DNA of 64,000 bases from Nocardioides lacusdianchii (GTDB lineage Bacteria; Actinomycetota; Actinomycetes; Propionibacteriales; Nocardioidaceae): NCBI RefSeq assembly GCF_020102855.1, contig NZ_JADHZD010000008.1, forward strand, positions 124,001 to 188,000, written 5' to 3'. This document shows, piece after piece, positions 1-64,000 of this stretch. Position 1 is the stretch's first letter. The number at the start of each line of letters is the position of its first letter. The notes under the pieces are model-generated. The model saw only the letters and a program-made list of their open reading frames with translations, was not told where the DNA came from and did not search any database. A program made the translations under genes and the position numbers.

Positions 1-868
1 TGCCGAGGCCTGAGCAGACCGTGCACGCGCCGAAGGGCGAGTTGAACGAGAAGGAGCGCGGCTCGAGGTCGTCGGTGTCGATGGTGTGGTCGTTGGGGCA
101 GGCCATCTTCTCGGAGAACTTCATCTCCCGGCCCGGGTCCTTGGCGTCGAGGTCGACGAAGTCGAAGACCACGAGGCCGCCGGCGAGCCCGAGCGCGGTC
201 TCGACCGAGTCGGTCAGGCGGCGCTTCGACGACTCCTTGACCGCGAGGCGGTCGACGACGACCTCGATCGTGTGCTTGAGCTTCTTGTCGAGCGTCGGCG
301 GCTCGTCGAGGGAGTGGGTCTCGCCGTCCACACGGGCGCGGCTGAAGCCCTGCTGCTGGAGCTGGCGGAACAGCTCGACGTACTCGCCCTTGCGGCCCCG
401 GATGACCGGCGCGAGGACCTGGAAGCGCCGACCGTCCTCGAGGCCGAGGATGCGGTCGACGATCTGCTGCGGGGTCTGGCGCTCGATCGGCGCGCCGCAG
501 GTGGGGCAGTGGGCGCGGCCGGCGCGGGCGTACAGCAGACGGAGGTAGTCGTAGACCTCGGTGATGGTGCCGACGGTCGAGCGCGGGTTCTTCGACGTGG
601 ACTTCTGGTCGATGCTGACCGCGGGGCTCAGGCCCTCGATGAAGTCGACGTCGGGCTTGTCCATCTGGCCGAGGAATTGGCGCGCGTAGGCCGACAGGGA
701 CTCGACGTAGCGGCGCTGGCCCTCGGCGAAGATGGTGTCGAAGGCGAGGCTGGACTTGCCGGACCCGGACAGGCCGGTGAAGACGATGAGCGCGTCGCGC
801 GGCAGGTCGAGCGAGACGTCCTTGAGGTTGTGCTCGCGAGCGCCCCGGATGATGAGCTGGTCGGTCAC
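1..868 (-). CDS. uvrA: UvrA, excinuclease ABC subunit A (5' part only)
   Basis: ATPase and damage sensor of nucleotide excision repair; it delivers UvrB to lesions. The GTG start (866-868) follows a GAGGA ribosome-binding site, and the frame runs off the left edge, so about 289 N-terminal residues are present. Visible are the first Walker A motif GLSGSGKSS (residues 32-40), the conserved stretch [16 protein letters not shown] after it, and the CPTCG half of the first zinc module. A LexA-type operator sits 41 bases before the start. uvrB is 18 kb away on the same strand, so the two are not an operon. The family call is secure; domains beyond the edge are unseen. Confidence 0.97.
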
Positions 869-909
869 GGATGTCCTCGTCGGTCCTCGTGGCGGGCAGG
901 TCGGTGGAG

Positions 910-925
910 TCGAACACATGTTCGT
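910..925. promoter_or_regulatory. LexA (SOS) box upstream of uvrA
   Basis: TCGAAC-ACAT-GTTCGT agrees with the actinobacterial LexA operator TCGAACNNNNGTTCGA at 11 of 12 fixed positions. It lies 41 bases upstream of the uvrA start, where a repressor would block transcription. uvrA is a classic SOS gene, so damage induction is the natural inference. No similar box is visible upstream of uvrB. Confidence 0.8.
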
Positions 926-1040
926 CTCGACGGCGCCCGCGGTCAAGCCGACGCACCGTTCCACCTTCTCACGCGGCACCCACACCGCCCCGATCGTCCA
1001 CCCACGGGGGTGGGTGCCGCAGAGGTGGCACGATGGCCCC

Positions 1041-1745
1041 GTGACCGACTCCGCGGCCCGGGCCGCCGACCTGATCACGGACGCCGACCGGGCGCTCGTC
1101 CGGACCGTCGACCGCCTCGACGAGGCGGCGTACGCCGAGCCGTCGCTGCTGCCGGGCTGGACCCGCGCCCACGTCGTGGCCCACCTCGCGCTCAACGCCG
1201 AGGGACTCGCGGGCGTCCTCCACGGGGCGCACATCGGAGAGCCGCAGCCGATGTACGCCTCCCCCGAGGGCCGCGACTCCGACATCGCCGAGCTCGCCGC
1301 CGCCGACCCCGCCGAGCTGCGCGAGCGCCTCCTCGCCGGCACCGCGACCTTCTCCGACGCGCTCGCCGCGATGCACGAGGACGACTGGGCCGGCCGCTTC
1401 GAGCGCACGCCCGGCGGACCCGACTTCGCCCTCGTCCACGTGGCGCTGATGCGGGTGCGCGAGGTGGAGATCCACCACGCCGACCTCGGCGCCGGCTACT
1501 CCCCCGTCGACTGGCCGGAGCCCTTCCGGGTCCTGCTGCTCGACTCGATGACGAAGCGCCCCTACCCGGCGCCCTTCAGCGTGCACCCCACCGACCTGGA
1601 CCGGACCTGGCACTACGGCGAGGGGACCGGGGGCGCCGTCGTCACCGGCACGTCCGCCGACCTCGGCTGGTGGCTCACCGGTCGCGGGACGGGCGAGGGG
1701 CTCGAATCCGACACGAACGACCTCCCGGAGGTGGAGTCATGGTGA
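1041..1745 (+). CDS. Maleylpyruvate isomerase family protein (mycothiol-dependent type)
   Basis: A 234-residue protein of the DinB/MDMPI fold, a metal-binding four-helix bundle whose characterised members use mycothiol to isomerise maleylpyruvate; most homologues have unknown substrates. Family signs are the N-terminal [17 protein letters not shown], which supplies a metal-ligand His, and [11 protein letters not shown] in the middle, which supplies the Glu and His. The frame is open further upstream, but GTG 1041 is chosen because it starts the family homology and lies 6 bases after a CACGAT -10 element, the leaderless pattern seen across this window. Its 3' end overlaps the start of the metallo-beta-lactamase gene, suggesting translational coupling. 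The substrate is not known. Confidence 0.85.
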
Positions 1746-2434
1746 ACGACAGCCCGACCGACTACACGGGGGACGTCTCCCCCGGCGGCGCACCCGACGT
1801 ACGCCGTGCCGGGTGCCTGACGGTGACCAAGGTCGCGGTCGATTCGGACATGTCCAACAACTGCTACCTCCTGCACTGCAGCGAGACCGACGAGCGCGTC
1901 CTCGTCGACGCCGCGGCGGAGCCCGAGCGGCTGCTCGAGCTCATCGGCGACGGTCCGCTGACCTCGATCGTCACCACCCACCAGCACTGGGACCACCACC
2001 GCGCGCTGGCCGCGGTGAAGGCGGCCCACCCGGGGGCCACGGTCGTCGCCGGCGCCCCCGACGCGGAAGCGATCGAGGAGCAGACCGGCGTGAGCGTCGA
2101 CCGGCGCGTCGGCGCGGGCGACAAGGTCGCGGTCGGCACGTGCGACCTCCACGTCATCCCGCTCACCGGCCACACCCCGGGCTCGATCGCGCTGCTCCTC
2201 GACGACGAGGCGGTGTCGCCGCACCCCCACCTCTTCACCGGGGACTCGCTCTTCCCGGGCGGTCCGGGCCGGACGACGAGCCCGGAGGACTTCACCTCGC
2301 TGATGGACGACCTCGAGGAGAAGGTCTTCGGCCGGCTGCCCGATAACACGTGGTTCTACCCCGGCCACGGCAACGACTCGACCCTCGGCGCGGAGCGTGG
2401 CTCGCTGGCCGAGTGGCGCGCCCGCGGTTGGTGA
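1739..2434 (+). CDS. Metallo-beta-lactamase fold hydrolase (glyoxalase II-like)
   Basis: A 231-residue MBL-fold hydrolase with all dinuclear-zinc ligands visible in order: THQHWDHH (HxHxDH), the GHTPGS histidine, the GDSLF aspartate and the PGHG histidine near the C-terminus. This arrangement is that of glyoxalase II and related thioester or thiol-conjugate hydrolases. The ATG (1739-1741) overlaps the end of the mycothiol-dependent isomerase-like gene, so the two are probably translated together. A role on a mycothiol thioester is an attractive inference, but nothing in the sequence fixes the substrate. GTG 1742 is an alternative start. Confidence 0.88.
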   Translation: MVNDSPTDYTGDVSPGGAPDVRRAGCLTVTKVAVDSDMSNNCYLLHCSETDERVLVDAAAEPERLLELIGDGPLTSIVTTHQHWDHHRALAAVKAAHPGATVVAGAPDAEAIEEQTGVSVDRRVGAGDKVAVGTCDLHVIPLTGHTPGSIALLLDDEAVSPHPHLFTGDSLFPGGPGRTTSPEDFTSLMDDLEEKVFGRLPDNTWFYPGHGNDSTLGAERGSLAEWRARGW

Positions 2435-2494
2435 CCCCCGCCACCTCTGCGCCGACGACGTGAGTCCGCGGCGTCGTCGTGGCAGGCTGGACGC

Positions 2495-3175
2495 ATGAGC
2501 ACCCGTGAGCTGACCCTGGCCGACTTCGAGCAGACCGTGAGCGGTGAGGGCATCGTCCTCGTCGACTTCTGGGCTGCCTGGTGCGGACCGTGCCGGCAGT
2601 TCGCACCGGTCTACGAGAAGGCGTCCGAGGACAACCCCGACATCGTCTTCGGCAAGGTCGACACCGAGGCCGAGCAGCAGCTCGCCCAGATGGCGGCCAT
2701 CACCTCCATCCCTACCCTGATGCTCTTCCGCGACGGCGTCCTGCTCTTCAACCAGGCCGGCGCCCTGCCGCCGCAGGCGCTCGCCGGCGTGATCGAGCAG
2801 GCCCGCGAGCTCGACATGGACGCCGTACGCCAGGAGGTGCAGGCCGCGCAGGAGGCAGCTGCCAATGGCCCCCAGGACGAGATCGGCCTCGACGAGTTCG
2901 CCGCCGCGCACAGCCAGGGTGCGTACGTCGTCGACGTGCGCGAGGCCGACGAGGTGGCCGGCGGGCGCGTCCCCGGCGCCGTGCACATCCCGATGAACGA
3001 CGTCCCGAACCGGGTCGCGGAGCTGCCGCAGGACCAGCCCGTCTTCGTGATCTGCCAGTCCGGTGGCCGCAGCCGTCAGGTCGTCGACCACCTGCGCGCC
3101 CAGGGCGTGCCCGCCTTCAACGTCGTGGGCGGCACCGGCGGCTGGGCGCAGCGCGGCTGGCCGCTCGAGGCCTGA
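2495..3175 (+). CDS. Thioredoxin-rhodanese two-domain protein
   Basis: A 226-residue cytoplasmic protein with two complete domains. Residues 1-110 are thioredoxin (DFWAAWCGPCRQF active site, cis-proline at SIPTLMLF). Residues about 130-226 are a rhodanese domain with the catalytic cysteine in CQSGGRSRQV and the usual VDVREADEVAGGRVPGA entrance. Rhodanese domains carry persulfide sulfur and thioredoxin can reduce it, so a role in sulfane-sulfur handling or redox repair is plausible but inferred. The ATG lies 6 bases after a CAGGCT -10 element, implying a leaderless mRNA. No signal peptide is visible. Confidence 0.92.
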   Translation: MSTRELTLADFEQTVSGEGIVLVDFWAAWCGPCRQFAPVYEKASEDNPDIVFGKVDTEAEQQLAQMAAITSIPTLMLFRDGVLLFNQAGALPPQALAGVIEQARELDMDAVRQEVQAAQEAAANGPQDEIGLDEFAAAHSQGAYVVDVREADEVAGGRVPGAVHIPMNDVPNRVAELPQDQPVFVICQSGGRSRQVVDHLRAQGVPAFNVVGGTGGWAQRGWPLEA

Positions 3176-3199
3176 GCTGCACCGCGGACCGACCTGCGA

Positions 3200-3655
3200 T
3201 CAACAGTTCGAGACGCCGGTCAGGTCGTACGAGCCGCCCAGGTTGGCCGTGCTGACCAGGGTGCGCTGGTTGGTAGCGGTGTAGCCGAGCGTCAGCTTGA
3301 ACTGACTGGGGCTCTTGCTGGTGCAGAACGTGAACGTGATGAGGTTGCTGCTGCTCGTCACGTTGGCGAACTGCTTGACGTCGACCGTGCTGAAGAAGTC
3401 GGTCCCGTCTGCCTTCAGCGAGGTGATGTCGATGGTCCACGGGTCACCGGGCTGGACCGTGAGGGTCAGCGTGGCTCGATAGCTCTGGCAGTTCTGACCA
3501 GCGCCAGCCAGCTTGCACACGTTGAAGGACAGGACGCCGCTGATGCTCGGGGCATCGGTGGACGCGGCGAAGGCCGGTGCGTTGGCGGCGACCGCCACGA
3601 CCGGGATGCTCCAGGCTGCTCCACGTACAACGGTGCGCCGGCTGTACTGCGACAT
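3200..3655 (-). CDS. Small Tat-exported protein of unknown function
   Basis: A 151-residue protein. The N-terminus MSQYSRRTVVRGAAWSIPVV is a twin-arginine signal followed by a hydrophobic segment and an Ala-rich cleavage region (APAFAAS). The mature part of about 120 residues is rich in Ser, Thr and beta-strand-like stretches and has cysteines in VCKL, QNCQ, FCTS and the C-terminal SNC, so it may be disulfide-bonded outside the cell. The start at 3655 is chosen because it begins the signal peptide, although the frame is open further upstream. A short inverted repeat lies in its leader. The family is not recognised beyond this secreted architecture. Confidence 0.75.
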   Translation of the reverse strand: MSQYSRRTVVRGAAWSIPVVAVAANAPAFAASTDAPSISGVLSFNVCKLAGAGQNCQSYRATLTLTVQPGDPWTIDITSLKADGTDFFSTVDVKQFANVTSSSNLITFTFCTSKSPSQFKLTLGYTATNQRTLVSTANLGGSYDLTGVSNC

Positions 3656-3673
3656 GCTGAACCCCCACGGTTC

Positions 3674-3691
3674 GATGACAGTGATGTCATC
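3674..3691. promoter_or_regulatory. Inverted repeat in the leader of the Tat-exported gene
   Basis: GATGACA-GTGA-TGTCATC is a perfect 7-bp palindrome with a 4-base centre, 19 bases upstream of the start codon at 3655. It could be an operator or an mRNA hairpin. No regulator gene is adjacent, so its function is open. Confidence 0.4.
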
Positions 3692-3894
3692 CCCACGATG
3701 ACTTTGTCGACGGTAGGAGGTTCGTGCGGGGAACCACGGACAGATCTGCTGTTCTTGAGAGTTCCTGCGGTTTTCCTCGGCTTTGGGGCGTCGCTGGACT
3801 GGACCACTCGGCACGTCCGCGCCTCGGCTCGGCGCAGGAACGCGCGCGTGAGCCGTCCGCCGGAGGCGTCTCACGCGTGGGATAACCTCGGCGC

Positions 3895-4536
3895 GTGCTC
3901 ATCAGCGACTCCCGGCAGGTGCTCTTCGTCCACGTCCCCAAGACCGGCGGTGTCTCGGTCGAGGACACGGTGAAGGAAGCCTGTCCGGACGCCCGCAAGG
4001 CGCGCACGCCGATCGGCCGGCACGCCACGCTCGGCAAGATCATCAAGCACGAGCCGCAGGTCGTGGACTACTGGACCTTCGGGTTCGTGCGGAACCCGTG
4101 GGCACGGATGGTGTCGTGGTACTCGATGATCTCGGCGTGGGACCGGCGCCACGGACCCGCGAGCGGCAAGCCCCAGGACGTCAAGCACGGGTCGATGCGT
4201 GACGGCAACGAGATGTGGCGCGCCGCAGCGGCGTACTCCGGCTTCGACGAGTTCGTGATGCGCGGCACCGAGGAGCTGCCTCGCGTCGGCACGCCCCAGA
4301 TCAAGTACCTCCGCGCGCCCAAGCACAACCGCGAGGTCGACTTCATCGGCCGCACCGAGAACTTCGTCGAGGACCTCCAGCGCGTCCAGGTGCAGCTGGG
4401 GCTCGAGCCGTCGACGCCGGTGCACAAGAACAAGTCCAAGCACGGGACCTACCACGACTACTACACCGACGAGACGCGCCAGCGGATCGCCGAGGTCTAC
4501 GCCGAGGACATCGAGCTCTTCGGCTACACCTACTGA
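3895..4536 (+). CDS. Sulfotransferase family protein (paralogue 1)
   Basis: A 213-residue protein of the PAPS-dependent sulfotransferase superfamily (Sulfotransfer_2-like). FVHVPKTGGVSV near the N-terminus is the 5'-phosphosulfate loop, and FVRNPWARMVSWYS is the 3'-phosphate-binding segment with its Arg and Ser. Members transfer sulfate to carbohydrates or small molecules. The GTG start is 6 bases after a TAACCT -10 box. It closely resembles the protein at 5254-5898 over its whole length, and its stop overlaps by 7 bases the stop of the sulfotransferase on the other strand. The acceptor substrate is unknown, and no PAPS synthesis genes are nearby. Confidence 0.85.
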   Translation: MLISDSRQVLFVHVPKTGGVSVEDTVKEACPDARKARTPIGRHATLGKIIKHEPQVVDYWTFGFVRNPWARMVSWYSMISAWDRRHGPASGKPQDVKHGSMRDGNEMWRAAAAYSGFDEFVMRGTEELPRVGTPQIKYLRAPKHNREVDFIGRTENFVEDLQRVQVQLGLEPSTPVHKNKSKHGTYHDYYTDETRQRIAEVYAEDIELFGYTY

Positions 4537-5201
4537 GCCTGGCTCTCCAGCCGGGTCCCCCGGGCTCGCGACCACTCCCCCGTGGCCTCGAGCCGGCGCC
4601 ACACGTCGTACTCCGGGGCGAAGTGCGCGGCGAGAGCCTCGCGGGTGGCGAAGGACAGCTCACCGCGGGCGGCGCCCGACGTGTTGCGGCGCTCGAACTC
4701 CAGAGGTGCGCCGATCCGCTCGCTGAACCACGCCGACCAGACGTCGGGACGCTCGACGCTGAAGACGCGGTCGACCGCGACGGCGCCCTGGGCGTGGAGG
4801 AACTTCGCCGGTCGTCCCTTCGGGATCGGTGCGTCGTCGTCGCCGGCGAGGTAGTGGAGGGCGAACTGCTCGAAGGACATGTCGGCCGTCGACTGCCGGC
4901 TGTCGTCGCGGGCGCGGTAGCGCCACCACGACTCCAGCCAGGCGATCGGCTCACGGAACATCGTCACCAGCTCGTAGGACTCCCGCGGGTGCCCCTGCTC
5001 GGCAAGGCCGGCCGCCCGGGTGTGCACGAAGCCCCGGGCCGGGAGGTGCTTGCGGGCCGGCGGGGCGCTGACGACCTCGGTGGCGTACGGCGCCAGCGTG
5101 CGCTCCAGCGTCGTGCTCGCGGTCTTCGGCAGCGCGAGCAGCACGAAGTCCCGCCCCGGACCGAGCTCGAGGAACGTCATCACCCGCAGATCATCCCGCA
5201 T
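4530..5201 (-). CDS. Sulfotransferase family protein, divergent type
   Basis: About 223 residues if ATG 5201 is used; ATG 5180 (MTFLELG) is an equally plausible start. The loop LLALPKTASTTLERTLAPYA is the 5'-phosphosulfate motif, and MFREPIAWLESWWRYR is the 3'-phosphate-binding segment. The protein is clearly related in fold to its two neighbours but not closely similar in sequence, so it is not part of the recent duplication. It is convergent with the first paralogue (7-base overlap) and divergent from the second (about 50 bases apart). The substrate is unknown. Confidence 0.78.
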   Translation of the reverse strand: MRDDLRVMTFLELGPGRDFVLLALPKTASTTLERTLAPYATEVVSAPPARKHLPARGFVHTRAAGLAEQGHPRESYELVTMFREPIAWLESWWRYRARDDSRQSTADMSFEQFALHYLAGDDDAPIPKGRPAKFLHAQGAVAVDRVFSVERPDVWSAWFSERIGAPLEFERRNTSGAARGELSFATREALAAHFAPEYDVWRRLEATGEWSRARGTRLESQAQ

Positions 5202-5253
5202 CGCCTCGCGCGCGGCTGCGCCTGCCACGGGTGCGTGGGCTAGCCTCGCGCCC

Positions 5254-5898
5254 GTGCTGATCTCCGACGCCAAACGTGCGCTCTTCGTGCACGTGCCGAA
5301 GACGGGCGGGGTGTCGGTGGGCGTCGCCTTCGAGCGCGCCTGCCCCGATGCGCGCAGCAAGGCGCCCGGCGTGCGGCCGCCGCTGGGCCGGCATGCGCCG
5401 TACGAGCGGATCCTGCGCGCGGAGCCGCAGACGGTCGGCTACTGGTCGTTCGCGTTCGTGCGCAACCCGTGGGCGCGGATGGTCTCGTGGTGGTCGATGA
5501 TCCAGGACTGGGACCGCGAGTGGGGCCCGTCGAGCGGGCGGCCGCAGGGTGCCGACGCCGAGAAGATGCGCGGCAACGACATGTGGCGCGCCGCCGCGGC
5601 GTACTCCGGCTTCGAGGAGTTCGTGCTGCGCGGGACGGCCGAGCTGCCGCGCGTGGGTCGGCCGCAGGTCGACTACCTCCGCGCGCCGGACCGCGAGGTC
5701 GACTTCATCGGGCGCACCGAGTCGTTCGCCGAGGACCTGCAGGAGGTCGAGCGCCGCCTCGGCGTCGAGCCGACCCGCATCCCGCACCGCAACAAGTCGC
5801 CGCACGGCAGCTACCGCGACTACTACTCGGACGCCGCGCGAGCGAAGGTCGCCGAGGTCTACGCAGCAGACCTCGACGCCTTCGGCTACACGTTCTGA
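5254..5898 (+). CDS. Sulfotransferase family protein (paralogue 2)
   Basis: A 214-residue paralogue of the protein at 3895-4536; the two share long identical blocks such as FVRNPWARMVSW, MWRAAAAYSGF, YLRAP, EVDFIGRTE and the FGYT C-terminus. It has the same PKTGG phosphosulfate loop and 3'-phosphate segment. The GTG start is 7 bases after TAGCCT, again a leaderless layout. A local duplication with the divergent sulfotransferase gene caught between the copies explains the arrangement. Retention of all catalytic motifs suggests both copies are active. The substrate is unknown. Confidence 0.85.
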   Translation: MLISDAKRALFVHVPKTGGVSVGVAFERACPDARSKAPGVRPPLGRHAPYERILRAEPQTVGYWSFAFVRNPWARMVSWWSMIQDWDREWGPSSGRPQGADAEKMRGNDMWRAAAAYSGFEEFVLRGTAELPRVGRPQVDYLRAPDREVDFIGRTESFAEDLQEVERRLGVEPTRIPHRNKSPHGSYRDYYSDAARAKVAEVYAADLDAFGYTF

Positions 5899-5904
5899 GT
5901 CGGG

Positions 5905-5924
5905 CCGCGCGTCAGGCCGCGCGG
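5905..5924. terminator. Candidate bidirectional terminator hairpin
   Basis: CCGCGCG-TCAGGC-CGCGCGG forms a perfect 7-bp all-GC stem with a 6-base loop between two convergent genes whose stops are 13 bases apart; it overlaps the protease stop codon. There is no U-tract, which is common for actinobacterial terminators. Confidence 0.45.
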
Positions 5925-6856
5925 TACTGCAGCCAGGCGTCGCTCATGCGGGCGACCTGACCGGCGGTGAACTGGTACATGCAGGAGTCCTGCGTGTAGT
6001 CCATGTAGTTGTGGATCGGGTCGAGCCCGGGAGAGGTGCAGGTATCGGCGCCGGTCGGGCAGTCGAACTGCGGTCCGGCCTCCGCCGGGGTGTCGGCGAC
6101 CTGGTCGCCCTGGCCCTTGCAGCCGCCCTGGAACGTGTGGTAAAGCGCCAGCCAGTGTCCGACCTCGTGGGTCAGCGTGTCGCCGAGGGCGTACTTCCCG
6201 GCGGTGCCGCCGGGCATCGACTCGTCGAGGATCACGACGCCGTCGCTGCTGTTGAGCTTCCTGGTCGGGAAGGTCGCCCAGCCGAGCAGGTCGTCGCCGA
6301 TGTCGGCGGTCCACACGTTGAGGGTGTCCTTGCCGCCGACGCGGGTGGCGGCCTTCATCTCCTTCTCCACCGGCCCCGGCGTGACCGTGGCCCACGTGTC
6401 GTTCTCGAGGAAGTTGATGTCGACGAGGTCGAAGCTGAACGGCGTCGCGGCCGAGGACTGGGTGCCGGTGCGGCCGGTGTAGGCCTCGTTGAGGACGGCC
6501 ACCTGCGACTGGACGAGCTGGCCGAGACGGTCCTTGGCGGCCTGCGAGGTGCCGACGGGCACGACGACGTGGAAGTAGGTGGGGACCGAGACCGAGCCCG
6601 CCGCGAGCGTGGCGGCGTTGTCGAGCTTGGCGTACTGGTCGCCGCGGCCCTGGAAGAGCTCGGGCTCGAGCTTCTTGGAGCCCGCGCGCACGCGGGCCTC
6701 GTCGGCGGCGTGGTCGTGCTCGTCGACGCACGCAGCCGCACCGGGAGAGGGGGCGAGCGCGATGGCGGGAACGGCAGCGGTGGCGGAGAGCGTCGTGCCG
6801 GCGAGGGCCAGCGAGCCGGCCACCACGAGGCCGCGAAGGGAACGGGAGTGTTGCAT
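5912..6856 (-). CDS. Secreted M43 (pappalysin-like) zinc metalloprotease
   Basis: A 314-residue exported protease. A Sec signal peptide covers roughly residues 1-33 (SLRGLVVAGSLALAGTTL core, Ala-rich end). The metzincin zinc site is HEVGHWLALYH, with the catalytic Glu after the first His, and the Met-turn is NYMDYTQDSCMYQFT. Both are diagnostic of M43 cytophagalysin or pappalysin peptidases. The segment between them has several cysteines (GGCKG, FDCPT, DTCTS) for disulfides. It is extracellular and probably degrades proteins or peptides; the natural substrate is unknown. It stands alone as a transcript facing the sulfotransferase genes. Confidence 0.93.
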   Translation of the reverse strand: MQHSRSLRGLVVAGSLALAGTTLSATAAVPAIALAPSPGAAACVDEHDHAADEARVRAGSKKLEPELFQGRGDQYAKLDNAATLAAGSVSVPTYFHVVVPVGTSQAAKDRLGQLVQSQVAVLNEAYTGRTGTQSSAATPFSFDLVDINFLENDTWATVTPGPVEKEMKAATRVGGKDTLNVWTADIGDDLLGWATFPTRKLNSSDGVVILDESMPGGTAGKYALGDTLTHEVGHWLALYHTFQGGCKGQGDQVADTPAEAGPQFDCPTGADTCTSPGLDPIHNYMDYTQDSCMYQFTAGQVARMSDAWLQYRAA

Positions 6857-6994
6857 CCGAGATCAACCTGTTCTTCTGGGGGGATTGTGGCCAGCAACCT
6901 AGTCGTGCCGAAGGCCGGATGAACAGACCCTCGTACGCCCGCTGCGGTGGACGTCCTCTTCCGTCGGGCGCGCACCGCTGGCAGATTTCTGGTC

Positions 6995-7741
6995 GTGGAC
7001 GCACTCGCGAGCTGGACCAGGACCGAGCACACCGCCGACGTGGCGGGACGGCCCACCACCCACCCGGTCTGGCGCAAGGGCGTCGGGCCGGGCGTGATCG
7101 TGGTGCACGAGATCCCCGGCATCACCCCCGAGGTGGTGGCGTTCGCCGAGGAGGTCGTGGCGGCCGGCCACACCGTGCTGATGCCCAGCCTCTTCGGCAC
7201 CGACGCTGCGCCGATGACGGCCACGAGCACTGCCAAGGCGCTCGGTCGGGTGTGCGTGAGCCGGGAGTTCACCAAGCTCAGCACCGCGGAGACCACCCCG
7301 GTCGCTGGATGGCTCCGCTCGTTGGCGCGCGACCTGCACGCCGAGGTCGGCGGCCCGGGCGTCGGTGCGCTGGGGATGTGCTTCACCGGCGGCTTCGCCC
7401 TCGCCATGATGGTCGACCCCTCGGTCACCGCCCCCGTGCTCTGCCAGCCCAGCGCGCCCTTCGCCGTGACGCCCGGCCGGTCGCGCGACCTCAACCTCTC
7501 CCCCGGTGACCTCGACATCGTGAAGGGGCGCTGCGCCGCCGGCCAGCAGGTCCTCGGCTTGCGCTTCCGCTCCGACCCGGCCGTCGGCAAGCGCTTCGAC
7601 ACCCTCACCACCGAGCTCGGCGAGGCGTTCATCCGCGTGGAGTTCGAGGGCAAGGGACACTCCACCGTCACCACCCACCGCCAGCAGGCCGGGGTGGACG
7701 CGGTGCTGGACTTCTTCCGGGAGAAGCTGGGCGCCGGCTGA
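6995..7741 (+). CDS. Dienelactone hydrolase family protein
   Basis: A 248-residue alpha/beta hydrolase of the dienelactone hydrolase type. VVHEIPGITPE carries the family Glu, GALGMCFTGGFAL is the nucleophile elbow with cysteine rather than serine, and FEGKGHSTV supplies the catalytic His. These enzymes cleave lactones or related esters, for example in chlorocatechol breakdown. GTG 6995 is preferred over upstream alternatives because it lies 7 bases after CAGATT, matching the leaderless pattern, and begins the conserved part. No catechol pathway genes are nearby, so the substrate is open. Confidence 0.87.
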   Translation: MDALASWTRTEHTADVAGRPTTHPVWRKGVGPGVIVVHEIPGITPEVVAFAEEVVAAGHTVLMPSLFGTDAAPMTATSTAKALGRVCVSREFTKLSTAETTPVAGWLRSLARDLHAEVGGPGVGALGMCFTGGFALAMMVDPSVTAPVLCQPSAPFAVTPGRSRDLNLSPGDLDIVKGRCAAGQQVLGLRFRSDPAVGKRFDTLTTELGEAFIRVEFEGKGHSTVTTHRQQAGVDAVLDFFREKLGAG

Positions 7742-7757
7742 CGGTTCGTCCACCCTC

Positions 7758-8293
7758 GGTGGTCGAGTAGCCGAGCGAGGAACGAGTGAGGCGTATCGAG
7801 ACCAGCTCGGTCAAGGGGTCTCGATACGCCGCTCGCTGGCGCTCGCGAGCTACTCGACCACCGATGACGGGCCACTCGGTGGTCGAGTAGCCGAGCGGTC
7901 ACTTCCCCTTCGGTGGTCGAGTAGCCGAGCGAGGGACGAGTGAGGCGTATCGAGACCCAGCTCGGTCGAGGCGTCTCGATACGCCGCTCGCTGGCGCTCG
8001 CGAGCTACTCGACCACCGATGACGGGCCACTCGGTGGTCGAGTAGCCGAGCGGTCACTTCCCCTTCGGTGGTCGAGTAGCCGAGCAAGGAACGAGTGAGG
8101 CGTATCGAGACCCAGCTCGGCCGACGCGTCTCGATACGCCGCTCGCTGGCGCTCGCGAGCTACTCGACCACCAATGACTGGCCACTCGGTGGTCGAGTAG
8201 CCGAGCGAGGAACGAGTGAGGCGTATCGAGACCCAGCTCGGCCGAGGCGTCTCGATACGCCGCTCGCTGGCGCTCGCGAGCTACTCGACCACC
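7758..8293. repeat. Array of four 105-106-bp palindromic repeats plus two half units
   Basis: Four nearly identical units at 7758-7862, 7912-8017, 8067-8172 and 8188-8293 each begin GGTGGTCGAGTAGCC and end GCTACTCGACCACC, so each is an imperfect inverted repeat with arms of about 48 bases (inner arms GCGTATCGAGAC and GTCTCGATACGC). Truncated left arms at 7878 and 8033, each followed by GGTCACTTCCCCTTC, precede units 2 and 3, giving a higher-order period of about 154 bases. Variation between units is limited to a few bases. The array fills the gap between two convergent genes. It could fold into long hairpins and act as a bidirectional terminator or REP-like element. There is no gene here. Confidence 0.95.
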
Positions 8294-8300
8294 GACGCCC

Positions 8301-9191
8301 TCAGCCCATAGACGCGATCAGCTGTCGCACCGTACGCAGCCCCAGCTGCGACATGTGCGACGCGGTGTCGCGGTAGTAGGTCCAGCCGCTGATCGCGGGC
8401 GCGAGCGCGAAGCCACGCGCGCGGCGGTAGGCCGCGTCGTCGAGACCGACGGTCTCCCGGTAGAGCCCCGCCACGGAAGGAGGCAGCGAGCCCCACATCG
8501 CGTTGAGCTCGATCGCCGGGTCGCCGCGTCCGGCGCAGCCCCAGTCGATCACCGCGGCGAGAGCGCCGTCGCGCACGAGCAGGTTGCCCTCGTGGAGGTC
8601 GCCGTGGAACCAGCGCGGCTCGCCGTCGTACGCCGGTGCGGCCAGCGCGTCGTCCCAGACAGCGAGCACCGCGTCGCGCGAGACCTCGGTGGGGTCGGCG
8701 CGGGCGGTCCACCGACGGACCCACTCGTCCATCGCGGCGAGCGGTCCCCCGCGCCCATCGGTCGTCACCGGCCCGTCGAGCGCCGGCACCTCGCGGCACG
8801 CCCGCACGAAGGAGCCGAGCGACACCGCCCACTCCTCGGGGTCGTACGTCGCCGGCGTGGGCGTCGCCCCCTCGATCCACGGCACCACGGTCCAGGGGAA
8901 CGGGTAGCCCTCCCCCGGCTCGCCGAGGGCGACGGGCGCGGGGATCGGCAGCGGCAGGTGGGGCGCGACGAGCGGCAGCCAGGTGTGCTCGAAGGCGACG
9001 GTTTCCGCGGGCCCGGGAATCCTCGGCAGCCGCACGAGGAGGTCGTCGCCGAGGCGGCAGAGCTGGTTGTCCGTCCCGACCGGAGGCAGCCGTCGCAGCG
9101 GCAGGTCGGCCCACTGCGGGTGCTGCGCCGCCAGGAGACGGCGTACGACTCCCTCGTCGACGAGCACCTCGTCGTCATGCATCCCGGTCAT
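8301..9191 (-). CDS. Aminoglycoside phosphotransferase family (APH-like) kinase
   Basis: A 296-residue kinase-like protein of the APH/choline-kinase fold. The Brenner motif HGDLHEGNLLV contains the catalytic Asp and Asn, and IDWGCAGRGDPAIELN is the metal-binding DFG-equivalent. The N-lobe region LLVRLPRIPG carries the likely nucleotide-binding beta strands. Members phosphorylate antibiotics, sugars or other small alcohols; this one cannot be assigned a substrate and should not be taken as a resistance gene. The start at 9191 follows TACTGT by 8 bases; ATG 9182 is an alternative. Its 3' end abuts the palindromic array. Confidence 0.85.
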   Translation of the reverse strand: MTGMHDDEVLVDEGVVRRLLAAQHPQWADLPLRRLPPVGTDNQLCRLGDDLLVRLPRIPGPAETVAFEHTWLPLVAPHLPLPIPAPVALGEPGEGYPFPWTVVPWIEGATPTPATYDPEEWAVSLGSFVRACREVPALDGPVTTDGRGGPLAAMDEWVRRWTARADPTEVSRDAVLAVWDDALAAPAYDGEPRWFHGDLHEGNLLVRDGALAAVIDWGCAGRGDPAIELNAMWGSLPPSVAGLYRETVGLDDAAYRRARGFALAPAISGWTYYRDTASHMSQLGLRTVRQLIASMG

Positions 9192-9228
9192 CGGACAGGA
9201 CAGTAGTACCGGCCAGTAGATTGAGCAG

Positions 9229-10530
9229 GTGAGTTTCCTGCTGCGCCAAGGCGTCGTCGCCGCCCTGACCGCCAACGCCCTGCGTCCCAGCCGCGGTCGC
9301 CGCTCCGGCCTCGGCTCGTTCCTCGCCGGGTTCCTCTTCAACGAGGCCGCGCCCCAGGTGCTCGCGGTGACGGCGCTCGACGCCGCCACGCACCTGACCG
9401 CCGGGCGCCGGTCGGGGTTCCGGGCGAAGGCCGGACTCGCACTGGCCGGCGCGAGCGCGCTGGGCCTCGCGAAGGTGGTGCGCCAGAGCCGCAGGTCGGC
9501 CGACCGCTTCGAGGACGCGCTCGTCGAGGGCCTCGGCGTCGACTACGTCGAGCAGCTCGACGCCGTGCCCGACCCGGCGGACCTGGCCACGGCGTGGCGC
9601 CGACTGGCCCGCCCCTTCAACTTCGCCGACGAGGGCGTGCGTGTGATCAGCGACGTCCCCTACACCGAGGCCGGAAAGCGCGGGCACCTCGACATCTACC
9701 TCCCGGCCGGTGAGGACGCGATCAAGGACGCCCCGGTCCTGCTCCAGGTCCACGGCGGCGCGTGGACCGTTGGCGCCAAGGAGCACCAGGCCCGCCCGCT
9801 GATGAACCACATGGCGGCTCGCGGCTGGGTCTGCGTCGCGATCAACTACCGCCTCGCCCCGCGCGACGCCTGGCCCGCGCACATCGTCGACGTCAAGCGC
9901 GCGATCGCGTGGGTGCGCGAGCACATCGCCGACTACGGCGGCGACCCCGACTACCTCGCCATCACCGGCGGCTCCGCAGGCGGCCACCTCGCCGCGCTGG
10001 CCGCGCTGACCCCTGGCGACCCGGCCTTCCAGCCCGGTTTCGAGGACGCCGACACGAGCGTCCGGGCCGCGGTCCCCTTCTACGGCGTCTACGACTTCGC
10101 CGGCTCGACCGGGCTGACGAACGCGATCGGGATGCGCGACGCCTTCCTCGGCCCGCGCGTCATGCAGACGACGTGGACCGACTCCCCCGACGTCTACGAG
10201 GCCGCCTCCCCCATCCTGCGGATCACGCCGGACGCCCCCGACTTCTTCGTCATCCACGGCGACCTCGACTCCCTCGTGGCCGTGGACCAGGCGCGGCTCT
10301 TCGTCGCCGAGCTGCGGCGCACGTCGCGCAAGTCGGTGGTCTACGCCGAGCTGCCCGGGGCGCAGCACGCCTTCGACGTCTACCACTCGATCCGCAGCAC
10401 GTACGCCGTGCGCGCGGTCGACCGCTACCTCTCCTGGCACTGGAACACCTGGCGCCACGGCCTCGACGCGGACAGCGGCGTCGAACCCGGCGACCTCGAC
10501 GGCGACGCCCGCACCGACCGGAGCGCCTAG
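9229..10530 (+). CDS. Alpha/beta hydrolase (HSL/carboxylesterase-like)
   Basis: A 433-residue protein. After an N-terminal hydrophobic region of about 130 residues unlike standard esterases comes a hormone-sensitive-lipase-type hydrolase domain. LLQVHGGAWTVG is the oxyanion HGG motif, ITGGSAGGHLAAL the nucleophile elbow with Ser, FFVIHGDLDSLVA holds the acid, and PGAQHAFDVYHS the catalytic His. It likely hydrolyses short-chain or lipid esters, perhaps membrane-attached through the N-terminus. GTG 9229 is 6 bases after TAGATT. The next gene starts at the base after the stop codon, so the two are co-transcribed. Confidence 0.88.
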   Translation: MSFLLRQGVVAALTANALRPSRGRRSGLGSFLAGFLFNEAAPQVLAVTALDAATHLTAGRRSGFRAKAGLALAGASALGLAKVVRQSRRSADRFEDALVEGLGVDYVEQLDAVPDPADLATAWRRLARPFNFADEGVRVISDVPYTEAGKRGHLDIYLPAGEDAIKDAPVLLQVHGGAWTVGAKEHQARPLMNHMAARGWVCVAINYRLAPRDAWPAHIVDVKRAIAWVREHIADYGGDPDYLAITGGSAGGHLAALAALTPGDPAFQPGFEDADTSVRAAVPFYGVYDFAGSTGLTNAIGMRDAFLGPRVMQTTWTDSPDVYEAASPILRITPDAPDFFVIHGDLDSLVAVDQARLFVAELRRTSRKSVVYAELPGAQHAFDVYHSIRSTYAVRAVDRYLSWHWNTWRHGLDADSGVEPGDLDGDARTDRSA

Positions 10531-12245
<1,715 letters not shown>

Positions 12246-12249
<4 letters not shown>

Positions 12250-12989
12250 GCCGGCTTGCGGAAGTAGAGCACCATGCTCTTGCCGATGAGCGGGTCGAGG
12301 ACCTTGCCGGCGTACTGGAGCGCCTTGGGGTTCTTCATGATCTCCCACACCAGGAGCTTGTGGTAGCCCTTGGCGAGCGGGTGCTCGTCGTTGGTGACGC
12401 CCACCGCGCACTTGATCCACCAGTAGGGCGTGTGCAGGCCGTGGGCGTAGTCCTTGCCGGTGAAGACCATCGCGTCGCCGGGCGTGCCGTCGTTGGAGCG
12501 GCCGGCCTTGGTGACCTTGTCGACGAGCTCCTCGGACGTGTAGATGCGGATGTGGCCGCCCTCGGCGTTGTGGTAGTCGTCGGAGAGCTTCCAGTTGACG
12601 ATCTCCGGCAGCCAGCGCGGGACCGAGATCGCGAGCGTGCCCCCCGGGCGCAGCACCCGGACCAGCTCCTTGATCGCGTCGACGTCGGCGTGGATGTGCT
12701 CGAGCACCTCCGCGGCGACGATGCGGTCGAACTCGCCGTCGGCGAAGGGCAGGGCGAGCGCGTCGCCCTCATTCACGTCGGCCTCGGCCCCGGCCGGCAC
12801 CTCACCGGCGTCGCGCATCGCGGCGAACCACTCGCGCACGGTCGCGAGCTCGTCGGCGTCGCGGTCGAAGGCGATGACGTCCGCGCCCCGCTTGTACATC
12901 TCGAAGGCGTGGCGCCCGGCGCCGCAGCCCATGTCCAGCACCCGGTCGCCGGGGCGCAGGCCCAGGCGGTCGAAGTCAACGGTCAGCAC
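12246..12989 (-). CDS. SAM-dependent methyltransferase (Methyltransf_11 type)
   Basis: A 247-residue methyltransferase. RVLDMGCGAGRHAFEMY is motif I, VIAFDRDADEL motif II, FDRIVAAEVLEHI motif post-II and LRPGGTLAISVP motif III. GTG 12989 is chosen because AGGAGGAG lies 6 bases upstream; it overlaps the end of the glycosyltransferase gene, while its own TGA overlaps the next start. The C-terminal third (MVFTGKDYAHGLHTPYWWIKC) is specific to this subfamily. It sits between a GT4 glycosyltransferase and a cyclase-fold protein, so methylation of a glycosylated lipid or glycan is a reasonable guess only. Confidence 0.88.
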
Positions 12990-14253
12990 GGTGGCTCTCC
13001 TCCTGCTCGCGCGGACCCCGCTCGCGGCGGAAGTCGGCGATGGTCTCCTCGTAGGCGGCGGCGGTGGCCTCGGCGACCGCGCGCCAGCTGAACAGCTCCT
13101 CGACGCGCGCACGCCCGGCCGCGCCCATCGTCGTACGCCGCTCGGGGTCGTCGAGCAGCGCGGCGATGGCCTGCTCCAGCTCGAAGACGTCGCCCGGGGT
13201 GACGAGGTCGGCGCACTCGCCGTCGGGGCCGACGACCTCGGGGATGGCACCCGCGCGCGAGACCACCAGCGGCGTGGCGCAGGCCATCAGCTCGGCGGTG
13301 GGCAGTGAGAAGCCCTCGTAGAGCGACGGCACGCAGGCCACCTCGGCGGAGCCCATCACCGCGACGAGCTCCTCGTCGGTGACGCCGCTGACGAAGGTGA
13401 CCTTGTCGGCGATGCCGAGCTGGTCGATCAGCTGCTCGGTGCGCCCGCCCGGCTCGGGGCGGGTCACCAGCACCAGCGACACCTCGCGCTCGACGCTCAG
13501 CTTGGCGAAGGCCTCGAGCAGGGTCGCGATGCCCTTCATCGGGGCGTCGGCGCTCGCCATGGCCAGGATCCGGCCCGGCACACGCGGCGCGGTCGGCGGC
13601 GCGAAGACGTCGTCGACGCCCAGCAGGATGGTCTGCATCCGGTCGGGGTCCACGCCGAAGTCACGCGCCACGTCGCGTCGCGAGGACTCCGAGGGCGTGA
13701 GCACCTTGCGGAGGCGGCGCGCCACCTTGGTCTGCATGCGCAGGAAGCCGTACCACCGGCGCAGCGTCATCCGCTTGCGCCAGGTGGGCGCCGTCTGGAG
13801 GTCGATGCGGCGGTCCATGGTGATCGGGTGGTGGATGGTCGCGACCACGGGCAGGCCGTAGGACTCGAGCTCGAGGACGCCCGGCGCCAGGACCTGGTTG
13901 TCGTGGGCGATGTCGAACTCCCCGGCGCGCTCCTCCATCAGCCGCGCGATGCGCGACCCGAAGGTCTTCGGCTCGGGGAACCCGGCCGTGCACATCGTGA
14001 GGAACTCCTCGACGTCGATGCGGTCGCGGAACTCGCGCAGCTTCGGCACGCGGAAGGGGTCGGGCTCGCGGTAGAGGTCCAGGCTCGGCACCTTGGTCAG
14101 CCGCACGCCCTCGTCGAGGTCGGGGTAGGGCTGGCCGGAGAACACCTCGACCTCGTGCCCGAGGCGTACGAGTTCCCGGCTCAGGTGGCGGATGTAGACA
14201 CCCTGGCCGCCGCAGTGCGGCTTGCTGCGGTACGACAGCATGGCGATGCGCAC
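12976..14253 (-). CDS. Glycosyltransferase family 4 protein
   Basis: A 425-residue GT-B glycosyltransferase. The N-terminal domain begins MLSYRSKPHCGGQGVYIRHL, with the usual glycine-rich acceptor loop. The C-terminal domain carries CVPSLYEGFSLPTAELMACATPLV, the nucleotide-sugar EX7E-type motif. It transfers a sugar from an activated donor, on the cytosolic face of the membrane in most relatives. GTG 14253 follows a GAAAGG site and a 27-base leader from the CATAAT -10 box at 14287-14292, which abuts a palindromic operator. It is the first gene of the operon running into the methyltransferase and cyclase-like genes. Donor and acceptor are unknown. Confidence 0.9.
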   Translation of the reverse strand: MRIAMLSYRSKPHCGGQGVYIRHLSRELVRLGHEVEVFSGQPYPDLDEGVRLTKVPSLDLYREPDPFRVPKLREFRDRIDVEEFLTMCTAGFPEPKTFGSRIARLMEERAGEFDIAHDNQVLAPGVLELESYGLPVVATIHHPITMDRRIDLQTAPTWRKRMTLRRWYGFLRMQTKVARRLRKVLTPSESSRRDVARDFGVDPDRMQTILLGVDDVFAPPTAPRVPGRILAMASADAPMKGIATLLEAFAKLSVEREVSLVLVTRPEPGGRTEQLIDQLGIADKVTFVSGVTDEELVAVMGSAEVACVPSLYEGFSLPTAELMACATPLVVSRAGAIPEVVGPDGECADLVTPGDVFELEQAIAALLDDPERRTTMGAAGRARVEELFSWRAVAEATAAAYEETIADFRRERGPREQEESHRADR

Positions 14254-14286
14254 TGTGGTCTGCCTTTCGCGCTCGATGAAGCCCCC

Positions 14287-14308
14287 ATTATGCCTACTCG
14301 TCGGTAGG
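14287..14308 (-). promoter_or_regulatory. Promoter with palindromic operator of the glycosyltransferase operon
   Basis: On the reverse strand a CATAAT -10 element (14287-14292) is immediately preceded by CCTAC-CGACGA-GTAGG (14293-14308), a perfect 5-bp inverted repeat with a 6-base centre. A repressor bound there would cover the -35/-10 spacer. The half-site style resembles TetR-family operators, but no regulator gene is adjacent. Confidence 0.5.
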
Positions 14309-14324
14309 TGCCGACCGCGCAGGG

Positions 14325-14747
14325 TCAGGGACGCGACACGACCCGGAACTCGTGGTCGAACGTCGCACCGGCGGCGTCGTACGGGCGGACCTCCACGTGC
14401 GCCACCCGGCCCTTCACGCCGGCGCCGACCGGCGCGTACGTGAGCCCCTGCTCCACCGCCTCGACGATGCGCCCGCGTCCCACGAGCAGCTCGTCCGACG
14501 GCGCCGCGATCCCGAGCTGGCGGAGGACCAGGACGCAGACCGCGTGGATCGCCCGCTCGTCGGCGGAGTCGTAGCCCAGCGCGTAGGACTCGTCGTCGCG
14601 AGGCGGCCGCACGGCGAGGCGGACCGTGAGGTCGACGAGCACGAGCAGGTCGTCCTGCGCCACCACCGGGCACCCGGTGAGCACGTAGTCGCGGTCGCGC
14701 AGGTCGACGCCCGAGGGCTGGCGGGTGAAGAGGCCCATGACCCTCAC
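14325..14747 (-). CDS. Conserved hypothetical protein, possibly band-7-like
   Basis: A 140-residue soluble protein whose GTG start overlaps the TGA of the ferredoxin-NADP reductase gene (GTGA); ATG 14738 is an alternative start. It has no signal peptide or membrane segment. The pattern of beta strands (LLVLVDLTVRLAVRP) followed by a helix and RQLGIAAPSDELL faintly recalls an SPFH/band-7 core, but this is weak. Because it is coupled to the reductase it may serve the same process. No function is assigned. Confidence 0.55.
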   Translation of the reverse strand: MRVMGLFTRQPSGVDLRDRDYVLTGCPVVAQDDLLVLVDLTVRLAVRPPRDDESYALGYDSADERAIHAVCVLVLRQLGIAAPSDELLVGRGRIVEAVEQGLTYAPVGAGVKGRVAHVEVRPYDAAGATFDHEFRVVSRP

Positions 14748-15715
14748 GCCTCGCTGGAGTGACCGGGGAAGACGTGGGCCGACGGGTCCAGGACGACAGC
14801 GGCGTTGTTGACCGCGGTGGCGGCCTCGCCGAAGCCGACGGCGATCAGCCGGACCTTGCCGGGGTAGTCGGTGATGTCGCCGGCGGCGAAGACGCGCGGC
14901 AGGTTGGTGCGCATGGCGGAGTCGACGACGACGTGGCGCTTCTCGGTCACCAGCCCCCAGCGCTGGATCGCGCCGAGGTCGGCGATGAAGCCGAGCGCGG
15001 CCACGAGGGCCTGCGCCGGGACCACCCGCGGCTCGTGGCCGTCGACGGTGATTTCCACCTCCTCGAGGTGGGCGTCGCCGCGCAGCTCGGTGACCTGGGC
15101 ACTGGTGATGATCTCGACGCTCGAGGCCTTCACCTCCGCGACCGTGCGCTCGTGGGCGCGGAAGGCCTCGCGCCGGTGCACCAGGGTCACCGTGGACGCG
15201 ACCGGCTCGAGGTGCTGGGCCCAGTCGAAGGCGCTGTCGCCTCCCCCGACGATCACCACGTCCTTGCCGGCGTAGGGCGCAAAGCTCGGCACGAAGAACT
15301 CCATGCCGCGCCCGACCCAGCCCTCACCCGCCGGGAGCGGCCGGGGGCTGAACTTGCCGATGCCGGAGGTGATCAGCACGGCACGCGCGGTGACCGCGGT
15401 GCCGTCGTCGAGGGTGACGACCACCTGGTCCTCACCGTGCTCGAGAGTGGTCGCGGTGCGGTCCAGGAGGTACGTCGGCGCGGCGGTGGCGGCCTGCGCG
15501 ACCAGCCCCTCGACGAGGTCACGTCCCTTGATGCTGGGGAATCCCGCGACGTCGAGGATCGCCTTCTCGGGGTACATCGCGGTGATCTGCCCGCCGAGCT
15601 CGGGCAAGGAGTCGACGACCGTCACCGACATCCCACGGAAGCCCGCGTAGTAGGCGGCGTACAGGCCGGTCGGACCGGCTCCGATGATCAGCAGGTCGGT
15701 CGTCACGTCGTCCAC
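14744..15715 (-). CDS. Ferredoxin/flavodoxin-NADP+ reductase, thioredoxin-reductase-like type
   Basis: A 323-residue FAD/NADPH oxidoreductase. LLIIGAGPTGLYAAYYA is the FAD Rossmann motif, VVIVGGGDSAFDWAQ the NADPH motif, and VFAAGDITDYPGK the C-terminal FAD-ribityl motif. The CxxC disulfide of thioredoxin reductases is absent, which places it with the YumC-type ferredoxin-NADP+ reductases that pass electrons between NADPH and ferredoxin. Length is normal for that group. The GTG start at 15715 begins the homologous region. Its stop overlaps the following small gene. Confidence 0.9.
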   Translation of the reverse strand: MDDVTTDLLIIGAGPTGLYAAYYAGFRGMSVTVVDSLPELGGQITAMYPEKAILDVAGFPSIKGRDLVEGLVAQAATAAPTYLLDRTATTLEHGEDQVVVTLDDGTAVTARAVLITSGIGKFSPRPLPAGEGWVGRGMEFFVPSFAPYAGKDVVIVGGGDSAFDWAQHLEPVASTVTLVHRREAFRAHERTVAEVKASSVEIITSAQVTELRGDAHLEEVEITVDGHEPRVVPAQALVAALGFIADLGAIQRWGLVTEKRHVVVDSAMRTNLPRVFAAGDITDYPGKVRLIAVGFGEAATAVNNAAVVLDPSAHVFPGHSSEA

Positions 15716-15745
15716 GCTGTGATCCTCGCGTCCGGGACGCCCTGC

Positions 15746-16264
15746 TCACAAGGCATCGAGCTCGCTGACCTTCCACGCGCCGTCCACGTCCTCCAGGGTC
15801 ACCAGCACCCGGTCCAGGTCGAGGAGCGGCTCCTCGAGCCCGCGACCGGTGGTGCGCTGGTTGACGAAGACCAGCACCCGCGCTGCGTTGGCCGTGGCGG
15901 TCACAAGTGCCGTGTCGACGACCTCCGCGGAGACGACCGTCCGGTCGCGCCGGCCGGTGGTGCCGGTGCCGGCCATCGTGCGGTCGTAACGGGTCTGCAT
16001 CGCGGCGGTCATCAGCGCGCGCGCCTGTGCCTTGTCCTCGGCGAGGGTGTCCCAGGAGTAGCTGTAGGCCCAGGCGGCGGCCTCCGCGGCGACCGCCCGG
16101 ACCTCCTGCTTCACGGCCTGCGAGGCGACGGTCGCATCGCCGGCCTCGGCGGAGGTGACCGACGTCGTGTCGGGACTCCCCTCACGCACCAGCCAGACGA
16201 GGGCGACCGCAGCAGCGACCACCAGGATTGTCAGCACGACGCCCGCGCGCCTGACCGCGCTCAT
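15746..16264 (-). CDS. Mce-associated-like membrane-anchored protein (second of pair)
   Basis: A 172-residue protein with one N-terminal transmembrane segment (VVLTILVVAAAVALVWLV) and an extracytoplasmic domain resembling the NTF2-like fold of Mce-associated proteins: a helix region AWAYSYSWDTLAEDKAQARALM, then strands ending DGAWKVSELDAL. Its ATG overlaps the TGA of the preceding homologous gene (ATGA), so the two are made together and may form a heterodimer. No mce transport genes are in the window. The role is inferred to be in the cell envelope. Confidence 0.7.
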   Translation of the reverse strand: MSAVRRAGVVLTILVVAAAVALVWLVREGSPDTTSVTSAEAGDATVASQAVKQEVRAVAAEAAAWAYSYSWDTLAEDKAQARALMTAAMQTRYDRTMAGTGTTGRRDRTVVSAEVVDTALVTATANAARVLVFVNQRTTGRGLEEPLLDLDRVLVTLEDVDGAWKVSELDAL

Positions 16265-16767
16265 CGGACGAACTCCACCGCGCTGGTCAGCCAGCGCCCG
16301 TCCTCGCGCACCAGGTCCAGGCGCAGGCGGTAGTAGCGCACCTGCCCCTCGGCTCCGGTGCCGCTGTTCGTCACGGTGCTGTTGGCCGCGACGAGGACGG
16401 TCGCGGAGTCGTCGTCGAGGTCGCCGACCCCGAGGGCCACGACCTCGCCGGTCGAGGTGGCCTCGGTGCGCTCGGCCTCGCTGACGAGCGTGTCGCGCTG
16501 GGCGGCGTACTGCTCGGCGAAGTCGCCCGTCGCGCCGGCGAGCACGGCGTCGACGACGGCGTCCATGTCCTCGTGGTCGACGGTGAGAAAAGCGACCGCC
16601 TCGGCGCGCGCGGCCGCGGAGACCTCGCGCTGGGCGGCCGAGAGCCCGGCATCGACGTCGCCCCGCGACGACCAGACCAGGCCGATGGCCACCAGCAGCC
16701 CGACGAGGACGACGGTCAGGCCACCGACCACCCAGCGATCCGCTCGCCCAGTTGCTCGTCCCACCAC
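16261..16767 (-). CDS. Mce-associated-like membrane-anchored protein (first of pair)
   Basis: A 168-residue protein of the same plan as its downstream partner: short basic N-terminus, one transmembrane segment (VVGGLTVVLVGLLVAIGLVW), a helix rich in Ala and Glu, then a C-terminal sheet ending in EDGRWLTSAVEFVR. The GTG start is 6 bases after TAGGTT (16774-16779 on the forward strand), a leaderless promoter that would drive both genes. The similarity to Mce-associated proteins is by architecture and is moderately sure. Confidence 0.7.
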   Translation of the reverse strand: MVGRATGRADRWVVGGLTVVLVGLLVAIGLVWSSRGDVDAGLSAAQREVSAAARAEAVAFLTVDHEDMDAVVDAVLAGATGDFAEQYAAQRDTLVSEAERTEATSTGEVVALGVGDLDDDSATVLVAANSTVTNSGTGAEGQVRYYRLRLDLVREDGRWLTSAVEFVR

Positions 16768-16831
16768 GAGCCGAACCTAGCCCAGCCGAGCGCCGCGACG
16801 GTGCACATCTGCGTGCCTAGACTCCCTCCTC

Positions 16832-17488
16832 GTGAAGCGACCACTGGGACAACTGGGCACGCACCCGTCCGCCTTGCTGCTGGGCGCCCAGCTCCTCCAG
16901 GTGCTGCTGTGGCCGTTCCTCGACGACTCGGTGGTGGGCCGGGCCGGACTCGGGACCATCGGCATGCTCGCGGTGGGCGCCGCCGTCCTTGCCGTGCGGC
17001 GTACGCCGTCAGCGAGCCGCGTCGTCCTGTTCCTCGGGGCCCCGGCCATGGTGCTGACGCTCGTCGAGCCGGTCTTCCCCGACAACGACGCAGTCGTGCT
17101 CGTCTCCGGACTGCTCCACGCGCCGTTCTACGTCTACGTCTCGTACGCGATGCTGCGCTACCTGTTTCACGACGACAAGGTGACCACCGACGAGTACTAC
17201 GCCACGGGCGCGGCCTTCACCGTCGTGGCGTGGGCCTTCGCCTACGCCTACTCCGTCGTGCAGGTGCTGTGGCCGGACTCGTTCTCCAGTCCGTCCGGCT
17301 CGGACCAGAGCTGGTTCGAGCTGCTCTACCTGTCCTTCTCGGTCCTGACGAGCGTAGGGCTCTCGGACATCGTCGCCGTGGGCGCGCAGGCCAGGTCGAT
17401 CGTCATGGTCGAGATGATGACCGGGGTGTTCTACATCGCGATGGTGGTCTCGCGCATGGTCGGGCTGACGATCCTGCGTCAGCGCTGA
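16832..17488 (+). CDS. Ion-channel-like membrane protein with atypical pore loop
   Basis: A 218-residue integral membrane protein with about six hydrophobic segments. The C-terminal third has the two-helix-plus-pore plan of potassium channels: pore helix WFELLYLSFSVLTSVGLSDI, then the final helix MTGVFYIAMVVSRMVGL. The selectivity filter reads TSVGLSD where canonical channels have TVGYGD, so ion preference is uncertain. No cytoplasmic RCK domain follows. The GTG start is 8 bases after TAGACT. It is convergent with the hemerythrin gene, 4 bases apart. It could be a channel or a channel-derived sensor. Confidence 0.72.
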   Translation: MKRPLGQLGTHPSALLLGAQLLQVLLWPFLDDSVVGRAGLGTIGMLAVGAAVLAVRRTPSASRVVLFLGAPAMVLTLVEPVFPDNDAVVLVSGLLHAPFYVYVSYAMLRYLFHDDKVTTDEYYATGAAFTVVAWAFAYAYSVVQVLWPDSFSSPSGSDQSWFELLYLSFSVLTSVGLSDIVAVGAQARSIVMVEMMTGVFYIAMVVSRMVGLTILRQR

Positions 17489-17492
17489 GGGC

Positions 17493-18056
17493 TCACTCCT
17501 CGGAGTCGTCGTCCTCGTCGTCGAGAAGGCCCTCGCGCTCGGCGGCGGCGACGATGCGGCGGACGTTGTCGATCGAGCCGCAGTCGGCGTCGAGCTGCTT
17601 GTTGCGCTCGGTGGCAAAGGCGGTGCCGAGCTCGGCACGCACCTGCTCGCCGACCTCCTCGCGGGCGGGGTTGAGGATGGTGAGCTCCTCCTCGGTGAGG
17701 TGGTGGTTGAGCACCTTGGCGAGCTCCTCGACGGCGTCGTCGAAGGCCTGGGTGTCGGTGCCCTTGAGCTCCAGCACGGCCAGCATCGCCTCGTGGCCCT
17801 CGGCGTGCTCCTCCTCGCCGTGCTCCGCCTCGTGCTCGGTGATCGCGTCCTTGCGGCGCAGCTTGGGGTAGACGTGCTGCTCCTCGGCCTCGGCGTGCGC
17901 GACGTGGAGCGCGGCCAGCGCGCGGCGCACGGCGTCGCGGTCGGAGGTGCTGTCGCGCAGGTCGCGCAGCAGCGCCTCGAAGCGCCGGTGGTCGTCGAGG
18001 ATCAGGTCGATGACGTCGCCGGAGACGGGGCGACCGAGGTCGATGGAGGTGCTCAT
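17493..18056 (-). CDS. Hemerythrin-like HHE domain protein
   Basis: A 187-residue protein with hemerythrin cation-binding repeats. DLILDDHRRFEALLRDL gives the first His/Glu helix, ALHVAHAEAEEQHVYPKL the HxxxE plus His helix, HGEEEHAEGHEAMLAVL the third and VLNHHLTEEELTILN the fourth. Such proteins bind a di-iron centre and sense or carry O2, NO or iron. The C-terminus is strongly acidic (DDEDDDSEE). ATG 18056 is 6 bases after TAGGTT, a leaderless layout. Nothing adjacent specifies the ligand. Confidence 0.88.
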   Translation of the reverse strand: MSTSIDLGRPVSGDVIDLILDDHRRFEALLRDLRDSTSDRDAVRRALAALHVAHAEAEEQHVYPKLRRKDAITEHEAEHGEEEHAEGHEAMLAVLELKGTDTQAFDDAVEELAKVLNHHLTEEELTILNPAREEVGEQVRAELGTAFATERNKQLDADCGSIDNVRRIVAAAEREGLLDDEDDDSEE

Positions 18057-18134
18057 GACCCGAACCTAGCCACTTCGTGCGACAGCGGCACCACACGACC
18101 GCCCGACCGGGTGGGCTGTCCCTATGCTGGAGGA

Positions 18135-18650
18135 GTGCCGGGCATCGAGGTGTGGAGCCAGTTCGACCACGACCCGCGCCGCCCCGACAACGCCCCGATC
18201 CGGGCCTCGGACCGCGACCGCGCCGTGATCGAGGGCGTCCTCGCCGACGCCTTCGCCGAGGGACGCCTCACCCGCGCCGAGTACGACGAGCGCACCGAGG
18301 CCGCGCTCTCCAGCCGCACGCTCGGCGACCTGGTGCCCCTCGTCGAGGACCTGCCCGTCGCACGGGCGCCGCGGGCAGGGAGTGTCGACCTCCAGCAGCA
18401 GGCCGTCCGGAAGTGGGAGGCCGACCGTCGGGAGGCGCTGCTGGGGCTGATCGGGCTGTCCGCGCTGCTCTGGACCATCTGGGCCGTCACCATGTGGGGC
18501 GAGTTCCCCTGGCCGCTGTTCCCCATGGGCTTCGCCCTGATGAACCTCGCGCGGGTCGTCGTGAACAAGCGCGACATCGTCGAGGAGCACGTGAAGCGCA
18601 TCGAGAAGAAGGAGCGCAAGGAGCTCAAGCGCCGCGAGGACGACCTCTAG
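18135..18650 (+). CDS. DUF1707 membrane protein
   Basis: A 171-residue protein. Residues 20-75 match DUF1707 (PIRASDRDRAVIEGVLADAF, then GRLTRAEYDERTEAALSSRT), a short helical module found at actinobacterial N-termini. Two closely spaced hydrophobic helices follow (LIGLSALLWTIWAVTMW and PLFPMGFALMNLARVV), and the tail is a very basic-acidic helix (RIEKKERKELKRREDDL), probably coiled coil. GTG 18135 follows TATGCT by 6 bases. DUF1707 proteins are often linked to envelope stress or cell-surface regulation, but no specific role is established here. Confidence 0.82.
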   Translation: MPGIEVWSQFDHDPRRPDNAPIRASDRDRAVIEGVLADAFAEGRLTRAEYDERTEAALSSRTLGDLVPLVEDLPVARAPRAGSVDLQQQAVRKWEADRREALLGLIGLSALLWTIWAVTMWGEFPWPLFPMGFALMNLARVVVNKRDIVEEHVKRIEKKERKELKRREDDL

Positions 18651-18696
18651 CCGCGACTCACTGCACGAGAACGCAGCCAGCGTGCGTGCTGGGCGT

Positions 18697-20826
18697 TCAC
18701 TTCGTCGCCTCCATCATCTGGCGGAGCTCCTTCTTCAAGTCGCTGATCTCGTCGCGCAGGCGTGCGGCCACCTCGAACTGCAGCTCGGCGGCCGCGGTCT
18801 TCATCTGGTCGGTCAGGCCCTGGATCAGCTCGGCGAGGTCGCTGCTGGGGATGCCGGCGGTGTCGGGGGCCTCCGCGTGGATCCGCGACAGGGCGGGCGT
18901 CGGCGACTTCCCGGCCTTCACTCCCCCGGCGCGACCCTTCTGGCCGACGTCGGCCCAGGTGCGGAGCAGCTCCTCGGTGTTCTCGTCCTCGCGGGCGAGC
19001 ATCTCGGTGATGTCGGCGATCTTCTTGCGCAGCGGCTGGGGGTCGATCCCGCGCTCGGTGTTGTAGGCGACCTGGATCGCGCGACGACGGTTGGTCTCGC
19101 CGATCGCGTTCTCCATCGAGGGCGTGATCTTGTCGGCGTACATGTGGACCTGGCCCGACACGTTGCGCGCTGCGCGACCGATGGTCTGGATGAGCGACTT
19201 GTCGGAGCGCAGGAAGCCCTCCTTGTCGGCGTCGAGGATCGCGACCAGCGACACCTCGGGGAGGTCGAGGCCCTCGCGGAGCAGGTTGATGCCGACCAGG
19301 ACGTCGTACTCGCCCATGCGCAGCTCGCGGAGCAGCTCGATGCGGCGCAGCGTGTCGACCTCGGAGTGGAGGTAGCGGGTGCGGATGCCGGCGTCGAGGA
19401 GGTAGTCGGTGAGGTCCTCGGACATCTTCTTGGTCAGCGTGGTGACCAGGACGCGCTCGTTCTTGTCGGCGCGGGTGCGGATCTCGTGGATCAGGTCGTC
19501 GATCTGGCCCTTGGTCGGCTTGACGACGACCTCGGGGTCGATCAGGCCGGTCGGGCGGATGATCTGCTGCACCGTGCCGTCGATGCCGCCCACCCGGTCG
19601 AGCTCGTAGTTGCCGGGGGTCGCGGAGAGGTAGATCGTCTGGCCGATCCGCTCGAGGAACTCCTCCCACCGCAGAGGCCGGTTGTCCATCGCGCTGGGCA
19701 GGCGGAAGCCGTGGTCGACGAGGTTGCGCTTGCGCGACATGTCGCCTTCGTACATCCCGCCGATCTGCGGCACCGCGACGTGGGACTCGTCGACGACGAG
19801 CACGAAGTCCTCGGGGAAGTAGTCGAGAAGGGTGTTGGGCGCGCTGCCGGGCTTGCGGCCGTCCATGTGCATCGAGTAGTTCTCGATGCCCGAGCACGAG
19901 CCGACCTGGCGCATCATCTCGACGTCGTAGGTGGTGCGCATCCGCAGCCGCTGGGCCTCGAGCAGCTTGCCCTGCTTCTCGAAGGTCGCGAGCTGGTCAG
20001 CGAGCTCGAGCTCGATGCCCGTGATCGCCTTCTCCATGCGCTCCGGGCCGGCGACGTAGTGGGTGGCGGGGAAGACGTGGAGCTCGGTGTCCTCGGAGAT
20101 CACCTCGCCGGTGATCGGGTGGAGCGTCATCAGCCGCTCGATCTCGTCGCCGAAGAACTCGACGCGGACCGCCAGCTCCTCGTAGACCGGGAAGATCTCG
20201 AGGGTGTCGCCGCGCACGCGGAAGGTGCCGCGGGTGAAGGACATGTCGTTGCGCGTGTACTGGATCTCCACCAGGCGGCGCAGCACCGAGTCGCGGTCGT
20301 GCTCCTCACCGACCTTGAGGCGCAGCATCCGGTCGACGTACTCCTGCGGGGTGCCGAGGCCGTAGATGCAGGACACCGTCGAGACCACGATGGTGTCGCG
20401 ACGGGTCAGCAGGCTGTTGGTCGCGCTGTGGCGCAGCCGCTCGACCTCCTCGTTGATGGAGGAGTCCTTCTCGATGTAGGTGTCGGTCTGGGGGACGTAG
20501 GCCTCGGGCTGGTAGTAGTCGTAGTAGGAGACGAAGTACTCGACTGCGTTCTCCGGGAAGAGCTGCCGCAGCTCGTTGGCGAACTGGGCGGCGAGGGTCT
20601 TGTTGGGCTGGAGCACCAGCACCGGGCGCTGGACCTGCTCGGCCACCCACGCCACCGTCGCGGTCTTGCCGGTGCCGGTCGCGCCGAGCAGCACGACGTC
20701 CTGCTCGCCGCCGTTGATCCGCTCGACGATCTCCTTGATCGCCGCCGGCTGGTCGCCGGAGGGCTCGTAGTCGGAGACCACCTTGAAGGGGGCCACCCGG
20801 CGCTGGAGATCGGTGACTGGACGCAT
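18697..20826 (-). CDS. uvrB: UvrB, excinuclease ABC subunit B
   Basis: A 709-residue helicase-like damage verifier of nucleotide excision repair; it receives the lesion from UvrA and recruits UvrC. The Walker A motif is [15 protein letters not shown]. The beta-hairpin region that clamps DNA follows ([20 protein letters not shown]), then the DESH box ([19 protein letters not shown]) and motif VI region QTIGRAARN. The C-terminal UVR motif for UvrC contact is around [20 protein letters not shown]. Length is full. ATG 20826 is 6 bases after TAGGCT, so the mRNA is probably leaderless. No SOS box is visible. Confidence 0.98.
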
Positions 20827-20882
20827 GCGTCGAGCCTACGGGCCGCCACCGACAACGGACGCCGAGCACTACCCTCGCTGCC

Positions 20883-21680
20883 ATGCGGCCACCGGACCAC
20901 GTGCTCGACCTCTTCGTGGCCGACGGTGTCCTCGAGCCTCTCGCGGGTGGGCAGGGCACCAGCTGGCGGGCCGGGGACCTCGTGCTCTCCCCCGACCGTG
21001 ACGCGACCCAGCTCGGCTGGCTGGCGTTCGCCCAGGCGCGACTCGCGGTCCGGCTCGACCAGGAGTTCCCACGCTCGCTCCGACTGGCCCTGCCCGTCCC
21101 AGCCCGCGACGGGAGGATCGTCATCGACGGCTGGGCAGCCACCCGCTTCGAGCCCGGCACGATGCCGTGCCACGACCTCGCAACGCTGCGGGCCACCGCC
21201 CACCTCCTCCACGCGCGTCTGGCCGTCGCGGTGGCGGAGCGACCGGACGACCTCGACGCCCGCACCGACCAGTGGGCGGTCGCCGAGCGCCTGGCCCACG
21301 ACGGCGACGCGGCGCTCCGGGCAACCGGCCTGCGACCCGAGCCGGGACACCACGACCTCGTCGCTGCGCTGGTCGCCGGACTGGATGCCACCGACCTCGG
21401 CCGCGAGCAGCTCGTCCACGCGGACCTCGCCGGCAACCTGCTCCTCGACGCGTCGCTCACCCCGTTCGTCATCGACCTGTCCCCCGCGTGGCGCTCGCCG
21501 CTGTGGGCGGAAGCGGTCTGCGTCCTCGACGCCGTGCTCTGGTTCGGCGCCCCCGACGACGCGCTCGACGACTGGCGGGCCGGTGTCCGGCGGCAGGCGA
21601 TGCTGCGGGCAGCGCTCTTCCGGGTCTTCTCGGACCAGCCGTGCGACGTGGCGCGATACGCCGCTCTCGGGCTGGCCTGA
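20883..21680 (+). CDS. Phosphotransferase-like (APH-fold) protein
   Basis: A 265-residue protein with a degenerate kinase fold. [13 protein letters not shown] corresponds to the Brenner motif, with Ala in place of the Gly before the catalytic Asp, and [18 protein letters not shown] corresponds to the metal-binding segment. It resembles the actinobacterial TIGR02569-type proteins of unknown function. ATG 20883 is 7 bases after TACCCT. It is divergent from uvrB with only 56 bases between start codons. Whether it is catalytically active is uncertain. Confidence 0.7.
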
Positions 21681-21696
21681 GCCCTAGGCTGGAGCC

Positions 21697-21915
21697 ATGG
21701 AGGACCCGAAGGACGAGGCGGCGGGCGCCACCCGGCGCCAGTGGACGATCTTCGTGTCCTGCGGGTGGGCCCTGCTCGGCGTGTGGTCGCTGTCAGCCGG
21801 CGACCGGTGGATCGGCGTGATGTGGCTTGCGCTCGCCGGGCTCAACGTCGCCGTACTGCTCTCCCCCCGGGCCGCGGCCCGGATGGATGCTCCGCTCTTC
21901 CCGAAGAAGCGCTGA
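21697..21915 (+). CDS. Small two-helix membrane protein
   Basis: A 72-residue protein with a polar N-terminus, two hydrophobic helices ([19 protein letters not shown] and [18 protein letters not shown]) and a short basic tail ending PKKR. ATG 21697 is 6 bases after TAGGCT, so despite its size it has the same leaderless promoter signature as neighbouring genes, which supports it being real. Function unknown. Confidence 0.7.
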
Positions 21916-22024
21916 CCCAGCGGCTCAGCGCCATCGGTCGAGGGTGACCACCCGGACGCATGGCTTCACCGTGCCGACCGCGTCGTGCAGGTGCTGGAGT
22001 GGACTCCGTGGCTAGATTGTCCGC

Positions 22025-23269
22025 GTGACCGTCGCCCGCTTGTTGACCACCGCGCGGCGGACCCTGCTCGGCCTCCTCGGACTGCAGGTCGGGCTGGCCG
22101 TCGCGCTGTCGCTGGTCGACTCCTACCGCCGCCGCGGCAAGAAGCCGAAGCCGTTCCCCGTGACCGGCCCGGAGACGGTGCCGGTCGGCGACGGGCTCAT
22201 CACGACCTACACCTTCGGGCGCGACCTCTACGACGACATGCTCGCCGCGATCGACGGGGCGAAGAAGCAGATCCTCTTCGAGACCTACATCTGGAAGGGC
22301 GACGAGATCGGGTGGAAGTTCAAGACCGCCCTCACCGCCGCCGCTGACCGGGGCGTCGACGTCCACTGCATCTACGACGGCTTCGCCAACATGGTCGTCT
22401 CCCCCGCCTTCAAGCGGTTCTCCCCCTCGCTGAAGGTGCTGCGCTACCCCGTCTGGACCGCCGGCCTGCGCTTCTGGGACCTGCGCCACTACGGCCGCAA
22501 CCACCGCAAGATGCTGGTCGTCGACGAGGAGGTCGCCTTCCTCGGCGGCTACAACATCGGCTCGGCGTACGCCACCGAGTGGCGCGACACGCACGTGCGG
22601 ATCACCGGCCCGGGCGTGTGGGACCTCAAGCGTGCCTTCGCCGACTTCTGGAACCTCAACCGCCGGCACCGCCTGCGCCGCAGCGAGCGCCCGCTCCTGC
22701 TGGAGACGGCCTCGCACTGGGACCCGCAGATCCGCATCCACCGCAACAGCCCGCGGCAGTGGAACTTCCCGATCCGCAGCATGTACCTCGAGGCGATCAA
22801 CCGCGCCAGCCGCAACATCTGGCTGACCACCGCCTACTTCCTGCCCGACCAGGACTTCGTCGACGCGCTGACCGACGCGGCGCGCCGCGGGGTCGACGTA
22901 CGCATCCTGCTGCCGCTGAAGTCCAACCACATCGTGGCGGACTGGATCTCGCGCGGCTACTACGGCCAGCTCCTCGCGTCGGGTGCGCGCATCCTGCGCT
23001 TCAAGGACGCGATGGTGCACGCCAAGACCGCCACCATCGACGGCAGCTGGGCCACGGTCGGCACGGCCAACATCGACCGGCTCAGCCTGCAGGGCAACTA
23101 CGAGATCAACATCGAGGTCATCGACCCGGACTTCGCCGCGGTGATGGAGCGGGTCTTCCTCACCGACGAGGGCAACTGCCTCGAGCTCACGCTCCACGAG
23201 TGGGAGGCGCGCGACCTCAACAGGAAGTTCACCGAGAGCTTCCTGGCGCCGCTGCGCCCGCTGCTCTGA
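22025..23269 (+). CDS. Phospholipase D family, cardiolipin synthase-like protein
   Basis: A 414-residue membrane-associated enzyme with two HKD half-sites: NHRKMLVVDEEVAFLGGYN (about residues 160-178) and VHAKTATIDGSWATVGTAN (about residues 335-353). The N-terminal hydrophobic stretch (LLGLLGLQVGLAVALSLV) is a single membrane anchor. The family condenses phosphatidylglycerol or CDP-diacylglycerol to cardiolipin, or hydrolyses phospholipids; cardiolipin synthase is the usual annotation for this architecture. GTG 22025 is 6 bases after TAGATT. Confidence 0.88.
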   Translation: MTVARLLTTARRTLLGLLGLQVGLAVALSLVDSYRRRGKKPKPFPVTGPETVPVGDGLITTYTFGRDLYDDMLAAIDGAKKQILFETYIWKGDEIGWKFKTALTAAADRGVDVHCIYDGFANMVVSPAFKRFSPSLKVLRYPVWTAGLRFWDLRHYGRNHRKMLVVDEEVAFLGGYNIGSAYATEWRDTHVRITGPGVWDLKRAFADFWNLNRRHRLRRSERPLLLETASHWDPQIRIHRNSPRQWNFPIRSMYLEAINRASRNIWLTTAYFLPDQDFVDALTDAARRGVDVRILLPLKSNHIVADWISRGYYGQLLASGARILRFKDAMVHAKTATIDGSWATVGTANIDRLSLQGNYEINIEVIDPDFAAVMERVFLTDEGNCLELTLHEWEARDLNRKFTESFLAPLRPLL

Positions 23270-23334
23270 ACAGGTGTGTCCCTGTTGGCACCCCCGGATG
23301 CCGCAACCTTCCGGTCGTGGGCCGCTGGGCCGGC

Positions 23335-23949
23335 CTATGCGACTGGCGGCGGATCGACCCAGTTCTCGTAGGTCTCCAGCAGCGTGTCCCGACCTTCGCC
23401 GCCCTTGAGGTGACGACTCACGATGACGGCCGTTGACATCAGGGGGCTGTGCTCGTTCAGGGGCCCCGCGATGACGGGCTGGTTGTGGAACACGTCTCCG
23501 GATCGACCGCTTCCGACTTTCCACACCCATCCGTTGGTGTGGGCGAGCACGTTGCCGAGGTGTCGCGCCACGCCGTCGATGAGCCACAGAGTGTGCGGAG
23601 AGAAGTGTTCCAGCCCGTAGCCCGTCGAGGTGGTGAACCACGACGGCAGCGCGCTCAGGTCACCGAGGCCTTCCACCGGGGCCGCCGGCGACCAGCGCTC
23701 CGGAGGATTCGCAGGTTGATAGAGGTCCTGCCAAGAGAACAAGGGCGCGACCGCAACCCAGACGTTGCTGAGGGATGAGGGGGCGAAGTCGCTGACGAGA
23801 GCGGAGTCGGCGCCCTGGTCCTGGAGAGTCTCCGCCAACCGCGCTGCACCGGCCGGCATCTCTGCCAGGAACTGGTCCAGGTAGGACTGGGCCTCCCGTC
23901 GGCTCAGCGTGTGGAAGATGGGCACGATCGTCCTCCGGTCGATGGGCAT
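23335..23949 (-). CDS. Hypothetical protein of unknown family
   Basis: About 204 residues from ATG 23949 (MPIDRRTIVPIFHTLSRREA); the frame is open to 24069 with another start there, and the true start is uncertain. It is a soluble protein rich in Trp and Pro, with no signal peptide. Features include SSLSNVWVAVAPLFSWQDLY and HTLWLIDGVARHLGNVLAHT. Its GC is a little lower than its neighbours. It is not recognised. It lies between a PLD-family gene and a DNA glycosylase gene with no sign of coupling to either. Confidence 0.5.
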   Translation of the reverse strand: MPIDRRTIVPIFHTLSRREAQSYLDQFLAEMPAGAARLAETLQDQGADSALVSDFAPSSLSNVWVAVAPLFSWQDLYQPANPPERWSPAAPVEGLGDLSALPSWFTTSTGYGLEHFSPHTLWLIDGVARHLGNVLAHTNGWVWKVGSGRSGDVFHNQPVIAGPLNEHSPLMSTAVIVSRHLKGGEGRDTLLETYENWVDPPPVA

Positions 23950-24130
23950 GCGGAACGTGAACTCGACTTGTGCAGGTCGAGCATGGTCGATGAGTCTCCG
24001 ACGTGCTGCTGGTGCAGGTGGTCGCACATTGAGGTAGCCATCTGGGGCCACGAGGTCCGGGACGCCCACGCCAGGACGACTGTGCGGTCACCGTGGTGCG
24101 GCAAACGCACCAAGATGACCGCACTCCGCC

Positions 24131-25066
24131 TCACCTCGTCGGCAGGTGCGTCGGGACGCTCATCCGCGGCCCGCGGCGGGGTCGTTGCTGACCGCCGGCC
24201 ATCGCCATCGCAGCCGCCCGGCCGCGGTGGGGGCGGTAGGGCTCGAGGAGCTCGGCCATCTCGTCGTCGGTGATGTCGTGGCCCACGAGCGTCCAGCCGA
24301 TCCAGTTGGCGAGGTGGTAGTCACCGAAGCTCACCGCGTCGGGGTCGCCGAGAGCCCGCTGACGCACCTCCGCGCTGGTCCACACGCCGATGCCGCGCAC
24401 GGAGCGCAGCCGCTTGTCGGCCTCCTCGACCGACACCTCGGTGATCCGCTCCAGCGACGACGAGAGCCGGCACGCAGTGACGAGGGTGCGGGACTGGGCG
24501 GGCTGGACGCCGAGCCGCAGCCACTCCCACGACGGGATCGCGGCGATCGTCGCCGGCGTCGGCTGCACCATCAGCCGCAGGGCCGCGACGGGGCCCGGCG
24601 CGGGCTCGCCGTGGCGGCGTACGAGCTCGCGGAAGGAGCCGAAGGCCTGCTTGCCGGTCACCTTCTGCTCGAGGATCGACGGCACCAGCGACTCCATGAC
24701 CAGGCCGGTGCGGCCGATGCGCCAGTGCTGGTGGCTGCGCCAGCCGGCTGCGACCTCGGGGTGGTGGTGCGCCTCGAACCCGGTCGGGTCGTCGTCGGCG
24801 CCGAGCAGGCCCGGCATCGACTCGAGCGCCCAGTCGGCGCCCGGTCCCCACGCCCGGCCGAGGACGTCGCCCGTCGAGGGGCGCGGCAGGATCGCCAGCG
24901 TCGCCAGCCCGGTCGGCGTACGCATGGCGCGCCAGACCCGTCCCGAGTCCTCGTGGCGCTGGGTCGGGTCGCCCGCGCCGCGACGCTGCGGTCGCAGCAC
25001 CTGCGCAGGAGAGCACGGCCAGTCCGGCACCCAGGTGCGGGTGCGCTCGGGCTCGGCGGGGGGCAT
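24131..25066 (-). CDS. DNA-3-methyladenine glycosylase II family (HhH-GPD)
   Basis: A 311-residue base-excision repair glycosylase of the AlkA/HhH-GPD superfamily. The helix-hairpin-helix is VRGIGVWTSAEVRQRALGD, and the catalytic Asp follows in VSFGDYH. LVPSILEQKVTGKQAFGSF is the conserved first helix of the domain. It removes alkylated bases from DNA. The start at 25066 is preferred because TACCGT lies 7 bases upstream and it begins MPPAEPERTRTW. It is divergent from the tryptophan dioxygenase gene, 53 bases apart, with leaderless promoters facing away. Confidence 0.85.
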   Translation of the reverse strand: MPPAEPERTRTWVPDWPCSPAQVLRPQRRGAGDPTQRHEDSGRVWRAMRTPTGLATLAILPRPSTGDVLGRAWGPGADWALESMPGLLGADDDPTGFEAHHHPEVAAGWRSHQHWRIGRTGLVMESLVPSILEQKVTGKQAFGSFRELVRRHGEPAPGPVAALRLMVQPTPATIAAIPSWEWLRLGVQPAQSRTLVTACRLSSSLERITEVSVEEADKRLRSVRGIGVWTSAEVRQRALGDPDAVSFGDYHLANWIGWTLVGHDITDDEMAELLEPYRPHRGRAAAMAMAGGQQRPRRGPRMSVPTHLPTR

Positions 25067-25119
25067 GGCGTCGACGGTAGACGAGGCCACCGACCGCGAC
25101 GAAGGATAGGTTGCCGCCC

Positions 25120-25974
25120 ATGGGTGAATCACCGAACAGGCGCGACCTCGAGGACGGCATCGAGAAGGACTTCTCGCGCTCGATGTCCTACGGCGACTAC
25201 CTGCGGCTCGACGTCCTGCTCTCCGCCCAGCAGCCCCTGTCGGACCCCCAGCAGCACGACGAGCTGCTCTTCATCGTGCAGCACCAGACCAGCGAGCTGT
25301 GGCTCAAGCTGATGATCCACGAGTTGCGCTCGGCCCGCGCCTTGCTGCGCTCCGACGACCTGTCCCCCGCCCTCAAGCGGATGGCGCGGATCAAGCACAT
25401 CCAGCACACGCTCACCGACCAGTGGTCGGTGCTGGCGACGCTGACCCCGAGCGAGTACGCCGAGATCCGCCCGTTCCTCGCCACCAGCTCGGGCTTCCAG
25501 TCCGCGCAGTACCGCGAGGTCGAGTTCCTGCTCGGCAACAAGAACGCCGACATGGTCGACGTCTTCTCCCACGACGAGGGCGCGCGCGCCGCGCTCGACG
25601 AGCTGCTGCACGAGCCGTCGCTCTACGACGAGTTCCTCGCCCACCTGGCCAGGCAGGGGTACGCCGTCCCGCAGCGGCTGCTGGACCGTGACTGGACGCA
25701 GCCGCACACGACCGACCCCGACCTCGTCGAGGTCTTCGCCTCTGTCTACGCCGCGCCCGCCGAGCACTGGGGCGTCTACGAGACCTGCGAGGAGCTCGTC
25801 GACATCGAGGACGCCTTCCAGCAGTGGCGCTTCCGCCACCTCCAGGTCGTGCAGCGGGTGATCGGGCACAAGGTCGGCACCGGTGGGTCGTCGGGCGTGG
25901 ACTTCCTCCGCCGCGCGCTCTCGCTCACGTTCTTCCCCGAGCTGTACGAGGTCCGCACGCGCATCGGGCAGTGA
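25120..25974 (+). CDS. kynA: Tryptophan 2,3-dioxygenase
   Basis: A 284-residue haem enzyme that opens the indole ring of L-tryptophan to N-formylkynurenine, the first step of kynurenine breakdown. Signatures are the N-terminal SMSYGDYLRLDVLL, the substrate-binding HDELLFIVQHQTSELWLKL and the C-terminal RFRHLQVVQRVIGHKVGTGG, which holds the haem-ligating His and the TGGSSG loop. ATG 25120 is 7 bases after TAGGTT; an in-frame TTG 9 bases earlier is inside that promoter and is rejected. Later pathway genes (kynureninase, formamidase) are not in the window. Confidence 0.96.
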   Translation: MGESPNRRDLEDGIEKDFSRSMSYGDYLRLDVLLSAQQPLSDPQQHDELLFIVQHQTSELWLKLMIHELRSARALLRSDDLSPALKRMARIKHIQHTLTDQWSVLATLTPSEYAEIRPFLATSSGFQSAQYREVEFLLGNKNADMVDVFSHDEGARAALDELLHEPSLYDEFLAHLARQGYAVPQRLLDRDWTQPHTTDPDLVEVFASVYAAPAEHWGVYETCEELVDIEDAFQQWRFRHLQVVQRVIGHKVGTGGSSGVDFLRRALSLTFFPELYEVRTRIGQ

Positions 25975-26114
25975 GGCGCCGGCTGCGTCCGCCCACCCAA
26001 TTGGGGGCAATCAGGTCGCGGCCCTGCGCGTGCCGGGCGGTGTCGGCCTAGGCTGCACACGTCGCTCGCCTCGGGCGTCGTACGCACCGCCCGCCCTCGA
26101 GTGAGGACCACCCC

Positions 26115-28547
26115 GTGCCCGTCCGCAGCCTTCGGCAGGAGGAGGCCGTCGAGCGCGCGGCCCTCCTGTCGGTCACCTCCTACGACATCGCGATCGACCT
26201 CACCGGCCTGGTCGAGGGCCCTGACTTCCGCGCGGTCAGCACGATCCGCTTCACGGCCACCGCGGGCGCGTCGACGTTCGTCGACTGCTGCGCCGAGGTC
26301 GAGTCGGCCACGCTCAACGGCCAGCCGCTGCCCGAGCCGCAGGAGGGCCGGATCGGACTCGACGGGCTCGCCGAGGACAACGAGCTGGTCATCGCCACCG
26401 TCCAGCGCGACACCCAGCACGGTCGCGGTGTCCACCGCGCGGTCGACCCCGGCGACGACAACGTCTACCTGTGGACCTCGTTCGAGCCCGACGAGGCGCG
26501 CTACGTCTGGGCCTGCTTCGACCAGCCCGACCTCAAGGCGCCGCACGCCTTCACCGTCACCGCGCCGGCCGCGTGGACCGTCGTGAGCAACTCCGGCGAC
26601 CCGCTGGTCGAGGACGTCGACGGTGGCCGGCGATGGACGTTCGAGCCGACCCCGGCGCTGTCGACGTACAACCCGGTCGTGGTGGGCGGGCCGTTCGTCG
26701 AGGTGCGACAGGACGCCGGTGGCTACGACCTCGGCCTCTACGCCCGCCAGACGCTCGCCTCGGCGCTGGAGCGCGACGCCGAGCAGCTCTTCACCCTCAC
26801 CGCGCAGGGTCTGGAGTTCTTCGGTGACCGCTTCGGCATGCCCTTCCCCCAGCGGTCCTACGACCAGGTGTTCCTGCCCGAGTTCGGCGGGGCGATGGAG
26901 AACTACGGCTGCGTCACGTGGTCCGACAGCATCCTGCGCCGCCACGAGCCCACCACCGCCGAGTGGCAGGTGTTCGCCAACGTGCTGCTGCACGAGATGG
27001 CGCACATGTGGTTCGGCAACATCGTCACGATGCGCTGGTGGGACGACCTCTGGCTCAACGAGGCCTTCGCCGAGTTCGCCTGCATGTGGGCCGCCGAGCG
27101 CGCCACCACCTACGGCGACACCGCCGCCAACAACCTCGTCGGCGACAAGCTCAACGCCTACCTCGCCGACCAGGGCCCGGCCTCGCACCCGATCCGCCAG
27201 CCCGTGCCGACCGTCGCGGACGCGGAGTCGATCTTCGACTCCATCACCTATCCCAAGGGCGCGGCGGTGCTCAAGCAGCTCATGCACTTCGTCGGCGAGG
27301 ACACCTTCTGCGTCGGCATGAGTGCCTACTTCGCCGAGCACGCGTGGGGCAACACCACCCTCGACGACCTCGTCGGGGCGCTCGAGCGGGCCAGCGGCCG
27401 CGACCTCCAGCCGTGGCGTACGGCCTGGCTGGAGACCGCCGGTGTCGACCGGCTCGGCATCGAGCAGACCGACGACGGGCTCGTGCTCACCGCGCTCGGC
27501 GCGCACGGTACACCGCACCCGCAGGTGGTGGGCGTGGGCGCCTACCGCCGCTCCGGGGAGACGCTCGAGGAGGTCGGCTCGGTCCGCGTGGAGGTGGCGG
27601 TCGAGCGCACCCCGGTCGAGGGCCTGCCCGACGCCGACCTCTACCTCGTCAACCACGACGACACCACCTTCGCCACCACCCGACCCGACGCCGCCGGGCG
27701 CGAGGTGCTGGTCAGCCACCCCTCCGGCCTGCCCACGACCCTGGCCCGGGCCGTGGCGATGGCCACCGTGTGGGACATGCTCTGCAACGGCGCCGCCACG
27801 GCGGCCGAGGCGGTGGGCGCGCTCACCGACGTGCTCCGGGTCGAGACCGTCGAGACGGTGGCTGAGCCCTGCCTCGAGCTCGCCCTCTACGCCGCCCAGG
27901 GATGGGCACCGGAGTCCGAGCGCGCCGGCCTCGAGGCGCAGGTCGCCGCCACCGCGCGCCAGATGGTCGATGCCGGAGTGTCCCGGCAGGCGGCCCTGCG
28001 CGCGCTGGCGGGCACCGCGACCGGCGCGGACGACCTCGCCGCCGTGCGCGAGCTGGCCGGCGACGACCTCGACCTGCAGTGGTACGTCCTCGAGCGCCGG
28101 GCCGAGCTCGGCGAGGTGGACGCCGACGCCGTGCAGGCGCTGCAGGAGCGGGACCCCGACCCCGACGCGTGGGTCCGCGCCCTCGCCGTACGCGCCAGCT
28201 CGCCGTCGGCCGAGGCCAAGGAGGAGGCGTGGACCGCCGTGGTGGGGCGCACCGTGCCCATCCAGGCCGCGCGCACCGTGGCGGCCGCGTTCTGGCGCCC
28301 CGGCCAGGACGACGTGCTGGCGCCCTACGCCGCGCGTTACCTCGAGGCCGTCCCGACCCTGCACGAGGGCGGGATGATCCCGGGCCTCGCCCTGACCGCC
28401 AGCCTCTTCCCGGTGTACGCCGTCGACGAGGCGTGGGTCGCGCGGGCCCGCGAGGTGGCGGCCGCCGAGGCGGCGCCGGTCGTGGTCGGCTCGCTCACCG
28501 AGCGCTCCGAGCTGGTGCTGCGGATGCTGCGCGCCCGCGCGCTCTGA
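26115..28547 (+). CDS. pepN: Aminopeptidase N (M1 family)
   Basis: An 810-residue cytoplasmic zinc aminopeptidase. The exopeptidase motif is GGAMENYG and the zinc site HEMAHMWFGN followed by NEAFAEF, exactly the M1 HExxH-18-E pattern. A long helical C-terminal domain completes the normal length. It removes N-terminal residues from peptides. GTG 26115 begins the homology; TAGGCT at 26047-26052 is a -10 candidate giving a leader of about 55 bases, unlike the leaderless neighbours. It is convergent with the SDR gene. Confidence 0.96.
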   Translation: MPVRSLRQEEAVERAALLSVTSYDIAIDLTGLVEGPDFRAVSTIRFTATAGASTFVDCCAEVESATLNGQPLPEPQEGRIGLDGLAEDNELVIATVQRDTQHGRGVHRAVDPGDDNVYLWTSFEPDEARYVWACFDQPDLKAPHAFTVTAPAAWTVVSNSGDPLVEDVDGGRRWTFEPTPALSTYNPVVVGGPFVEVRQDAGGYDLGLYARQTLASALERDAEQLFTLTAQGLEFFGDRFGMPFPQRSYDQVFLPEFGGAMENYGCVTWSDSILRRHEPTTAEWQVFANVLLHEMAHMWFGNIVTMRWWDDLWLNEAFAEFACMWAAERATTYGDTAANNLVGDKLNAYLADQGPASHPIRQPVPTVADAESIFDSITYPKGAAVLKQLMHFVGEDTFCVGMSAYFAEHAWGNTTLDDLVGALERASGRDLQPWRTAWLETAGVDRLGIEQTDDGLVLTALGAHGTPHPQVVGVGAYRRSGETLEEVGSVRVEVAVERTPVEGLPDADLYLVNHDDTTFATTRPDAAGREVLVSHPSGLPTTLARAVAMATVWDMLCNGAATAAEAVGALTDVLRVETVETVAEPCLELALYAAQGWAPESERAGLEAQVAATARQMVDAGVSRQAALRALAGTATGADDLAAVRELAGDDLDLQWYVLERRAELGEVDADAVQALQERDPDPDAWVRALAVRASSPSAEAKEEAWTAVVGRTVPIQAARTVAAAFWRPGQDDVLAPYAARYLEAVPTLHEGGMIPGLALTASLFPVYAVDEAWVARAREVAAAEAAPVVVGSLTERSELVLRMLRARAL

Positions 28548-28552
28548 GGGCG

Positions 28553-28568
28553 GGGCTCAGCCGAGCCC
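28553..28568. terminator. Candidate bidirectional terminator hairpin
   Basis: GGGCTC-AGCC-GAGCCC is a perfect 6-bp stem with a 4-base loop between the convergent pepN and SDR genes, 6 bases after the pepN stop. No U-tract. Confidence 0.4.
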
Positions 28569-29399
28569 GGCGAGTGCGGCGGACCGCTCCCACAGCCCGT
28601 CGATGATCGCGCGGTCGCTCGCCTGCTTGTTCTCCCGACCGTCGGGGGTGAAGCGGCTGAAGTAGCGGCCGTCGAGGTCCCGGTCGGCCCCGCGCTCGGC
28701 GAGCGCGACCAGCGGCGCCGCACCCTCGGGGACGCTGATCGTGGCGAAGCGCTTCAGCGGCGTGCGGTAGAGCAGCCCGACGACCCGCGAGTCGCGACCG
28801 AAGGAGCTCCCCACCGGCCCGGGGTGGACGGCGACCGAGACGATGCCGTCGCCGGACCAGCGGGCCGACGCACCACGGGTGAAGACGATGTTCATCAGCT
28901 TGCCGGTGCCGTAGGCCGGGAACTCGCGCGCCTTGCGGTGCTCGTAGTCGAGGTCGTCGAGCACGACCTTGCCCAGCAGGTTGGCGATGCTGGAGGTGTT
29001 CACCACGAGAGAGCCACCTGCGGCGGCGAGCTTCGGGTGGAGGAGGTTGGTGAGCAGGAAGGGCGCGAGGTGGTTGACCTGGAAGTTCGGCTCGTGGCCG
29101 TCCGCGGTCAGGCGCGACGGGGAGAAGGTGCCGCCGGCGTTGTTCATCAGCACGTCCAGCGTGCCGACGCGCTCGGTGACCTGCTCGGCCAAGCGGCGTA
29201 CGTCGTCGAGGCGGGAGAAGTCGGCGATCAGGGGCTCGGTGCCGACGGCCTGCGCGACCGGCCGCAGCTTGTCGAGGGAGCGGCCGGTGACGTGCACCGT
29301 CGCGCCCCGCGCCGCCAGCACGCGTGCCGCCTCGGCGCCGATCCCGTCGCTCGCCCCGGTCACCAGGACCGTACGGCCCGCCATCGTCTGCTCAGTCAT
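28557..29399 (-). CDS. Short-chain dehydrogenase/reductase
   Basis: A 280-residue classical-type SDR related to retinol-dehydrogenase-like proteins. TVLVTGASDGIGAEAAR is the NAD(P) glycine motif, VLMNNAGG the NNAG motif, and VVNTSSIANLL followed by YGTGKLMN gives the Ser and the YxxxK pair. HVTGRSLDKL at the end of the second strand favours NADP. The substrate is unknown. ATG 29399 is 6 bases after TAGGCT. It is upstream and independent of the tRNA gene, which is read in the same direction. Confidence 0.9.
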   Translation of the reverse strand: MTEQTMAGRTVLVTGASDGIGAEAARVLAARGATVHVTGRSLDKLRPVAQAVGTEPLIADFSRLDDVRRLAEQVTERVGTLDVLMNNAGGTFSPSRLTADGHEPNFQVNHLAPFLLTNLLHPKLAAAGGSLVVNTSSIANLLGKVVLDDLDYEHRKAREFPAYGTGKLMNIVFTRGASARWSGDGIVSVAVHPGPVGSSFGRDSRVVGLLYRTPLKRFATISVPEGAAPLVALAERGADRDLDGRYFSRFTPDGRENKQASDRAIIDGLWERSAALAGLG

Positions 29400-29437
29400 G
29401 CCCCGAGCCTAGGCGCGGCCTGCTGAGGAGGAAGAAG

Positions 29438-29511
29438 TGGAGCGGACGCGAGGATTTGAACCTCGACCATCTCCCTGGAAGGGAGCCGTGCTGCAACTAC
29501 ACCACGTCCGC
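29438..29511 (-). tRNA. tRNA-Gly (anticodon TCC), CCA encoded
   Basis: The reverse strand folds as a cloverleaf: acceptor GCGGACG pairs with CGTCCGC, the D arm is GTG/CAC, the anticodon loop CTTCCAG is at 29475-29481 with TCC at 29477-29479, and the T arm is CGAGG-TTCAAAT-CCTCG. Discriminator T is followed by a genomic CCA. The anticodon stem has one mismatch at its outer end. It reads GGA/GGG glycine codons. Confidence 0.93.
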
Positions 29512-29598
29512 AGGACCGGCCCTTGCGAGCCCACAGGTGACAAGTGTGGACCACTCCCCCGGCCGCCCGGCCACCGGGTCGGCGGCTAGGTTGACGCC

Positions 29599-30069
29599 GT
29601 GTTCCACGTGATGTTCCTCGAGCCCCGGATCCCGCCCAACACGGGCAACGCGATCCGCATGGTGGCCGGGACCGGAGCGACCCTGCACCTGGTCGAGCCG
29701 CTGGGCTTCGACCTGTCCGAGCCGCAGCTCAGGCGCGCCGGGCTGGACTACCACGACCTCGCGTCGGTGGTGGTCCATCCCGACCTCGACACGGCGCTCG
29801 CGAGCGAGGCGCTGGCGGGCTCGCGGGTCTTCGCGTTCACCGCGCACGCGACGCGCTGGCACACCGACGTGGCCTTCGAGCCCGGCGACGTGCTGCTCTT
29901 CGGGCCGGAGCCGACCGGACTCCCGGACGAGGTGCTGGCGCACCCCCGGGTCACCGATCGGCTCCGGATCCCGATGCTGGCGGGCCGCAGGTCACTCAAC
30001 CTGTCGAACTCCGCAGCCGTGGTGACCTACGAGGCGTGGCGCCAGCAGGGATTCCCCGGCGCCGAGTGA
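29599..30069 (+). CDS. trmL: tRNA 2'-O-methyltransferase, TrmL-like (SPOUT)
   Basis: A 156-residue SPOUT-fold enzyme of minimal TrmL type, which methylates the ribose of the wobble base in some leucine tRNAs. Conserved motifs are EPRIPPNTGNAIRM near the N-terminus, RRAGLDYHD, VLLFGPEPTGLP and the knot-forming RSLNLSNSAAVVTYEAWRQ. Length fits the single-domain family exactly. GTG 29599 is 6 bases after TAGGTT. It is divergent from the tRNA-Gly gene, which is probably coincidence since its known target is tRNA-Leu. Confidence 0.9.
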   Translation: MFHVMFLEPRIPPNTGNAIRMVAGTGATLHLVEPLGFDLSEPQLRRAGLDYHDLASVVVHPDLDTALASEALAGSRVFAFTAHATRWHTDVAFEPGDVLLFGPEPTGLPDEVLAHPRVTDRLRIPMLAGRRSLNLSNSAAVVTYEAWRQQGFPGAE

Positions 30070-30079
30070 TCGGTCCGGG

Positions 30080-30886
30080 TCAGAGGAGCCGACCGCAGGT
30101 GGGCCACGGCGAGCGGCCGCGCTGCTTGTAGAGCAGCTTCGCGCGGAAGGTCTGCTCGCCGGCCGACGCGGCGGTCGGGAGGCCGGAGCCGCCCACGCTG
30201 CGCCACGTGCCGAGGTCGAACTGGTAGAGCCCGTAGTAGCCGGCCGGGTTCACCGCACGCGGGTTGCCACCCGACTCGCAGTTGGCCAGCGCGCCCCAGT
30301 TGAGGCCGTCGGCGCCGGCGACGGCGTACGCCTTGCGCCCGACGAGGACGCGGCGCGGACGCGGGTCGCGGAGCATCTTCTTCTTCACCACGCGGTACTT
30401 CACCGGCTCGCCGTTGTGCAGCGTCTTCATCGCGACGACCTTGCGGACACCGGGACGGCCCTCGCGCACGACCTTGCGGACGCCGGGCTTCAGCTTCGTG
30501 GTGAAGACCTCGACGGTGCCGCGACGGACCTTGGTGCGCTTGGTCTTGCGCTCCTTGACCACGTCGGTGACGCGTACGACGTCACCCTGGCGCAGGCGCT
30601 TGCGCTTGCCCGAGACCTCGCGGCCGTCGCGCACGACGTCGACCAGGTCGTTGCCGTCGGCGGGGACGCCGTAGGCCTCGAGGAGCTCGCCGGGCCACGC
30701 CCGGGGCGTGAAGGCGACCTCGACGGGGGCCGCGTCGGCGACCTTGAGGCGTACGTCGACCGGCTCAGCACTCGAGGCGGCGGACGCGCTGCCGGGGACG
30801 AGGGTCAGCGCGAGCGCGGACGCGGCGATGGTGGCGGCGACGCCGCGGGAGCGGGCGAACAGGGCAGGTGTGGTGGTGGCACGCAC
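30080..30886 (-). CDS. Rpf-like resuscitation-promoting factor with G5 domain
   Basis: A 268-residue secreted muralytic protein. A Sec signal peptide covers residues 1-36. The middle has a DUF348-like ubiquitin-like segment and a basic G5-like region (VKERKTKRTKVRRGTVEVF). The C-terminal lysozyme-like Rpf domain contains LNWGALANCESGGNPRAVNP, with the catalytic Glu in CESGGN, and GYYGLYQFDLGTWRSVGG. It cleaves peptidoglycan during growth or exit from dormancy. It resembles RpfB but is shorter, with one clear upstream repeat. The leader is about 190 bases; no c-di-AMP riboswitch could be recognised in it. GTG start. Confidence 0.9.
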   Translation of the reverse strand: MRATTTPALFARSRGVAATIAASALALTLVPGSASAASSAEPVDVRLKVADAAPVEVAFTPRAWPGELLEAYGVPADGNDLVDVVRDGREVSGKRKRLRQGDVVRVTDVVKERKTKRTKVRRGTVEVFTTKLKPGVRKVVREGRPGVRKVVAMKTLHNGEPVKYRVVKKKMLRDPRPRRVLVGRKAYAVAGADGLNWGALANCESGGNPRAVNPAGYYGLYQFDLGTWRSVGGSGLPTAASAGEQTFRAKLLYKQRGRSPWPTCGRLL

Positions 30887-31079
30887 GTGCTTCGGACCTC
30901 ACATGATCGGGGGTACGCCTCCGGGGCGCTCGGACACGGCGCCGTCTCGGGCGCCGGGACCACGGCCAGCGCTCGCCTCGCGAAGGGAGGCGCCTCGTCG
31001 TCGAGGGGGCGGCTGCGGTGGCTCCACCAGAACACGGTGCGCGCGCGAGTGTCGAATCGACCTTGCCCGTCCACGGCTG

Positions 31080-31123
31080 CCGGGGTCGCGCCGTGTGAGT
31101 GACCTCACGCAGCGCGACCCCGG
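31080..31123. terminator. Long GC-rich hairpin after the aldehyde dehydrogenase gene
   Basis: Two 20-base arms (31080-31099 and 31104-31123) pair at 18 of 20 positions around a 4-base TGAC loop; the outer 12 pairs start CCGGGGTCGCGC and are perfect. It starts 12 bases after the dehydrogenase stop on the reverse strand, as expected of its terminator. There is no U-tract. It also lies upstream of the Rpf-like gene and would insulate it. Confidence 0.65.
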
Positions 31124-31134
31124 TCAACCCGTGC

Positions 31135-32511
31135 TCAGCGAGCGGGTGTGTAGATCAGCTTCTTGTTGACGAACTCGTCGATGCCGTAGGGGCCGAGCTC
31201 ACGACCGACGCCGGAGCGCTTCGTGCCGCCGAACGGGAGGTCGGCGGCCGAGCCCTGGGCGCTGTTGATCCACACCATGCCGGTGTCGAGCTGGTCGGCG
31301 ACCTGCTGCGCCTGCTCGGTGTCGGAGCTCCAGACCACCCCGCCCAGCCCGAAGGACGAGTCGTTGGCCAGCGCGACGGCCTCGGCAGCGTCCTTGACTC
31401 GGTAGACGACGGCCGCGGGACCGAAGAGCTCCTCGCTGTAGGCGCGCATCTCGGGGGTGACGTCGGTGAGCACGGTGGCCTCGACGAAGGCGCCCGGACG
31501 GTCGAGGCGCTTGCCGCCGGTGCGGAGCGTCGCGCCCTTCGAGACGGCGTCCTCGACCTGCTCGAGCAGGTTCGACGCGGCCTGCTCCGACGACAGCGGA
31601 CCAAATCCGGTGGTGGTGTCGAAGGGGTCGCCGGGCTTCAGACCGGACATCGCGGCGGTGAACTGCTCGACGAAGTCGTCGTACAGCCCGTCCACGACGA
31701 TCATCCGCTTGGCGCCGTTGCACGCCTGGCCGGCGTTGCCCATCCGGCCGCGGACGGCGGACTTCACCGCGGCGCCGAGGTCGTCGGCGTCGAGCAGGAT
31801 GAAGGGGTCGGAGCCGCCGAGCTCGAGGACGACCTTCTTGAGGTGGCGACCGGCGACCTCGGCGACGGCGGAGCCGGCCCGCTCGGAGCCGGTGACCGAG
31901 ACGCCCACCACGCGCGGGTCGGCGATCATGTCGGCCGACTGGTCGTTGGTGGCGAAGAGGTTGATGTAGGCGTCGGCCGGCAGTCCGGCGTCGGCGAAGA
32001 CCTGCACGATCGCGAGCGCCGACTCGGGGCACTGGGGCGCGTGCTTGAGCAGGATGGTGTTGCCGACCATCAGGTTGGGCGCGGCGAAGCGGGCCACCTG
32101 GTAGTAGGGGAAGTTCCACGGCATGATCCCGAGCAGCGGGCCGATCGCTTCCTTGCGCACGACCGCGTTGCCGCCCATGGCGGGGTCCAGCGGGGTGTCG
32201 GCCAGCAGCGCGGCGCCTTGGTCGGCGTAGTAGCGGAAGATCGAGGAGACGAGCTTGAGCTCGCCCTTGCCCTCGCGGAGCGGCTTGCCCATCTCGCGGG
32301 CGATGATCGCCGCGAGCTCGTCGGCGCGCTCGTCGTAGAGGTCGGCGACCTTGCGCAGGATCGTCGCGCGCTCGTCCAGGGTGGTGGTGCGCCACTCGCC
32401 GTACGCCGCGTGGCTGCGCGCGAGCGCGTCCTGCACCTCGGCGTCGGTGGCGGTGGGGAACTCCTTCTCGACCTCACCGGTGGACGGGTTGACGACCTGG
32501 TAGTCGCTCAT
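31135..32511 (-). CDS. NAD(P)-dependent aldehyde (succinate-semialdehyde) dehydrogenase
   Basis: A 458-residue aldehyde dehydrogenase. The cofactor region is [19 protein letters not shown], the general-base Glu lies in [13 protein letters not shown], and the catalytic Cys in [13 protein letters not shown]. The C-terminal [15 protein letters not shown] is standard. Length and the short N-terminus fit succinate-semialdehyde dehydrogenases of the GabD/Sad type, which oxidise succinic semialdehyde to succinate; the exact aldehyde is not fixed by sequence. A GAGGAG site lies 6 bases before ATG 32511. A strong hairpin follows the stop. Confidence 0.9.
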
Positions 32512-32635
32512 GGTGACTCCTCTCGAACGGGGCGGGGACGGGCGTGCTCCCCTGTCCGAACGTACGGTCGTGCTCGGGCATCACAAGGGCCCGACGGGGT
32601 GAGGAGTCACACCGTCGCGATCGGGAATGGGCGGA

Positions 32636-33664
32636 TCAGCCGCCGGCGAGCTCGCGGCTGCGCTGCTCGATGCCGAGCTCGCCGTAGGGGTAGTCGGTCG
32701 CGGCGAGGTCGCTGGCCTCGTCGAGGCTCGCCTGCTCCTCAACCGTGAGCTCCAGGTCAGCGGCCTTCAGGTTGGCGGCGAGCTGCTCGGTCGTGCGCGC
32801 GCCGAGGATCGTGGACACCACGGCCGGGCGGTTGTTGACCCACGCGAGCGCGACCTCGGCCATCGAGATGCCACGATCGGTGGAGACACGCTCGACGGCG
32901 TCGATGATCCGCCAGGTGCGGTCGCTGCCGCGACGGTCGTACGCCTCCATCCCGCGGCCCGGGTCCTCCCCCAGCCGGGTCTCGCCGGTGGGGCGCTGGT
33001 CGCGGGTGTACTTCCCCGACAGCCAGCCGCCGCCCAGCGGGCTCCAGGGCAGCAGGCCCATCCCGGCGTCGAGAGCGGCCGGCACGACCTCCCACTCGAT
33101 CTCGCGGACGATCAGGCTGTACTGCGGCTGGAGCGTCACCGGCTCGCGCAGGCCGAGGGCGCGGGCGGTCAGCACCGCCTTGGTGAGCTGCCAGCCGGTG
33201 AAGTTGGACAGGCCGTAGTAGCGGATCTTGCCGGCCCGGACGAACCCGTCGAGCGTGCGGAGTGTCTCCTCCATCGGCGTGTGCGGGTCGAAGGCATGGA
33301 CCTGGTAGAGGTCGACCGTGTCCACCCCGAGGCGGCCGAGCGACGCGTCGAGCGCGCGGGTGAGGTGCCGCGCGGACAGCCCGTTGCCGTTGGGGCGGGA
33401 GTCGGTGGCGAACCTGCCCTTCGTGGCGAGCACGACGGACTCGGTGACGTCGGCGGGGCGGTCGGCGAGCCAGCGACCGATGATCTCCTCCGACACCCCG
33501 GCGGAGTAGACATCAGCCGTGTCGACGAGCGTGCCGCCGGCCTCGACGAACAGGTCGAGCTGCTCGTGGGAGCCCGCCTCGTCGGTCTCGGCGCCGAACG
33601 TCATCGTGCCGAGGCACAGCTCGGAGACAGCACAGCCACTCTTGCCCAGCAGTCGGTATCGCAT
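32636..33664 (-). CDS. Aldo/keto reductase
   Basis: A 342-residue NADPH-dependent oxidoreductase with a TIM barrel. The tetrad residues appear in LVDTADVYSAG (Asp, Tyr), VVLATKGRF (Lys) and LYQVHAFDPHTPM (His). LSNFTGWQL and the late RTTEQLAANLKAADL contribute to NADP binding. It reduces aldehydes or ketones with unknown physiological substrate. ATG 33664 is 6 bases after TAGGCT, so its own leaderless promoter lies between it and the CHAP gene. Confidence 0.93.
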   Translation of the reverse strand: MRYRLLGKSGCAVSELCLGTMTFGAETDEAGSHEQLDLFVEAGGTLVDTADVYSAGVSEEIIGRWLADRPADVTESVVLATKGRFATDSRPNGNGLSARHLTRALDASLGRLGVDTVDLYQVHAFDPHTPMEETLRTLDGFVRAGKIRYYGLSNFTGWQLTKAVLTARALGLREPVTLQPQYSLIVREIEWEVVPAALDAGMGLLPWSPLGGGWLSGKYTRDQRPTGETRLGEDPGRGMEAYDRRGSDRTWRIIDAVERVSTDRGISMAEVALAWVNNRPAVVSTILGARTTEQLAANLKAADLELTVEEQASLDEASDLAATDYPYGELGIEQRSRELAGG

Positions 33665-33681
33665 GGATCCAGCCTAGACAC

Positions 33682-33703
33682 GGACCTGGCGGGGCCCGGG
33701 TCC
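33682..33703 (-). terminator. Candidate terminator after the CHAP-domain gene
   Basis: GGACC (33682-33686) and GGTCC (33699-33703) pair around a GC-rich loop just downstream of the CHAP gene stop on the reverse strand and before the aldo/keto reductase promoter. A modest 5-bp stem, so tentative. Confidence 0.3.
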
Positions 33704-33710
33704 AGCGAGG

Positions 33711-35396
33711 TCAGCGACGCTTCGGCACCGTGACGGTGGAGCGGTCGACGGCTGCTCGTACGACCTCGGTCCCGGCGTAGCGCACGACCACCGGCTTCGT
33801 GCCGGGACGGAGCCCGCGCAGCACGGCGCGTGCCTTGCCTGCGACGACCTGGACCTCCACGGTGCGCTTGCCCACGCTGACGGTCATCGTGCCGTCGAGG
33901 CGGGGCGCACCCACGGCGCGCACGCGGACGTCCACGGCGACACGCTTGCGCGAGGCGTCGGCGCGCACCTTGAGGGTGGGGGTCGTCGTGACCATCGGCA
34001 CGGCGACGGTCTCGGTGGTGCTGCGGAAGTTGCGTCGCGACAGGGTGATCTCGACCGACAGGTTGCGACCGACGTCGGCCTTGCGGACCGTGTAGGTCGG
34101 CCTCGTCGTCTTCGCGATGCGCACGCCGTCCCGGAGCCATCTGTAGGTGGCCGTCGCGTCGGTGGGCTTGACGCTCCCGGCACGGACGGTGAGCTTGCTG
34201 CCGACGGTCGCCGTCCCCTTCACGCGGGACGGGCTGGTGATCTGCACCGGCTTGGCGAGGACCGGACCGGTCTCGACCGCGGTGGCCCGCGACTTTTTGT
34301 AGCCGCTCGCGCTGGCGATGGTGCGCGCGCTGATGCGCTTGTCGATGTGGTCACGGGTGAGGACGAGCGAGGCCCCAGTGGCGCCGTCGAGGGGTGCACC
34401 GTTGGCGTACCACTGCGTCGCGACCTTCTTGGGCTGCGGCGCCCACGACGGGGGCGTCAGGCTCAGCGTCTGGCCGACCTCCGGCACACCCTGGATCGTC
34501 GGCTGCGCCGTGGGCTGGAAGACGCCCGGTGCGACGGGAGCGGTCGCGAGGCTCGCCCGGCCGGCGGTGTAGCCGCTCAGCTCGGCGGTCACCTCGGCAG
34601 TGAGGGTCTTGCCCTTCACGTCGGGCGTGGGCACGTAGGACGGGGTGGTGGCGCCGGGGATGGCCGCACCGTCGGCGAGCCACCGGATGGCGACGCTGCT
34701 GGGCGTGGGCGTCCACGCGCCGGTCGCGACCTCGAGCGGTGCGCCGACCGCCGGGGACCCGACGATGGCAGGAGCCGTGGTCGGTGCGACCACGCGGTCG
34801 TTGAAGTGGATGAAGCCCGAGGGCCAGCCGCCGCCGGTCTTGGTGATGCGGCGCCAGTAGAAGTCGCCGCCCCAGTAGTCCTCCGAGACGATGATCTCGG
34901 TGTCGGAGATGACCTGCTCGACGTAGGCGACGTGCCCGCTCCCGCCAGCCGGAGTCACGTTCGGCTTGTACCAGGCGACGGACCCGACGGTCGGGGTCTG
35001 GTCGGTGATGGGAGCCATCGCCACGCCCCAGTTCGAGGCGTTGCCGCTGCCCGACCAGGGGCGGACGTCGGGCATGCCGGACTGGATCAGCCGGTAGGCG
35101 ACGTAGTTGGTGCAGTTGTGCCCGGCGTACATCCGCCAGAACATCGTCGACGACGCCTGGCGGTAGCCCGCGTGCCCGTAGCCGGCGTCCTGGCACCCGG
35201 CGTAGCCGGAGCAGAGGTACGTCGACGTGACCAGGTTGATCTTCGCGGTGGTCGTCGGGAGGGCCACCACGAGGAGCGCCACCAGCGCCGTGAGCAGGCC
35301 GGCAGTGCGGCTGGCACGGCGTACGACGGAGGCGAGCGCGGCCCGTCCTGCGGGGGCGCTCTGTGACGGCTGTGACTCGTGAGGCAGTTGTTGCAC
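33711..35396 (-). CDS. Secreted CHAP-domain protein with Ig-like repeats
   Basis: A 561-residue exported protein. An N-terminal hydrophobic segment (TAGLLTALVALLVVALP) is the export signal. A CHAP amidase/peptidase domain follows, with catalytic Cys in AGHNCTNYVAYRL and His in GGSGHVAYVEQV. The C-terminal two thirds are three Ig-like repeats of the pattern VGxxLxVxxGxWxPxPxxVxxxWxxDGxxIxGAT plus a last basic domain ending TVTVPKRR. It probably cleaves peptidoglycan peptides or amides while bound to the wall. GTG 35396 is chosen because TACGAT lies 6 bases upstream; the frame is open to 35432. Confidence 0.88.
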   Translation of the reverse strand: MQQLPHESQPSQSAPAGRAALASVVRRASRTAGLLTALVALLVVALPTTTAKINLVTSTYLCSGYAGCQDAGYGHAGYRQASSTMFWRMYAGHNCTNYVAYRLIQSGMPDVRPWSGSGNASNWGVAMAPITDQTPTVGSVAWYKPNVTPAGGSGHVAYVEQVISDTEIIVSEDYWGGDFYWRRITKTGGGWPSGFIHFNDRVVAPTTAPAIVGSPAVGAPLEVATGAWTPTPSSVAIRWLADGAAIPGATTPSYVPTPDVKGKTLTAEVTAELSGYTAGRASLATAPVAPGVFQPTAQPTIQGVPEVGQTLSLTPPSWAPQPKKVATQWYANGAPLDGATGASLVLTRDHIDKRISARTIASASGYKKSRATAVETGPVLAKPVQITSPSRVKGTATVGSKLTVRAGSVKPTDATATYRWLRDGVRIAKTTRPTYTVRKADVGRNLSVEITLSRRNFRSTTETVAVPMVTTTPTLKVRADASRKRVAVDVRVRAVGAPRLDGTMTVSVGKRTVEVQVVAGKARAVLRGLRPGTKPVVVRYAGTEVVRAAVDRSTVTVPKRR

Positions 35397-35493
35397 TGAG
35401 TGATCGTATGGGCCAGAAGTCAAGGCCGCCACGCCGATGAGTGAAGATCAATCGTGTAATTCGTTCGCGGGCTGTCTGTGCTTGGGTGGTCCG

Positions 35494-35898
35494 GTGCCTG
35501 AAGTCGTCGTGGGAGCGCTGGTCCGGAAGGGCCAGGTCCTGCTCGTCCACCGTCGGCCGGACAAGCATGCCAATCCCGACGTGTGGGACCTGCCCGGGGG
35601 CCTCGTCGAGGCCGGCGAGTCAGAGCTCGAGGCGCTCGCCCGCGAGCTGCACGAGGAGCTGGGTGTCCGGGTCGACACGTCGTCTGCGTCCCACCTGTGC
35701 CGCCTGAGCGTGGGCTCCGCAGGCGAGCCCGCCGTCCTGAGCGCCTGGCTGGTGCGCGACTGGCACGGGACGCCGGCGAACGTCGCTCCGGAGGAGCACG
35801 ACGGCATGAAGTGGTTCGGACTCGAGGAGCTGCCTCCTCCCCCGCACCTGCTCGCCCGCGACGCGCTCGTGGAGACGATGCGGGGCCTTGACGACTGA
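35494..35898 (+). CDS. Nudix hydrolase
   Basis: A 134-residue pyrophosphohydrolase with a perfect Nudix box, GGLVEAGESELEALAREL running into HEELGV, at about residues 35-58. The family hydrolyses nucleoside diphosphates linked to another group; small members like this often clean oxidised nucleotides. GTG 35494 is preferred because it begins the conserved strand VVVGALVRKGQVLLVHRR; an ATG at 35437 in frame would add 19 atypical residues. A TGTAAT element at 35455-35460 is a possible -10. It is divergent from the CHAP gene. Confidence 0.87.
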   Translation: MPEVVVGALVRKGQVLLVHRRPDKHANPDVWDLPGGLVEAGESELEALARELHEELGVRVDTSSASHLCRLSVGSAGEPAVLSAWLVRDWHGTPANVAPEEHDGMKWFGLEELPPPPHLLARDALVETMRGLDD

Positions 35899-35911
35899 GG
35901 CCGCCCAGCCG

Positions 35912-36010
35912 TCAAAGGACGAAGAAGATCAGCAGCACGAGCGCGGTGATGGCCAGCGAGACGAGCAGCGAGCCGGCACAGCCGAGGCGGTTGCTGAAGA
36001 AGAGGAACAT
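35912..36010 (-). CDS. 32-residue single-helix membrane protein
   Basis: A very short gene: MFLFFSNRLGCAGSLL followed by a hydrophobic helix ending LLIFFVL. ATG 36008-36010 is preceded by GGAG at a 6-base spacing. The opening FFSNRLGCxGSLLVSL is a pattern recalled from small actinobacterial membrane proteins, which supports it being expressed rather than chance. It lies just after and opposite the Nudix gene. Function unknown. Confidence 0.6.
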   Translation of the reverse strand: MFLFFSNRLGCAGSLLVSLAITALVLLIFFVL

Positions 36011-36567
36011 CAGAGACTCCGGCGGCCTGCCGGGAGCACCGACGTCGCCGCGTGGAGCACCGCCGCGCTGACCATGCCCATCAGGTGTCCGATCGAGCGG
36101 ACGTACACCGGGGTCACCGGTCCACCGTGCCAGAGCAGTCGGTCGGGTGGAGCGGGGGCGTGGGGATGGTCGACATGCGTGTCTCCGGTGGTTCTCGAAC
36201 GTGCCGGCCCGTTGTCTCGAGCCTGAGTGCTGCTCCCCCGTACCCCTTGGCGCTACGCGCATGTCGGGACGAGATGTGGGCTACACCTCACGCGCCAGCG
36301 ACCGTCCCGGGAGCGTGCGGACGGCGGGCATGACTCCACGGACCTCCGCCGTGCTGAGCGGGTGCGTCGGTGCGAGCCCTCACCGCGAGGTGACGTGCGA
36401 TCGCAGCCCTTCAGCAGCGATAAGACGCACTCGTCGCGGCAGATCCGGACGTCTCGCGCCACACGGAACCGGCGGTGATGCTGGCTTCATTGTTGATGCT
36501 GATTGCAACCTGGGCGGCCCCCGTGGGGCTATAAGTGGGCAGAGGGTCTACCAACGGCAGGAGGGAT
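36011..36567. other. Intergenic stretch at the left edge of the lower-GC segment
   Basis: No convincing gene is seen on either strand; short open frames here have Arg-rich shadow composition and no start signals. GC falls towards the right end, where GGCTATAAGTGG holds a TATAAG -10-like box (36530-36535), 32 bases before the ECF sigma factor start, with GCAACC at 36505-36510 as a possible upstream element. This appears to be the transition from chromosomal backbone into accessory DNA. Confidence 0.5.
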
Positions 36568-37056
36568 ATGAGCAACTCAGAGAGTTTCGATGCCTTCTAC
36601 GCCGCGCGGGCCCCGAGACTGGTGCGCAACATCTACCTGCGCACAGGCGACGCCACACGTGCGGAGGACTCCGTGCAGGAAGCATTCGTGCGGGCCTGGC
36701 GCAGGTGGGATCGGTTGGAGAATGACGATCCGGTGGGGTGGGTGACCACGGTGGCGTGGAGGCTAGCCATTCGGGATTGGCGGCGCACCCTGCGAGAAGC
36801 CGCAGCGCGGCTGGGCCTGGAGGCGAGGTCACGCGAGCACATCCGCCCGCCGGATGAGTTACTGCACCTGCACCAAGCGTTGGCCAAGTTGACCCCAGCG
36901 CAACGCGATGTCCTGGTCCTGCACTACTTCGAGGACATGCCTGTGCGGGATGTCTCGGCGCTCCTTGGTATGCCCGAAGGGACGGTCAAGTCCCACCTCT
37001 CTCGGGGCCGCGATGCGCTGCGTGAAGCGTTTGCTCTAGGAGGGGCAACCACATGA
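36568..37056 (+). CDS. ECF RNA polymerase sigma factor, SigE family
   Basis: A 162-residue ECF sigma factor. Region 2 (FDAFYAARAPRLVRNIYLRTGD, then AEDSVQEAFVRAWRRWDRL) recognises the -10 element; region 4 (LTPAQRDVLVLHYFEDMPVRDVSALLGMPEGTVKSHLSRGRDAL) is a helix-turn-helix for the -35. The ATG follows a GGAGGG site. Its stop overlaps the next gene (ATGA), which encodes a membrane protein of anti-sigma plan. GC is lower than the chromosome around it, suggesting transfer. Target genes are unknown; its own operon is the usual first candidate. Confidence 0.92.
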   Translation: MSNSESFDAFYAARAPRLVRNIYLRTGDATRAEDSVQEAFVRAWRRWDRLENDDPVGWVTTVAWRLAIRDWRRTLREAAARLGLEARSREHIRPPDELLHLHQALAKLTPAQRDVLVLHYFEDMPVRDVSALLGMPEGTVKSHLSRGRDALREAFALGGATT

Positions 37057-37730
37057 ACGATCTTGACCTGCTAGAGAGTGCCCGCGACACGCGCTGGGAG
37101 CACGACCTGCTCACTCCGCACGAGGTCCGCGCACGTGGCAACCGGCGCACACGGGTCCGCCGTGCCTCAGGCGCTGCCGCCGCCTTGGTGTCCATCGCCA
37201 TCGTCTATGCCGTGGTTGGACCCATAAACAATCGCAATCCCGATCAGGTAGCCACCGACGTCCCGTTCAACGCGGAGAACCTCAACGGAGCAGAGTTCGA
37301 CCTTCCGCCCGGCTGGGCGGTTCTCAACCGGCCATCTGTGAGCCAGGTATGCGTCGGCGATGCCACCGAACCCGGCACCAGTTGCCCCGTCCTCATGGCC
37401 GTCGCGAATGACCCGCAGACGGCGCTGGAGAACGGACTGGACGTCGTAGCCGACCTGATGAGTACCTGCCAAGCCGACGACCCGCAGTTCGTCGAGGTTA
37501 CGCACGACACGCCGGGCACCAGCACGTATTCGGGTCGATGCACAGCCAGTAGCCCCGTCATGACGGCCTGGTCCTACGACAACCGCACCCTGTACGTCCT
37601 CGCCACCGAAGTGCGCTGGCGGTCCGACGCTGCGGACATCTTCGACACCATCACCGTGCCTAGTTACTGGCCGCAGGCCCCGGCCGCGACCGAGTCCGCG
37701 ACCGCTGGTCCGTCCACGGTCAACGAGTAG
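37053..37730 (+). CDS. Probable membrane anti-sigma partner of the ECF factor
   Basis: A 225-residue protein with a cytoplasmic N-terminus of about 38 basic residues (LTPHEVRARGNRRTRVRRAS), one transmembrane helix (GAAAALVSIAIVYAVVG) and an extracytoplasmic domain of about 165 residues with cysteines in QVCVG, TSCPV, STCQA and GRCTA. It starts within the stop codon of the sigma gene. This is the layout of SigE-type anti-sigma or sensor partners, although no zinc-binding HxxxCxxC motif is visible in the short N-terminus. The role is inferred from position and topology. Confidence 0.65.
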   Translation: MNDLDLLESARDTRWEHDLLTPHEVRARGNRRTRVRRASGAAAALVSIAIVYAVVGPINNRNPDQVATDVPFNAENLNGAEFDLPPGWAVLNRPSVSQVCVGDATEPGTSCPVLMAVANDPQTALENGLDVVADLMSTCQADDPQFVEVTHDTPGTSTYSGRCTASSPVMTAWSYDNRTLYVLATEVRWRSDAADIFDTITVPSYWPQAPAATESATAGPSTVNE

Positions 37731-37915
37731 ACAGCGCTATGCCCAGGCACCCACGGCCTGCCACATCGCGGCCGATCCGGGCGAGCGTAGCCGCCCTCAA
37801 CGCGGCAAGTCAGGACACGCATCCGAAGTTGGCCCACCGATCGCCCAGTGCGCCGAGTCTTCGCCGGAAGCCTGATGTTCGCGGTGTGGCGGGTGACGCG
37901 TTACTCGTGACCTAC

Positions 37916-38152
37916 CTACCGCAGAACCTCGCCCGTCCTCGTGTCCATGCGGATGTAGACGGCTTTGCTCGTTCCAGTCAAGTACCGACTCAGGACCTCA
38001 CCGGTCCGCGTGTCCATGAGCACGGTTGCTCCTCGTGAGTGCCCGCAACGTGCCGATGGCGCATCACAGGAGTTCGAGGGTGTTACGACGGTTCCGGTGA
38101 CCGCAGCGAAGACGGCTACGAGCGTCGCGAATGCAGATCTGAGCCAACCCAT
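37916..38152 (-). CDS. Small secreted protein with repeated MDTRTGEVL motif
   Basis: A 78-residue protein: signal peptide WLRSAFATLVAVFAAVTGTV, then a short mature part with two cysteines (SNSCDAP and SARCGHS) and two copies of MDTRTGEVL about 23 residues apart, the second at the C-terminus. A GAAGGA site lies 9 bases before ATG 38152. The DNA of the two copies differs at several synonymous positions, so the peptide repeat is under constraint or old. No homologue is recognised. It is read toward the sigma/anti-sigma pair. Confidence 0.55.
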   Translation of the reverse strand: MGWLRSAFATLVAVFAAVTGTVVTPSNSCDAPSARCGHSRGATVLMDTRTGEVLSRYLTGTSKAVYIRMDTRTGEVLR

Positions 38153-38410
38153 GCGTAGTGGTCCTTCTTTGCCGAAGTTCAGATGGTCTGCGGCTTTAGT
38201 GGACTAACCGTCGGTTGGTGCCACGAGTTTCGCCGCACCGGGATCGTTGCAGTCCGATGAAGCCTTCAGCGCTACCGACACGCGGGCTTCGGTCGTGCTG
38301 GAGCGTCGGGACGTTAAAGCGATCCGCCACATGACGCGGGGTGTTACGAAGTAGCCGACTACGAGGCAACTGGGCTGAGGACCATCCGCATCTCGGCTAC
38401 TAAGAGACTT

Positions 38411-38587
38411 CCCGCAGGATCGGGGTCTGGCCAGACTTCGATCTAGGTGATCGGCGGGACGCTCTCTTATCGGCTGCCCACCATCTGCGGTGTGGCTCTC
38501 ATCTGGACTGCGACCTGCCGACCACCGTGACGAGGAGTGGCTCCAGAGGGGTTTGCCCAGCTCGTAGTAGCAATGCCCACCTCGTCG
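38411..38587 (+). ncRNA. Predicted IS110 bridge RNA
   Basis: Three stem-loops in the order described for IS621. First, a 5' stem-loop at 38418-38443 (GATCG/CGATC and GTCTGG/CCAGAC). Second, a target-binding loop closed by 38453-38462 with 38510-38519 (GGCGGG-A-CGC with GCG-A-CCTGCC); its internal loop holds TCGGCT (38470-38475) on the 5' side and ATCTGG (38501-38506) on the 3' side, capped by a hairpin at about 38480-38493. Third, a donor-binding loop closed by GACGAG plus GTGG (38529-38540) with CCAC plus CTCGTC (38577-38586), holding CAGAGGGGT (38544-38552) and CTCGTAGTAGC (38561-38571). The guides match the flanks and the element ends. Exact RNA ends are guesses. Confidence 0.65.
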
Positions 38588-38616
38588 TCCATTGGCACCA
38601 GCCACAAGACGAGGTG
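38578..38616 (+). promoter_or_regulatory. Hairpin able to hide the transposase ribosome-binding site
   Basis: CACCTCGTC (38578-38586) is perfectly complementary to GACGAGGTG (38608-38616), which contains the GAGGTG ribosome-binding site of the transposase, 5 bases before its ATG. The same CACCTCGTC forms the 3' arm of the donor-binding stem of the predicted bridge RNA, so the two pairings exclude each other. Confidence 0.55.
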
Positions 38617-38621
38617 AGCAG

Positions 38622-39821
38622 ATGAGCAACACGAAGAAGGGCGTGATCATCGGGGTCGATCCCCACAAGATGTCGGTGACGAACGAGGTCGTCGACACCC
38701 ACGAGCAGCTGCTCGGCACAGGTCGGTTCGACACCACCAACACCGGTTACGCCGAAATGCGCCGGTATGTGAAGCAGTGGCCTGAGCGCCTCTGGGCTGT
38801 CGAGGGAGCCAACGGCGTCGGCCGGCCGCTGGCCCAACGTCTGGTCGCCGCCGGCGAACACGTGGTCGACGTCCCAGCGAAGCTCGCGGCGCGGGTGCGG
38901 CTCTTCGACACCGGCCACAACCGTAAGACCGACGCGCTGGACGCCCACTCCATCGCGGCTGTCGCCGTGCGCACCGAAGGGTTGCGGGTGGTGGCCGATG
39001 ACGGTGAGCTCGAAGCGCTGCGGATGCTCACCGACCGCCGCGACGAGCTCGCCCACCAACGGGTCCAGACCGTCAACCGGCTGCAACGTCTACTGAGCGA
39101 ACTGCTGCCTGGCCAGCGCAAACGCGACCTGTCAGCCACCCAGGCCAAGACCATGCTCGCAACAGTGCGGCCCCGAGACATCGCCGGCAAGACCCGCCGT
39201 CGGATGGCAGCCGAGGAGATCACCGACCTGGTCGCGGTCGACGCGAAGCTGAAGAAGATCAAGGCCGAACTGAAGGCAGCAGTCGTCGAACGCGGTTCAA
39301 CGTTGATGGACCTCTACGGCGTCGGACCAGCCGGCGCTGCGCGGGTCCTGGCCGACGTCGGTGACGTGGCCCGGTTCGCCGACCGCAACCGGTTTGCGTC
39401 CTGGACCGGGACCGCACCCCTGGACGCCTCCTCGGGGGAGCAGACCCGCCACCGCTTGTCGCGGGCTGGGAACCGGCGGATGAACCACGTCCTTCACGTC
39501 GCCGCGGTCGTGCAGATCCGCCACGACACCGAGGGCCGCGCCTACTACCGGCGCAAGCTCGCCGCGGGCAAGACCCCGATGGAAGCACTGCGGTGCCTCA
39601 AGCGACGTCTGTCCGACGTCGTCTACCGCCAGCTCGTCGCGGACGCCCAGCTGCGGGATGGAGCGGGTCCGGGAGGGCACTGCGGGGCGACTCTTCAATC
39701 CAGCGCGGCCGACTCGCACCCGCTCATCGACACTTCGGATCAGCCACTTCCCGGACCCGCGCAGCCGACGCTACGCCGACGACCAGCCGGTCGGAAGACC
39801 CTCACTCCAGCCGCTCCTTGA
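38622..39821 (+). CDS. IS110-family transposase (DEDD recombinase)
   Basis: A 399-residue recombinase of normal family length. The N-terminal RuvC-like domain gives GVIIGVDPHK (first Asp), LWAVEGANGVG (Glu) and HNRKTDALDAHSIA (two Asp), i.e. the DEDD set. A coiled-coil linker follows (LKKIKAELKAAVVERG). The C-terminal domain contains the GVGPAGAARVLADVG hairpin and WTGTAPLDASSGEQTRHRLSRAGNRRMN, which holds the catalytic Ser. It cuts and rejoins DNA at sites chosen by the element's RNA. ATG 38622 follows GAGGTG. The frame is intact, so the element may be active. Confidence 0.95.
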   Translation: MSNTKKGVIIGVDPHKMSVTNEVVDTHEQLLGTGRFDTTNTGYAEMRRYVKQWPERLWAVEGANGVGRPLAQRLVAAGEHVVDVPAKLAARVRLFDTGHNRKTDALDAHSIAAVAVRTEGLRVVADDGELEALRMLTDRRDELAHQRVQTVNRLQRLLSELLPGQRKRDLSATQAKTMLATVRPRDIAGKTRRRMAAEEITDLVAVDAKLKKIKAELKAAVVERGSTLMDLYGVGPAGAARVLADVGDVARFADRNRFASWTGTAPLDASSGEQTRHRLSRAGNRRMNHVLHVAAVVQIRHDTEGRAYYRRKLAAGKTPMEALRCLKRRLSDVVYRQLVADAQLRDGAGPGGHCGATLQSSAADSHPLIDTSDQPLPGPAQPTLRRRPAGRKTLTPAAP

Positions 39822-40106
39822 CACAGAGGGGTACCAGATCCGGTTGTCCCCGACAAGCGGCGGTTTGACGCACCATGTGACGAGACCCCACTCACCAACC
39901 CGCGAGAGCTCTTGGCGCCCATGGCCCCTCAATAGGTATCGCCTCGCGGCCGCCGGGCATCACCGACCCCACACCGAGGAGGAGGGCCTAGCACCTGGCG
40001 CGCGCACTGCCTACAGTGCAATTGGGTCACGCGGCGGCCCCTTCATCACCGCGATCTTGGACGCGACCGGCCCGTCGGCTTGGCACCTGACTACAAGGAG
40101 AATCTC

Positions 40107-41186
40107 ATGCCGCTGCAGAACGACTTCTACACACCCGAGGGCCAGGGAGCCTACGAGCTGATCTCGATCGGCCGCTTCGAGTTGGAAGAGGGTGGGGTGA
40201 TCGAGGATCTTCGGTTGGCTGTGGCGACGTACGGCACCCTCAACGAGGACAAGTCCAACGCAATCTGCATTCCGACGTGGTTCTCAGGGACCCATGCCAC
40301 CTGGGAGCAGGTCTACATCGGTTCGGGGCGGGCCCTGGACCCCGACAAGTACTTCATCGCGGTCATCAATCAGATCGGCAATGGCCTTTCGACTTCACCG
40401 CACAACACCGAGGACCCATCGATCGCGATGTCGAAGTTCCCTCATGTGCGCATCGGCGACGACGTCCGCGCACAGGAGCAACTGCTGCGCGAACACTTCG
40501 GCATCGAACGACTTGCGCTTGTAGTGGGCGGTTCCATGGGCGCTCAGCAGACCTACGAGTGGGCGGTTCGGTTCCCCGACAAGGTGCTGCGTGCAGCTCC
40601 CATCGCAGGTACGGCCCAGAACCTGCCGCACGACTTCCTCTACACCCAGACCTTGATGGACGCGATCACGTCAGATCCTGCCTGGAACGGTGGGGAGTAC
40701 GCCGCGAATACCGACGTGGCTGCTGGGTTGCGGCGCCATGCCGACATCTGGGCGGTCATGGGACTGACCACGGACTTCTGGAAGACGGAGTTCTGGAGGG
40801 ACATCACTCCCTTGGTGGAAGGCGTCGGGTGGGAGACGTTCGAGGAGTTCCAGCAGAACTTCACCGCGCTCATCTTCGGCATGATGGACCCCAACGCGCT
40901 GCTGTCGATGGGCTGGAAGTGGCAACGCGGGGACGTGGCGCGCAACACCAACGGGGACCTCGCAGCTGCGCTCGGCAGCATCACCGCCAAGACGTTCGTG
41001 ATGCCGATCGAGCAGGACATGTTCTTCCCACCCCGCGACTGCATCCCCGAGCAGGAGATGATCCCGGGCGCCGAACTCAGAATGCTGCACAGCATCGCCG
41101 GTCACTTCGGGCTGTTCGGCTTCGAGCCCTCCTACACCGCCGAGGTGGACGCCGCGCTCTCAGACCTGCTGGCCATCGAGGTTTAG
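40107..41186 (+). CDS. MetX-like alpha/beta-hydrolase (homoserine acetyltransferase family)
   Basis: A 359-residue protein of the homoserine O-acetyltransferase superfamily. VVGGSMGAQQTYEWAVRFPD is the nucleophile elbow with Ser, PIEQDMFFPPRD holds the acid and SIAGHFGLFGFEPS the His. True MetX enzymes usually show GGSMGGMQ; here it is GGSMGAQQ, and the N-terminal region is shorter, so another acyl transfer or hydrolysis reaction is likely. ATG 40107 is preceded by AAGGAG. A TACAGT -10 candidate lies at 40012-40017. It belongs to the lower-GC segment next to the IS110 element and was probably acquired with it. Confidence 0.82.
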   Translation: MPLQNDFYTPEGQGAYELISIGRFELEEGGVIEDLRLAVATYGTLNEDKSNAICIPTWFSGTHATWEQVYIGSGRALDPDKYFIAVINQIGNGLSTSPHNTEDPSIAMSKFPHVRIGDDVRAQEQLLREHFGIERLALVVGGSMGAQQTYEWAVRFPDKVLRAAPIAGTAQNLPHDFLYTQTLMDAITSDPAWNGGEYAANTDVAAGLRRHADIWAVMGLTTDFWKTEFWRDITPLVEGVGWETFEEFQQNFTALIFGMMDPNALLSMGWKWQRGDVARNTNGDLAAALGSITAKTFVMPIEQDMFFPPRDCIPEQEMIPGAELRMLHSIAGHFGLFGFEPSYTAEVDAALSDLLAIEV

Positions 41187-41339
41187 AAGTTCAGTCTCGA
41201 GCGTTGCGATCCGCCTGTGCCGAATCATGGATTTGCGTCGGCGGCTGTGGGCTCACGCCATCCGCCCACACGACACATGCCGCCGTACAACTTGTCAGTT
41301 GGGGCCGTTTCAGGGCGCGCCGGCAGGCGGCGAACTGCC

Positions 41340-41951
41340 CTACCGCTCGACCGTCGTCACCACAGAGGTCACCGACGGCCGGGCAGGCGTCGACGAGAAC
41401 CCGAACCGGCACGGCGGGTCCACGGGTGCAAGCGACCCGAGACCAGCGCCACGCCACTCCCCCGCAATTCCAACGACGGCCCGCACCGAAGTCGCGCCGT
41501 ACCACTCCCTCCGGTTGTTGCCGGCCGTCCCCCGCGTCCGCACCCCACGCATCACCACGCGCGCGACAGGATCGATCACCGTGCACCACGCGGGCGCCGT
41601 CGCGACACGTGCAGGCACGAGGCCGAGCGCCGCGCCCAGCGGCGTACGGCCTCCGACCTCCAGGCGCAGCGAGAGCGACGGGGTCGACACCTGCCAGCCG
41701 TCGGCGGTGTCCTCCACAGAAACCGGCTCGATGACGTGCTCGTCGAAGGAGTAGGTCGCGGTCACGAAGTCGCGCACCCGCTCGTCCGGAGCCAGGAGCA
41801 CCCGATGCCCGGAGGCGTCCTCGACCATCACGTCGGCGAAGGCGCCCCAGGGCGAGTCGTCCCAACGACCGACGACGACGCAGACACCGCTGGTGCTGCC
41901 CACCCCGGCGATCCGGCCGGTGAAGCGTTCGCGGACGCGGCCCGGCTTCAC
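41340..41951 (-). CDS. Conserved hypothetical protein coupled to the PaiB-like regulator
   Basis: A 203-residue soluble protein. Its GTG start overlaps the TGA of the upstream FMN-binding protein gene (GTGA), so the pair is translationally coupled. The first two thirds look globular, with strands such as GVCVVVGRWDDSPWGAFADVMVED and FVTATYSFDEHVIEPV; the last 30 residues are Pro/Ser rich and may be poorly ordered, being next to the accessory segment border. The family is not recognised. Confidence 0.6.
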   Translation of the reverse strand: MKPGRVRERFTGRIAGVGSTSGVCVVVGRWDDSPWGAFADVMVEDASGHRVLLAPDERVRDFVTATYSFDEHVIEPVSVEDTADGWQVSTPSLSLRLEVGGRTPLGAALGLVPARVATAPAWCTVIDPVARVVMRGVRTRGTAGNNRREWYGATSVRAVVGIAGEWRGAGLGSLAPVDPPCRFGFSSTPARPSVTSVVTTVER

Positions 41952-42562
41952 TGCTCGACCAGTCCCGACGGGTCCCGCCCGTCCGCAGCCAGTCCGCGGG
42001 CGACGCCGGCGCGGTCCTCGTCGGAGCGGTTCTGGCTGAGCTTCGCCTTCGCCTCGACCGATGAGACGACGAGCTCGACGCCGACGATTGGACGCAGGTT
42101 CTTCGTGACGTAGTCGTCCGGGGCGTCGCTGACCGCCCACGGCTCGACGCGCGGCTGCTCGTGGTGGTCGGTCAACCGGGTCACCAGGTCGCGCACCCAC
42201 GCGGGGTCGTCGTGCACGACGACGCTGCCGCGCAGGTGGACCACGGAGTAGTTCCACGTCGGGACGACCTTGCCGTGCTCGGCCTTCGTGGCATACCAGC
42301 TCGGCGAGACGTAGGTGTCCGGCCCCGTCACGATCGCCAGCGCCGGCGAGCCGTCCACGATGCGCCGCCAGTGGGCGTTCGCGCGGGCCAGGTGGCCGAC
42401 GAGCCGGTCGCCCTCCCACAGCACCGGGAGGAAAGTCGCATCGGGCAGGCCGTCGGCGCCGACGGTGACAAGCTGCGCAGTCGCGACCGCCGAGACGAAG
42501 GGGCGTACGTCGTCGGGGTCCATCACGTTGAAGCGCGGGACGTAGAGCTCAGGGTCGGTCAC
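41948..42562 (-). CDS. FMN-binding negative transcriptional regulator (PaiB-like)
   Basis: A 204-residue protein of the FMN_bind_2/PaiB family, a split-barrel flavin-binding fold. Diagnostic stretches are LYVPRFNVMDPDDVRPFVS at the N-terminus, LVGHLARANAHWRRI and the YVSPSWYATKAEHGKVVPTWNY core. PaiB in Bacillus affects sporulation and protease genes with its acetyltransferase partner PaiA, absent here, so regulation is only suggested by family. The GTG start is 6 bases after CAGGAT. It is divergent from the ligase gene, with start codons 60 bases apart. Confidence 0.9.
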   Translation of the reverse strand: MTDPELYVPRFNVMDPDDVRPFVSAVATAQLVTVGADGLPDATFLPVLWEGDRLVGHLARANAHWRRIVDGSPALAIVTGPDTYVSPSWYATKAEHGKVVPTWNYSVVHLRGSVVVHDDPAWVRDLVTRLTDHHEQPRVEPWAVSDAPDDYVTKNLRPIVGVELVVSSVEAKAKLSQNRSDEDRAGVARGLAADGRDPSGLVEQ

Positions 42563-42622
42563 GCCCCCATCCTGCCCGTTGGGAGGCACCGGACTGTCGG
42601 TGCCGGGCGGCAGGATGGGTCC

Positions 42623-44149
42623 ATGCTGCTCGCCGAGCTCGTCGCCACGTCCACGTCGGTGGCTGCCACCCGTTCCCGCAAGGCCAAGGTCGCTGCCCTC
42701 GCCGAGACGCTCGCCCGCGTGGAGCCTGCCGAGCTCGAGGTGGTCGTGTCCTACCTCGGCGGTGCGCTGCGCCAGCGGCGTACGGGTCTGGGACACCGGG
42801 GCCTCACCGACCTCCCGACGCCGGCCGACGAGCCGTCGCTGTCCGTGCTCGAGGTGCACGAGGCCTTCGAGGCGATGTCGACCCTCGCCGGGCCGGGCTC
42901 CCAGCAGGCCAGACGCGACGCGGTCACCGCGCTCTTCGGGCGCGCCACCGCGCCGGAGCAGGCATGGCTGCGCGCCGTCGTCACCGGCAACGTCCGTCAG
43001 GGCGCACTCGACGCCGTCACCCAGGAGGCGGTCGCGCAGGTCGCCGGCGTCCCGCTCACAGCCGTACGCCGCGCCGCGATGCTCGCCGGCAGCACGGTCG
43101 CAGCGGCCGGGGCGGCGTTCGCGGGCGAGGAGGCCCTGGCCGAGATCGGCCTGGAGGTGGGGCGACCGATCATGCCGATGCTCGCCTCCAGCGCCCCCGA
43201 CGTCGCCGCGGCGATGGCCGGCCTCTCCCCCGACGGCACCACCGAGGTCGCGATCGACGCCAAGCTCGACGGCATCCGCATCCAGGTGCACCGCGACGGC
43301 GACGACGTGGTCGTGGTGACCCGCAGCCTCGACGACATAACGGGACGGCTGCCCGAGGTCGTCGAGGTCGCCCGGTCGCTGCCCGCCGAGCGCTTCGTCC
43401 TCGACGGCGAGGCGCTCGCGCTGACCGACGACGGGCGGCCGATGGCCTTCCAGGACACCGCGAGCCGCACCGCCCAGGACACCGGCGTCGCCGTCACCCC
43501 GCACTTCTTCGACCTGCTCCACGTCGACGGCCGCGACCTGCTCGACTCCCCCGGGCACGAGCGCCTCGCCGCCCTCGACGCGCTGGTGCCCGAGCAGCAC
43601 CGCGTGCGCCGCCTCGTCACCTCCGACCCCGGCGAGGCCGACGCCTTCGCCACGGAGACCGTCGCCGCGGGCCACGAGGGCGTCGTGCTCAAGGACCTGT
43701 CGGCGCCGTACGCCGCCGGGCGTCGCGGCTCGGCCTGGGTGAAGGTCAAGCCGGTCCACACCCTCGACCTCGTCGTGCTGGCGGTCGAGTGGGGGTCGGG
43801 GCGGCGCGAGGGCTGGCTCTCCAACATCCACCTGGGTGCCCGCGACGACTCCACGCCGTCCGGGTTCGTGATGCTGGGCAAGACCTTCAAGGGCATGACC
43901 GACGAGATGCTCGCCTGGCAGACCGAGCGCTTCACCGAGCTGGCCACCTCACCGGTCGACCGCAGCTCCTACGTCGTCCACGTCCGGCCCGAGCAGGTCG
44001 TCGAGATCGCCTTCGACGGCCTCCAGCGCTCCACCCGTTACCCCGGTGGCGTCGCGCTCCGCTTCGCACGGGTGATCCGCTACCGCGACGACAAGGCAGC
44101 GACCGAGGCGGACACGATCGAGCAGGTCCGCGCCCACATCGCCACCTGA
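42623..44149 (+). CDS. ATP-dependent DNA ligase (LigB type)
   Basis: A 508-residue DNA ligase. An N-terminal helical DNA-binding domain of about 200 residues precedes the nucleotidyltransferase domain, with the AMP-accepting lysine in VAIDAKLDGIRIQVH (KLDG). Later motifs are RFVLDGEALAL, FFDLLHVDGRDL, HEGVVLKDLSAPYAAGRRGSAWVKVKP (motifs IV-V), and an OB-fold with YVVHVRPEQVVEIAFDGLQRS. Actinobacteria carry such ligases besides the NAD-dependent replicative LigA; a repair role is inferred. ATG 42623 is 6 bases after CAGGAT. Confidence 0.94.
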   Translation: MLLAELVATSTSVAATRSRKAKVAALAETLARVEPAELEVVVSYLGGALRQRRTGLGHRGLTDLPTPADEPSLSVLEVHEAFEAMSTLAGPGSQQARRDAVTALFGRATAPEQAWLRAVVTGNVRQGALDAVTQEAVAQVAGVPLTAVRRAAMLAGSTVAAAGAAFAGEEALAEIGLEVGRPIMPMLASSAPDVAAAMAGLSPDGTTEVAIDAKLDGIRIQVHRDGDDVVVVTRSLDDITGRLPEVVEVARSLPAERFVLDGEALALTDDGRPMAFQDTASRTAQDTGVAVTPHFFDLLHVDGRDLLDSPGHERLAALDALVPEQHRVRRLVTSDPGEADAFATETVAAGHEGVVLKDLSAPYAAGRRGSAWVKVKPVHTLDLVVLAVEWGSGRREGWLSNIHLGARDDSTPSGFVMLGKTFKGMTDEMLAWQTERFTELATSPVDRSSYVVHVRPEQVVEIAFDGLQRSTRYPGGVALRFARVIRYRDDKAATEADTIEQVRAHIAT

Positions 44150-44196
44150 CGCGTGCCCGGGAGGGCGCAGTCACCCCGCTCCCTAGACTGACCCCC

Positions 44197-44895
44197 ATGA
44201 CCTCCGAGCCGTCCGCCCCGCCGACCACCGGACGCAGCGGCACCGCTGCGGCGCGGCGCCGGGTGCGCGAGGCCGAGATCATCTCCGCGACCCGCGGTCT
44301 CTTCGACGAGCGAGGCGTCCGCGACGCCCAGATCGAGGACATCGCCAAGGCCGTCGGCATCAACCGGGCCATCATCTACCGCCACTTCACCGGCAAGGAG
44401 GAGCTCTTCAGCCTCACGCTGGTGGAGTACCTCGACGAGCTGCGCGTCGCGCTCGAGCAGGGCGCCGCCTCGACGGACGAGCCCCGCGCCCAGCTCGAGG
44501 CGCTGGTGGAGGCATTCGTCGACTACGGCCTGGCCCACCCCGCCTTCGTCGACTGCGCGCAGGCGATCATGCGGCGCCCCGGCGGCGACCTCCTCGAGGA
44601 GGTCAGCGAGAGCGCGATGTTCCGCCTCGGCCAGGCGATCAACGGCTGCCTGTCGGTGCTGACCCGCACCATCGAGGCCGGGGCCGCCAGCGGCGACTTC
44701 CGCGTCGACGACCCGCGGCTGCTGGCCAACATGCTCTACGCCAGCGGCCTCGGGACCCTCCAGCTCGGCCGCGTGGCCATGCTCGTGTCCGAGGACGCGC
44801 CCGGCGTACCCCGCATCAGCCGGGTCACCGCCCAGCAGGTCCGCGACCACATGGTCACCACCGCACTCGCGGTCGCGTCGGCCCCGCCCCGCTGA
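44197..44895 (+). CDS. TetR family transcriptional regulator
   Basis: A 232-residue repressor-type protein. The helix-turn-helix is EIISATRGLFDERGVRDAQIEDIAKAVGINRAIIYRHFTGKEELF, with the family YRHF signature. The C-terminal helical ligand domain (ALVEAFVDYGLAHPAFVDCAQAIMRRP and onward) is of normal size. The ligand and targets are unknown; the nearby convergent DUF1206 gene and the upstream ligase gene show no obvious operator. ATG 44197 is 7 bases after TAGACT. Confidence 0.92.
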   Translation: MTSEPSAPPTTGRSGTAAARRRVREAEIISATRGLFDERGVRDAQIEDIAKAVGINRAIIYRHFTGKEELFSLTLVEYLDELRVALEQGAASTDEPRAQLEALVEAFVDYGLAHPAFVDCAQAIMRRPGGDLLEEVSESAMFRLGQAINGCLSVLTRTIEAGAASGDFRVDDPRLLANMLYASGLGTLQLGRVAMLVSEDAPGVPRISRVTAQQVRDHMVTTALAVASAPPR

Positions 44896-44907
44896 GAGCG
44901 GACGACC

Positions 44908-45717
44908 TCAGCGCGAGAGGTGCCTGGCGCGCGCGAAGCAGAACAGGCCGTACGCCCCGATGCCGAGGCCGATGGCCGTCAGCATGACCGGACCGAAGGG
45001 CTGCTCGAGCACGGTCTGCAGCGCCTGGTCGAGACCGCCGGACTCCTTGGCGCGATGGGTGATCGCGGCGTATCCGAAGAGGCCGCCGATGACGCCGAGA
45101 GCCACGCCCTTGGCGATGTAGCCGACCTTGCCGAGCGTGACGTAGGCCGAGCCGTCCTGGCCGGACTGCCCCTGTGCGTCGAGGTGCTCGCGGAACTTCT
45201 CGGTCCAGCCGCGGACGATGAGCGAGATGCCGTAGCCGATGATCGCCAGGCCGATCGCGCCGACGATCAGCTGACCGCCGGGCAGCTGCATGATCTTGGC
45301 CGTCGTGCCGTCGGTGCCACCCTTGGACCCGTCGCCGATGGCCACCTTGACCGCGCTCCAGCCCAGCGCGCCGTAGATGACCGCCTTGCCGAGCGACGTC
45401 GCCCGCTTGCGCCAGCGCTTCGTGTCGTCGGACTCCTCCGGGTAGCCGAAGGCGAACTCCAGGAGCCGCCAGACGACCAGGAGGAGCATCCCGACCGCGA
45501 CCCCCCACACCAGCACCTCGCCGAACGGCTGCTCGGCGAGGTAGTGCAGGGCGCCGCTGTTGGACGCGTCCTCCTGCTTCCCGCCGAAGGCGAGCTGCAC
45601 GGCGAGGAGGGCGACCAGCAGGTGGACGACGCCGTACGCCACGAGGCCGGCGCGGATCGCGTGGTCGAGCCAGCCGCTGCGGTGCACGGAGTCGGCGGTG
45701 TCTGCGGCGGCGTTCAT
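44908..45717 (-). CDS. DUF1206 six-helix membrane protein
   Basis: A 269-residue integral membrane protein made of three tandem two-helix repeats, each opening with an amphipathic GYxxxG/YGxVHLL-like motif: IRAGLVAYGVVHLLVALLAVQLAF, ATSLGKAVIYGALGWSAVKVA and GKVGYIAKGVALGVIGGLFGY. This triplication is typical of DUF1206, common in Actinobacteria and of unknown function. ATG 45717 is 6 bases after TAGGTT. It is convergent with the TetR gene and transcribed in the same direction as nusB-efp behind it. Confidence 0.88.
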   Translation of the reverse strand: MNAAADTADSVHRSGWLDHAIRAGLVAYGVVHLLVALLAVQLAFGGKQEDASNSGALHYLAEQPFGEVLVWGVAVGMLLLVVWRLLEFAFGYPEESDDTKRWRKRATSLGKAVIYGALGWSAVKVAIGDGSKGGTDGTTAKIMQLPGGQLIVGAIGLAIIGYGISLIVRGWTEKFREHLDAQGQSGQDGSAYVTLGKVGYIAKGVALGVIGGLFGYAAITHRAKESGGLDQALQTVLEQPFGPVMLTAIGLGIGAYGLFCFARARHLSR

Positions 45718-45781
45718 GACGCCAACCTAGACCCGCCGGGGACGGGACCGCGAGCGGTGTCGCCCGTGGGGGTGGGGTGGG

Positions 45782-46192
45782 TCAGACCAGGGTGGAGCGG
45801 TCGCGCTGGATCGAGCCGAGCAGGCCGTTGACGAAGGCCGGCGAGTCGTCGGTGGAGAGGTCCTGCACGAGGTGCAGCGCCTCGCTCACCGCGACGGTGT
45901 CGGGGACGTCGGCGTCGCCCCACAGCAGCTCGTAGACGCCGATGCGCAGCACGTTGCGGTCGACCGCGGGCATCCGCGCGAGGGTCCAGCCCTTGCTGTA
46001 GGTGCTCAGCACCTCGTCGATGCGCTCGAGGTGCTCGACCACGCCACGCACCAGCGTGCCGGTGTAGGCGTTGGTCGGGCCCTCACCGGCCTCGATGGCG
46101 CGCTCGAGCGCGACGACGGGGTCCTCGGAGCGGAGCTCGGAGGCGAACAGGATGTCCAGCGCGCGCTTGCGCGCCTTCGAACGGGCAGCCAC
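45782..46192 (-). CDS. nusB: NusB, transcription antitermination factor
   Basis: A 136-residue all-helical RNA-binding protein that joins NusE (S10) at boxA sites of rRNA leaders. Signatures are ARSKARKRALDILFASELR at the N-terminus, YSKGWTLARMPAVDRNVLRIGVYELL in the middle and TVAVSEALHLVQDLSTDDSPAFVNGLLG at the C-terminus. The GTG start is 9 bases after the efp stop, so efp and nusB form the usual actinobacterial operon. Confidence 0.95.
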   Translation of the reverse strand: MAARSKARKRALDILFASELRSEDPVVALERAIEAGEGPTNAYTGTLVRGVVEHLERIDEVLSTYSKGWTLARMPAVDRNVLRIGVYELLWGDADVPDTVAVSEALHLVQDLSTDDSPAFVNGLLGSIQRDRSTLV

Positions 46193-46201
46193 GTGGTGCG
46201 C

Positions 46202-46765
46202 TCAGCCCTTGACGCGGCCGAGGTAGGACGAGTCGCGGGTGTCGACCTTGACCTTCTCGCCGGAGGTGATGAAGAGCGGCACGGCGATCTGGTGGCCGGT
46301 CTCGAGCGTGGCGGGCTTGGTGCCGCCGGTGGAGCGGTCGCCCTGCAGGCCCGGCTCGGTCTCGGCGATGAGCAGCTCGACCGAGGCCGGCAGCTCGATG
46401 AAGAGCACGCGGCCCTCGTTGGTGGCGACGATCGCCTCCTGGTTCTCCAGCATGAAGTTCTTGGCGTCGCCCACGATCTCGGGCGCGACCTCGAGCTGCT
46501 CGTAGGTGCTGGTGTCCATGAAGACGTAGGACGAGCCGTCGTTGTAGAGGTACTGCATGGTCCGCTTGTCGACGTTGGCCGTCTCGACCTTGGTGCCGGC
46601 GTTGAAGGTCTTGTCGACGTTCTTGCCCGACTCCACGTTGCGGAGCTTGGTGCGCACGAAGGCCGGGCCCTTGCCGGGCTTCACGTGCTGGAACTCGACG
46701 ACGGCCCAGAGCTGGCCCTCGATCTTGAGGACCATGCCGTTCTTGAGGTCGTTGGTGCTTGCCAT
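46202..46765 (-). CDS. efp: Elongation factor P
   Basis: A 187-residue, three-domain translation factor that rescues ribosomes stalled at polyproline. The N-terminal KOW-like domain contains [21 protein letters not shown], whose loop Lys in PGKGPA is the tip that reaches the peptidyl-transferase centre. The middle and C-terminal OB folds end in SSYLGRVKG. Length is normal. ATG 46765 has a leader of about 70 bases. It sits directly upstream of nusB. In many relatives aroQ and a peptidase precede efp; here unrelated genes separate it from the aro cluster. Confidence 0.97.
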
Positions 46766-46841
46766 GCTGTGTTCCGCCTCCGTCGAGTTGTCAAAGATGA
46801 GTAGGCACCCTCCGCTGGGCGGTCGGCGCCGACGCGCCAGT

Positions 46842-47657
46842 CTAGTGGTGGCCGACGAGAGCCATGAAATGCTCGGCCTGCGCCTCCGTCGTGCCCGGTG
46901 GGTTGCGCCGCCACCCGCCGTTGCCCGGGAGGAGCATCGCCAGCCAGAACGCGGCGAAGAGCGGGCGGTAGGCCCCCATCCGCTCGCGGTCCTCGGCGTC
47001 GATCCCGACCGCGTCGGCCAGTGCGCGGGCGTCGTACACCCCCGGCAGGCGGCTGCCGAGGTGCTCGACGTGGTCGGCGAGCTCGTACGCCGGGTCGCTG
47101 AGGCCGCCGTCCTCGAAGTCGACGAGCCGTACGTCGCGCCCGTCCCAGAGCACGTTGGCCGGGTTGAGGTCGGCGATCCCGAGCGCGGTGAGCCGCGGCT
47201 CCGGCACCGGCGGGTCGGCGACGAACGCCCGTGCGGCGTCGAGCGCATCGGCCACCAGCCCCGGGTCGCGGCACTCCCGGAGGTCGTGGTCGTCCGCCAG
47301 CCACTCGACCAGGACCCGCGGGTGCTCGGCAGCGCCGTACCTCCGCGGGCCGATGCCCGCATCCGTCACCGCCTGCACCGGTACGTCGTACAGCCGGCGC
47401 AGCGCGGCGCCGAGCGCCTGCGTCTGGACGGGCGTCAGCGGTCGTGGCGCGAGCGGGTCGCCGGGGATCCGCTCCATCACGATGACCGGCGTCCCACCGT
47501 CCTCGCGGCGCAGGGGCCGCGGTGCGAGGCCGGGCGCGTGCTCGGCGAGGAGCGTGAGGCAGGCCCACTCCCGCTCGGCCTGGAGCTGGTGGTCGGCGAC
47601 GAACACCTTGCGCACCTCACGCTCACCAAGGGTGAGGCCGTGGGTCGAGGTCTGCAC
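46842..47657 (-). CDS. APH-fold kinase-like protein with altered catalytic motif
   Basis: A 271-residue protein of the aminoglycoside phosphotransferase/choline-kinase fold. The catalytic loop reads [14 protein letters not shown] where kinases have HGDLxxxNxL, so the first His is replaced while Asp and Asn are kept, and [19 protein letters not shown] is the metal-binding segment. It may be an active small-molecule kinase with relaxed motif. GTG 47657 is 6 bases after TACGGT. It is divergent from the SDR gene at 47690 with only 32 bases between start codons. Confidence 0.78.
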
Positions 47658-47689
47658 CGGCTCACCGTAGCCGCGCTAGCGTCGCCACC
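47658..47689. promoter_or_regulatory. Overlapping divergent leaderless promoters
   Basis: Only 32 bases separate the start codons of two divergent genes. The reverse -10 TACGGT (47664-47669, 6 bases before GTG 47657) and the forward -10 TAGCGT (47677-47682, 7 bases before ATG 47690) lie between them, so the -35 regions fall inside the opposite gene and both promoters cannot be bound freely at once. Confidence 0.65.
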
Positions 47690-48340
47690 ATGCGCATCAC
47701 GATCTTCGGCGGCCACGGCAAGGTGGCCCTCCTGCTCGCTCCCCTGCTCGTCGAGGCCGGACACGAGGTCACCTCGGTCATCCGCAACCCCGACCACGTC
47801 TCCGACGTCGAGGCCACCGGTGCGACCGCGGTCGTCTCCTCGCTCGAGGACGCTGACACCGCAGCCCTCACTGAGCTGCTGTCCGGCCAGGACGGCGTCG
47901 TCTGGTCCGCCGGCGCCGGTGGCGGCAGCCCCGAGCGCACCGACGCCGTGGACCGTGACGCCGCGATCCGCTCGATGGACGCTGCGGTCGCCGCCGGCGT
48001 GAAGCGCTACGTGATGGTGTCCTTCTCCGGCGCGTCGGTCGAGCACCTCGTGCCCGAGGACGACTCGTTCCGTCGCTACCAGGACGCCAAGATCGCCGCC
48101 GACGAGCACCTGCGCGGCACCGAGCTCGGGTGGACGGTCCTGGGCCCCGGCGCGCTCACCGACGACCCGGCCGACGGACGCGTCAACCCGGCCGCGAGCT
48201 CGCGCGACGGCGACGAGTCGCCGCGTGAGCTGGTCGCCCAGGTCGCGGCCGCCGTGCTGGCCGACGACCGTGCCTCGCGCACGACGCTCGTCTTCGGCAA
48301 GGGCGACGTGCCGATCGACGACTGGCTGTCCTCTCTGTGA
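47690..48340 (+). CDS. NAD(P)-binding atypical SDR (YwnB/HSCARG-like)
   Basis: A 216-residue Rossmann protein. ITIFGGHGKVALLLAPLL is the glycine-rich NADP motif of atypical SDRs, VKRYVMVSFSGAS the strand-4 region and FRRYQDAKIAADEHL contains the YxxxK-like pair. Such proteins act as reductases, isomerases or redox sensors. ATG 47690 is 7 bases after TAGCGT. Its stop overlaps the start of a second NAD(P)-binding gene (GTGA), indicating coupled expression and perhaps a shared pathway. Confidence 0.85.
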   Translation: MRITIFGGHGKVALLLAPLLVEAGHEVTSVIRNPDHVSDVEATGATAVVSSLEDADTAALTELLSGQDGVVWSAGAGGGSPERTDAVDRDAAIRSMDAAVAAGVKRYVMVSFSGASVEHLVPEDDSFRRYQDAKIAADEHLRGTELGWTVLGPGALTDDPADGRVNPAASSRDGDESPRELVAQVAAAVLADDRASRTTLVFGKGDVPIDDWLSSL

Positions 48341-49362
48341 GGATCCTCGTCACGGGAGCCACCGGCTACGTCGGCGGACGCCTCGTGCCCCTGCTCCTCG
48401 ACCGAGGTCACACGGTCCGCACGACCACCAGTGACCCGGGGCGCGACGCCCCGTGGTGGGCAGGTCGCGTCGAGACCGTGGTGATGGACGTGCTCGATCC
48501 CGAGCAGGTCGCAGCCGCCTGCCAGGACGTCGACGCGGTCTACTACCTCATCCACGGGATGGGTGGCGACGACTTCGCCGAGACCGACCGCAAGGCGGCC
48601 CGCAACGTCGCCGCTGCGGCGCGCGCGGCAGCGGTGGACCGGGTCGTCTACCTCTCCGGCATCGTCCCCGATGTCCCGGACGACGAGCTGTCGGAGCACA
48701 TCACCTCCCGCCGGGAGGTGGAGCAGATCCTCGAGGGCGCAGCCGACACGGTCGTCGTGCTGCGCGCAGCCGTGCTCATCGGCAGCGGGTCGACGTCGTT
48801 CGAGATCATCCGTCAGGTCAGCGAACGGATGCCCGTGCACACCGTCCCCCGGTGGATGGACTCACTGGTGCAGCCGGTGGCGGTCGTGGACGCGCTGGAG
48901 GCCCTCGTCGGAGCACTCGACCACACCGGGCCCTCACGGCACTTCGACGTCGGCGGACCGGCCCGCCTGCGCTACGGCGAGCTCCTCGAGAGGTACACGG
49001 CGCACGCGGGTCTCGACCGCACGCAGCTCACCGTGCCGCTGCTCCCGACAGCACTCGTCGGGACGTTGGTGGGCAGCCTCACCGATGTGCCACGTCCCAC
49101 CGTCGGAGCGCTGGTGGAGAGCCTGCAGCACGACATGGTCGCAGCCGACGACGCCTTCCTGGCGCTGCTCCCCGACGGTCACGTGCTCGTGGGGGTGGAC
49201 GAGGCGCTGCGGCGCTCGCTCGTGCCCGCGTCGACCGGTCCCGAGCAGTCGGACGCCATGGGTCCGATGCCCCAGGATCCGGTCTGGGCCGGCGGCGGGG
49301 ACGGGCGAGGAGCCCTCGCCAGGGTGGCGGACGCGGTCAGGGGTGCCCTGCCCGGGTCGTGA
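48337..49362 (+). CDS. NAD(P)H-binding epimerase-like protein
   Basis: A 341-residue extended/atypical SDR. RILVTGATGYVGGRLVPLLLDRGH is the NAD(P) motif, and AVYYLIHGMGGDDFAETDRKAARNVAAAA is characteristic of the YbjT/DUF2867-type group. VVYLSGIVPDVPDDELSEHITSRREVE replaces a classical YxxxK, so catalysis may differ. The last 60 residues are Gly/Pro-rich and probably unstructured. The GTG start overlaps the TGA of the previous gene. The substrate is unknown. Confidence 0.82.
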   Translation: MRILVTGATGYVGGRLVPLLLDRGHTVRTTTSDPGRDAPWWAGRVETVVMDVLDPEQVAAACQDVDAVYYLIHGMGGDDFAETDRKAARNVAAAARAAAVDRVVYLSGIVPDVPDDELSEHITSRREVEQILEGAADTVVVLRAAVLIGSGSTSFEIIRQVSERMPVHTVPRWMDSLVQPVAVVDALEALVGALDHTGPSRHFDVGGPARLRYGELLERYTAHAGLDRTQLTVPLLPTALVGTLVGSLTDVPRPTVGALVESLQHDMVAADDAFLALLPDGHVLVGVDEALRRSLVPASTGPEQSDAMGPMPQDPVWAGGGDGRGALARVADAVRGALPGS

Positions 49363-49389
49363 GTCCCGCCAGGACGGCGAGCTCCGCCC

Positions 49390-49815
49390 TCAGCGCACCA
49401 GGCGCGCCGCACGGCGTGACGCCACGCCGGAGTCGGTGCAGAAGCCGTCCCCGCTCCGCTTGAGGCACAGCAGGCCGAGCAGCCGCCCGTCGTCGTCCAC
49501 GACGGCGAGCCGCCTCTCACCCGCAGCCTGCATCGCCCGCCGTGCGTCCTCCGACGCCCGTGAGGCGTTCACCGTGCGGCCCTCGACCCGCGCGTGCGCG
49601 AGAGCCGAGCCCGGTGCGTCGGACCCGGACCCGGCGGGCGGCAGGTCGTCGCGCACGAGGGTGCCGAGGAGCCGCTCGCCGACGCGCCCCGTGCCGGTGA
49701 GCAGCACCATGTGCACGTGGGAGCTGTCGAAGACCCTCCGCACCTCGTCCAGCGGCTCGGACGCCGCCAGCACGATCGGCGAGCGGAGCATCAGCTCGGT
49801 GACACCACCTGTCAT
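49390..49815 (-). CDS. CBS-domain protein
   Basis: A 141-residue protein with a CBS pair. The first motif is LMLRSPIVLAASEPLDEVRRVFDSS, followed by VHMVLLTGTGRVGERLLGTLVRDDL; the second is ASRASEDARRAMQAAGERRLAVVDDDGRLLGLLCL. The C-terminus FCTDSGVASRRAARLVR is basic. CBS pairs bind adenosine nucleotides and regulate partner proteins, but no partner domain is fused here. It is convergent with the epimerase-like gene. Confidence 0.82.
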   Translation of the reverse strand: MTGGVTELMLRSPIVLAASEPLDEVRRVFDSSHVHMVLLTGTGRVGERLLGTLVRDDLPPAGSGSDAPGSALAHARVEGRTVNASRASEDARRAMQAAGERRLAVVDDDGRLLGLLCLKRSGDGFCTDSGVASRRAARLVR

Positions 49816-49884
49816 GGGTCCATGATGGGCGCCCGGGTGCTCCCTGTCCTCACCCGGGCGGCGAGGTTCGCCGAGCGGACACGC

Positions 49885-50727
49885 TCAATCGAGGTCGACC
49901 TCGCCCACGACCCGCGTGACGGCGTCCCCGGAGACCCAGACCTGGTCGCCGTCGGCCTCGATCCGCACGCGGCCCTCGCGGCCGATCACCGAGCCCTGGC
50001 GGGAGGTGTACGCCGACGGCAGCGCGCCGGTGCCGGTGAGCCACTGGCCCAGGCCGGCGTTGGCGCTGCCCGTGACCGGGTCCTCACCGAAGTCACGGCC
50101 GTCGGCGTAGAACGCCCGCACCTCGACGTCCGCGCCGAGGTCCGCCGCTCGCGCGGCGTCCCAGCGTCCGAGGACCGTCACCTTGAGGTCGGTGAAGGCG
50201 GCGATGTCGGGCACCACGTCGAGGACGGACTGCGCCGTCCCGAGGTCGACGCCGACCCAGCCGGGCCCGTTGTCGATCCACGCCATGTCCTGCACGTCAG
50301 CATCCGCGATGTCGAGCGCGCGCACGATCCGGGCGCGCAGATCGGTGTCCACCGACCCCGAGCGGCGCAGCGGGGGTGCCGCGAAGCCGAGCCGCGGCGA
50401 GCGGCGTACGTCGACGAGGCCGGCGCCGCACTCCTGCACGACGACTTCGCCCTGCGGCACTCCCCCGGCCTCGAGCCAGGCGTGCGCGCTGCCGATCGTC
50501 GGGTGACCGGCGAACGGCAGCTCACCGGTGGGCGTCCAGATCCGGACCCGGTAGTCGGCGCGGTCGTCGGTCGGCGCGCAGAGGAACGTCGTCTCGGACA
50601 GGTTCGTCCAGCGCGCGAAGTGCGCCATCTGCGCATCATCCACGCCGTCGGCGTCGTGGACGACCGCGAGCGGGTTGCCGAGCCACGGCTCGGCGCTGAA
50701 CACATCGACCTGGCGGAAGGGCAGCAC
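49885..50727 (-). CDS. PhzF family isomerase-like protein
   Basis: A 280-residue protein of the PhzF/diaminopimelate-epimerase fold. LPFRQVDVFSAEPWLGNPLAVV is the family N-terminus, with NLSETTFLCAP containing the catalytic Glu, and PFAGHPTIGSAHAWLE and EDPVTGSANAGLGQWL the two Gly-rich anion loops. PhzF isomerises a phenazine precursor, but most homologues, including probably this one, act on unknown metabolites; no phz genes are present. GTG 50727 is chosen because the family begins here; 13 more codons are open upstream and overlap the neighbouring gene. Confidence 0.9.
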   Translation of the reverse strand: MLPFRQVDVFSAEPWLGNPLAVVHDADGVDDAQMAHFARWTNLSETTFLCAPTDDRADYRVRIWTPTGELPFAGHPTIGSAHAWLEAGGVPQGEVVVQECGAGLVDVRRSPRLGFAAPPLRRSGSVDTDLRARIVRALDIADADVQDMAWIDNGPGWVGVDLGTAQSVLDVVPDIAAFTDLKVTVLGRWDAARAADLGADVEVRAFYADGRDFGEDPVTGSANAGLGQWLTGTGALPSAYTSRQGSVIGREGRVRIEADGDQVWVSGDAVTRVVGEVDLD

Positions 50728-50747
50728 CGGCCGATCCAAGCACAGCG

Positions 50748-51026
50748 TCAGCCGTGCGCGCTCCACCGCCGGCCGGCCTGGTCGGCCGCAGCCGCGATGA
50801 GCCCCGCGAGCTCGGGCCGGTCCGGGACCGGGAAGGAGACGTAGGCGCCGCGACCGCCGGCGACGGGGCGGCCGTAGGCCTTCGCGGCGAGCGAGCCGTC
50901 CGGCAGCATCCGGATGGTCAGCGACTGGAGCTCGAACTCCTCGTCGCGGCGGGTGTCGCGCCAGCGCAGGTCCTCGGGGATGACCACGTTGATCGCCATC
51001 GCGCTGACCTCGACCGGTGCGTCCAC
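50748..51026 (-). CDS. Small conserved hypothetical protein
   Basis: A 92-residue protein with a compact alpha/beta look: strands INVVIPEDLRW and LQSLTIRMLPDGSLAAKAYG, then VSFPVPDRPELAGLIAAAADQAG as a C-terminal helix. No signal peptide or membrane segment. GTG 51026 is preferred because CACGAT lies 7 bases upstream; the methionine of MAINVV, nine codons on, is an alternative. It ends 20 bases before the PhzF start, so the two may be co-transcribed. Function unknown. Confidence 0.65.
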   Translation of the reverse strand: MDAPVEVSAMAINVVIPEDLRWRDTRRDEEFELQSLTIRMLPDGSLAAKAYGRPVAGGRGAYVSFPVPDRPELAGLIAAAADQAGRRWSAHG

Positions 51027-51048
51027 GTCCCCGATCGTGCCATGCGGG

Positions 51049-51480
51049 TCACGAGGCGGCGAGGTGCTCCAGCGCCTGGCGGTAGCCGTCGATCCCCTGC
51101 CCCGCGATCGTGACCGCCGCGTGGGGCTCGACCACCGAGGTGTGGCGGAACTCCTCGGCACGTTGCTTGGGGTCGGAGATGTGGACCTCGACGAGGGGTG
51201 CCTCCAGCTGCGCGCAGGCGTCCCAGAGTGCGAGCGAGTAGTGCGTCCACGCGCCCGCGTTGAGCACCACCGGGGTCAGGTCGTCGGCGGCGGCGTTGAG
51301 CCAGTCGAGCAGCTCGCCCTCGTGGTTGGTCTGGCGCACCTCGACCTCGAGGCCGAGCGCACGTCCCCACTCGACGCACTGGTGGGCGAGCTCGGCGTGG
51401 GTGGTCGAGCCGTATATCTCCGGCTGCCGGCGGCCGAGACGACCCAGGTTGGGTCCGTTGAGGACGAGCACACGCGTCAT
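51049..51480 (-). CDS. aroQ: 3-Dehydroquinate dehydratase, type II
   Basis: A 143-residue dodecameric enzyme that dehydrates 3-dehydroquinate to 3-dehydroshikimate, step three of the shikimate pathway. VLVLNGPNLGRLGRRQPEIYG carries the catalytic Arg and Tyr, VLNAGAWTHYSLALWDA the substrate-binding Asn and His region, and VEVHISDPKQRAEEFRHTSVV the catalytic His. The ATG overlaps the TGA of the DUF402 gene, and aroB-aroK-aroC lie immediately upstream, all consistent with one shikimate operon. Confidence 0.96.
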   Translation of the reverse strand: MTRVLVLNGPNLGRLGRRQPEIYGSTTHAELAHQCVEWGRALGLEVEVRQTNHEGELLDWLNAAADDLTPVVLNAGAWTHYSLALWDACAQLEAPLVEVHISDPKQRAEEFRHTSVVEPHAAVTIAGQGIDGYRQALEHLAAS

Positions 51481-52274
51481 GACGAGAGCGTACGGCTCCG
51501 CGCTGCTCGCACGTCCGCGGTGTCCGGGAGCGAAGGCACGGTCCAGTCCGCGGGCGACTGCCACGAGCGCCACTCCTCGTCCAGCGCCCAGTGGGCACCG
51601 CCGACCAGCTCGGCCCGGGCCCACTCCGCGGCGGCGTGCACCTCGGCCGCCGTCGCGGACGAGCAGTGGCCGGAGCCGACCGCCGCCTCGAGCTCGTCGG
51701 CGTCCTTGAGCCACAGCTCGCCGGACGGCTCGAGCCACAGGTCGAGCACCAGGTCGCGCGTCGCAGTCACGTCGCCGCGGCGACGGTGGGTGAGCTCGAG
51801 GTTCACGTAGTGCCCCGCGAAGGTGCCGTCGCCCTCGGTGAACACCCAGACCGACCAGGGCCGGCCGCTCGGCGCGATCCGCAGCACGCCAGTGCCGTTC
51901 CAGCGACGCAAGACCGGACCGCGCTCGACGCCGAAGCGCTCGGCCAGCGGGACCTCGCGCAGCGAGCGTCCGTCGACGGGCGCCATGGCGACCTGCTCGG
52001 TGCCCTCGGCGAGCCACGCCACCAGCCCGCGCGCGTCGTCGCGCACCACCCGCATCGGGTCGATGCCGTGGCCGTAGCGCCACAGCACGACATCCCCGGG
52101 CTCGAGGAACGGGCCCTGCCCGGCGTCCGGCCAACCCTCGGTGCCGGGCAGCCGGTGCGACTCGAGCACCTCGAGGTCGACCGGCCGGATCGCGGCTGCG
52201 CCGCCGATGAGACGGGTCATGGTGCCGCCAGACTCGCTGACCGTCGTGTCGTCGTCCCCCGAGGTGTCCGTCAC
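51477..52274 (-). CDS. DUF402 (FomD-like barrel) protein
   Basis: A 265-residue protein whose middle shows the DUF402 signature: WSVWVFTEGDGTFAGHYVNLE, then TRDLVLDLWLEPSGELWLKDADELEAAV. The family barrel binds divalent metal and hydrolyses activated nucleotides in characterised members (FomD-type cytidylyl phosphonates, nucleoside diphosphates). It is embedded between aroB and aroQ with start/stop overlaps on both sides (GTGA and ATGA), so it is translated with shikimate enzymes. A housekeeping or repair role on a nucleotide by-product is possible but unproven. Confidence 0.82.
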   Translation of the reverse strand: MTDTSGDDDTTVSESGGTMTRLIGGAAAIRPVDLEVLESHRLPGTEGWPDAGQGPFLEPGDVVLWRYGHGIDPMRVVRDDARGLVAWLAEGTEQVAMAPVDGRSLREVPLAERFGVERGPVLRRWNGTGVLRIAPSGRPWSVWVFTEGDGTFAGHYVNLELTHRRRGDVTATRDLVLDLWLEPSGELWLKDADELEAAVGSGHCSSATAAEVHAAAEWARAELVGGAHWALDEEWRSWQSPADWTVPSLPDTADVRAARSRTLSS

Positions 52275-53368
52275 CCGGCGGACGATAGCGCGGCGTACGC
52301 CGCCCGCAGGTCGTCCTCGCCGGGCCCCGCGAGGATCCGCGGGGAGGCGAGGTCGTCCAGCACGACGAAGCGCAGCTGCGAGCCCCGCGCCTTCTTGTCG
52401 ACCTTCATCGCGGCGTGCAGGTCATCGAAGGACGCGGCGTCGTACGTCGTCGGCAGCCCGACCCGCGACAACGCGGCGCGGTGCCGCTCGACCAGCGCCG
52501 GGTCGAGGGATCCGGCCCGGGCGGCGAGCTCGGCGACGAACACGCAGCCGATCGCTACGGCCTCGCCGTGGCGTACGGAGTAGTCGCTGGTGCGCTCGAT
52601 GGCGTGCGCGAGGGTGTGGCCGTAGTTGAGCACCTCGCGACCGGGATGACCGTCCGAGCCGCCCTGTTCCTTCAGGTCGTCGACCACGACGTCCACCTTG
52701 ACGCGGACCGCACGCTCCACGAGCTCGCGCAGCTCGGCCGAGTCGTGGGTCAGCGCCGCGGGATCGGTGCGCTCCACGAGGTCGAGGATCGCGGGGTCGG
52801 CGATGAAGCCGCACTTGACGACCTCGCCCAGGCCGGCGACGAGCTCCTCGCGCGGCAGCGACTCCAGCAGCGACAGGTCGCAGAGCACGCCGGCGGGCTC
52901 GTGGAAGGCGCCGACGAGGTTCTTGCCGGCGCCGGTGTTGATGCCGGTCTTGCCGCCGACGGCGGCGTCGACCATGGCGAGCAGTGTCGTGGGCACGTGC
53001 ACGACGCGTACGCCGCGCAGCCAGGAGGCGGCCACGAAGCCGCCGAGGTCGGTGGTCGCCCCGCCGCCGATCGTCACCACGGCGTCGCTGCGCGTGAAGC
53101 CGGACTCGCCGAGCGCCTCCCAGCAGTCGGAGGCGACGGGCGCGGTCTTGGCGCGCTCCCCCTCCGGGAGCCCCAGCGCGAGGACGTCGTAGTGCTCGAC
53201 GAGGGCGTCGACGATCGGGTCGACCAACGCCCCGAGCGTGCCGGCGTAGAGCACGGCCACGCGCTCGACCGAGTCGCCGAGGATCGAGGGCAGGCGACCG
53301 GTGATCCCGTGGCCGATGACGACGTCGTAGGGCGAGGCGCCGCCGACGTGGATGACCGTGTCGCTCAT
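52271..53368 (-). CDS. aroB: 3-Dehydroquinate synthase
   Basis: A 365-residue NAD-dependent enzyme that converts DAHP to 3-dehydroquinate, the second step of the shikimate pathway. Signatures are VVTIGGGATTDLGGFVAASWLRG (NAD and substrate binding), DAAVGGKTGINTGAGKNLVGAFHEP, and zinc-binding residues in VLNYGHTLAHAIE and RHGEAVAIGC. Its ATG overlaps the end of aroK (ATGA) and its own stop overlaps the DUF402 gene start. Full length. Confidence 0.97.
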   Translation of the reverse strand: MSDTVIHVGGASPYDVVIGHGITGRLPSILGDSVERVAVLYAGTLGALVDPIVDALVEHYDVLALGLPEGERAKTAPVASDCWEALGESGFTRSDAVVTIGGGATTDLGGFVAASWLRGVRVVHVPTTLLAMVDAAVGGKTGINTGAGKNLVGAFHEPAGVLCDLSLLESLPREELVAGLGEVVKCGFIADPAILDLVERTDPAALTHDSAELRELVERAVRVKVDVVVDDLKEQGGSDGHPGREVLNYGHTLAHAIERTSDYSVRHGEAVAIGCVFVAELAARAGSLDPALVERHRAALSRVGLPTTYDAASFDDLHAAMKVDKKARGSQLRFVVLDDLASPRILAGPGEDDLRAAYAALSSAG

Positions 53369-53865
53369 GCCAGCAGCTCCCGGATGGCGGCCGCGACCGC
53401 GTCGGGGGTGCGGCCGTCGGTGTCGACGACGTGGGTGGCGACCGACTCGTAGACCGGGGTGCGCTCGTCGAGCAGCACCTTGATCCGCGAGCGGACGTTG
53501 CCGAGCAGGAGCGGGCGGCCCACACCGATGCCGACTCGCTTGACCGCGTCGGAGAGCCCGACGCGCAGGAAGACCACGGGCACGTCGGCGAGCAGGTCGC
53601 GCGTCTCCGCGCGCAGCACCGCTCCGCCGCCGAGGGCCAGCACGCCGTCGTGCTCGGCGACCGCCGCGGCGACCGCCGCCGCCTCGAGCTCACGGAAGGC
53701 GTCCTCCCCCGACTCCACGAAGATGTCGGAGATCTCGCGACCGGTGGTGGCCTCGATGTCGGCGTCGGTATCACGCACTGGGACGCCCCAGGCGTCACCG
53801 AGCAGGCCTGCCACCGTCGTCTTGCCGGCACCCATCGGCCCGACCAGCACCACGCGGGGCGGCAT
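53365..53865 (-). CDS. aroK: Shikimate kinase
   Basis: A 166-residue P-loop kinase that phosphorylates shikimate. VVLVGPMGAGKTTVAGLLG is the Walker A motif, VRDTDADIEATTGREISDIF the shikimate-binding DxD region, and ALGGGAVLRAETR the GGG loop. Its ATG overlaps the last base of the aroC stop codon (TGATG) and its stop overlaps aroB. Normal length for the single-domain enzyme. Confidence 0.97.
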   Translation of the reverse strand: MPPRVVLVGPMGAGKTTVAGLLGDAWGVPVRDTDADIEATTGREISDIFVESGEDAFRELEAAAVAAAVAEHDGVLALGGGAVLRAETRDLLADVPVVFLRVGLSDAVKRVGIGVGRPLLLGNVRSRIKVLLDERTPVYESVATHVVDTDGRTPDAVAAAIRELLA

Positions 53866-55043
53866 CAGCGGAACCGCAGGGTGTCGAGGTAGGACTCGAC
53901 GTTGCGCTTCGTCTCGGCCACGGAGTCGCCGCCGAACTTCTCGACGACGGCGTCGGCGAGCACCAGCGCGACCATCGCCTCGGCGACGATTCCGGCGGCC
54001 GGGACCGCGCAGACGTCTGAGCGCTGGTGGTGCGCGACTGCTGCCTCTCCGGTCGCGACGTCGACGGTCGCCAGTGCCTTCGGCACGGTGGCGATCGGCT
54101 TCATCGCCGCGCGCACGCGGAGCACCTCACCGGTCGTCATGCCGCCCTCGGTGCCGCCGGCGCGACCCGTGGTGCGGCGCAGGCCCTCGTCGGTCGGGAC
54201 GATCTCGTCGTGGGCGAGCGAGCCCGGGGTGTCGGCGAGCTCGAAGCCGTCGCCGACCTCGACGCCCTTGATCGCCTGGATCCCCATCAGGGCACCGGCG
54301 AGGCGGGAGTCGAGGCGCCGGTCCCAGTGGACGTGCGAGCCGAGACCCGGCGGCAGGCCGTGGACGACGACCTCGACGACGCCACCGAGGGTGTCGCCGT
54401 CCTTGTGGGCCTGGTCGATGCGGGCGACCATCGCGGCGCTCGCCTCGGTGTCGAGGCAGCGGACCTCGTCGGCGTCGAGCCGCTCGACGTCGTCAGCAGC
54501 GGGTACGACGCCCGCAGGCGCCTTGACGCCGCCGAGGGACACCACGTGCGAGACGATCCGCGCGCCGGTGGCCTGCTCGAGGAAGTTGGAGGCCACCCGG
54601 CCAAGCGCGACGCGCGCCGCGGTCTCACGAGCCGATGCCCGCTCGAGGATCGGGCGAGCCTCGTCGAAGTCGTACTTCTGCATCCCGGCGAGGTCGGCGT
54701 GACCGGGGCGCGGGCGGGTCAGCGGCGCGTTGCGGGCCAGCGCCTCGAGCTCCACCGGGTCGACCGGGTCGGCCGACATGACCTTCTCCCACTTCGGCCA
54801 CTCGGTGTTCCCCACCTCGATGGCCACCGGGCCGCCCTGGGTCTCGCCGTGCCGGACGCCGCCCAGCACGCGGATCTGGTCCTGCTCGAACTTCATCCGA
54901 GCGCCGCGGCCGTAGCCGAGACGGCGCCGGGCCAGTGAGTCGGCGAGGTCGTCGGTCGTGACGCGGACATGGGCGGGAAGCCCCTCGAGGATCGCCACCA
55001 ACGAGGGACCGTGGGACTCGCCTGCTGTGAGCCATCGGAGCAT
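53865..55043 (-). CDS. aroC: Chorismate synthase
   Basis: A 392-residue FMN-dependent lyase that converts EPSP to chorismate, the final shikimate step. The three classic signatures are visible: [21 protein letters not shown] at the start, [16 protein letters not shown] in the middle and [18 protein letters not shown] at the C-terminus. It is the first of the tightly overlapping aroC-aroK-aroB-DUF402-aroQ set and begins 13 bases... after the prepilin peptidase gene's end, so a read-through transcript from aroE is likely. Confidence 0.97.
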
Positions 55044-55055
55044 GGCCCCAGTCTC

Positions 55056-55799
55056 TCAGCCCCAGATGCGCCCAGCGAGCGCAGTCCCCCAGACGAGACC
55101 CACCAGCGCGCCGATCACCATGAACGGGCCGAACGGGAACGACTTCTTGAGCATCAGTCGGTCGCGTCGCCAGAGGGCAAGCGCGAGGGCGGGGACGACG
55201 AAGGCGACGAAGCTGGTCCACACGCCGATCGCCACCGCTCCCCAGCCGACCCAGCCGAGCACCAGCCCGACGGGCGCACCGAGGCGGACGTCGCCGAAGC
55301 CCATGCCGGCGGACCGCACCGCCCACAGCACCCAGAAGAACGACCGCACCGCGACCATCGCCCACAACGCCCGCACCAGCGCCTCGCGCTGGTCGGTGGC
55401 CAGCCCGACCGCGGTCACCACGACGAGCGCGGCGAGGGTCGCGGGCACCACGACGACGCGCGGCAGCAGCCGCGTGTGCCAGTCGACGACCGACAGCGCG
55501 ACCGCCACCGGGGTCAGCGGCACCAGCCACATCAGCGACCAGTCGAGGCCGACCGCGGCGCCCAGCAGCGCACCCGTGGCCGCGGAGACAGCAGCGCTGC
55601 GCCACCCCAGCCCCGGCCGCGCGGCGATGTCGGCGTACGCCGTCTTCGGAGGCTCGGCCTCTGAAGAATCCTCGGGTCCCGACTCCGACTCCGGCTTGGG
55701 CTTCGGCTCCGGCACGCGGGCGATCAGCGTCGGCACCAGCAGTCCGCCCAGCCCGGCGACCAGCGCGGCGAGCACGGCCGCCAGCACGACGTCGCTCAC
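55056..55799 (-). CDS. Prepilin peptidase (A24 aspartic family), short form
   Basis: A 247-residue integral membrane protease that trims type IV prepilin or Flp/Tad pilin leaders. The two catalytic Asp residues are in LSVVDWHTRLLPRVVVV and GMGFGDVRLGAPVGLVLGW (GxGxxD). The N-terminal zinc-binding methylase domain is absent; instead an acidic linker (PKPKPESESGPEDSSEAEPP) joins the first helix to the rest, so methylation of pilins is not expected. The GTG start overlaps the aroE stop (GTGA). Pilin genes are not in the window. Confidence 0.9.
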   Translation of the reverse strand: MSDVVLAAVLAALVAGLGGLLVPTLIARVPEPKPKPESESGPEDSSEAEPPKTAYADIAARPGLGWRSAAVSAATGALLGAAVGLDWSLMWLVPLTPVAVALSVVDWHTRLLPRVVVVPATLAALVVVTAVGLATDQREALVRALWAMVAVRSFFWVLWAVRSAGMGFGDVRLGAPVGLVLGWVGWGAVAIGVWTSFVAFVVPALALALWRRDRLMLKKSFPFGPFMVIGALVGLVWGTALAGRIWG

Positions 55800-56641
55800 C
55801 CGTGGCTCCGCGCCTCGAGGGCGGCGCGACCGGCCTCCCGCATCACGTCCAGAGGAGCCGGTCCGCCGGTGAAGAGCTCGTGCTGCAGCGCCGCCTGGTG
55901 CACCAGCAGGTCCAGCCCGCCCACGAGCACCCGGCCCGAGGCGAGCGCGGCGGCAGCGAGCGGCGTGGGCCACGGGTCGTAGAGCGCCTCGAAGACCACC
56001 GGCACCCCGGCGACGCGGTGCAGCAGCCCGGGCACCTGCGCGGCCGCGGGGATCGTGGAGACCACGATGTCGGCCGCCAGCGCCTCCGACGCGTGCAGCA
56101 CCCCGGTGCGTACGTCGACGTCGGCGGCGTGCGAGCGCAGCACCTCGACCGTGTCACCGGCGCGCGTGACGTCGCGCACGAGCAGGTCGATCGTCCGCAC
56201 CCCGAGGTCCGCGAGCGCCAGGCCGACCGAGGCCGCCGTGGCTCCCCCGCCCAGGACGACCGCGGAGGCCAGCGGGTCCGACGTACGCTCCCGGACCGCG
56301 GCAGCCGCGCCGGGCAGGTCGGTGTTGTCCCCGACGAGCTCGCCACCCGGCTCGAGCAGGAGCGTGTTGACCGCACCCGCGCACCGCGCGCGGTCGGTGA
56401 GCCGGTCGACCAGCGGCACCGCCTCCCGCTTGAGCGGCATCGTCAGCGACAGGCCGCGCCACGTGTCGTCGAGCCCGGCGAGGAAGGACCCCAGCCCGCC
56501 CGACGGCACCCGGTGCGCGTCGTAGGACCAGTCCAGGCCGAGCTCGGCGTACGCCGCCCGGTGCAGGACCGGCGAGAGCGAGTGGGCGATCGGGTCGCCC
56601 AGCACGCCGCAGCGCCGGCCCGCAGGAGAGCCGCCGCTCAC
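55796..56641 (-). CDS. aroE: Shikimate dehydrogenase
   Basis: A 281-residue NADP-dependent enzyme that reduces 3-dehydroshikimate to shikimate. GVLGDPIAHSLSPVLHRAAY binds shikimate, LSLTMPLKREAVPL holds the catalytic Lys, DNTDLPG the Asp, and VVLGGGATAASVGLALADLG the dinucleotide. VRDVTRAG after the second strand is in place of the usual NRT motif, suggesting a slightly altered cofactor pocket. The GTG start is 19 bases after the mltG stop. Its stop overlaps the prepilin peptidase gene. Confidence 0.94.
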   Translation of the reverse strand: MSGGSPAGRRCGVLGDPIAHSLSPVLHRAAYAELGLDWSYDAHRVPSGGLGSFLAGLDDTWRGLSLTMPLKREAVPLVDRLTDRARCAGAVNTLLLEPGGELVGDNTDLPGAAAAVRERTSDPLASAVVLGGGATAASVGLALADLGVRTIDLLVRDVTRAGDTVEVLRSHAADVDVRTGVLHASEALAADIVVSTIPAAAQVPGLLHRVAGVPVVFEALYDPWPTPLAAAALASGRVLVGGLDLLVHQAALQHELFTGGPAPLDVMREAGRAALEARSHG

Positions 56642-56660
56642 CTCTGCCTCGGCCCCGGCC

Positions 56661-57824
56661 TCAGCACCGGTCGGAGGTCTCGCAGTAGGCGCGGTACTCG
56701 TCGCGACCCACGAGGAAGTCGTCGTAGTCCTCGTAGAACTTCGTCTCGCCCGTCTCCAGGTTGACCGTCACGTAGTAGTACCAGGGGCCGTCAGCCGGGT
56801 TGGCCGCCGCCTCGATGGCGTCGTCACCCGGCGCCTCGATCGGCGTGGGCGGCAGGCCCGCGCGGCGACGGGTGTCGTAGGGGGTGTCGACCGCGAGCTG
56901 CTCGGTGGTCAGCGCCGTGGTGCCGGACAGGCCGAGGCCGTAGGCGTTGGAGGCGTCGATGCCGAGCGTGCCGTTGGTGCCGCCCTTGTCGCCGGGACCG
57001 TCGAGGCGGTTGTAGATGACCCGCGCGATCTTGGGCATGTCGTCGCCGCGGCCCTCGGCCTCGATGAGCGAGGCGATGATCATCAGCTCGCCCGGGGTCT
57101 TGCCGAGCTCGGCGGCCTTCTCCTCCAGGCCGGCCTGGTCGGCGGCCTCGCGCCAGCGGTCGACCATCATCTTGAGGATCCGCACCGGCCGCTGCCCGGG
57201 CTTGATCTCGTACGTCGCCGGGAAGAGGTAGCCCTCGGCGTTGCCCTCGGCGTAGTCGGGCAGGCCGAGCTTGTCGGGCTGCTGGAGGGCGCGGTTCCAC
57301 GCGGCCTCGGGGATGTCGGTGTTCTCGGCGAGCGTCGAGACGATGTCGACGAGTCGCAGGCCCTCGGGGATGGTCACCGTGGGGAAGCTGATCATGTTGT
57401 CCGGGTCGATGAGGACCTCGAGCGCGTCGGCGGCCTTCATCTCCTTCTGGAGCTCGTAGTCGCCGACCTGGATGCCGCTGGAGGCGGGCTCGCCCGCGGC
57501 GGCGTCGATGAACGCCTGCACCGAGGCGGTGACGCCCTCCTCCTTGAGGTTGCGACCGATCTCGGCCACCACGTCACCCTCGTTGACGGTGAACTCGATC
57601 GAGCCGGTGCCGGGGCCGGGGTAGTCCTCGGGGCCCTGGAACTGGTCGGCCACCCACGAGACGCCCTTGGTCAGGCCGAAGTAGAAGCCTCCGACGAGCA
57701 CTGCCAGCGCGACGAGGACCGCGATGCACCCCTTCGCGCCACGGCCCTTGCGGCGCCGCCCGCCCGGGACGTACTCGTAGTCGTCGTCACTCAGCACGTC
57801 CTGCTCGGACTCGTGCTCACTCAT
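56661..57824 (-). CDS. mltG: MltG, endolytic peptidoglycan transglycosylase
   Basis: A 387-residue inner-membrane enzyme (YceG family) that cuts nascent glycan strands and sets their length. A cytoplasmic basic region precedes one transmembrane helix ([20 protein letters not shown]), followed by a LysM-like domain and the catalytic YceG domain with [32 protein letters not shown] (catalytic Glu) and [11 protein letters not shown]. The ATG overlaps the ruvX stop by 8 bases. Confidence 0.95.
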
Positions 57825-58278
57825 CAGTCACCTCGACGATCTCTCCAGGCGCCTGCCCGCCGATGCGCTCGGTGTCGAGCGCCGTCTGCAGGATCAGCAC
57901 CGCTGCTGCCTGGTCCACCACGGCGCGTCGCTTGGCGCCACGCCGTCCCTGCTCGCGCAGGATCGACTCGGCCGAGACCGTGGTCAGGCGTTCATCACAC
58001 AGTCTGACAGGGACGGGTGCAACTCGGCGCGCGACCCGACGGGCGAGGTCGCGCGCCTTGTCGGCCGCGGGACCCTCCGTGCCGTTGAGCGAGCGGGGCA
58101 GGCCGATGACGACCTCGACGGCCTCGAGCTCGGTGACGAGCTGCGCGATCCGGCGTACGTCGCCCCTGCCGGCGCGCACGGTCTCGACGGGCGTCGCCAG
58201 GAAGCCGGAGGGGTCGCTGCTCGCCACCCCGATCCGGGCGTCCCCCGGGTCGATGCCGAGCCGCACCCCGAACCGCAC
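57817..58278 (-). CDS. ruvX: RuvX/YqgF, pre-16S rRNA nuclease (Holliday resolvase-like)
   Basis: A 153-residue RNase H-like nuclease, known from YqgF to mature the 5' end of 16S rRNA and originally annotated as a Holliday junction resolvase. [20 protein letters not shown] holds the first catalytic Asp, [17 protein letters not shown] the middle motif, and [15 protein letters not shown] and [13 protein letters not shown] the later acidic residues. It lies 2 bases after alaS and overlaps mltG, the conserved alaS-ruvX-mltG order. Confidence 0.95.
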
Positions 58279-58280
58279 CC

Positions 58281-60980
58281 TCAGGCCTGCGCCAACGAGT
58301 CGACCTCGCGCGCGACGAGCGCGAGCGCCTCGTCGATGCGGGAGGCGTCGGTGCCGCCGCCCTGCGCCACGTCGTCCTTGCCGCCGCCCTTGCCACCGAG
58401 CAGCGGGCCGACAGCGCGGACCAGCTCGCCGGCCGAGAGCCCACGGGCACGCGCCTCGTCGTTGGTCGCGGCCACCACGGACACCTTGCCGTCGGCCTGT
58501 CCGATGATCACCACGACGCCGGGCTCACCCTGCGGCAGGCGTCCACGCACGTCCATCGCCAGGTTGCGTACGTCGCCGCCGCCCGCGCCGTCGGCACGGT
58601 GGGCCACCAGCCGGACCGGGCCGACCTGCGTCGCACCGGCGGCCAGGTCGGCGCTGGCACCGAGCAGCTGGGCCAGGCGCGCCTTCTCCAGCTCCTTCTC
58701 GGCGTTCTTCAGGCGCTCGGTGAGCCCCTGGACGCGGCTGACCAGGTCGTCGGGCTGCGTCTTGAGCAGGCCGGTGAGCTGGGCGACCACGTCGCGCTCG
58801 CGGGCGAGGTAGCCGAAGCCCTCGACCCCGGTCAGCGCCTCGATGCGGCGGTTGCCCGAGCCGACGCTGGTCTCGCCGGTCACCACGACCGTGCCGATCT
58901 GCGAGGAGTGGTCGACGTGCGTGCCACCGCAGAGCTCGCGCGACCAGGGGCCGCCGATCTCGACGACGCGCACCTTGGTGTTGTCGTAGGTCTCGCCGAA
59001 GAGGGCGATCGCGCCCCACTCCTTGGCCTGCTCGAGCGTCATGTAGTCCCACGCGACCGCGAGGTCGGCGCGCAGCGCCTGCTGCGAGACCGTCTCGACG
59101 TCGCGGACCTGCGCGGGCGTCAGCGCCTGGGTCCACCCGAAGTCGAGGCGGAGGTAGCCGGGGCGGTTGTAGGAGCCGGACTGCAGCGCCGTGGGGCCGA
59201 GCACCTCGCGCAGGGCGGCGTGCACGACGTGGGTGCCGGAGTGCGCCTGGCGCGCGCCCGTACGCCACTCCGGGTCGACGCGGGCGTGCACCTCGCGGCT
59301 GGCCTCGAGCTCTCCCTCGAGCACCCGCACCTGGTGCACGACGAGGCCCTTGATCGGGCGCTGAACGTCGAGGACCTCGAGGCGGCCGCCGTCGAAGACG
59401 ATCGTGCCGGCGTCGGCGGCCTGGCCGCCGGACTCGGCGTAGAAGGGGGTGCGGTCGAGCACGAGCTCGCCGACCTCCCCCTCGGCCAGCCGCGGGACGG
59501 ACGCGCCACCGCTCAGGAGGGCCAGCGGGCGCGACTCGGTCTCGAGCGTCTCGTAGGCCAGCCACTCGGTGGGGCCGTGCTCGTCGAAGACGCCGCGGTA
59601 GACGCCCGTGTCGCCGTGGGCGCCCTTCTTGGCGCGCGCGTCGGCCTTGGCCCGCTCGCGCTGCTCGGCCATCAGGCCGCGGAAGCCCTGCTCGTCGACC
59701 TGCAGGCCCTGCTCGGCCGCCATCTCCAGCGTGAGGTCGATCGGGAAGCCGTAGGTGTCGTGCAGGGCGAAGGCACGCTCGCCGGACAGCGTGGAGCCGC
59801 CGGTCTGCTTCACCTCGGAGGCGGCGACGTCGAAGATCTGGGTGCCGGCCTGGAGGGTCTTGCGGAAGGCGTCCTCCTCGGCGAAGGCCACCTGCGAGAT
59901 GCGCGGCCAGTCGCTGATGAGGTTGTCGTAGGTCTCCCCCATCCGGTCGCGCGAGACCGGCATCAGCTCGGGGAGCACCCGGTCCTCGCAGCCGAGCAGG
60001 CGCATCGAGCGCACCGCGCGACGCAGCAGGCGGCGCAGGACGTAGCCGCGGCCGTCGTTGCCGGGGGTGACGCCGTCGCCGATGAGCATCATCGAGGAGC
60101 GCACGTGGTCGGCGACGACGCGGAACCGTACGTCGTCCTCGGGGTCGGCGCCGTAGCGGCGGCCGGTGAGCTGCTCGGCCTTCTCGATCACGGGGTACAT
60201 CACGTCGATCTCGTACATGTTGTTCTTGCCCTGGAGCAGGAACGCGACCCGGTCCAGGCCCATGCCGGTGTCGATGTTCTTCTTCGGCAGCGAGCCGGCG
60301 ACGTCGAAGTCCTCCTTCGAGCGCACCGCGGAGAGCTCGTCCTGCATGAAGACCAGGTTCCAGATCTCCAGCAGGCGGTCCTCGAGCTCGAAGGGCATGT
60401 CCGGGCCGAGGGTCGTGACGTCGAAGTCCGGGCCCCACTCGGGGCCGCGGTCGTAGAGGATCTCCGAGCACGGCCCGCCGGGACCGGGCACGCCCATCGA
60501 CCAGTAGTTCTCCTTGTTGCCCAGCTGGACGATCCGCTCGCGCGGCAGCCCGGTGGCCTTCATCCAGTGGCCGATGGCCTCCTCGTCGCCGACGAGGACC
60601 GAGGGATAGAGCCGCGACTCGTCGAGCCCGAAGCCGCCGTCGTCGACCGACTTGGTCAGCAGTTCCCACGCGAGCTCGATGGCGCCTTCCTTGAAGTAGT
60701 CGCCGAAGGAGAAGTTGCCGCACATCTCGAAGAACGTGCCGTGGCGGGTGGTCTTGCCGACGTCCTCGATGTCGGGGGTGCGCACGCACTTCTGGACGCT
60801 GGTGGCGCGCGGCCACGGCGGCGTCTCCTGGCCCAGGAAGTAGGGCTTGAAGGGCACCATGCCGGCCGGCACGAAGAGCAGGTTGGGGTCGTCGGCGAGC
60901 AGCGAGGCGGAGGGCACCACGGCGTGTCCGGCGGCCTCGAAGTGCGCGAGGAAGCGGCGGCGGATCTCGGCGGTGTCCAT
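58281..60980 (-). CDS. alaS: Alanyl-tRNA synthetase
   Basis: An 899-residue class II synthetase with all domains. The aminoacylation core starts [22 protein letters not shown] and includes [21 protein letters not shown]; the editing domain has zinc ligands in [16 protein letters not shown] and [13 protein letters not shown]; the C-terminal DHHA1 domain contains the glycine-rich [15 protein letters not shown]. It charges tRNA-Ala and clears mischarged Ser/Gly. The ATG overlaps by one base the stop of the small gene upstream (TGATG), so it is translated from a transcript that begins with two small genes. Confidence 0.98.
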
Positions 60981-61276
60981 CAGTTCTCGTTCTCCTTGGG
61001 TGCATCGGTGGGTGAGGTGCGAGCCGGAGGGGCCTCGCCACCACGTGTGAGCTCGGGGATGCCATGAGGCCGCAGGCCGAGCTGCTCGCGCAACTCGGTT
61101 TCCCGCTCGGCGCGGCCCTGCTGGACCTCCTCGGCGAAGAGCCGGGCACCGACCTGCCAGCCGCGCACGCGGTCGCGCAGGCCGTCGGCGGTCAGCGCCT
61201 CGGCGGCACGGCGGGCGCGGGCGGCGGCGTACACGCCGACTCCCGCCCCGGCCACGAACCAGAGTGGGCGACCCAT
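60980..61276 (-). CDS. Small DUF6167-like protein upstream of alaS
   Basis: A 98-residue protein: a short hydrophobic N-terminus (PLWFVAGAGVGVYAAARARR), a helix (AAEALTADGLRDRVRGWQVGARLFAEEVQQG) and a polar tail. It matches the kind of DUF6167 protein found beside alaS in Streptomyces and relatives, of unknown function. Its ATG overlaps the preceding gene's stop by one base, and its stop overlaps the alaS start, so expression is coupled to both. Confidence 0.7.
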   Translation of the reverse strand: MGRPLWFVAGAGVGVYAAARARRAAEALTADGLRDRVRGWQVGARLFAEEVQQGRAERETELREQLGLRPHGIPELTRGGEAPPARTSPTDAPKENEN

Positions 61277-61800
61277 CAGGCGACGTCCTCCCCGACATCC
61301 CGGTTCAGGTCGCGCCCCAGGTCCGCACGCTCGCGCGCCCGGAACTCGCGCAGCGCCTGCTTGGTCTCGGCGCGGCGCTGCCGGGTGGCGCGCCGGGTCT
61401 CCTGGCGCACCTCGAAACGGATGCGGTTGCGGCTCGCCGGGGACAGGGCGCGACGCAGGCCGTGGGTCCACGACGCGGCCATCACGACGCTCTCGCGCGC
61501 GACGATGTCGGCGAACAGCCGCCCGTCCACCGGTCGCGCGACGGGCACCTCGACGGCCGGCGCCTCGTCGGCGCCCATGCCGGTGATCACGAAGGTGGCC
61601 GGGGCGTCGTCGACCACCGGCTGCGGCGCGGCAGTGACCGGCGACTCCAGCACCGCCACGCGTACGGCGAGGGCCGCGGCCTGCGACTCCGCGCGGCGTG
61701 CGCGACGGAGCGCGAGTGCCGACAGGGCGAGCGCCGACAGGGCGAGCGCCACGAGCGCCACGGCGCCTGCCGCGATGATCCACACCTGCTCCGTCGTCAC
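61276..61800 (-). CDS. Membrane-anchored hypothetical protein, first gene of the alaS operon
   Basis: A 174-residue protein with an N-terminal transmembrane helix (IIAAGAVALVALALSALALS) and a long, very basic cytoplasmic helix at the C-terminus (RIRFEVRQETRRATRQRRAE and on), likely coiled coil and possibly nucleic-acid binding. The helix holds a tandem ALSAL repeat from a 15-bp DNA duplication at 61718-61747. GTG 61800 is 6 bases after TAGGGT within CTATAGGGT, a leaderless promoter that probably drives alaS too. Function unknown. Confidence 0.65.
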   Translation of the reverse strand: MTTEQVWIIAAGAVALVALALSALALSALALRRARRAESQAAALAVRVAVLESPVTAAPQPVVDDAPATFVITGMGADEAPAVEVPVARPVDGRLFADIVARESVVMAASWTHGLRRALSPASRNRIRFEVRQETRRATRQRRAETKQALREFRARERADLGRDLNRDVGEDVA

Positions 61801-61827
61801 CGGGACACCCTATAGAAGGCGCGAGAG

Positions 61828-63606
61828 TCACTGCACGACGTAGAGGTCCTTGTAGTTCGGGGTGCCCATCGAGCCGTCACCCGTGGGGTTGCCGATGTCG
61901 GCGCCGAAGACGAAGAGCTTGTTGACGTAGGCCGTGGGGATGATCGGGAAGTAGTCGGTCATGACCTGCTCGTCGAGCTCGCCCCACGCCTCGGGCTGCT
62001 CCCCGATCGGGAGCGTCGCGAGCCGGTCCATCGCCTCGTCCACCTCGGGCTCGTCGAAGCCGGCGGTGTTGAAGACCGCGCCGCCCTCCAGCAGGGCCGG
62101 CAGCAGCGCCGCGCCGGCCGGCCAGGCCGGGCAGAAGTTCACACCGCGGACGTTGAGCCGCTGGTTGAGCTCGTCGTCGGGGTTGAGCCAGGTGTTGTAG
62201 GGAGATTCCTGCACCGGGAAGGCCCTGACCTCGAAGCCGCCGGCCTCGAGGCCCTTGGTGATCTGGTCCTGCGCGTCCCGCGCCTGCGGGTCGAGCTCGT
62301 AGTAGATCATCGTGATCGGGTAGGGCTCGTCGCCGTGGCCGGCGTCGGAGAGCAGCGCGCGCGAGCGAGCCGGGTCGTAGGTGATCTGCTCGCCGTCCAC
62401 CTGGAAGACGTGCCGCCCGACCATGCCCGGCGGCATCACCGAGCTCGCATAGTCGCGGGTCACGCCGGGGACCTCACCGTCCGCGATCCACACGTCCTCG
62501 TAGGGATAGGCGTAGGCAAGAGCCTTGCGGACCTCGATCTCCTCGATCTTCGAGTAGTCGGGCGCCAGGGTGGTGACGCACGGGGAGCTCTGCTGCACCA
62601 GGCGCTCACCGAGCACGGCGTCGGCCTCGGTGTAGCGACCGGGGCCGAGGGACGTGGCCAGCGAGGTCCTGCTCTCGGAGGTGCCGGAGAGCATCATCTC
62701 GTCGACCATGGTCTGGTCCGCGTTGAACTTGAAGACCCAGCGGTCGGGGTACTGGTGGCGGGCCGGGTCAGAGCGGGCGTCCCAGGCGTCGTTGCGCACC
62801 AGCACCAGCTCCTCGTCCGGTGACCAGCTCTCGACCAGGTAGGGGCCGGTGGCCATCGGCTGCTGGCTGTAGGCGATCGGATCCGCAGCGTCGCCGAGCG
62901 GCGCGGGGCCCATCGCCATCACGGCACCCCAGTAGTCCATGTCGGGGAAGGGCTGCTCCATCTCGATGGTGACGTCCTGGCCTTCCACGGTGATGGCGTC
63001 GTAGTCGTCGCAGCCGGGGTCGTTCCCGGTGTAGGGGCCGTCGTAATCGCTCCCCCCGGCGAAGTAGGTGCGGGAGTACTGGGCGCCCGGTCCGGCAGGG
63101 AACTGCTCCACGTCGAGCGAGCGGCAGATCCCGAAGGCGACCTCCGCGGGCGTGACGGGCGAGCCGTCCTGCCAGGTCGCGTCGTCACGGATCGTGAAGG
63201 TCCACTCGGTGTAGTCCTCGTTGTGCGAGCCGAGATCCGTTGCGAGGTCCGGCACCAGGACCGGGTTGCCGTCCGCGTCGCGGGCGTACTGGGTCAGTGA
63301 CCGGCTGACCAGCGCCTGCTGGATCGCGTTGCCGACGACCGACCAGCCGGCCGTCGGGTCGAGGGAGTCGGGGCCGGGCGCACCCGGCAGGTGGACGGTG
63401 ATCGTGCCGCCCGGCGTCGCGCCCTCGACCGGGGCGGCCGGGCCCTGGCGGCCGAAGTCCTTCGAACCGCCGGAGAACGGGATCTGGGACCGGGCCTTGC
63501 CGCCGCCGATGGGGGGCGTGCCCGGTCGGGACACTCCACCGCTGCAGGCGGCCAGCGCCACCACGGCAGCACCGAGCGCACACGCAAGGGTCCGCGACGC
63601 TCTCAT
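61828..63606 (-). CDS. ABC transporter substrate-binding lipoprotein, peptide/nickel type
   Basis: A 592-residue solute-binding protein of family 5 (oligopeptide, DppA/OppA type). The lipobox VVALAACSGG ends a Sec signal at residue about 21, so the protein is lipid-anchored outside the membrane. SBP_bac_5 signatures include GGTITVHLPGAPGPDSLDP and the EDYTEWTFTIRDDATWQDGSPVTPAEV core. No permease or ATPase genes accompany it, so it either serves a transporter elsewhere or acts as an orphan. A GGGGGAGG site precedes ATG 63606. Confidence 0.92.
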   Translation of the reverse strand: MRASRTLACALGAAVVALAACSGGVSRPGTPPIGGGKARSQIPFSGGSKDFGRQGPAAPVEGATPGGTITVHLPGAPGPDSLDPTAGWSVVGNAIQQALVSRSLTQYARDADGNPVLVPDLATDLGSHNEDYTEWTFTIRDDATWQDGSPVTPAEVAFGICRSLDVEQFPAGPGAQYSRTYFAGGSDYDGPYTGNDPGCDDYDAITVEGQDVTIEMEQPFPDMDYWGAVMAMGPAPLGDAADPIAYSQQPMATGPYLVESWSPDEELVLVRNDAWDARSDPARHQYPDRWVFKFNADQTMVDEMMLSGTSESRTSLATSLGPGRYTEADAVLGERLVQQSSPCVTTLAPDYSKIEEIEVRKALAYAYPYEDVWIADGEVPGVTRDYASSVMPPGMVGRHVFQVDGEQITYDPARSRALLSDAGHGDEPYPITMIYYELDPQARDAQDQITKGLEAGGFEVRAFPVQESPYNTWLNPDDELNQRLNVRGVNFCPAWPAGAALLPALLEGGAVFNTAGFDEPEVDEAMDRLATLPIGEQPEAWGELDEQVMTDYFPIIPTAYVNKLFVFGADIGNPTGDGSMGTPNYKDLYVVQ

Positions 63607-63622
63607 GCCTCCCCCTGTTCCC

Positions 63623-64000
63623 TCACGAGCCGCGAACGATGCGGCGTACGCGCTCCCAGCGCTCGCGGACCGCGGACTCCGCGCCGAGGCTGGTGGGTGA
63701 ATAGTAGGTCGCGTCGGCCAGCACGTCGGGGAGGTACTGCTGCTCGACGACACCGAACGGCTCGTCGTGGGGGTAGGCGTAGCCCTTGCCGTGCCCCAGG
63801 TCCTTCGCACCGCCGTAGTGGGCGTCACGCAGGTGCGGTGGCACCTGGCCAATCTTGCCGGCCTTCACGTCGGAGATGGCGGCGTCGATCGCGGCGATGA
63901 CGGCGTTGGACTTGGGCGCGATCGCGAGGTGGATGGTCGCCTGGGCCAGGTTGATCCTGGCCTCCGGCATCCCGATGAGCTGCACCGCCTGCGCGGCCGC
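63623..64000 (-). CDS. rarA: RarA/MgsA, replication-associated recombination ATPase (3' end only)
   Basis: The last 125 residues of an AAA+ protein of the clamp-loader family that acts at stalled forks; the rest is beyond the right edge. The C-terminal tetramerisation domain is distinctive: [21 protein letters not shown], then [49 protein letters not shown] and the [16 protein letters not shown] ending. It is upstream of the lipoprotein gene on the same strand. rarA near alaS is the common actinobacterial order. Confidence 0.94.

What the first reader, a model, noticed from the sequence alone, without database searches (positions are those of the whole stretch)
38398..39834. IS110 element with a bridge RNA whose four guides match its own ends and its own target site
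Seen: the region before the transposase folds into three stem-loops. The middle one (closed by 38453-38462 with 38510-38519) holds TCGGCT on one side and ATCTGG on the other. The left flank ends TCGGC followed by TAC (38393-38400), so TCGGCT matches flank plus first core base. The right flank with the last core base reads CCAGAT (39834-39839), the reverse complement of ATCTGG. The third loop holds CAGAGGGGT, identical to the right element end (39824-39832), and CTCGTAGTAGC, complementary at 8 of 9 positions to core plus left end (38398-38406), 10 of 11 counting two flank bases. Guide order and strand sense are those established for IS110/IS621 bridge RNAs. Inference: this RNA programs the element, the core is TAC or TA, and the ends are 38398 and 39834. 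The guide set appears undescribed.
Basis: partly seen in the sequence, partly recalled or inferred. Interest (0 to 1): 0.88.

Follow-up and report, generated by a model that had tools for sequence, protein, structure and literature searches.

The report
Jumping gene aimed at cassette sites
A small bacterial jumping gene carries an RNA that appears to steer it into the joint where another, integron-like gene-shuffling system cuts and pastes genes, and relatives of the element carry different RNA guides matched to a second such joint.

Summary
Window 38398-39835 is an IS110-group insertion sequence in a Nocardioides-like genome, with a predicted 5' bridge RNA (38411-38592) and an open transposase gene (38622-39821). 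RNA stems show compensatory changes (54 copies). Both target guides co-vary with the flanks and the donor guides with the element ends (64-77 copies). The "TAC/TA core" is wrong: of 66 copies with a readable right end only this one reads TAC; most read (A/T)GC. One C is shared by both ends; the base beside it differs between donor and target.

The larger result is what the guides address. The target CGGC|AGAT is the repeated site of what looks like an undescribed integron-like cassette system. One array has 17 sites in 6 kb around a tyrosine recombinase gene. Close recombinases (8 of 8) have the site 69-93 bp upstream. Homologous units elsewhere tend to end at the sites (12 of 26 merged end positions within 20 nt, 1.48 expected). 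A second guide group matches a second site type, found upstream of a second recombinase class. The element is a bridge-RNA IS110 with a new kind of target; the cassette systems may be the more novel part. Mobility and RNA function are inferred, not shown.

The parts
38390..38397 (+). left half of the target (type-A cassette site), ...TCGGC
   Evidence: direct reading; LTG matches TCGGC; uninterrupted sites CGGCAGATCCGG in L131
38398..39835 (+). IS110-group element, 1438 bp (38397-39834 is equivalent: one C shared by both ends)
   Evidence: junctions compared with relatives and with uninterrupted sites at other places
38411..38592 (+). predicted bridge RNA (exact ends unknown)
   Evidence: fold, compensatory changes, covariance model hit
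38418..38443 (+). 5' stem-loop of the bridge RNA
   Evidence: helix 1, 94.9% of cells paired
38446..38526 (+). target-binding stem-loop
   Evidence: helices 2 and 3
38468..38475 (+). left target guide TATCGGCT (TCGGC used)
   Evidence: co-varies with the left flank: the two variable positions next to GGC match 68 and 69 of 74, shuffled 38.2 and 47.0
38500..38506 (+). right target guide CATCTGG; the last G fits the donor base (C), not the target base (G)
   Evidence: positions 2-5 match 58, 51, 50, 51 of 64, shuffled 31.5, 35.2, 34.4, 28.0
38529..38586 (+). donor-binding stem-loop
   Evidence: helix 4; pair 38530-38585 is not conserved: 38 of 54 unpaired
38544..38552 (+). left donor guide CAGAGGGGT, same as right end 39824-39832
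   Evidence: the last guide letter equals the right-end letter in 56 of 66 copies, about 37.5 expected from the letter frequencies (my tally)
38561..38571 (+). right donor guide CTCGTAGTAGC, pairs with GC+TACTA(A/C)GAG
   Evidence: changes with the left end: GTAGCAGC with TGCTAG (4 of 4), GTCGTAGC with TACGTA (3 of 3); 8 of 77 copies have a changed guide without a changed end
38622..39821 (+). IS110 transposase gene, 399 aa; D13, E61, D104, D107 and S271 align with IS621 D11, E60, D102, D105, S241
   Evidence: Pfam DEDD_Tnp_IS110 1.7e-23 and Transposase_20 9.5e-23; alignment to 8wt6 (the stretch with S271 is strong, 9e-9, the one with D, E, D, D is weak on its own, i-Evalue 3.3); positions; residue pairing counted by eye with an inferred chain offset of 2
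39818..39823 (+). TTGACA in the right end; possible -35 box completed on circularisation (inference; it overlaps the stop codon)
   Evidence: sequence; present in most but not all right ends listed
39836..39843 (+). right half of the target, AGATCCGG
   Evidence: direct reading; RTG matches AGAT
36437..36447 (+). uninterrupted type-A site CGGCAGATCCG in the window
37764..37800 (+). degenerate type-A site / 34-bp repeat
39859..39871 (+). type-B site GGCGGTTTGACGC, near the start of the right-hand unit
39850..41332 (+). cassette-like unit with a MetX-like gene (my naming from the sequence, not tested); ends with GCCGGCAGGCGGCG
   Evidence: 98.2% copy in G147 over 39850-41332; copy on another contig of the same genome over 39834-41196 (96.6%) and 41279-41338

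Best explanation
This is an IS110-group insertion sequence that works as IS621 does: a DEDD/Ser recombinase uses its left-end bridge RNA to join its own circularised ends to a guide-matched target. Its target guides are set to TCGGC|AGAT, the conserved centre of the recombination site of a tyrosine-recombinase gene-cassette system in Nocardioides. It therefore inserts at the point where cassettes are joined. A sister guide group is set to GCGGC|GG(A/T)ATGACGC, the site of a second recombinase class. Shown by sequence: element, RNA structure, guide-flank and guide-end co-variation, identity of the targets with repeated sites found upstream of recombinase genes, and unit boundaries at those sites. 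Inferred: RNA expression, transposition, and that the recombinases move the units.
For: IS110 transposase. RNA stems with compensatory changes and a covariance-model hit from the other group. Guides co-vary with flanks and ends. Letters beyond the guided bases differ by guide group: CCG follows in 17 of 25 group-A flanks and 0 of 40 group-B; GACGC in 19 of 40 group-B and 0 of 25 group-A. Site array: 17 CGGCAGAT in 6 kb of L131, shuffled mean 0.26, around a tyrosine recombinase gene. Type-A site 69-93 bp upstream in 8 of 8 recombinases at least 80% identical to that of L131; type-B motif (12 or more of 15 letters) upstream in 17 of 28 class-B and 0 of 15 of a third class. Homology ends of units lie within 20 nt of a site in 21 of 30 chosen ends, 1.75 expected, and in 12 of 26 merged end positions, 1.48 expected, after adding 45 hits first left out. 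Examples read base by base.
Against: No orthologous empty site was found in the held loci and no circle or tandem junction of the group-A form in 215 genomes. Twelve recombinases of 68-77% identity have no same-strand site within 300 bp, and 11 of 28 class-B ones lack the motif, among them the window genome's own (L199). The sites also occur in genomes without a close recombinase: 49 of 59 genomes hold YCGGCAGATCCGG. The broad type-B pattern is only about threefold above its reversed control (161 against 56 matches, my sums). Eight of 77 copies have a changed right donor guide without a changed end. Fold energy of the RNA alone is weak. Shuffles ignore relatedness.
Confidence: 0.82

Rival explanations
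1. Ordinary IS110 with a bridge RNA whose target is simply a dispersed REP-like repeat, as for IS621; the repeats have no link with a recombinase.
For: Sites are dispersed in 49 of 59 and 55 of 59 genomes sampled, some in 34-bp tandem arrays, also without a close recombinase. IS621 insertions in REP elements are discussed in PMC11208160 (passages).
Against: Sites at a narrow range of distances upstream of two recombinase classes, a dense array around one recombinase, and unit boundaries at the sites. Targets as a set are not palindromic beyond chance: mean 7.77 against 7.41.
Confidence: 0.15
2. Target choice is made by the protein, and the guide-like matches are by-products of shared ancestry of elements and sites.
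For: Closely related elements share guides and flanks, so part of the co-variation is inherited; the central GG hardly varies and is uninformative.
Against: The match is sequence identity on one strand and complement on the other, at both loops. Guide and flank or end switch together, including rare switches of the left end.
Confidence: 0.04
3. The units between sites are moved by homologous recombination between repeats or by the IS110 recombinase itself, not by the tyrosine recombinase.
For: Bridge recombinases can excise and invert DNA (PMC11208160 abstract), and an IS110 copy or remnant lies within about 8 kb of a recombinase gene in three genomes (G000, G200, G035).
Against: The covariance model found no bridge RNA in L131 and the places listed include no IS110 of that genome, yet the array has 17 sites; each of 8 close recombinases has its own upstream site.
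Confidence: 0.12

Closest known systems
IS621 (IS110 group) and its bridge RNA (PMC11208160, PMC11208158; passages seen)
   Same: DEDD + Ser transposase; RNA in the long left end; 5' stem-loop, target loop, donor loop; guide order and strand sense; a right-guide end base that fits the other DNA, as in handshake pairing
   Different: Different guides and target; IS621 has a CT core in both donor and target, here only one C is shared; IS621 inserts in REP elements, here at the joint of cassette sites
IS1111-attC group, e.g. ISKpn4, ISPst6 (passages of PMC11187229; Tetu and Holmes 2008 seen only as a reference title there; the paper itself is not held)
   Same: RNA-guided IS of the IS110/IS1111 superfamily that inserts into gene-cassette recombination sites
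   Different: There the non-coding region is downstream of tnp and the target is attC of integrons; here it is upstream and the sites belong to non-IntI recombinases in Actinomycetota
Integrons (IntegronFinder 2.0 paper PMC9024848, passages seen)
   Same: Tyrosine recombinase gene with a site just upstream, array of small units each with a site
   Different: Recombinase far below the IntI cut-off (53.6 against 265 bits); no attC model was run on the sites; that survey found no complete integron in Actinobacteria (one In0, a few CALIN)
Xer modules of Acinetobacter (start of the abstract of PMC7399989 in a listing)
   Same: Genes flanked by simple tyrosine-recombinase sites
   Different: Those use host XerC/XerD; here a dedicated recombinase appears to have its own upstream site

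Membership tests
IS110 group (bridge-RNA elements) | DEDD (RuvC-like) plus Transposase_20 domains | tested here: met
   Pfam both above cut-off
IS110 group (bridge-RNA elements) | Catalytic D, E, D, D and Ser | tested here: met
   aligned with IS621 8wt6 (strong for Ser, weak stretch of i-Evalue 3.3 for D, E, D, D); chain numbering offset of 2 inferred; positions
IS110 group (bridge-RNA elements) | Structured RNA in a long left end, upstream of tnp | tested here: met
IS110 group (bridge-RNA elements) | Target guides match the flanks | tested here: met
IS110 group (bridge-RNA elements) | Donor guides match the element's ends | tested here: met
   seven joint switches of right donor guide and left end, eight guide changes without one; last letter of left donor guide fits in 56 of 66
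IS110 group (bridge-RNA elements) | Shared core dinucleotide | tested here: inconclusive
   only one C is shared by left and right junctions; the neighbouring base differs between donor and target
IS110 group (bridge-RNA elements) | Circular intermediate, expressed RNA bound by the protein | not testable with these tools
   a group-A junction pattern is absent in 215 genomes, as expected of a transient form
IS1111-attC group | Non-coding RNA region downstream of tnp | tested here: not met
   RNA lies upstream
IS1111-attC group | Sub-terminal inverted repeats | not tested
   no dedicated search made
Integron (for the cassette system) | IntI integrase | tested here: not met
   TIGR02249 53.6 bits, cut-off 265
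Integron (for the cassette system) | Site just upstream of the recombinase gene (attI-like) | tested here: met
   8 of 8 close class-A recombinases and 17 of 28 class-B; not in 12 of 68-77% identity
Integron (for the cassette system) | attC structure | not tested
   no attC model was run
Integron (for the cassette system) | Array of small units each with a recombination site, mobile as units | tested here: inconclusive
   array and boundaries fit; recombination itself not tested

The most novel reading that the evidence does not exclude
Nocardioides and relatives carry at least two undescribed integron-like gene-cassette systems with non-IntI tyrosine recombinases and their own att sites. A lineage of IS110 elements parasitises them by re-programming its bridge RNA to whichever crossover sequence is present, so the bridge-RNA guides are a natural record of the recombinases' exchange points.
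Probability: 0.6. Interest if true: 0.82.

Novelty: new variant of a known kind. Interest (0 to 1): 0.64.

Why it matters
For bridge RNAs it gives a natural series of re-programmed guides (77 copies read, two main target classes) with co-variation at the target guides and at the donor guides. It also offers a testable case of a core that is not identical in donor and target. For genome plasticity it points to a cassette-shuffling system in Actinomycetota, where a survey found no complete integron (PMC9024848, passages), and it gives recombinase, upstream site and cassette boundaries to test. To my knowledge it would be a second case, after the IS1111-attC group, of RNA-guided IS homing in on cassette sites.

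Tried and rejected
Core TAC/TA: rejected because relatives have (A/T)GC at the right end. Targets as a set of palindromes (REP or terminator): rejected as a general rule, mean inverted-repeat score 7.77 against 7.41 in shuffles. L004 as an empty site of this insertion: rejected; it shares only the right-hand unit, and its upstream looks to me like a decayed right end. Orthologous empty site by blasting flanks against the loci held then: none. Circle or tandem junction of the group-A form in the genus: 0 of 215 genomes. Rfam: only a tRNA in the window at gathering threshold. AlphaFold model without alignment: mean pLDDT 48, not used. Relationship to true integrons by IntI profile: cut-off not met. 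Literature: IS110 with Nocardioides, integron with Nocardioides, integron-like Actinobacteria cassettes, IS1111/attC/IS110, dif/XerC cassettes, integron/Actinomycetota/attC, integron-like/actinomycete, cassettes/Nocardioides/recombinase. In the listings I saw no description of the cassette system or of this guide set; of the listed papers I looked into five, by outline or passages only.

Rows dropped before counts. One search skipped 7 of 114 loci (no usable 5' region) and 17 with an identical 5' region; the resulting 90 sequences were the window plus 89 loci (L001, the window's own copy, was replaced by the window). One search dropped 13 of 90 for an unreadable guide or left end, among them L024, whose left end reads CCCTAG although its donor guide is of the GTAGCAGC type; 11 more had no readable right end (77 and 66 left; 74 and 64 after removing repeats). 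The structure counts used 54 of those sequences after a 95% similarity filter and one pattern failure. One search used 16 hits of at least 80% identity that I picked. It left out self, IS110 hits and 45 listed hits at the query's left edge, but kept one such hit (G050, query 1-557). With those 45 added, 21 of 75 ends lie within 20 nt of a site (3.83 expected), and 12 of 26 after merging ends within 15 nt (1.48 expected). Unlisted matches were not seen.
Full report
What was checked. The ORF 38622-39821 (399 aa) matches Pfam DEDD_Tnp_IS110 (1.7e-23) and Transposase_20 (9.5e-23). It aligns with the IS621 transposase structure 8wt6. D13, E61, D104, D107 and S271 fall on the IS621 active-site residues D11, E60, D102, D105 and S241 named in PMC11208158 (passages). 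The stretch with the serine is strong (9e-9); the one with the four acidic residues is weak on its own (i-Evalue 3.3). The window lies in a 4.5 Mb, 50-contig genome. Of the first ten named relatives listed, nine are Nocardioides and one is an actinomycetote MAG (L007-L016); the genus of the window itself is inferred from these.

Relatives. A scan of one genome per species gave 80 loci (the best 80 of 92), 66-93% identical in protein over the best segment. A DNA search of 215 genomes of the genus gave more copies. I aligned the 5' regions of 90 copies, the window included, and read guides, flanks and ends in 77 of them.

RNA. Alone, the window RNA folds into the three stem-loops with z only -2.0. 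Across 54 sequences, 94.9% of 2212 cells pair, 10 of 41 pairs change on both sides (46 cells), and none of 500 shuffles and no slid register reaches this. Some pairs are not general: 38530-38585 pairs in only 16 of 54, and 38460-38512 in 27 of 54. RNAalifold on its own finds 12 of 49 pairs with double changes. A covariance model of 28 relatives with other guides finds the window at 38445-38586, 140.9 bits, E 1.9e-27.

Guides. With 74 distinct left flanks, the two variable positions of the left target guide next to GGC match in 68 and 69 of 74 (shuffled 38.2 and 47.0). The three positions further out match in 40, 39 and 26 (shuffled 25.8, 28.9, 15.8). With 64 right flanks, positions 2-5 of the right target guide match in 58, 51, 50 and 51 (shuffled 31.5, 35.2, 34.4, 28.0); positions 6 and 7 match less often than shuffled (5 and 3 of 64, against 9.2 and 5.9), so I take the right guide as five bases. 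The right donor guide changes with the left end: GTAGCAGC goes with TGCTAG in 4 of 4, and GTCGTAGC with TACGTA in 3 of 3; against this, 8 of 77 copies have a changed guide and an unchanged end. The last letter of the left donor guide equals the right-end letter in 56 of 66 copies, about 37.5 expected from the letter frequencies (my tally). These tests do not remove relatedness.

Ends and core. At the left end 73 of 77 copies read TAC and 4 TGC. At the right end, of 66 readable copies, 44 read AGC, 16 TGC, 3 AAC, 2 GGC and 1 (this one) TAC. The patterns used for reading allowed only such forms; every candidate right end that was found fitted them. Uninterrupted sites read CGCGGC|AGATCCGG, for instance in the tandem repeats beside the copies L003, L011 and L014. 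One C is therefore shared; the inserted segment is 1438 bp. The base left of that C is G in 72 of 77 left junctions (C in 4, A in 1) and C in all 66 readable right junctions (required by the pattern). The last base of the right target guide (G) fits the donor C, and the last base of the right donor guide (C) fits the target G. That is the crossed pairing called handshake pairing in PMC11208158. The four left junctions with C there look like donor letters carried over (inference). Whether the core is (G/C)C or C(A/T) cannot be decided here.

What the target is. Group A (right guide reading AGAT and near variants) inserts at (T/G)CGGC|AGATCCGG, and group B (GGAA, GATA, GAAA...) at GCGGC or TGGGC|GG(A/T)ATGACGC; these are the commonest forms, not the only ones. 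Letters beyond the guides also separate the groups: CCG follows in 17 of 25 against 0 of 40, and GACGC in 19 of 40 against 0 of 25. YCGGCAGATCCGG occurs in 49 of 59 genomes sampled, 124 matches against 4 for the reversed control (my sums). The broader type-B pattern occurs in 55 of 59, but only 161 matches against 56 in the control (my sums). In one genome (L131) CGGCAGAT occurs 17 times in 6 kb (shuffled mean 0.26, maximum 2), between small ORFs and around a tyrosine recombinase gene, 2165-3091. That protein is Phage_integrase (1.2e-22), XerC/D-like, but below the cut-off of each of the ten NCBIfam families listed, integron integrase included (53.6 against 265 bits). Of nine other ORFs scanned, seven have no Pfam family; a DUF4279 protein and a glyoxalase are the exceptions.

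Recombinases and their sites. The recombinase has matches at E 1e-40 in 56 of 215 genomes, and the window's own genome has two. One of these, 85% identical, lies about 8 kb from an IS110 3' remnant. All 8 examined recombinases at least 80% identical have a type-A site 69-93 bp upstream on the same strand (starts are projected from the alignment). None of 12 at 68-77% does (4 have one on the other strand). For the more distant class (32-39% identity), the complement of the type-B site (12 or more of 15 letters) lies upstream in 17 of 28, at -99 to -118 except one at -157; the window genome's own class-B gene (L199) lacks it. In a third class (43-47%) it is in 0 of 15. In 509 control windows from the same loci, type A occurs in 31 and type B in 9.

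Cassette behaviour. The unit right of the IS (39850-41332) recurs at 98.2% in another genome, among unrelated neighbours; homology starts 9 bp before GGCGGTTTGACGC and stops with GCCGGCAGGCGGCG. A second copy on another contig of this genome (39834-41196 at 96.6%, then 41279-41338) starts 25 bp before that motif, lacks 82 bp, and stops 6 bp after the same right-hand motif. Two units of L131 recur in other genomes with homology ending at CGGC or CGGCAGAT. In one of them, against G127, the right-hand break falls between CGGC and AGAT, the same joint that the IS110 splits. Over 16 chosen hits, 21 of 30 free ends lie within 20 nt of a site (1.75 expected). Adding 45 left-out hits of a conserved stretch at the query's edge gives 21 of 75 (3.83 expected), and merging ends within 15 nt gives 12 of 26 (1.48 expected). 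The unit 36489-37732 of the window (a sigma factor gene by my reading) recurs at 83% in another genome, but its ends lie 30-50 bp from the sites.

How it most likely works. Steps 1-4 are inferred by homology with IS621. (1) The ends join in a circle; TTGACA in the right end may serve as -35. (2) The left-end RNA is transcribed and bound. (3) The donor loop holds the joined ends and the target loop holds TCGGC|AGAT. (4) Strands are exchanged beside the shared C. The new element of the story is that this target is the cassette joint. Insertion should inactivate that site, and the IS would gain a target that is frequent and spread between genomes with cassettes.

Limits. No transcript, circle, empty orthologous site or recombination product was seen. 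Genomes of the G set are unnamed and many are drafts. Residue correspondences with IS621 rest on one pairwise alignment. Literature searches cover open-licence PMC papers only, and papers were seen as passages.

Verdict. As an element it meets the features of the IS110 bridge-RNA group that could be tested, with a non-identical core as the open point. As a target class it is a new variant, and the cassette systems it points to deserve separate study.

Noticed in passing
L131 1-6600 (G028:C16): Dense array of small ORFs separated by CGGCAGAT sites around an XerC/D-like tyrosine recombinase: candidate integron-like cassette array.
   Followed up: partly
L132, L164, L166, L187-L206: A second recombinase class, 17 of 28 of which (five of L222-L226 counted in the 28 where they fall in the class) have GCGTCATTCCGCCGC-like sequence 99-118 bp upstream (one at 157): a second site type, the target of the other IS110 guide group.
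   Followed up: partly
L211, L213-L215, L217-L221: A third recombinase class (43-47%); these nine of 15 share a different upstream motif, roughly CCGTCATTACGTCA...CGTGACGAAAGACG; possibly a third system.
   Followed up: no
L021 2163-2255: A copy of the IS 5' end is broken exactly in the left target guide (TATCGGC), directly followed by a full IS: the element may have inserted into its own guide DNA, whose left half equals the target.
   Followed up: partly
L044 and L034, right junctions: Right end is followed by CTACTA or CTACT instead of the guided target, i.e. the tip of a left end: possible scar or donor-junction remnant.
   Followed up: no
L157 about 8212-11982 (G200:C34): An IS110 copy sits about 1.2 kb from the upstream site of a class-A recombinase, i.e. 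beside it in what may be a cassette array.
   Followed up: partly
G000:C3 (L156 6033-8202) and L014 right flank: 34-bp tandem repeats GCGGCAGATCCGGGCG(A/G)GCGTAGCCGCCC(T/G)CAAC built from the type-A site; function unknown.
   Followed up: no
L013 4756-4900: A different IS110 (about 68% DNA identity) next to the first also carries a bridge RNA by the covariance model (E 1.1e-16).
   Followed up: no
G035:C1:641351-644275: A more distant IS110 (67%) lies 0.7 kb from a tyrosine recombinase gene with an internal TAG.
   Followed up: no
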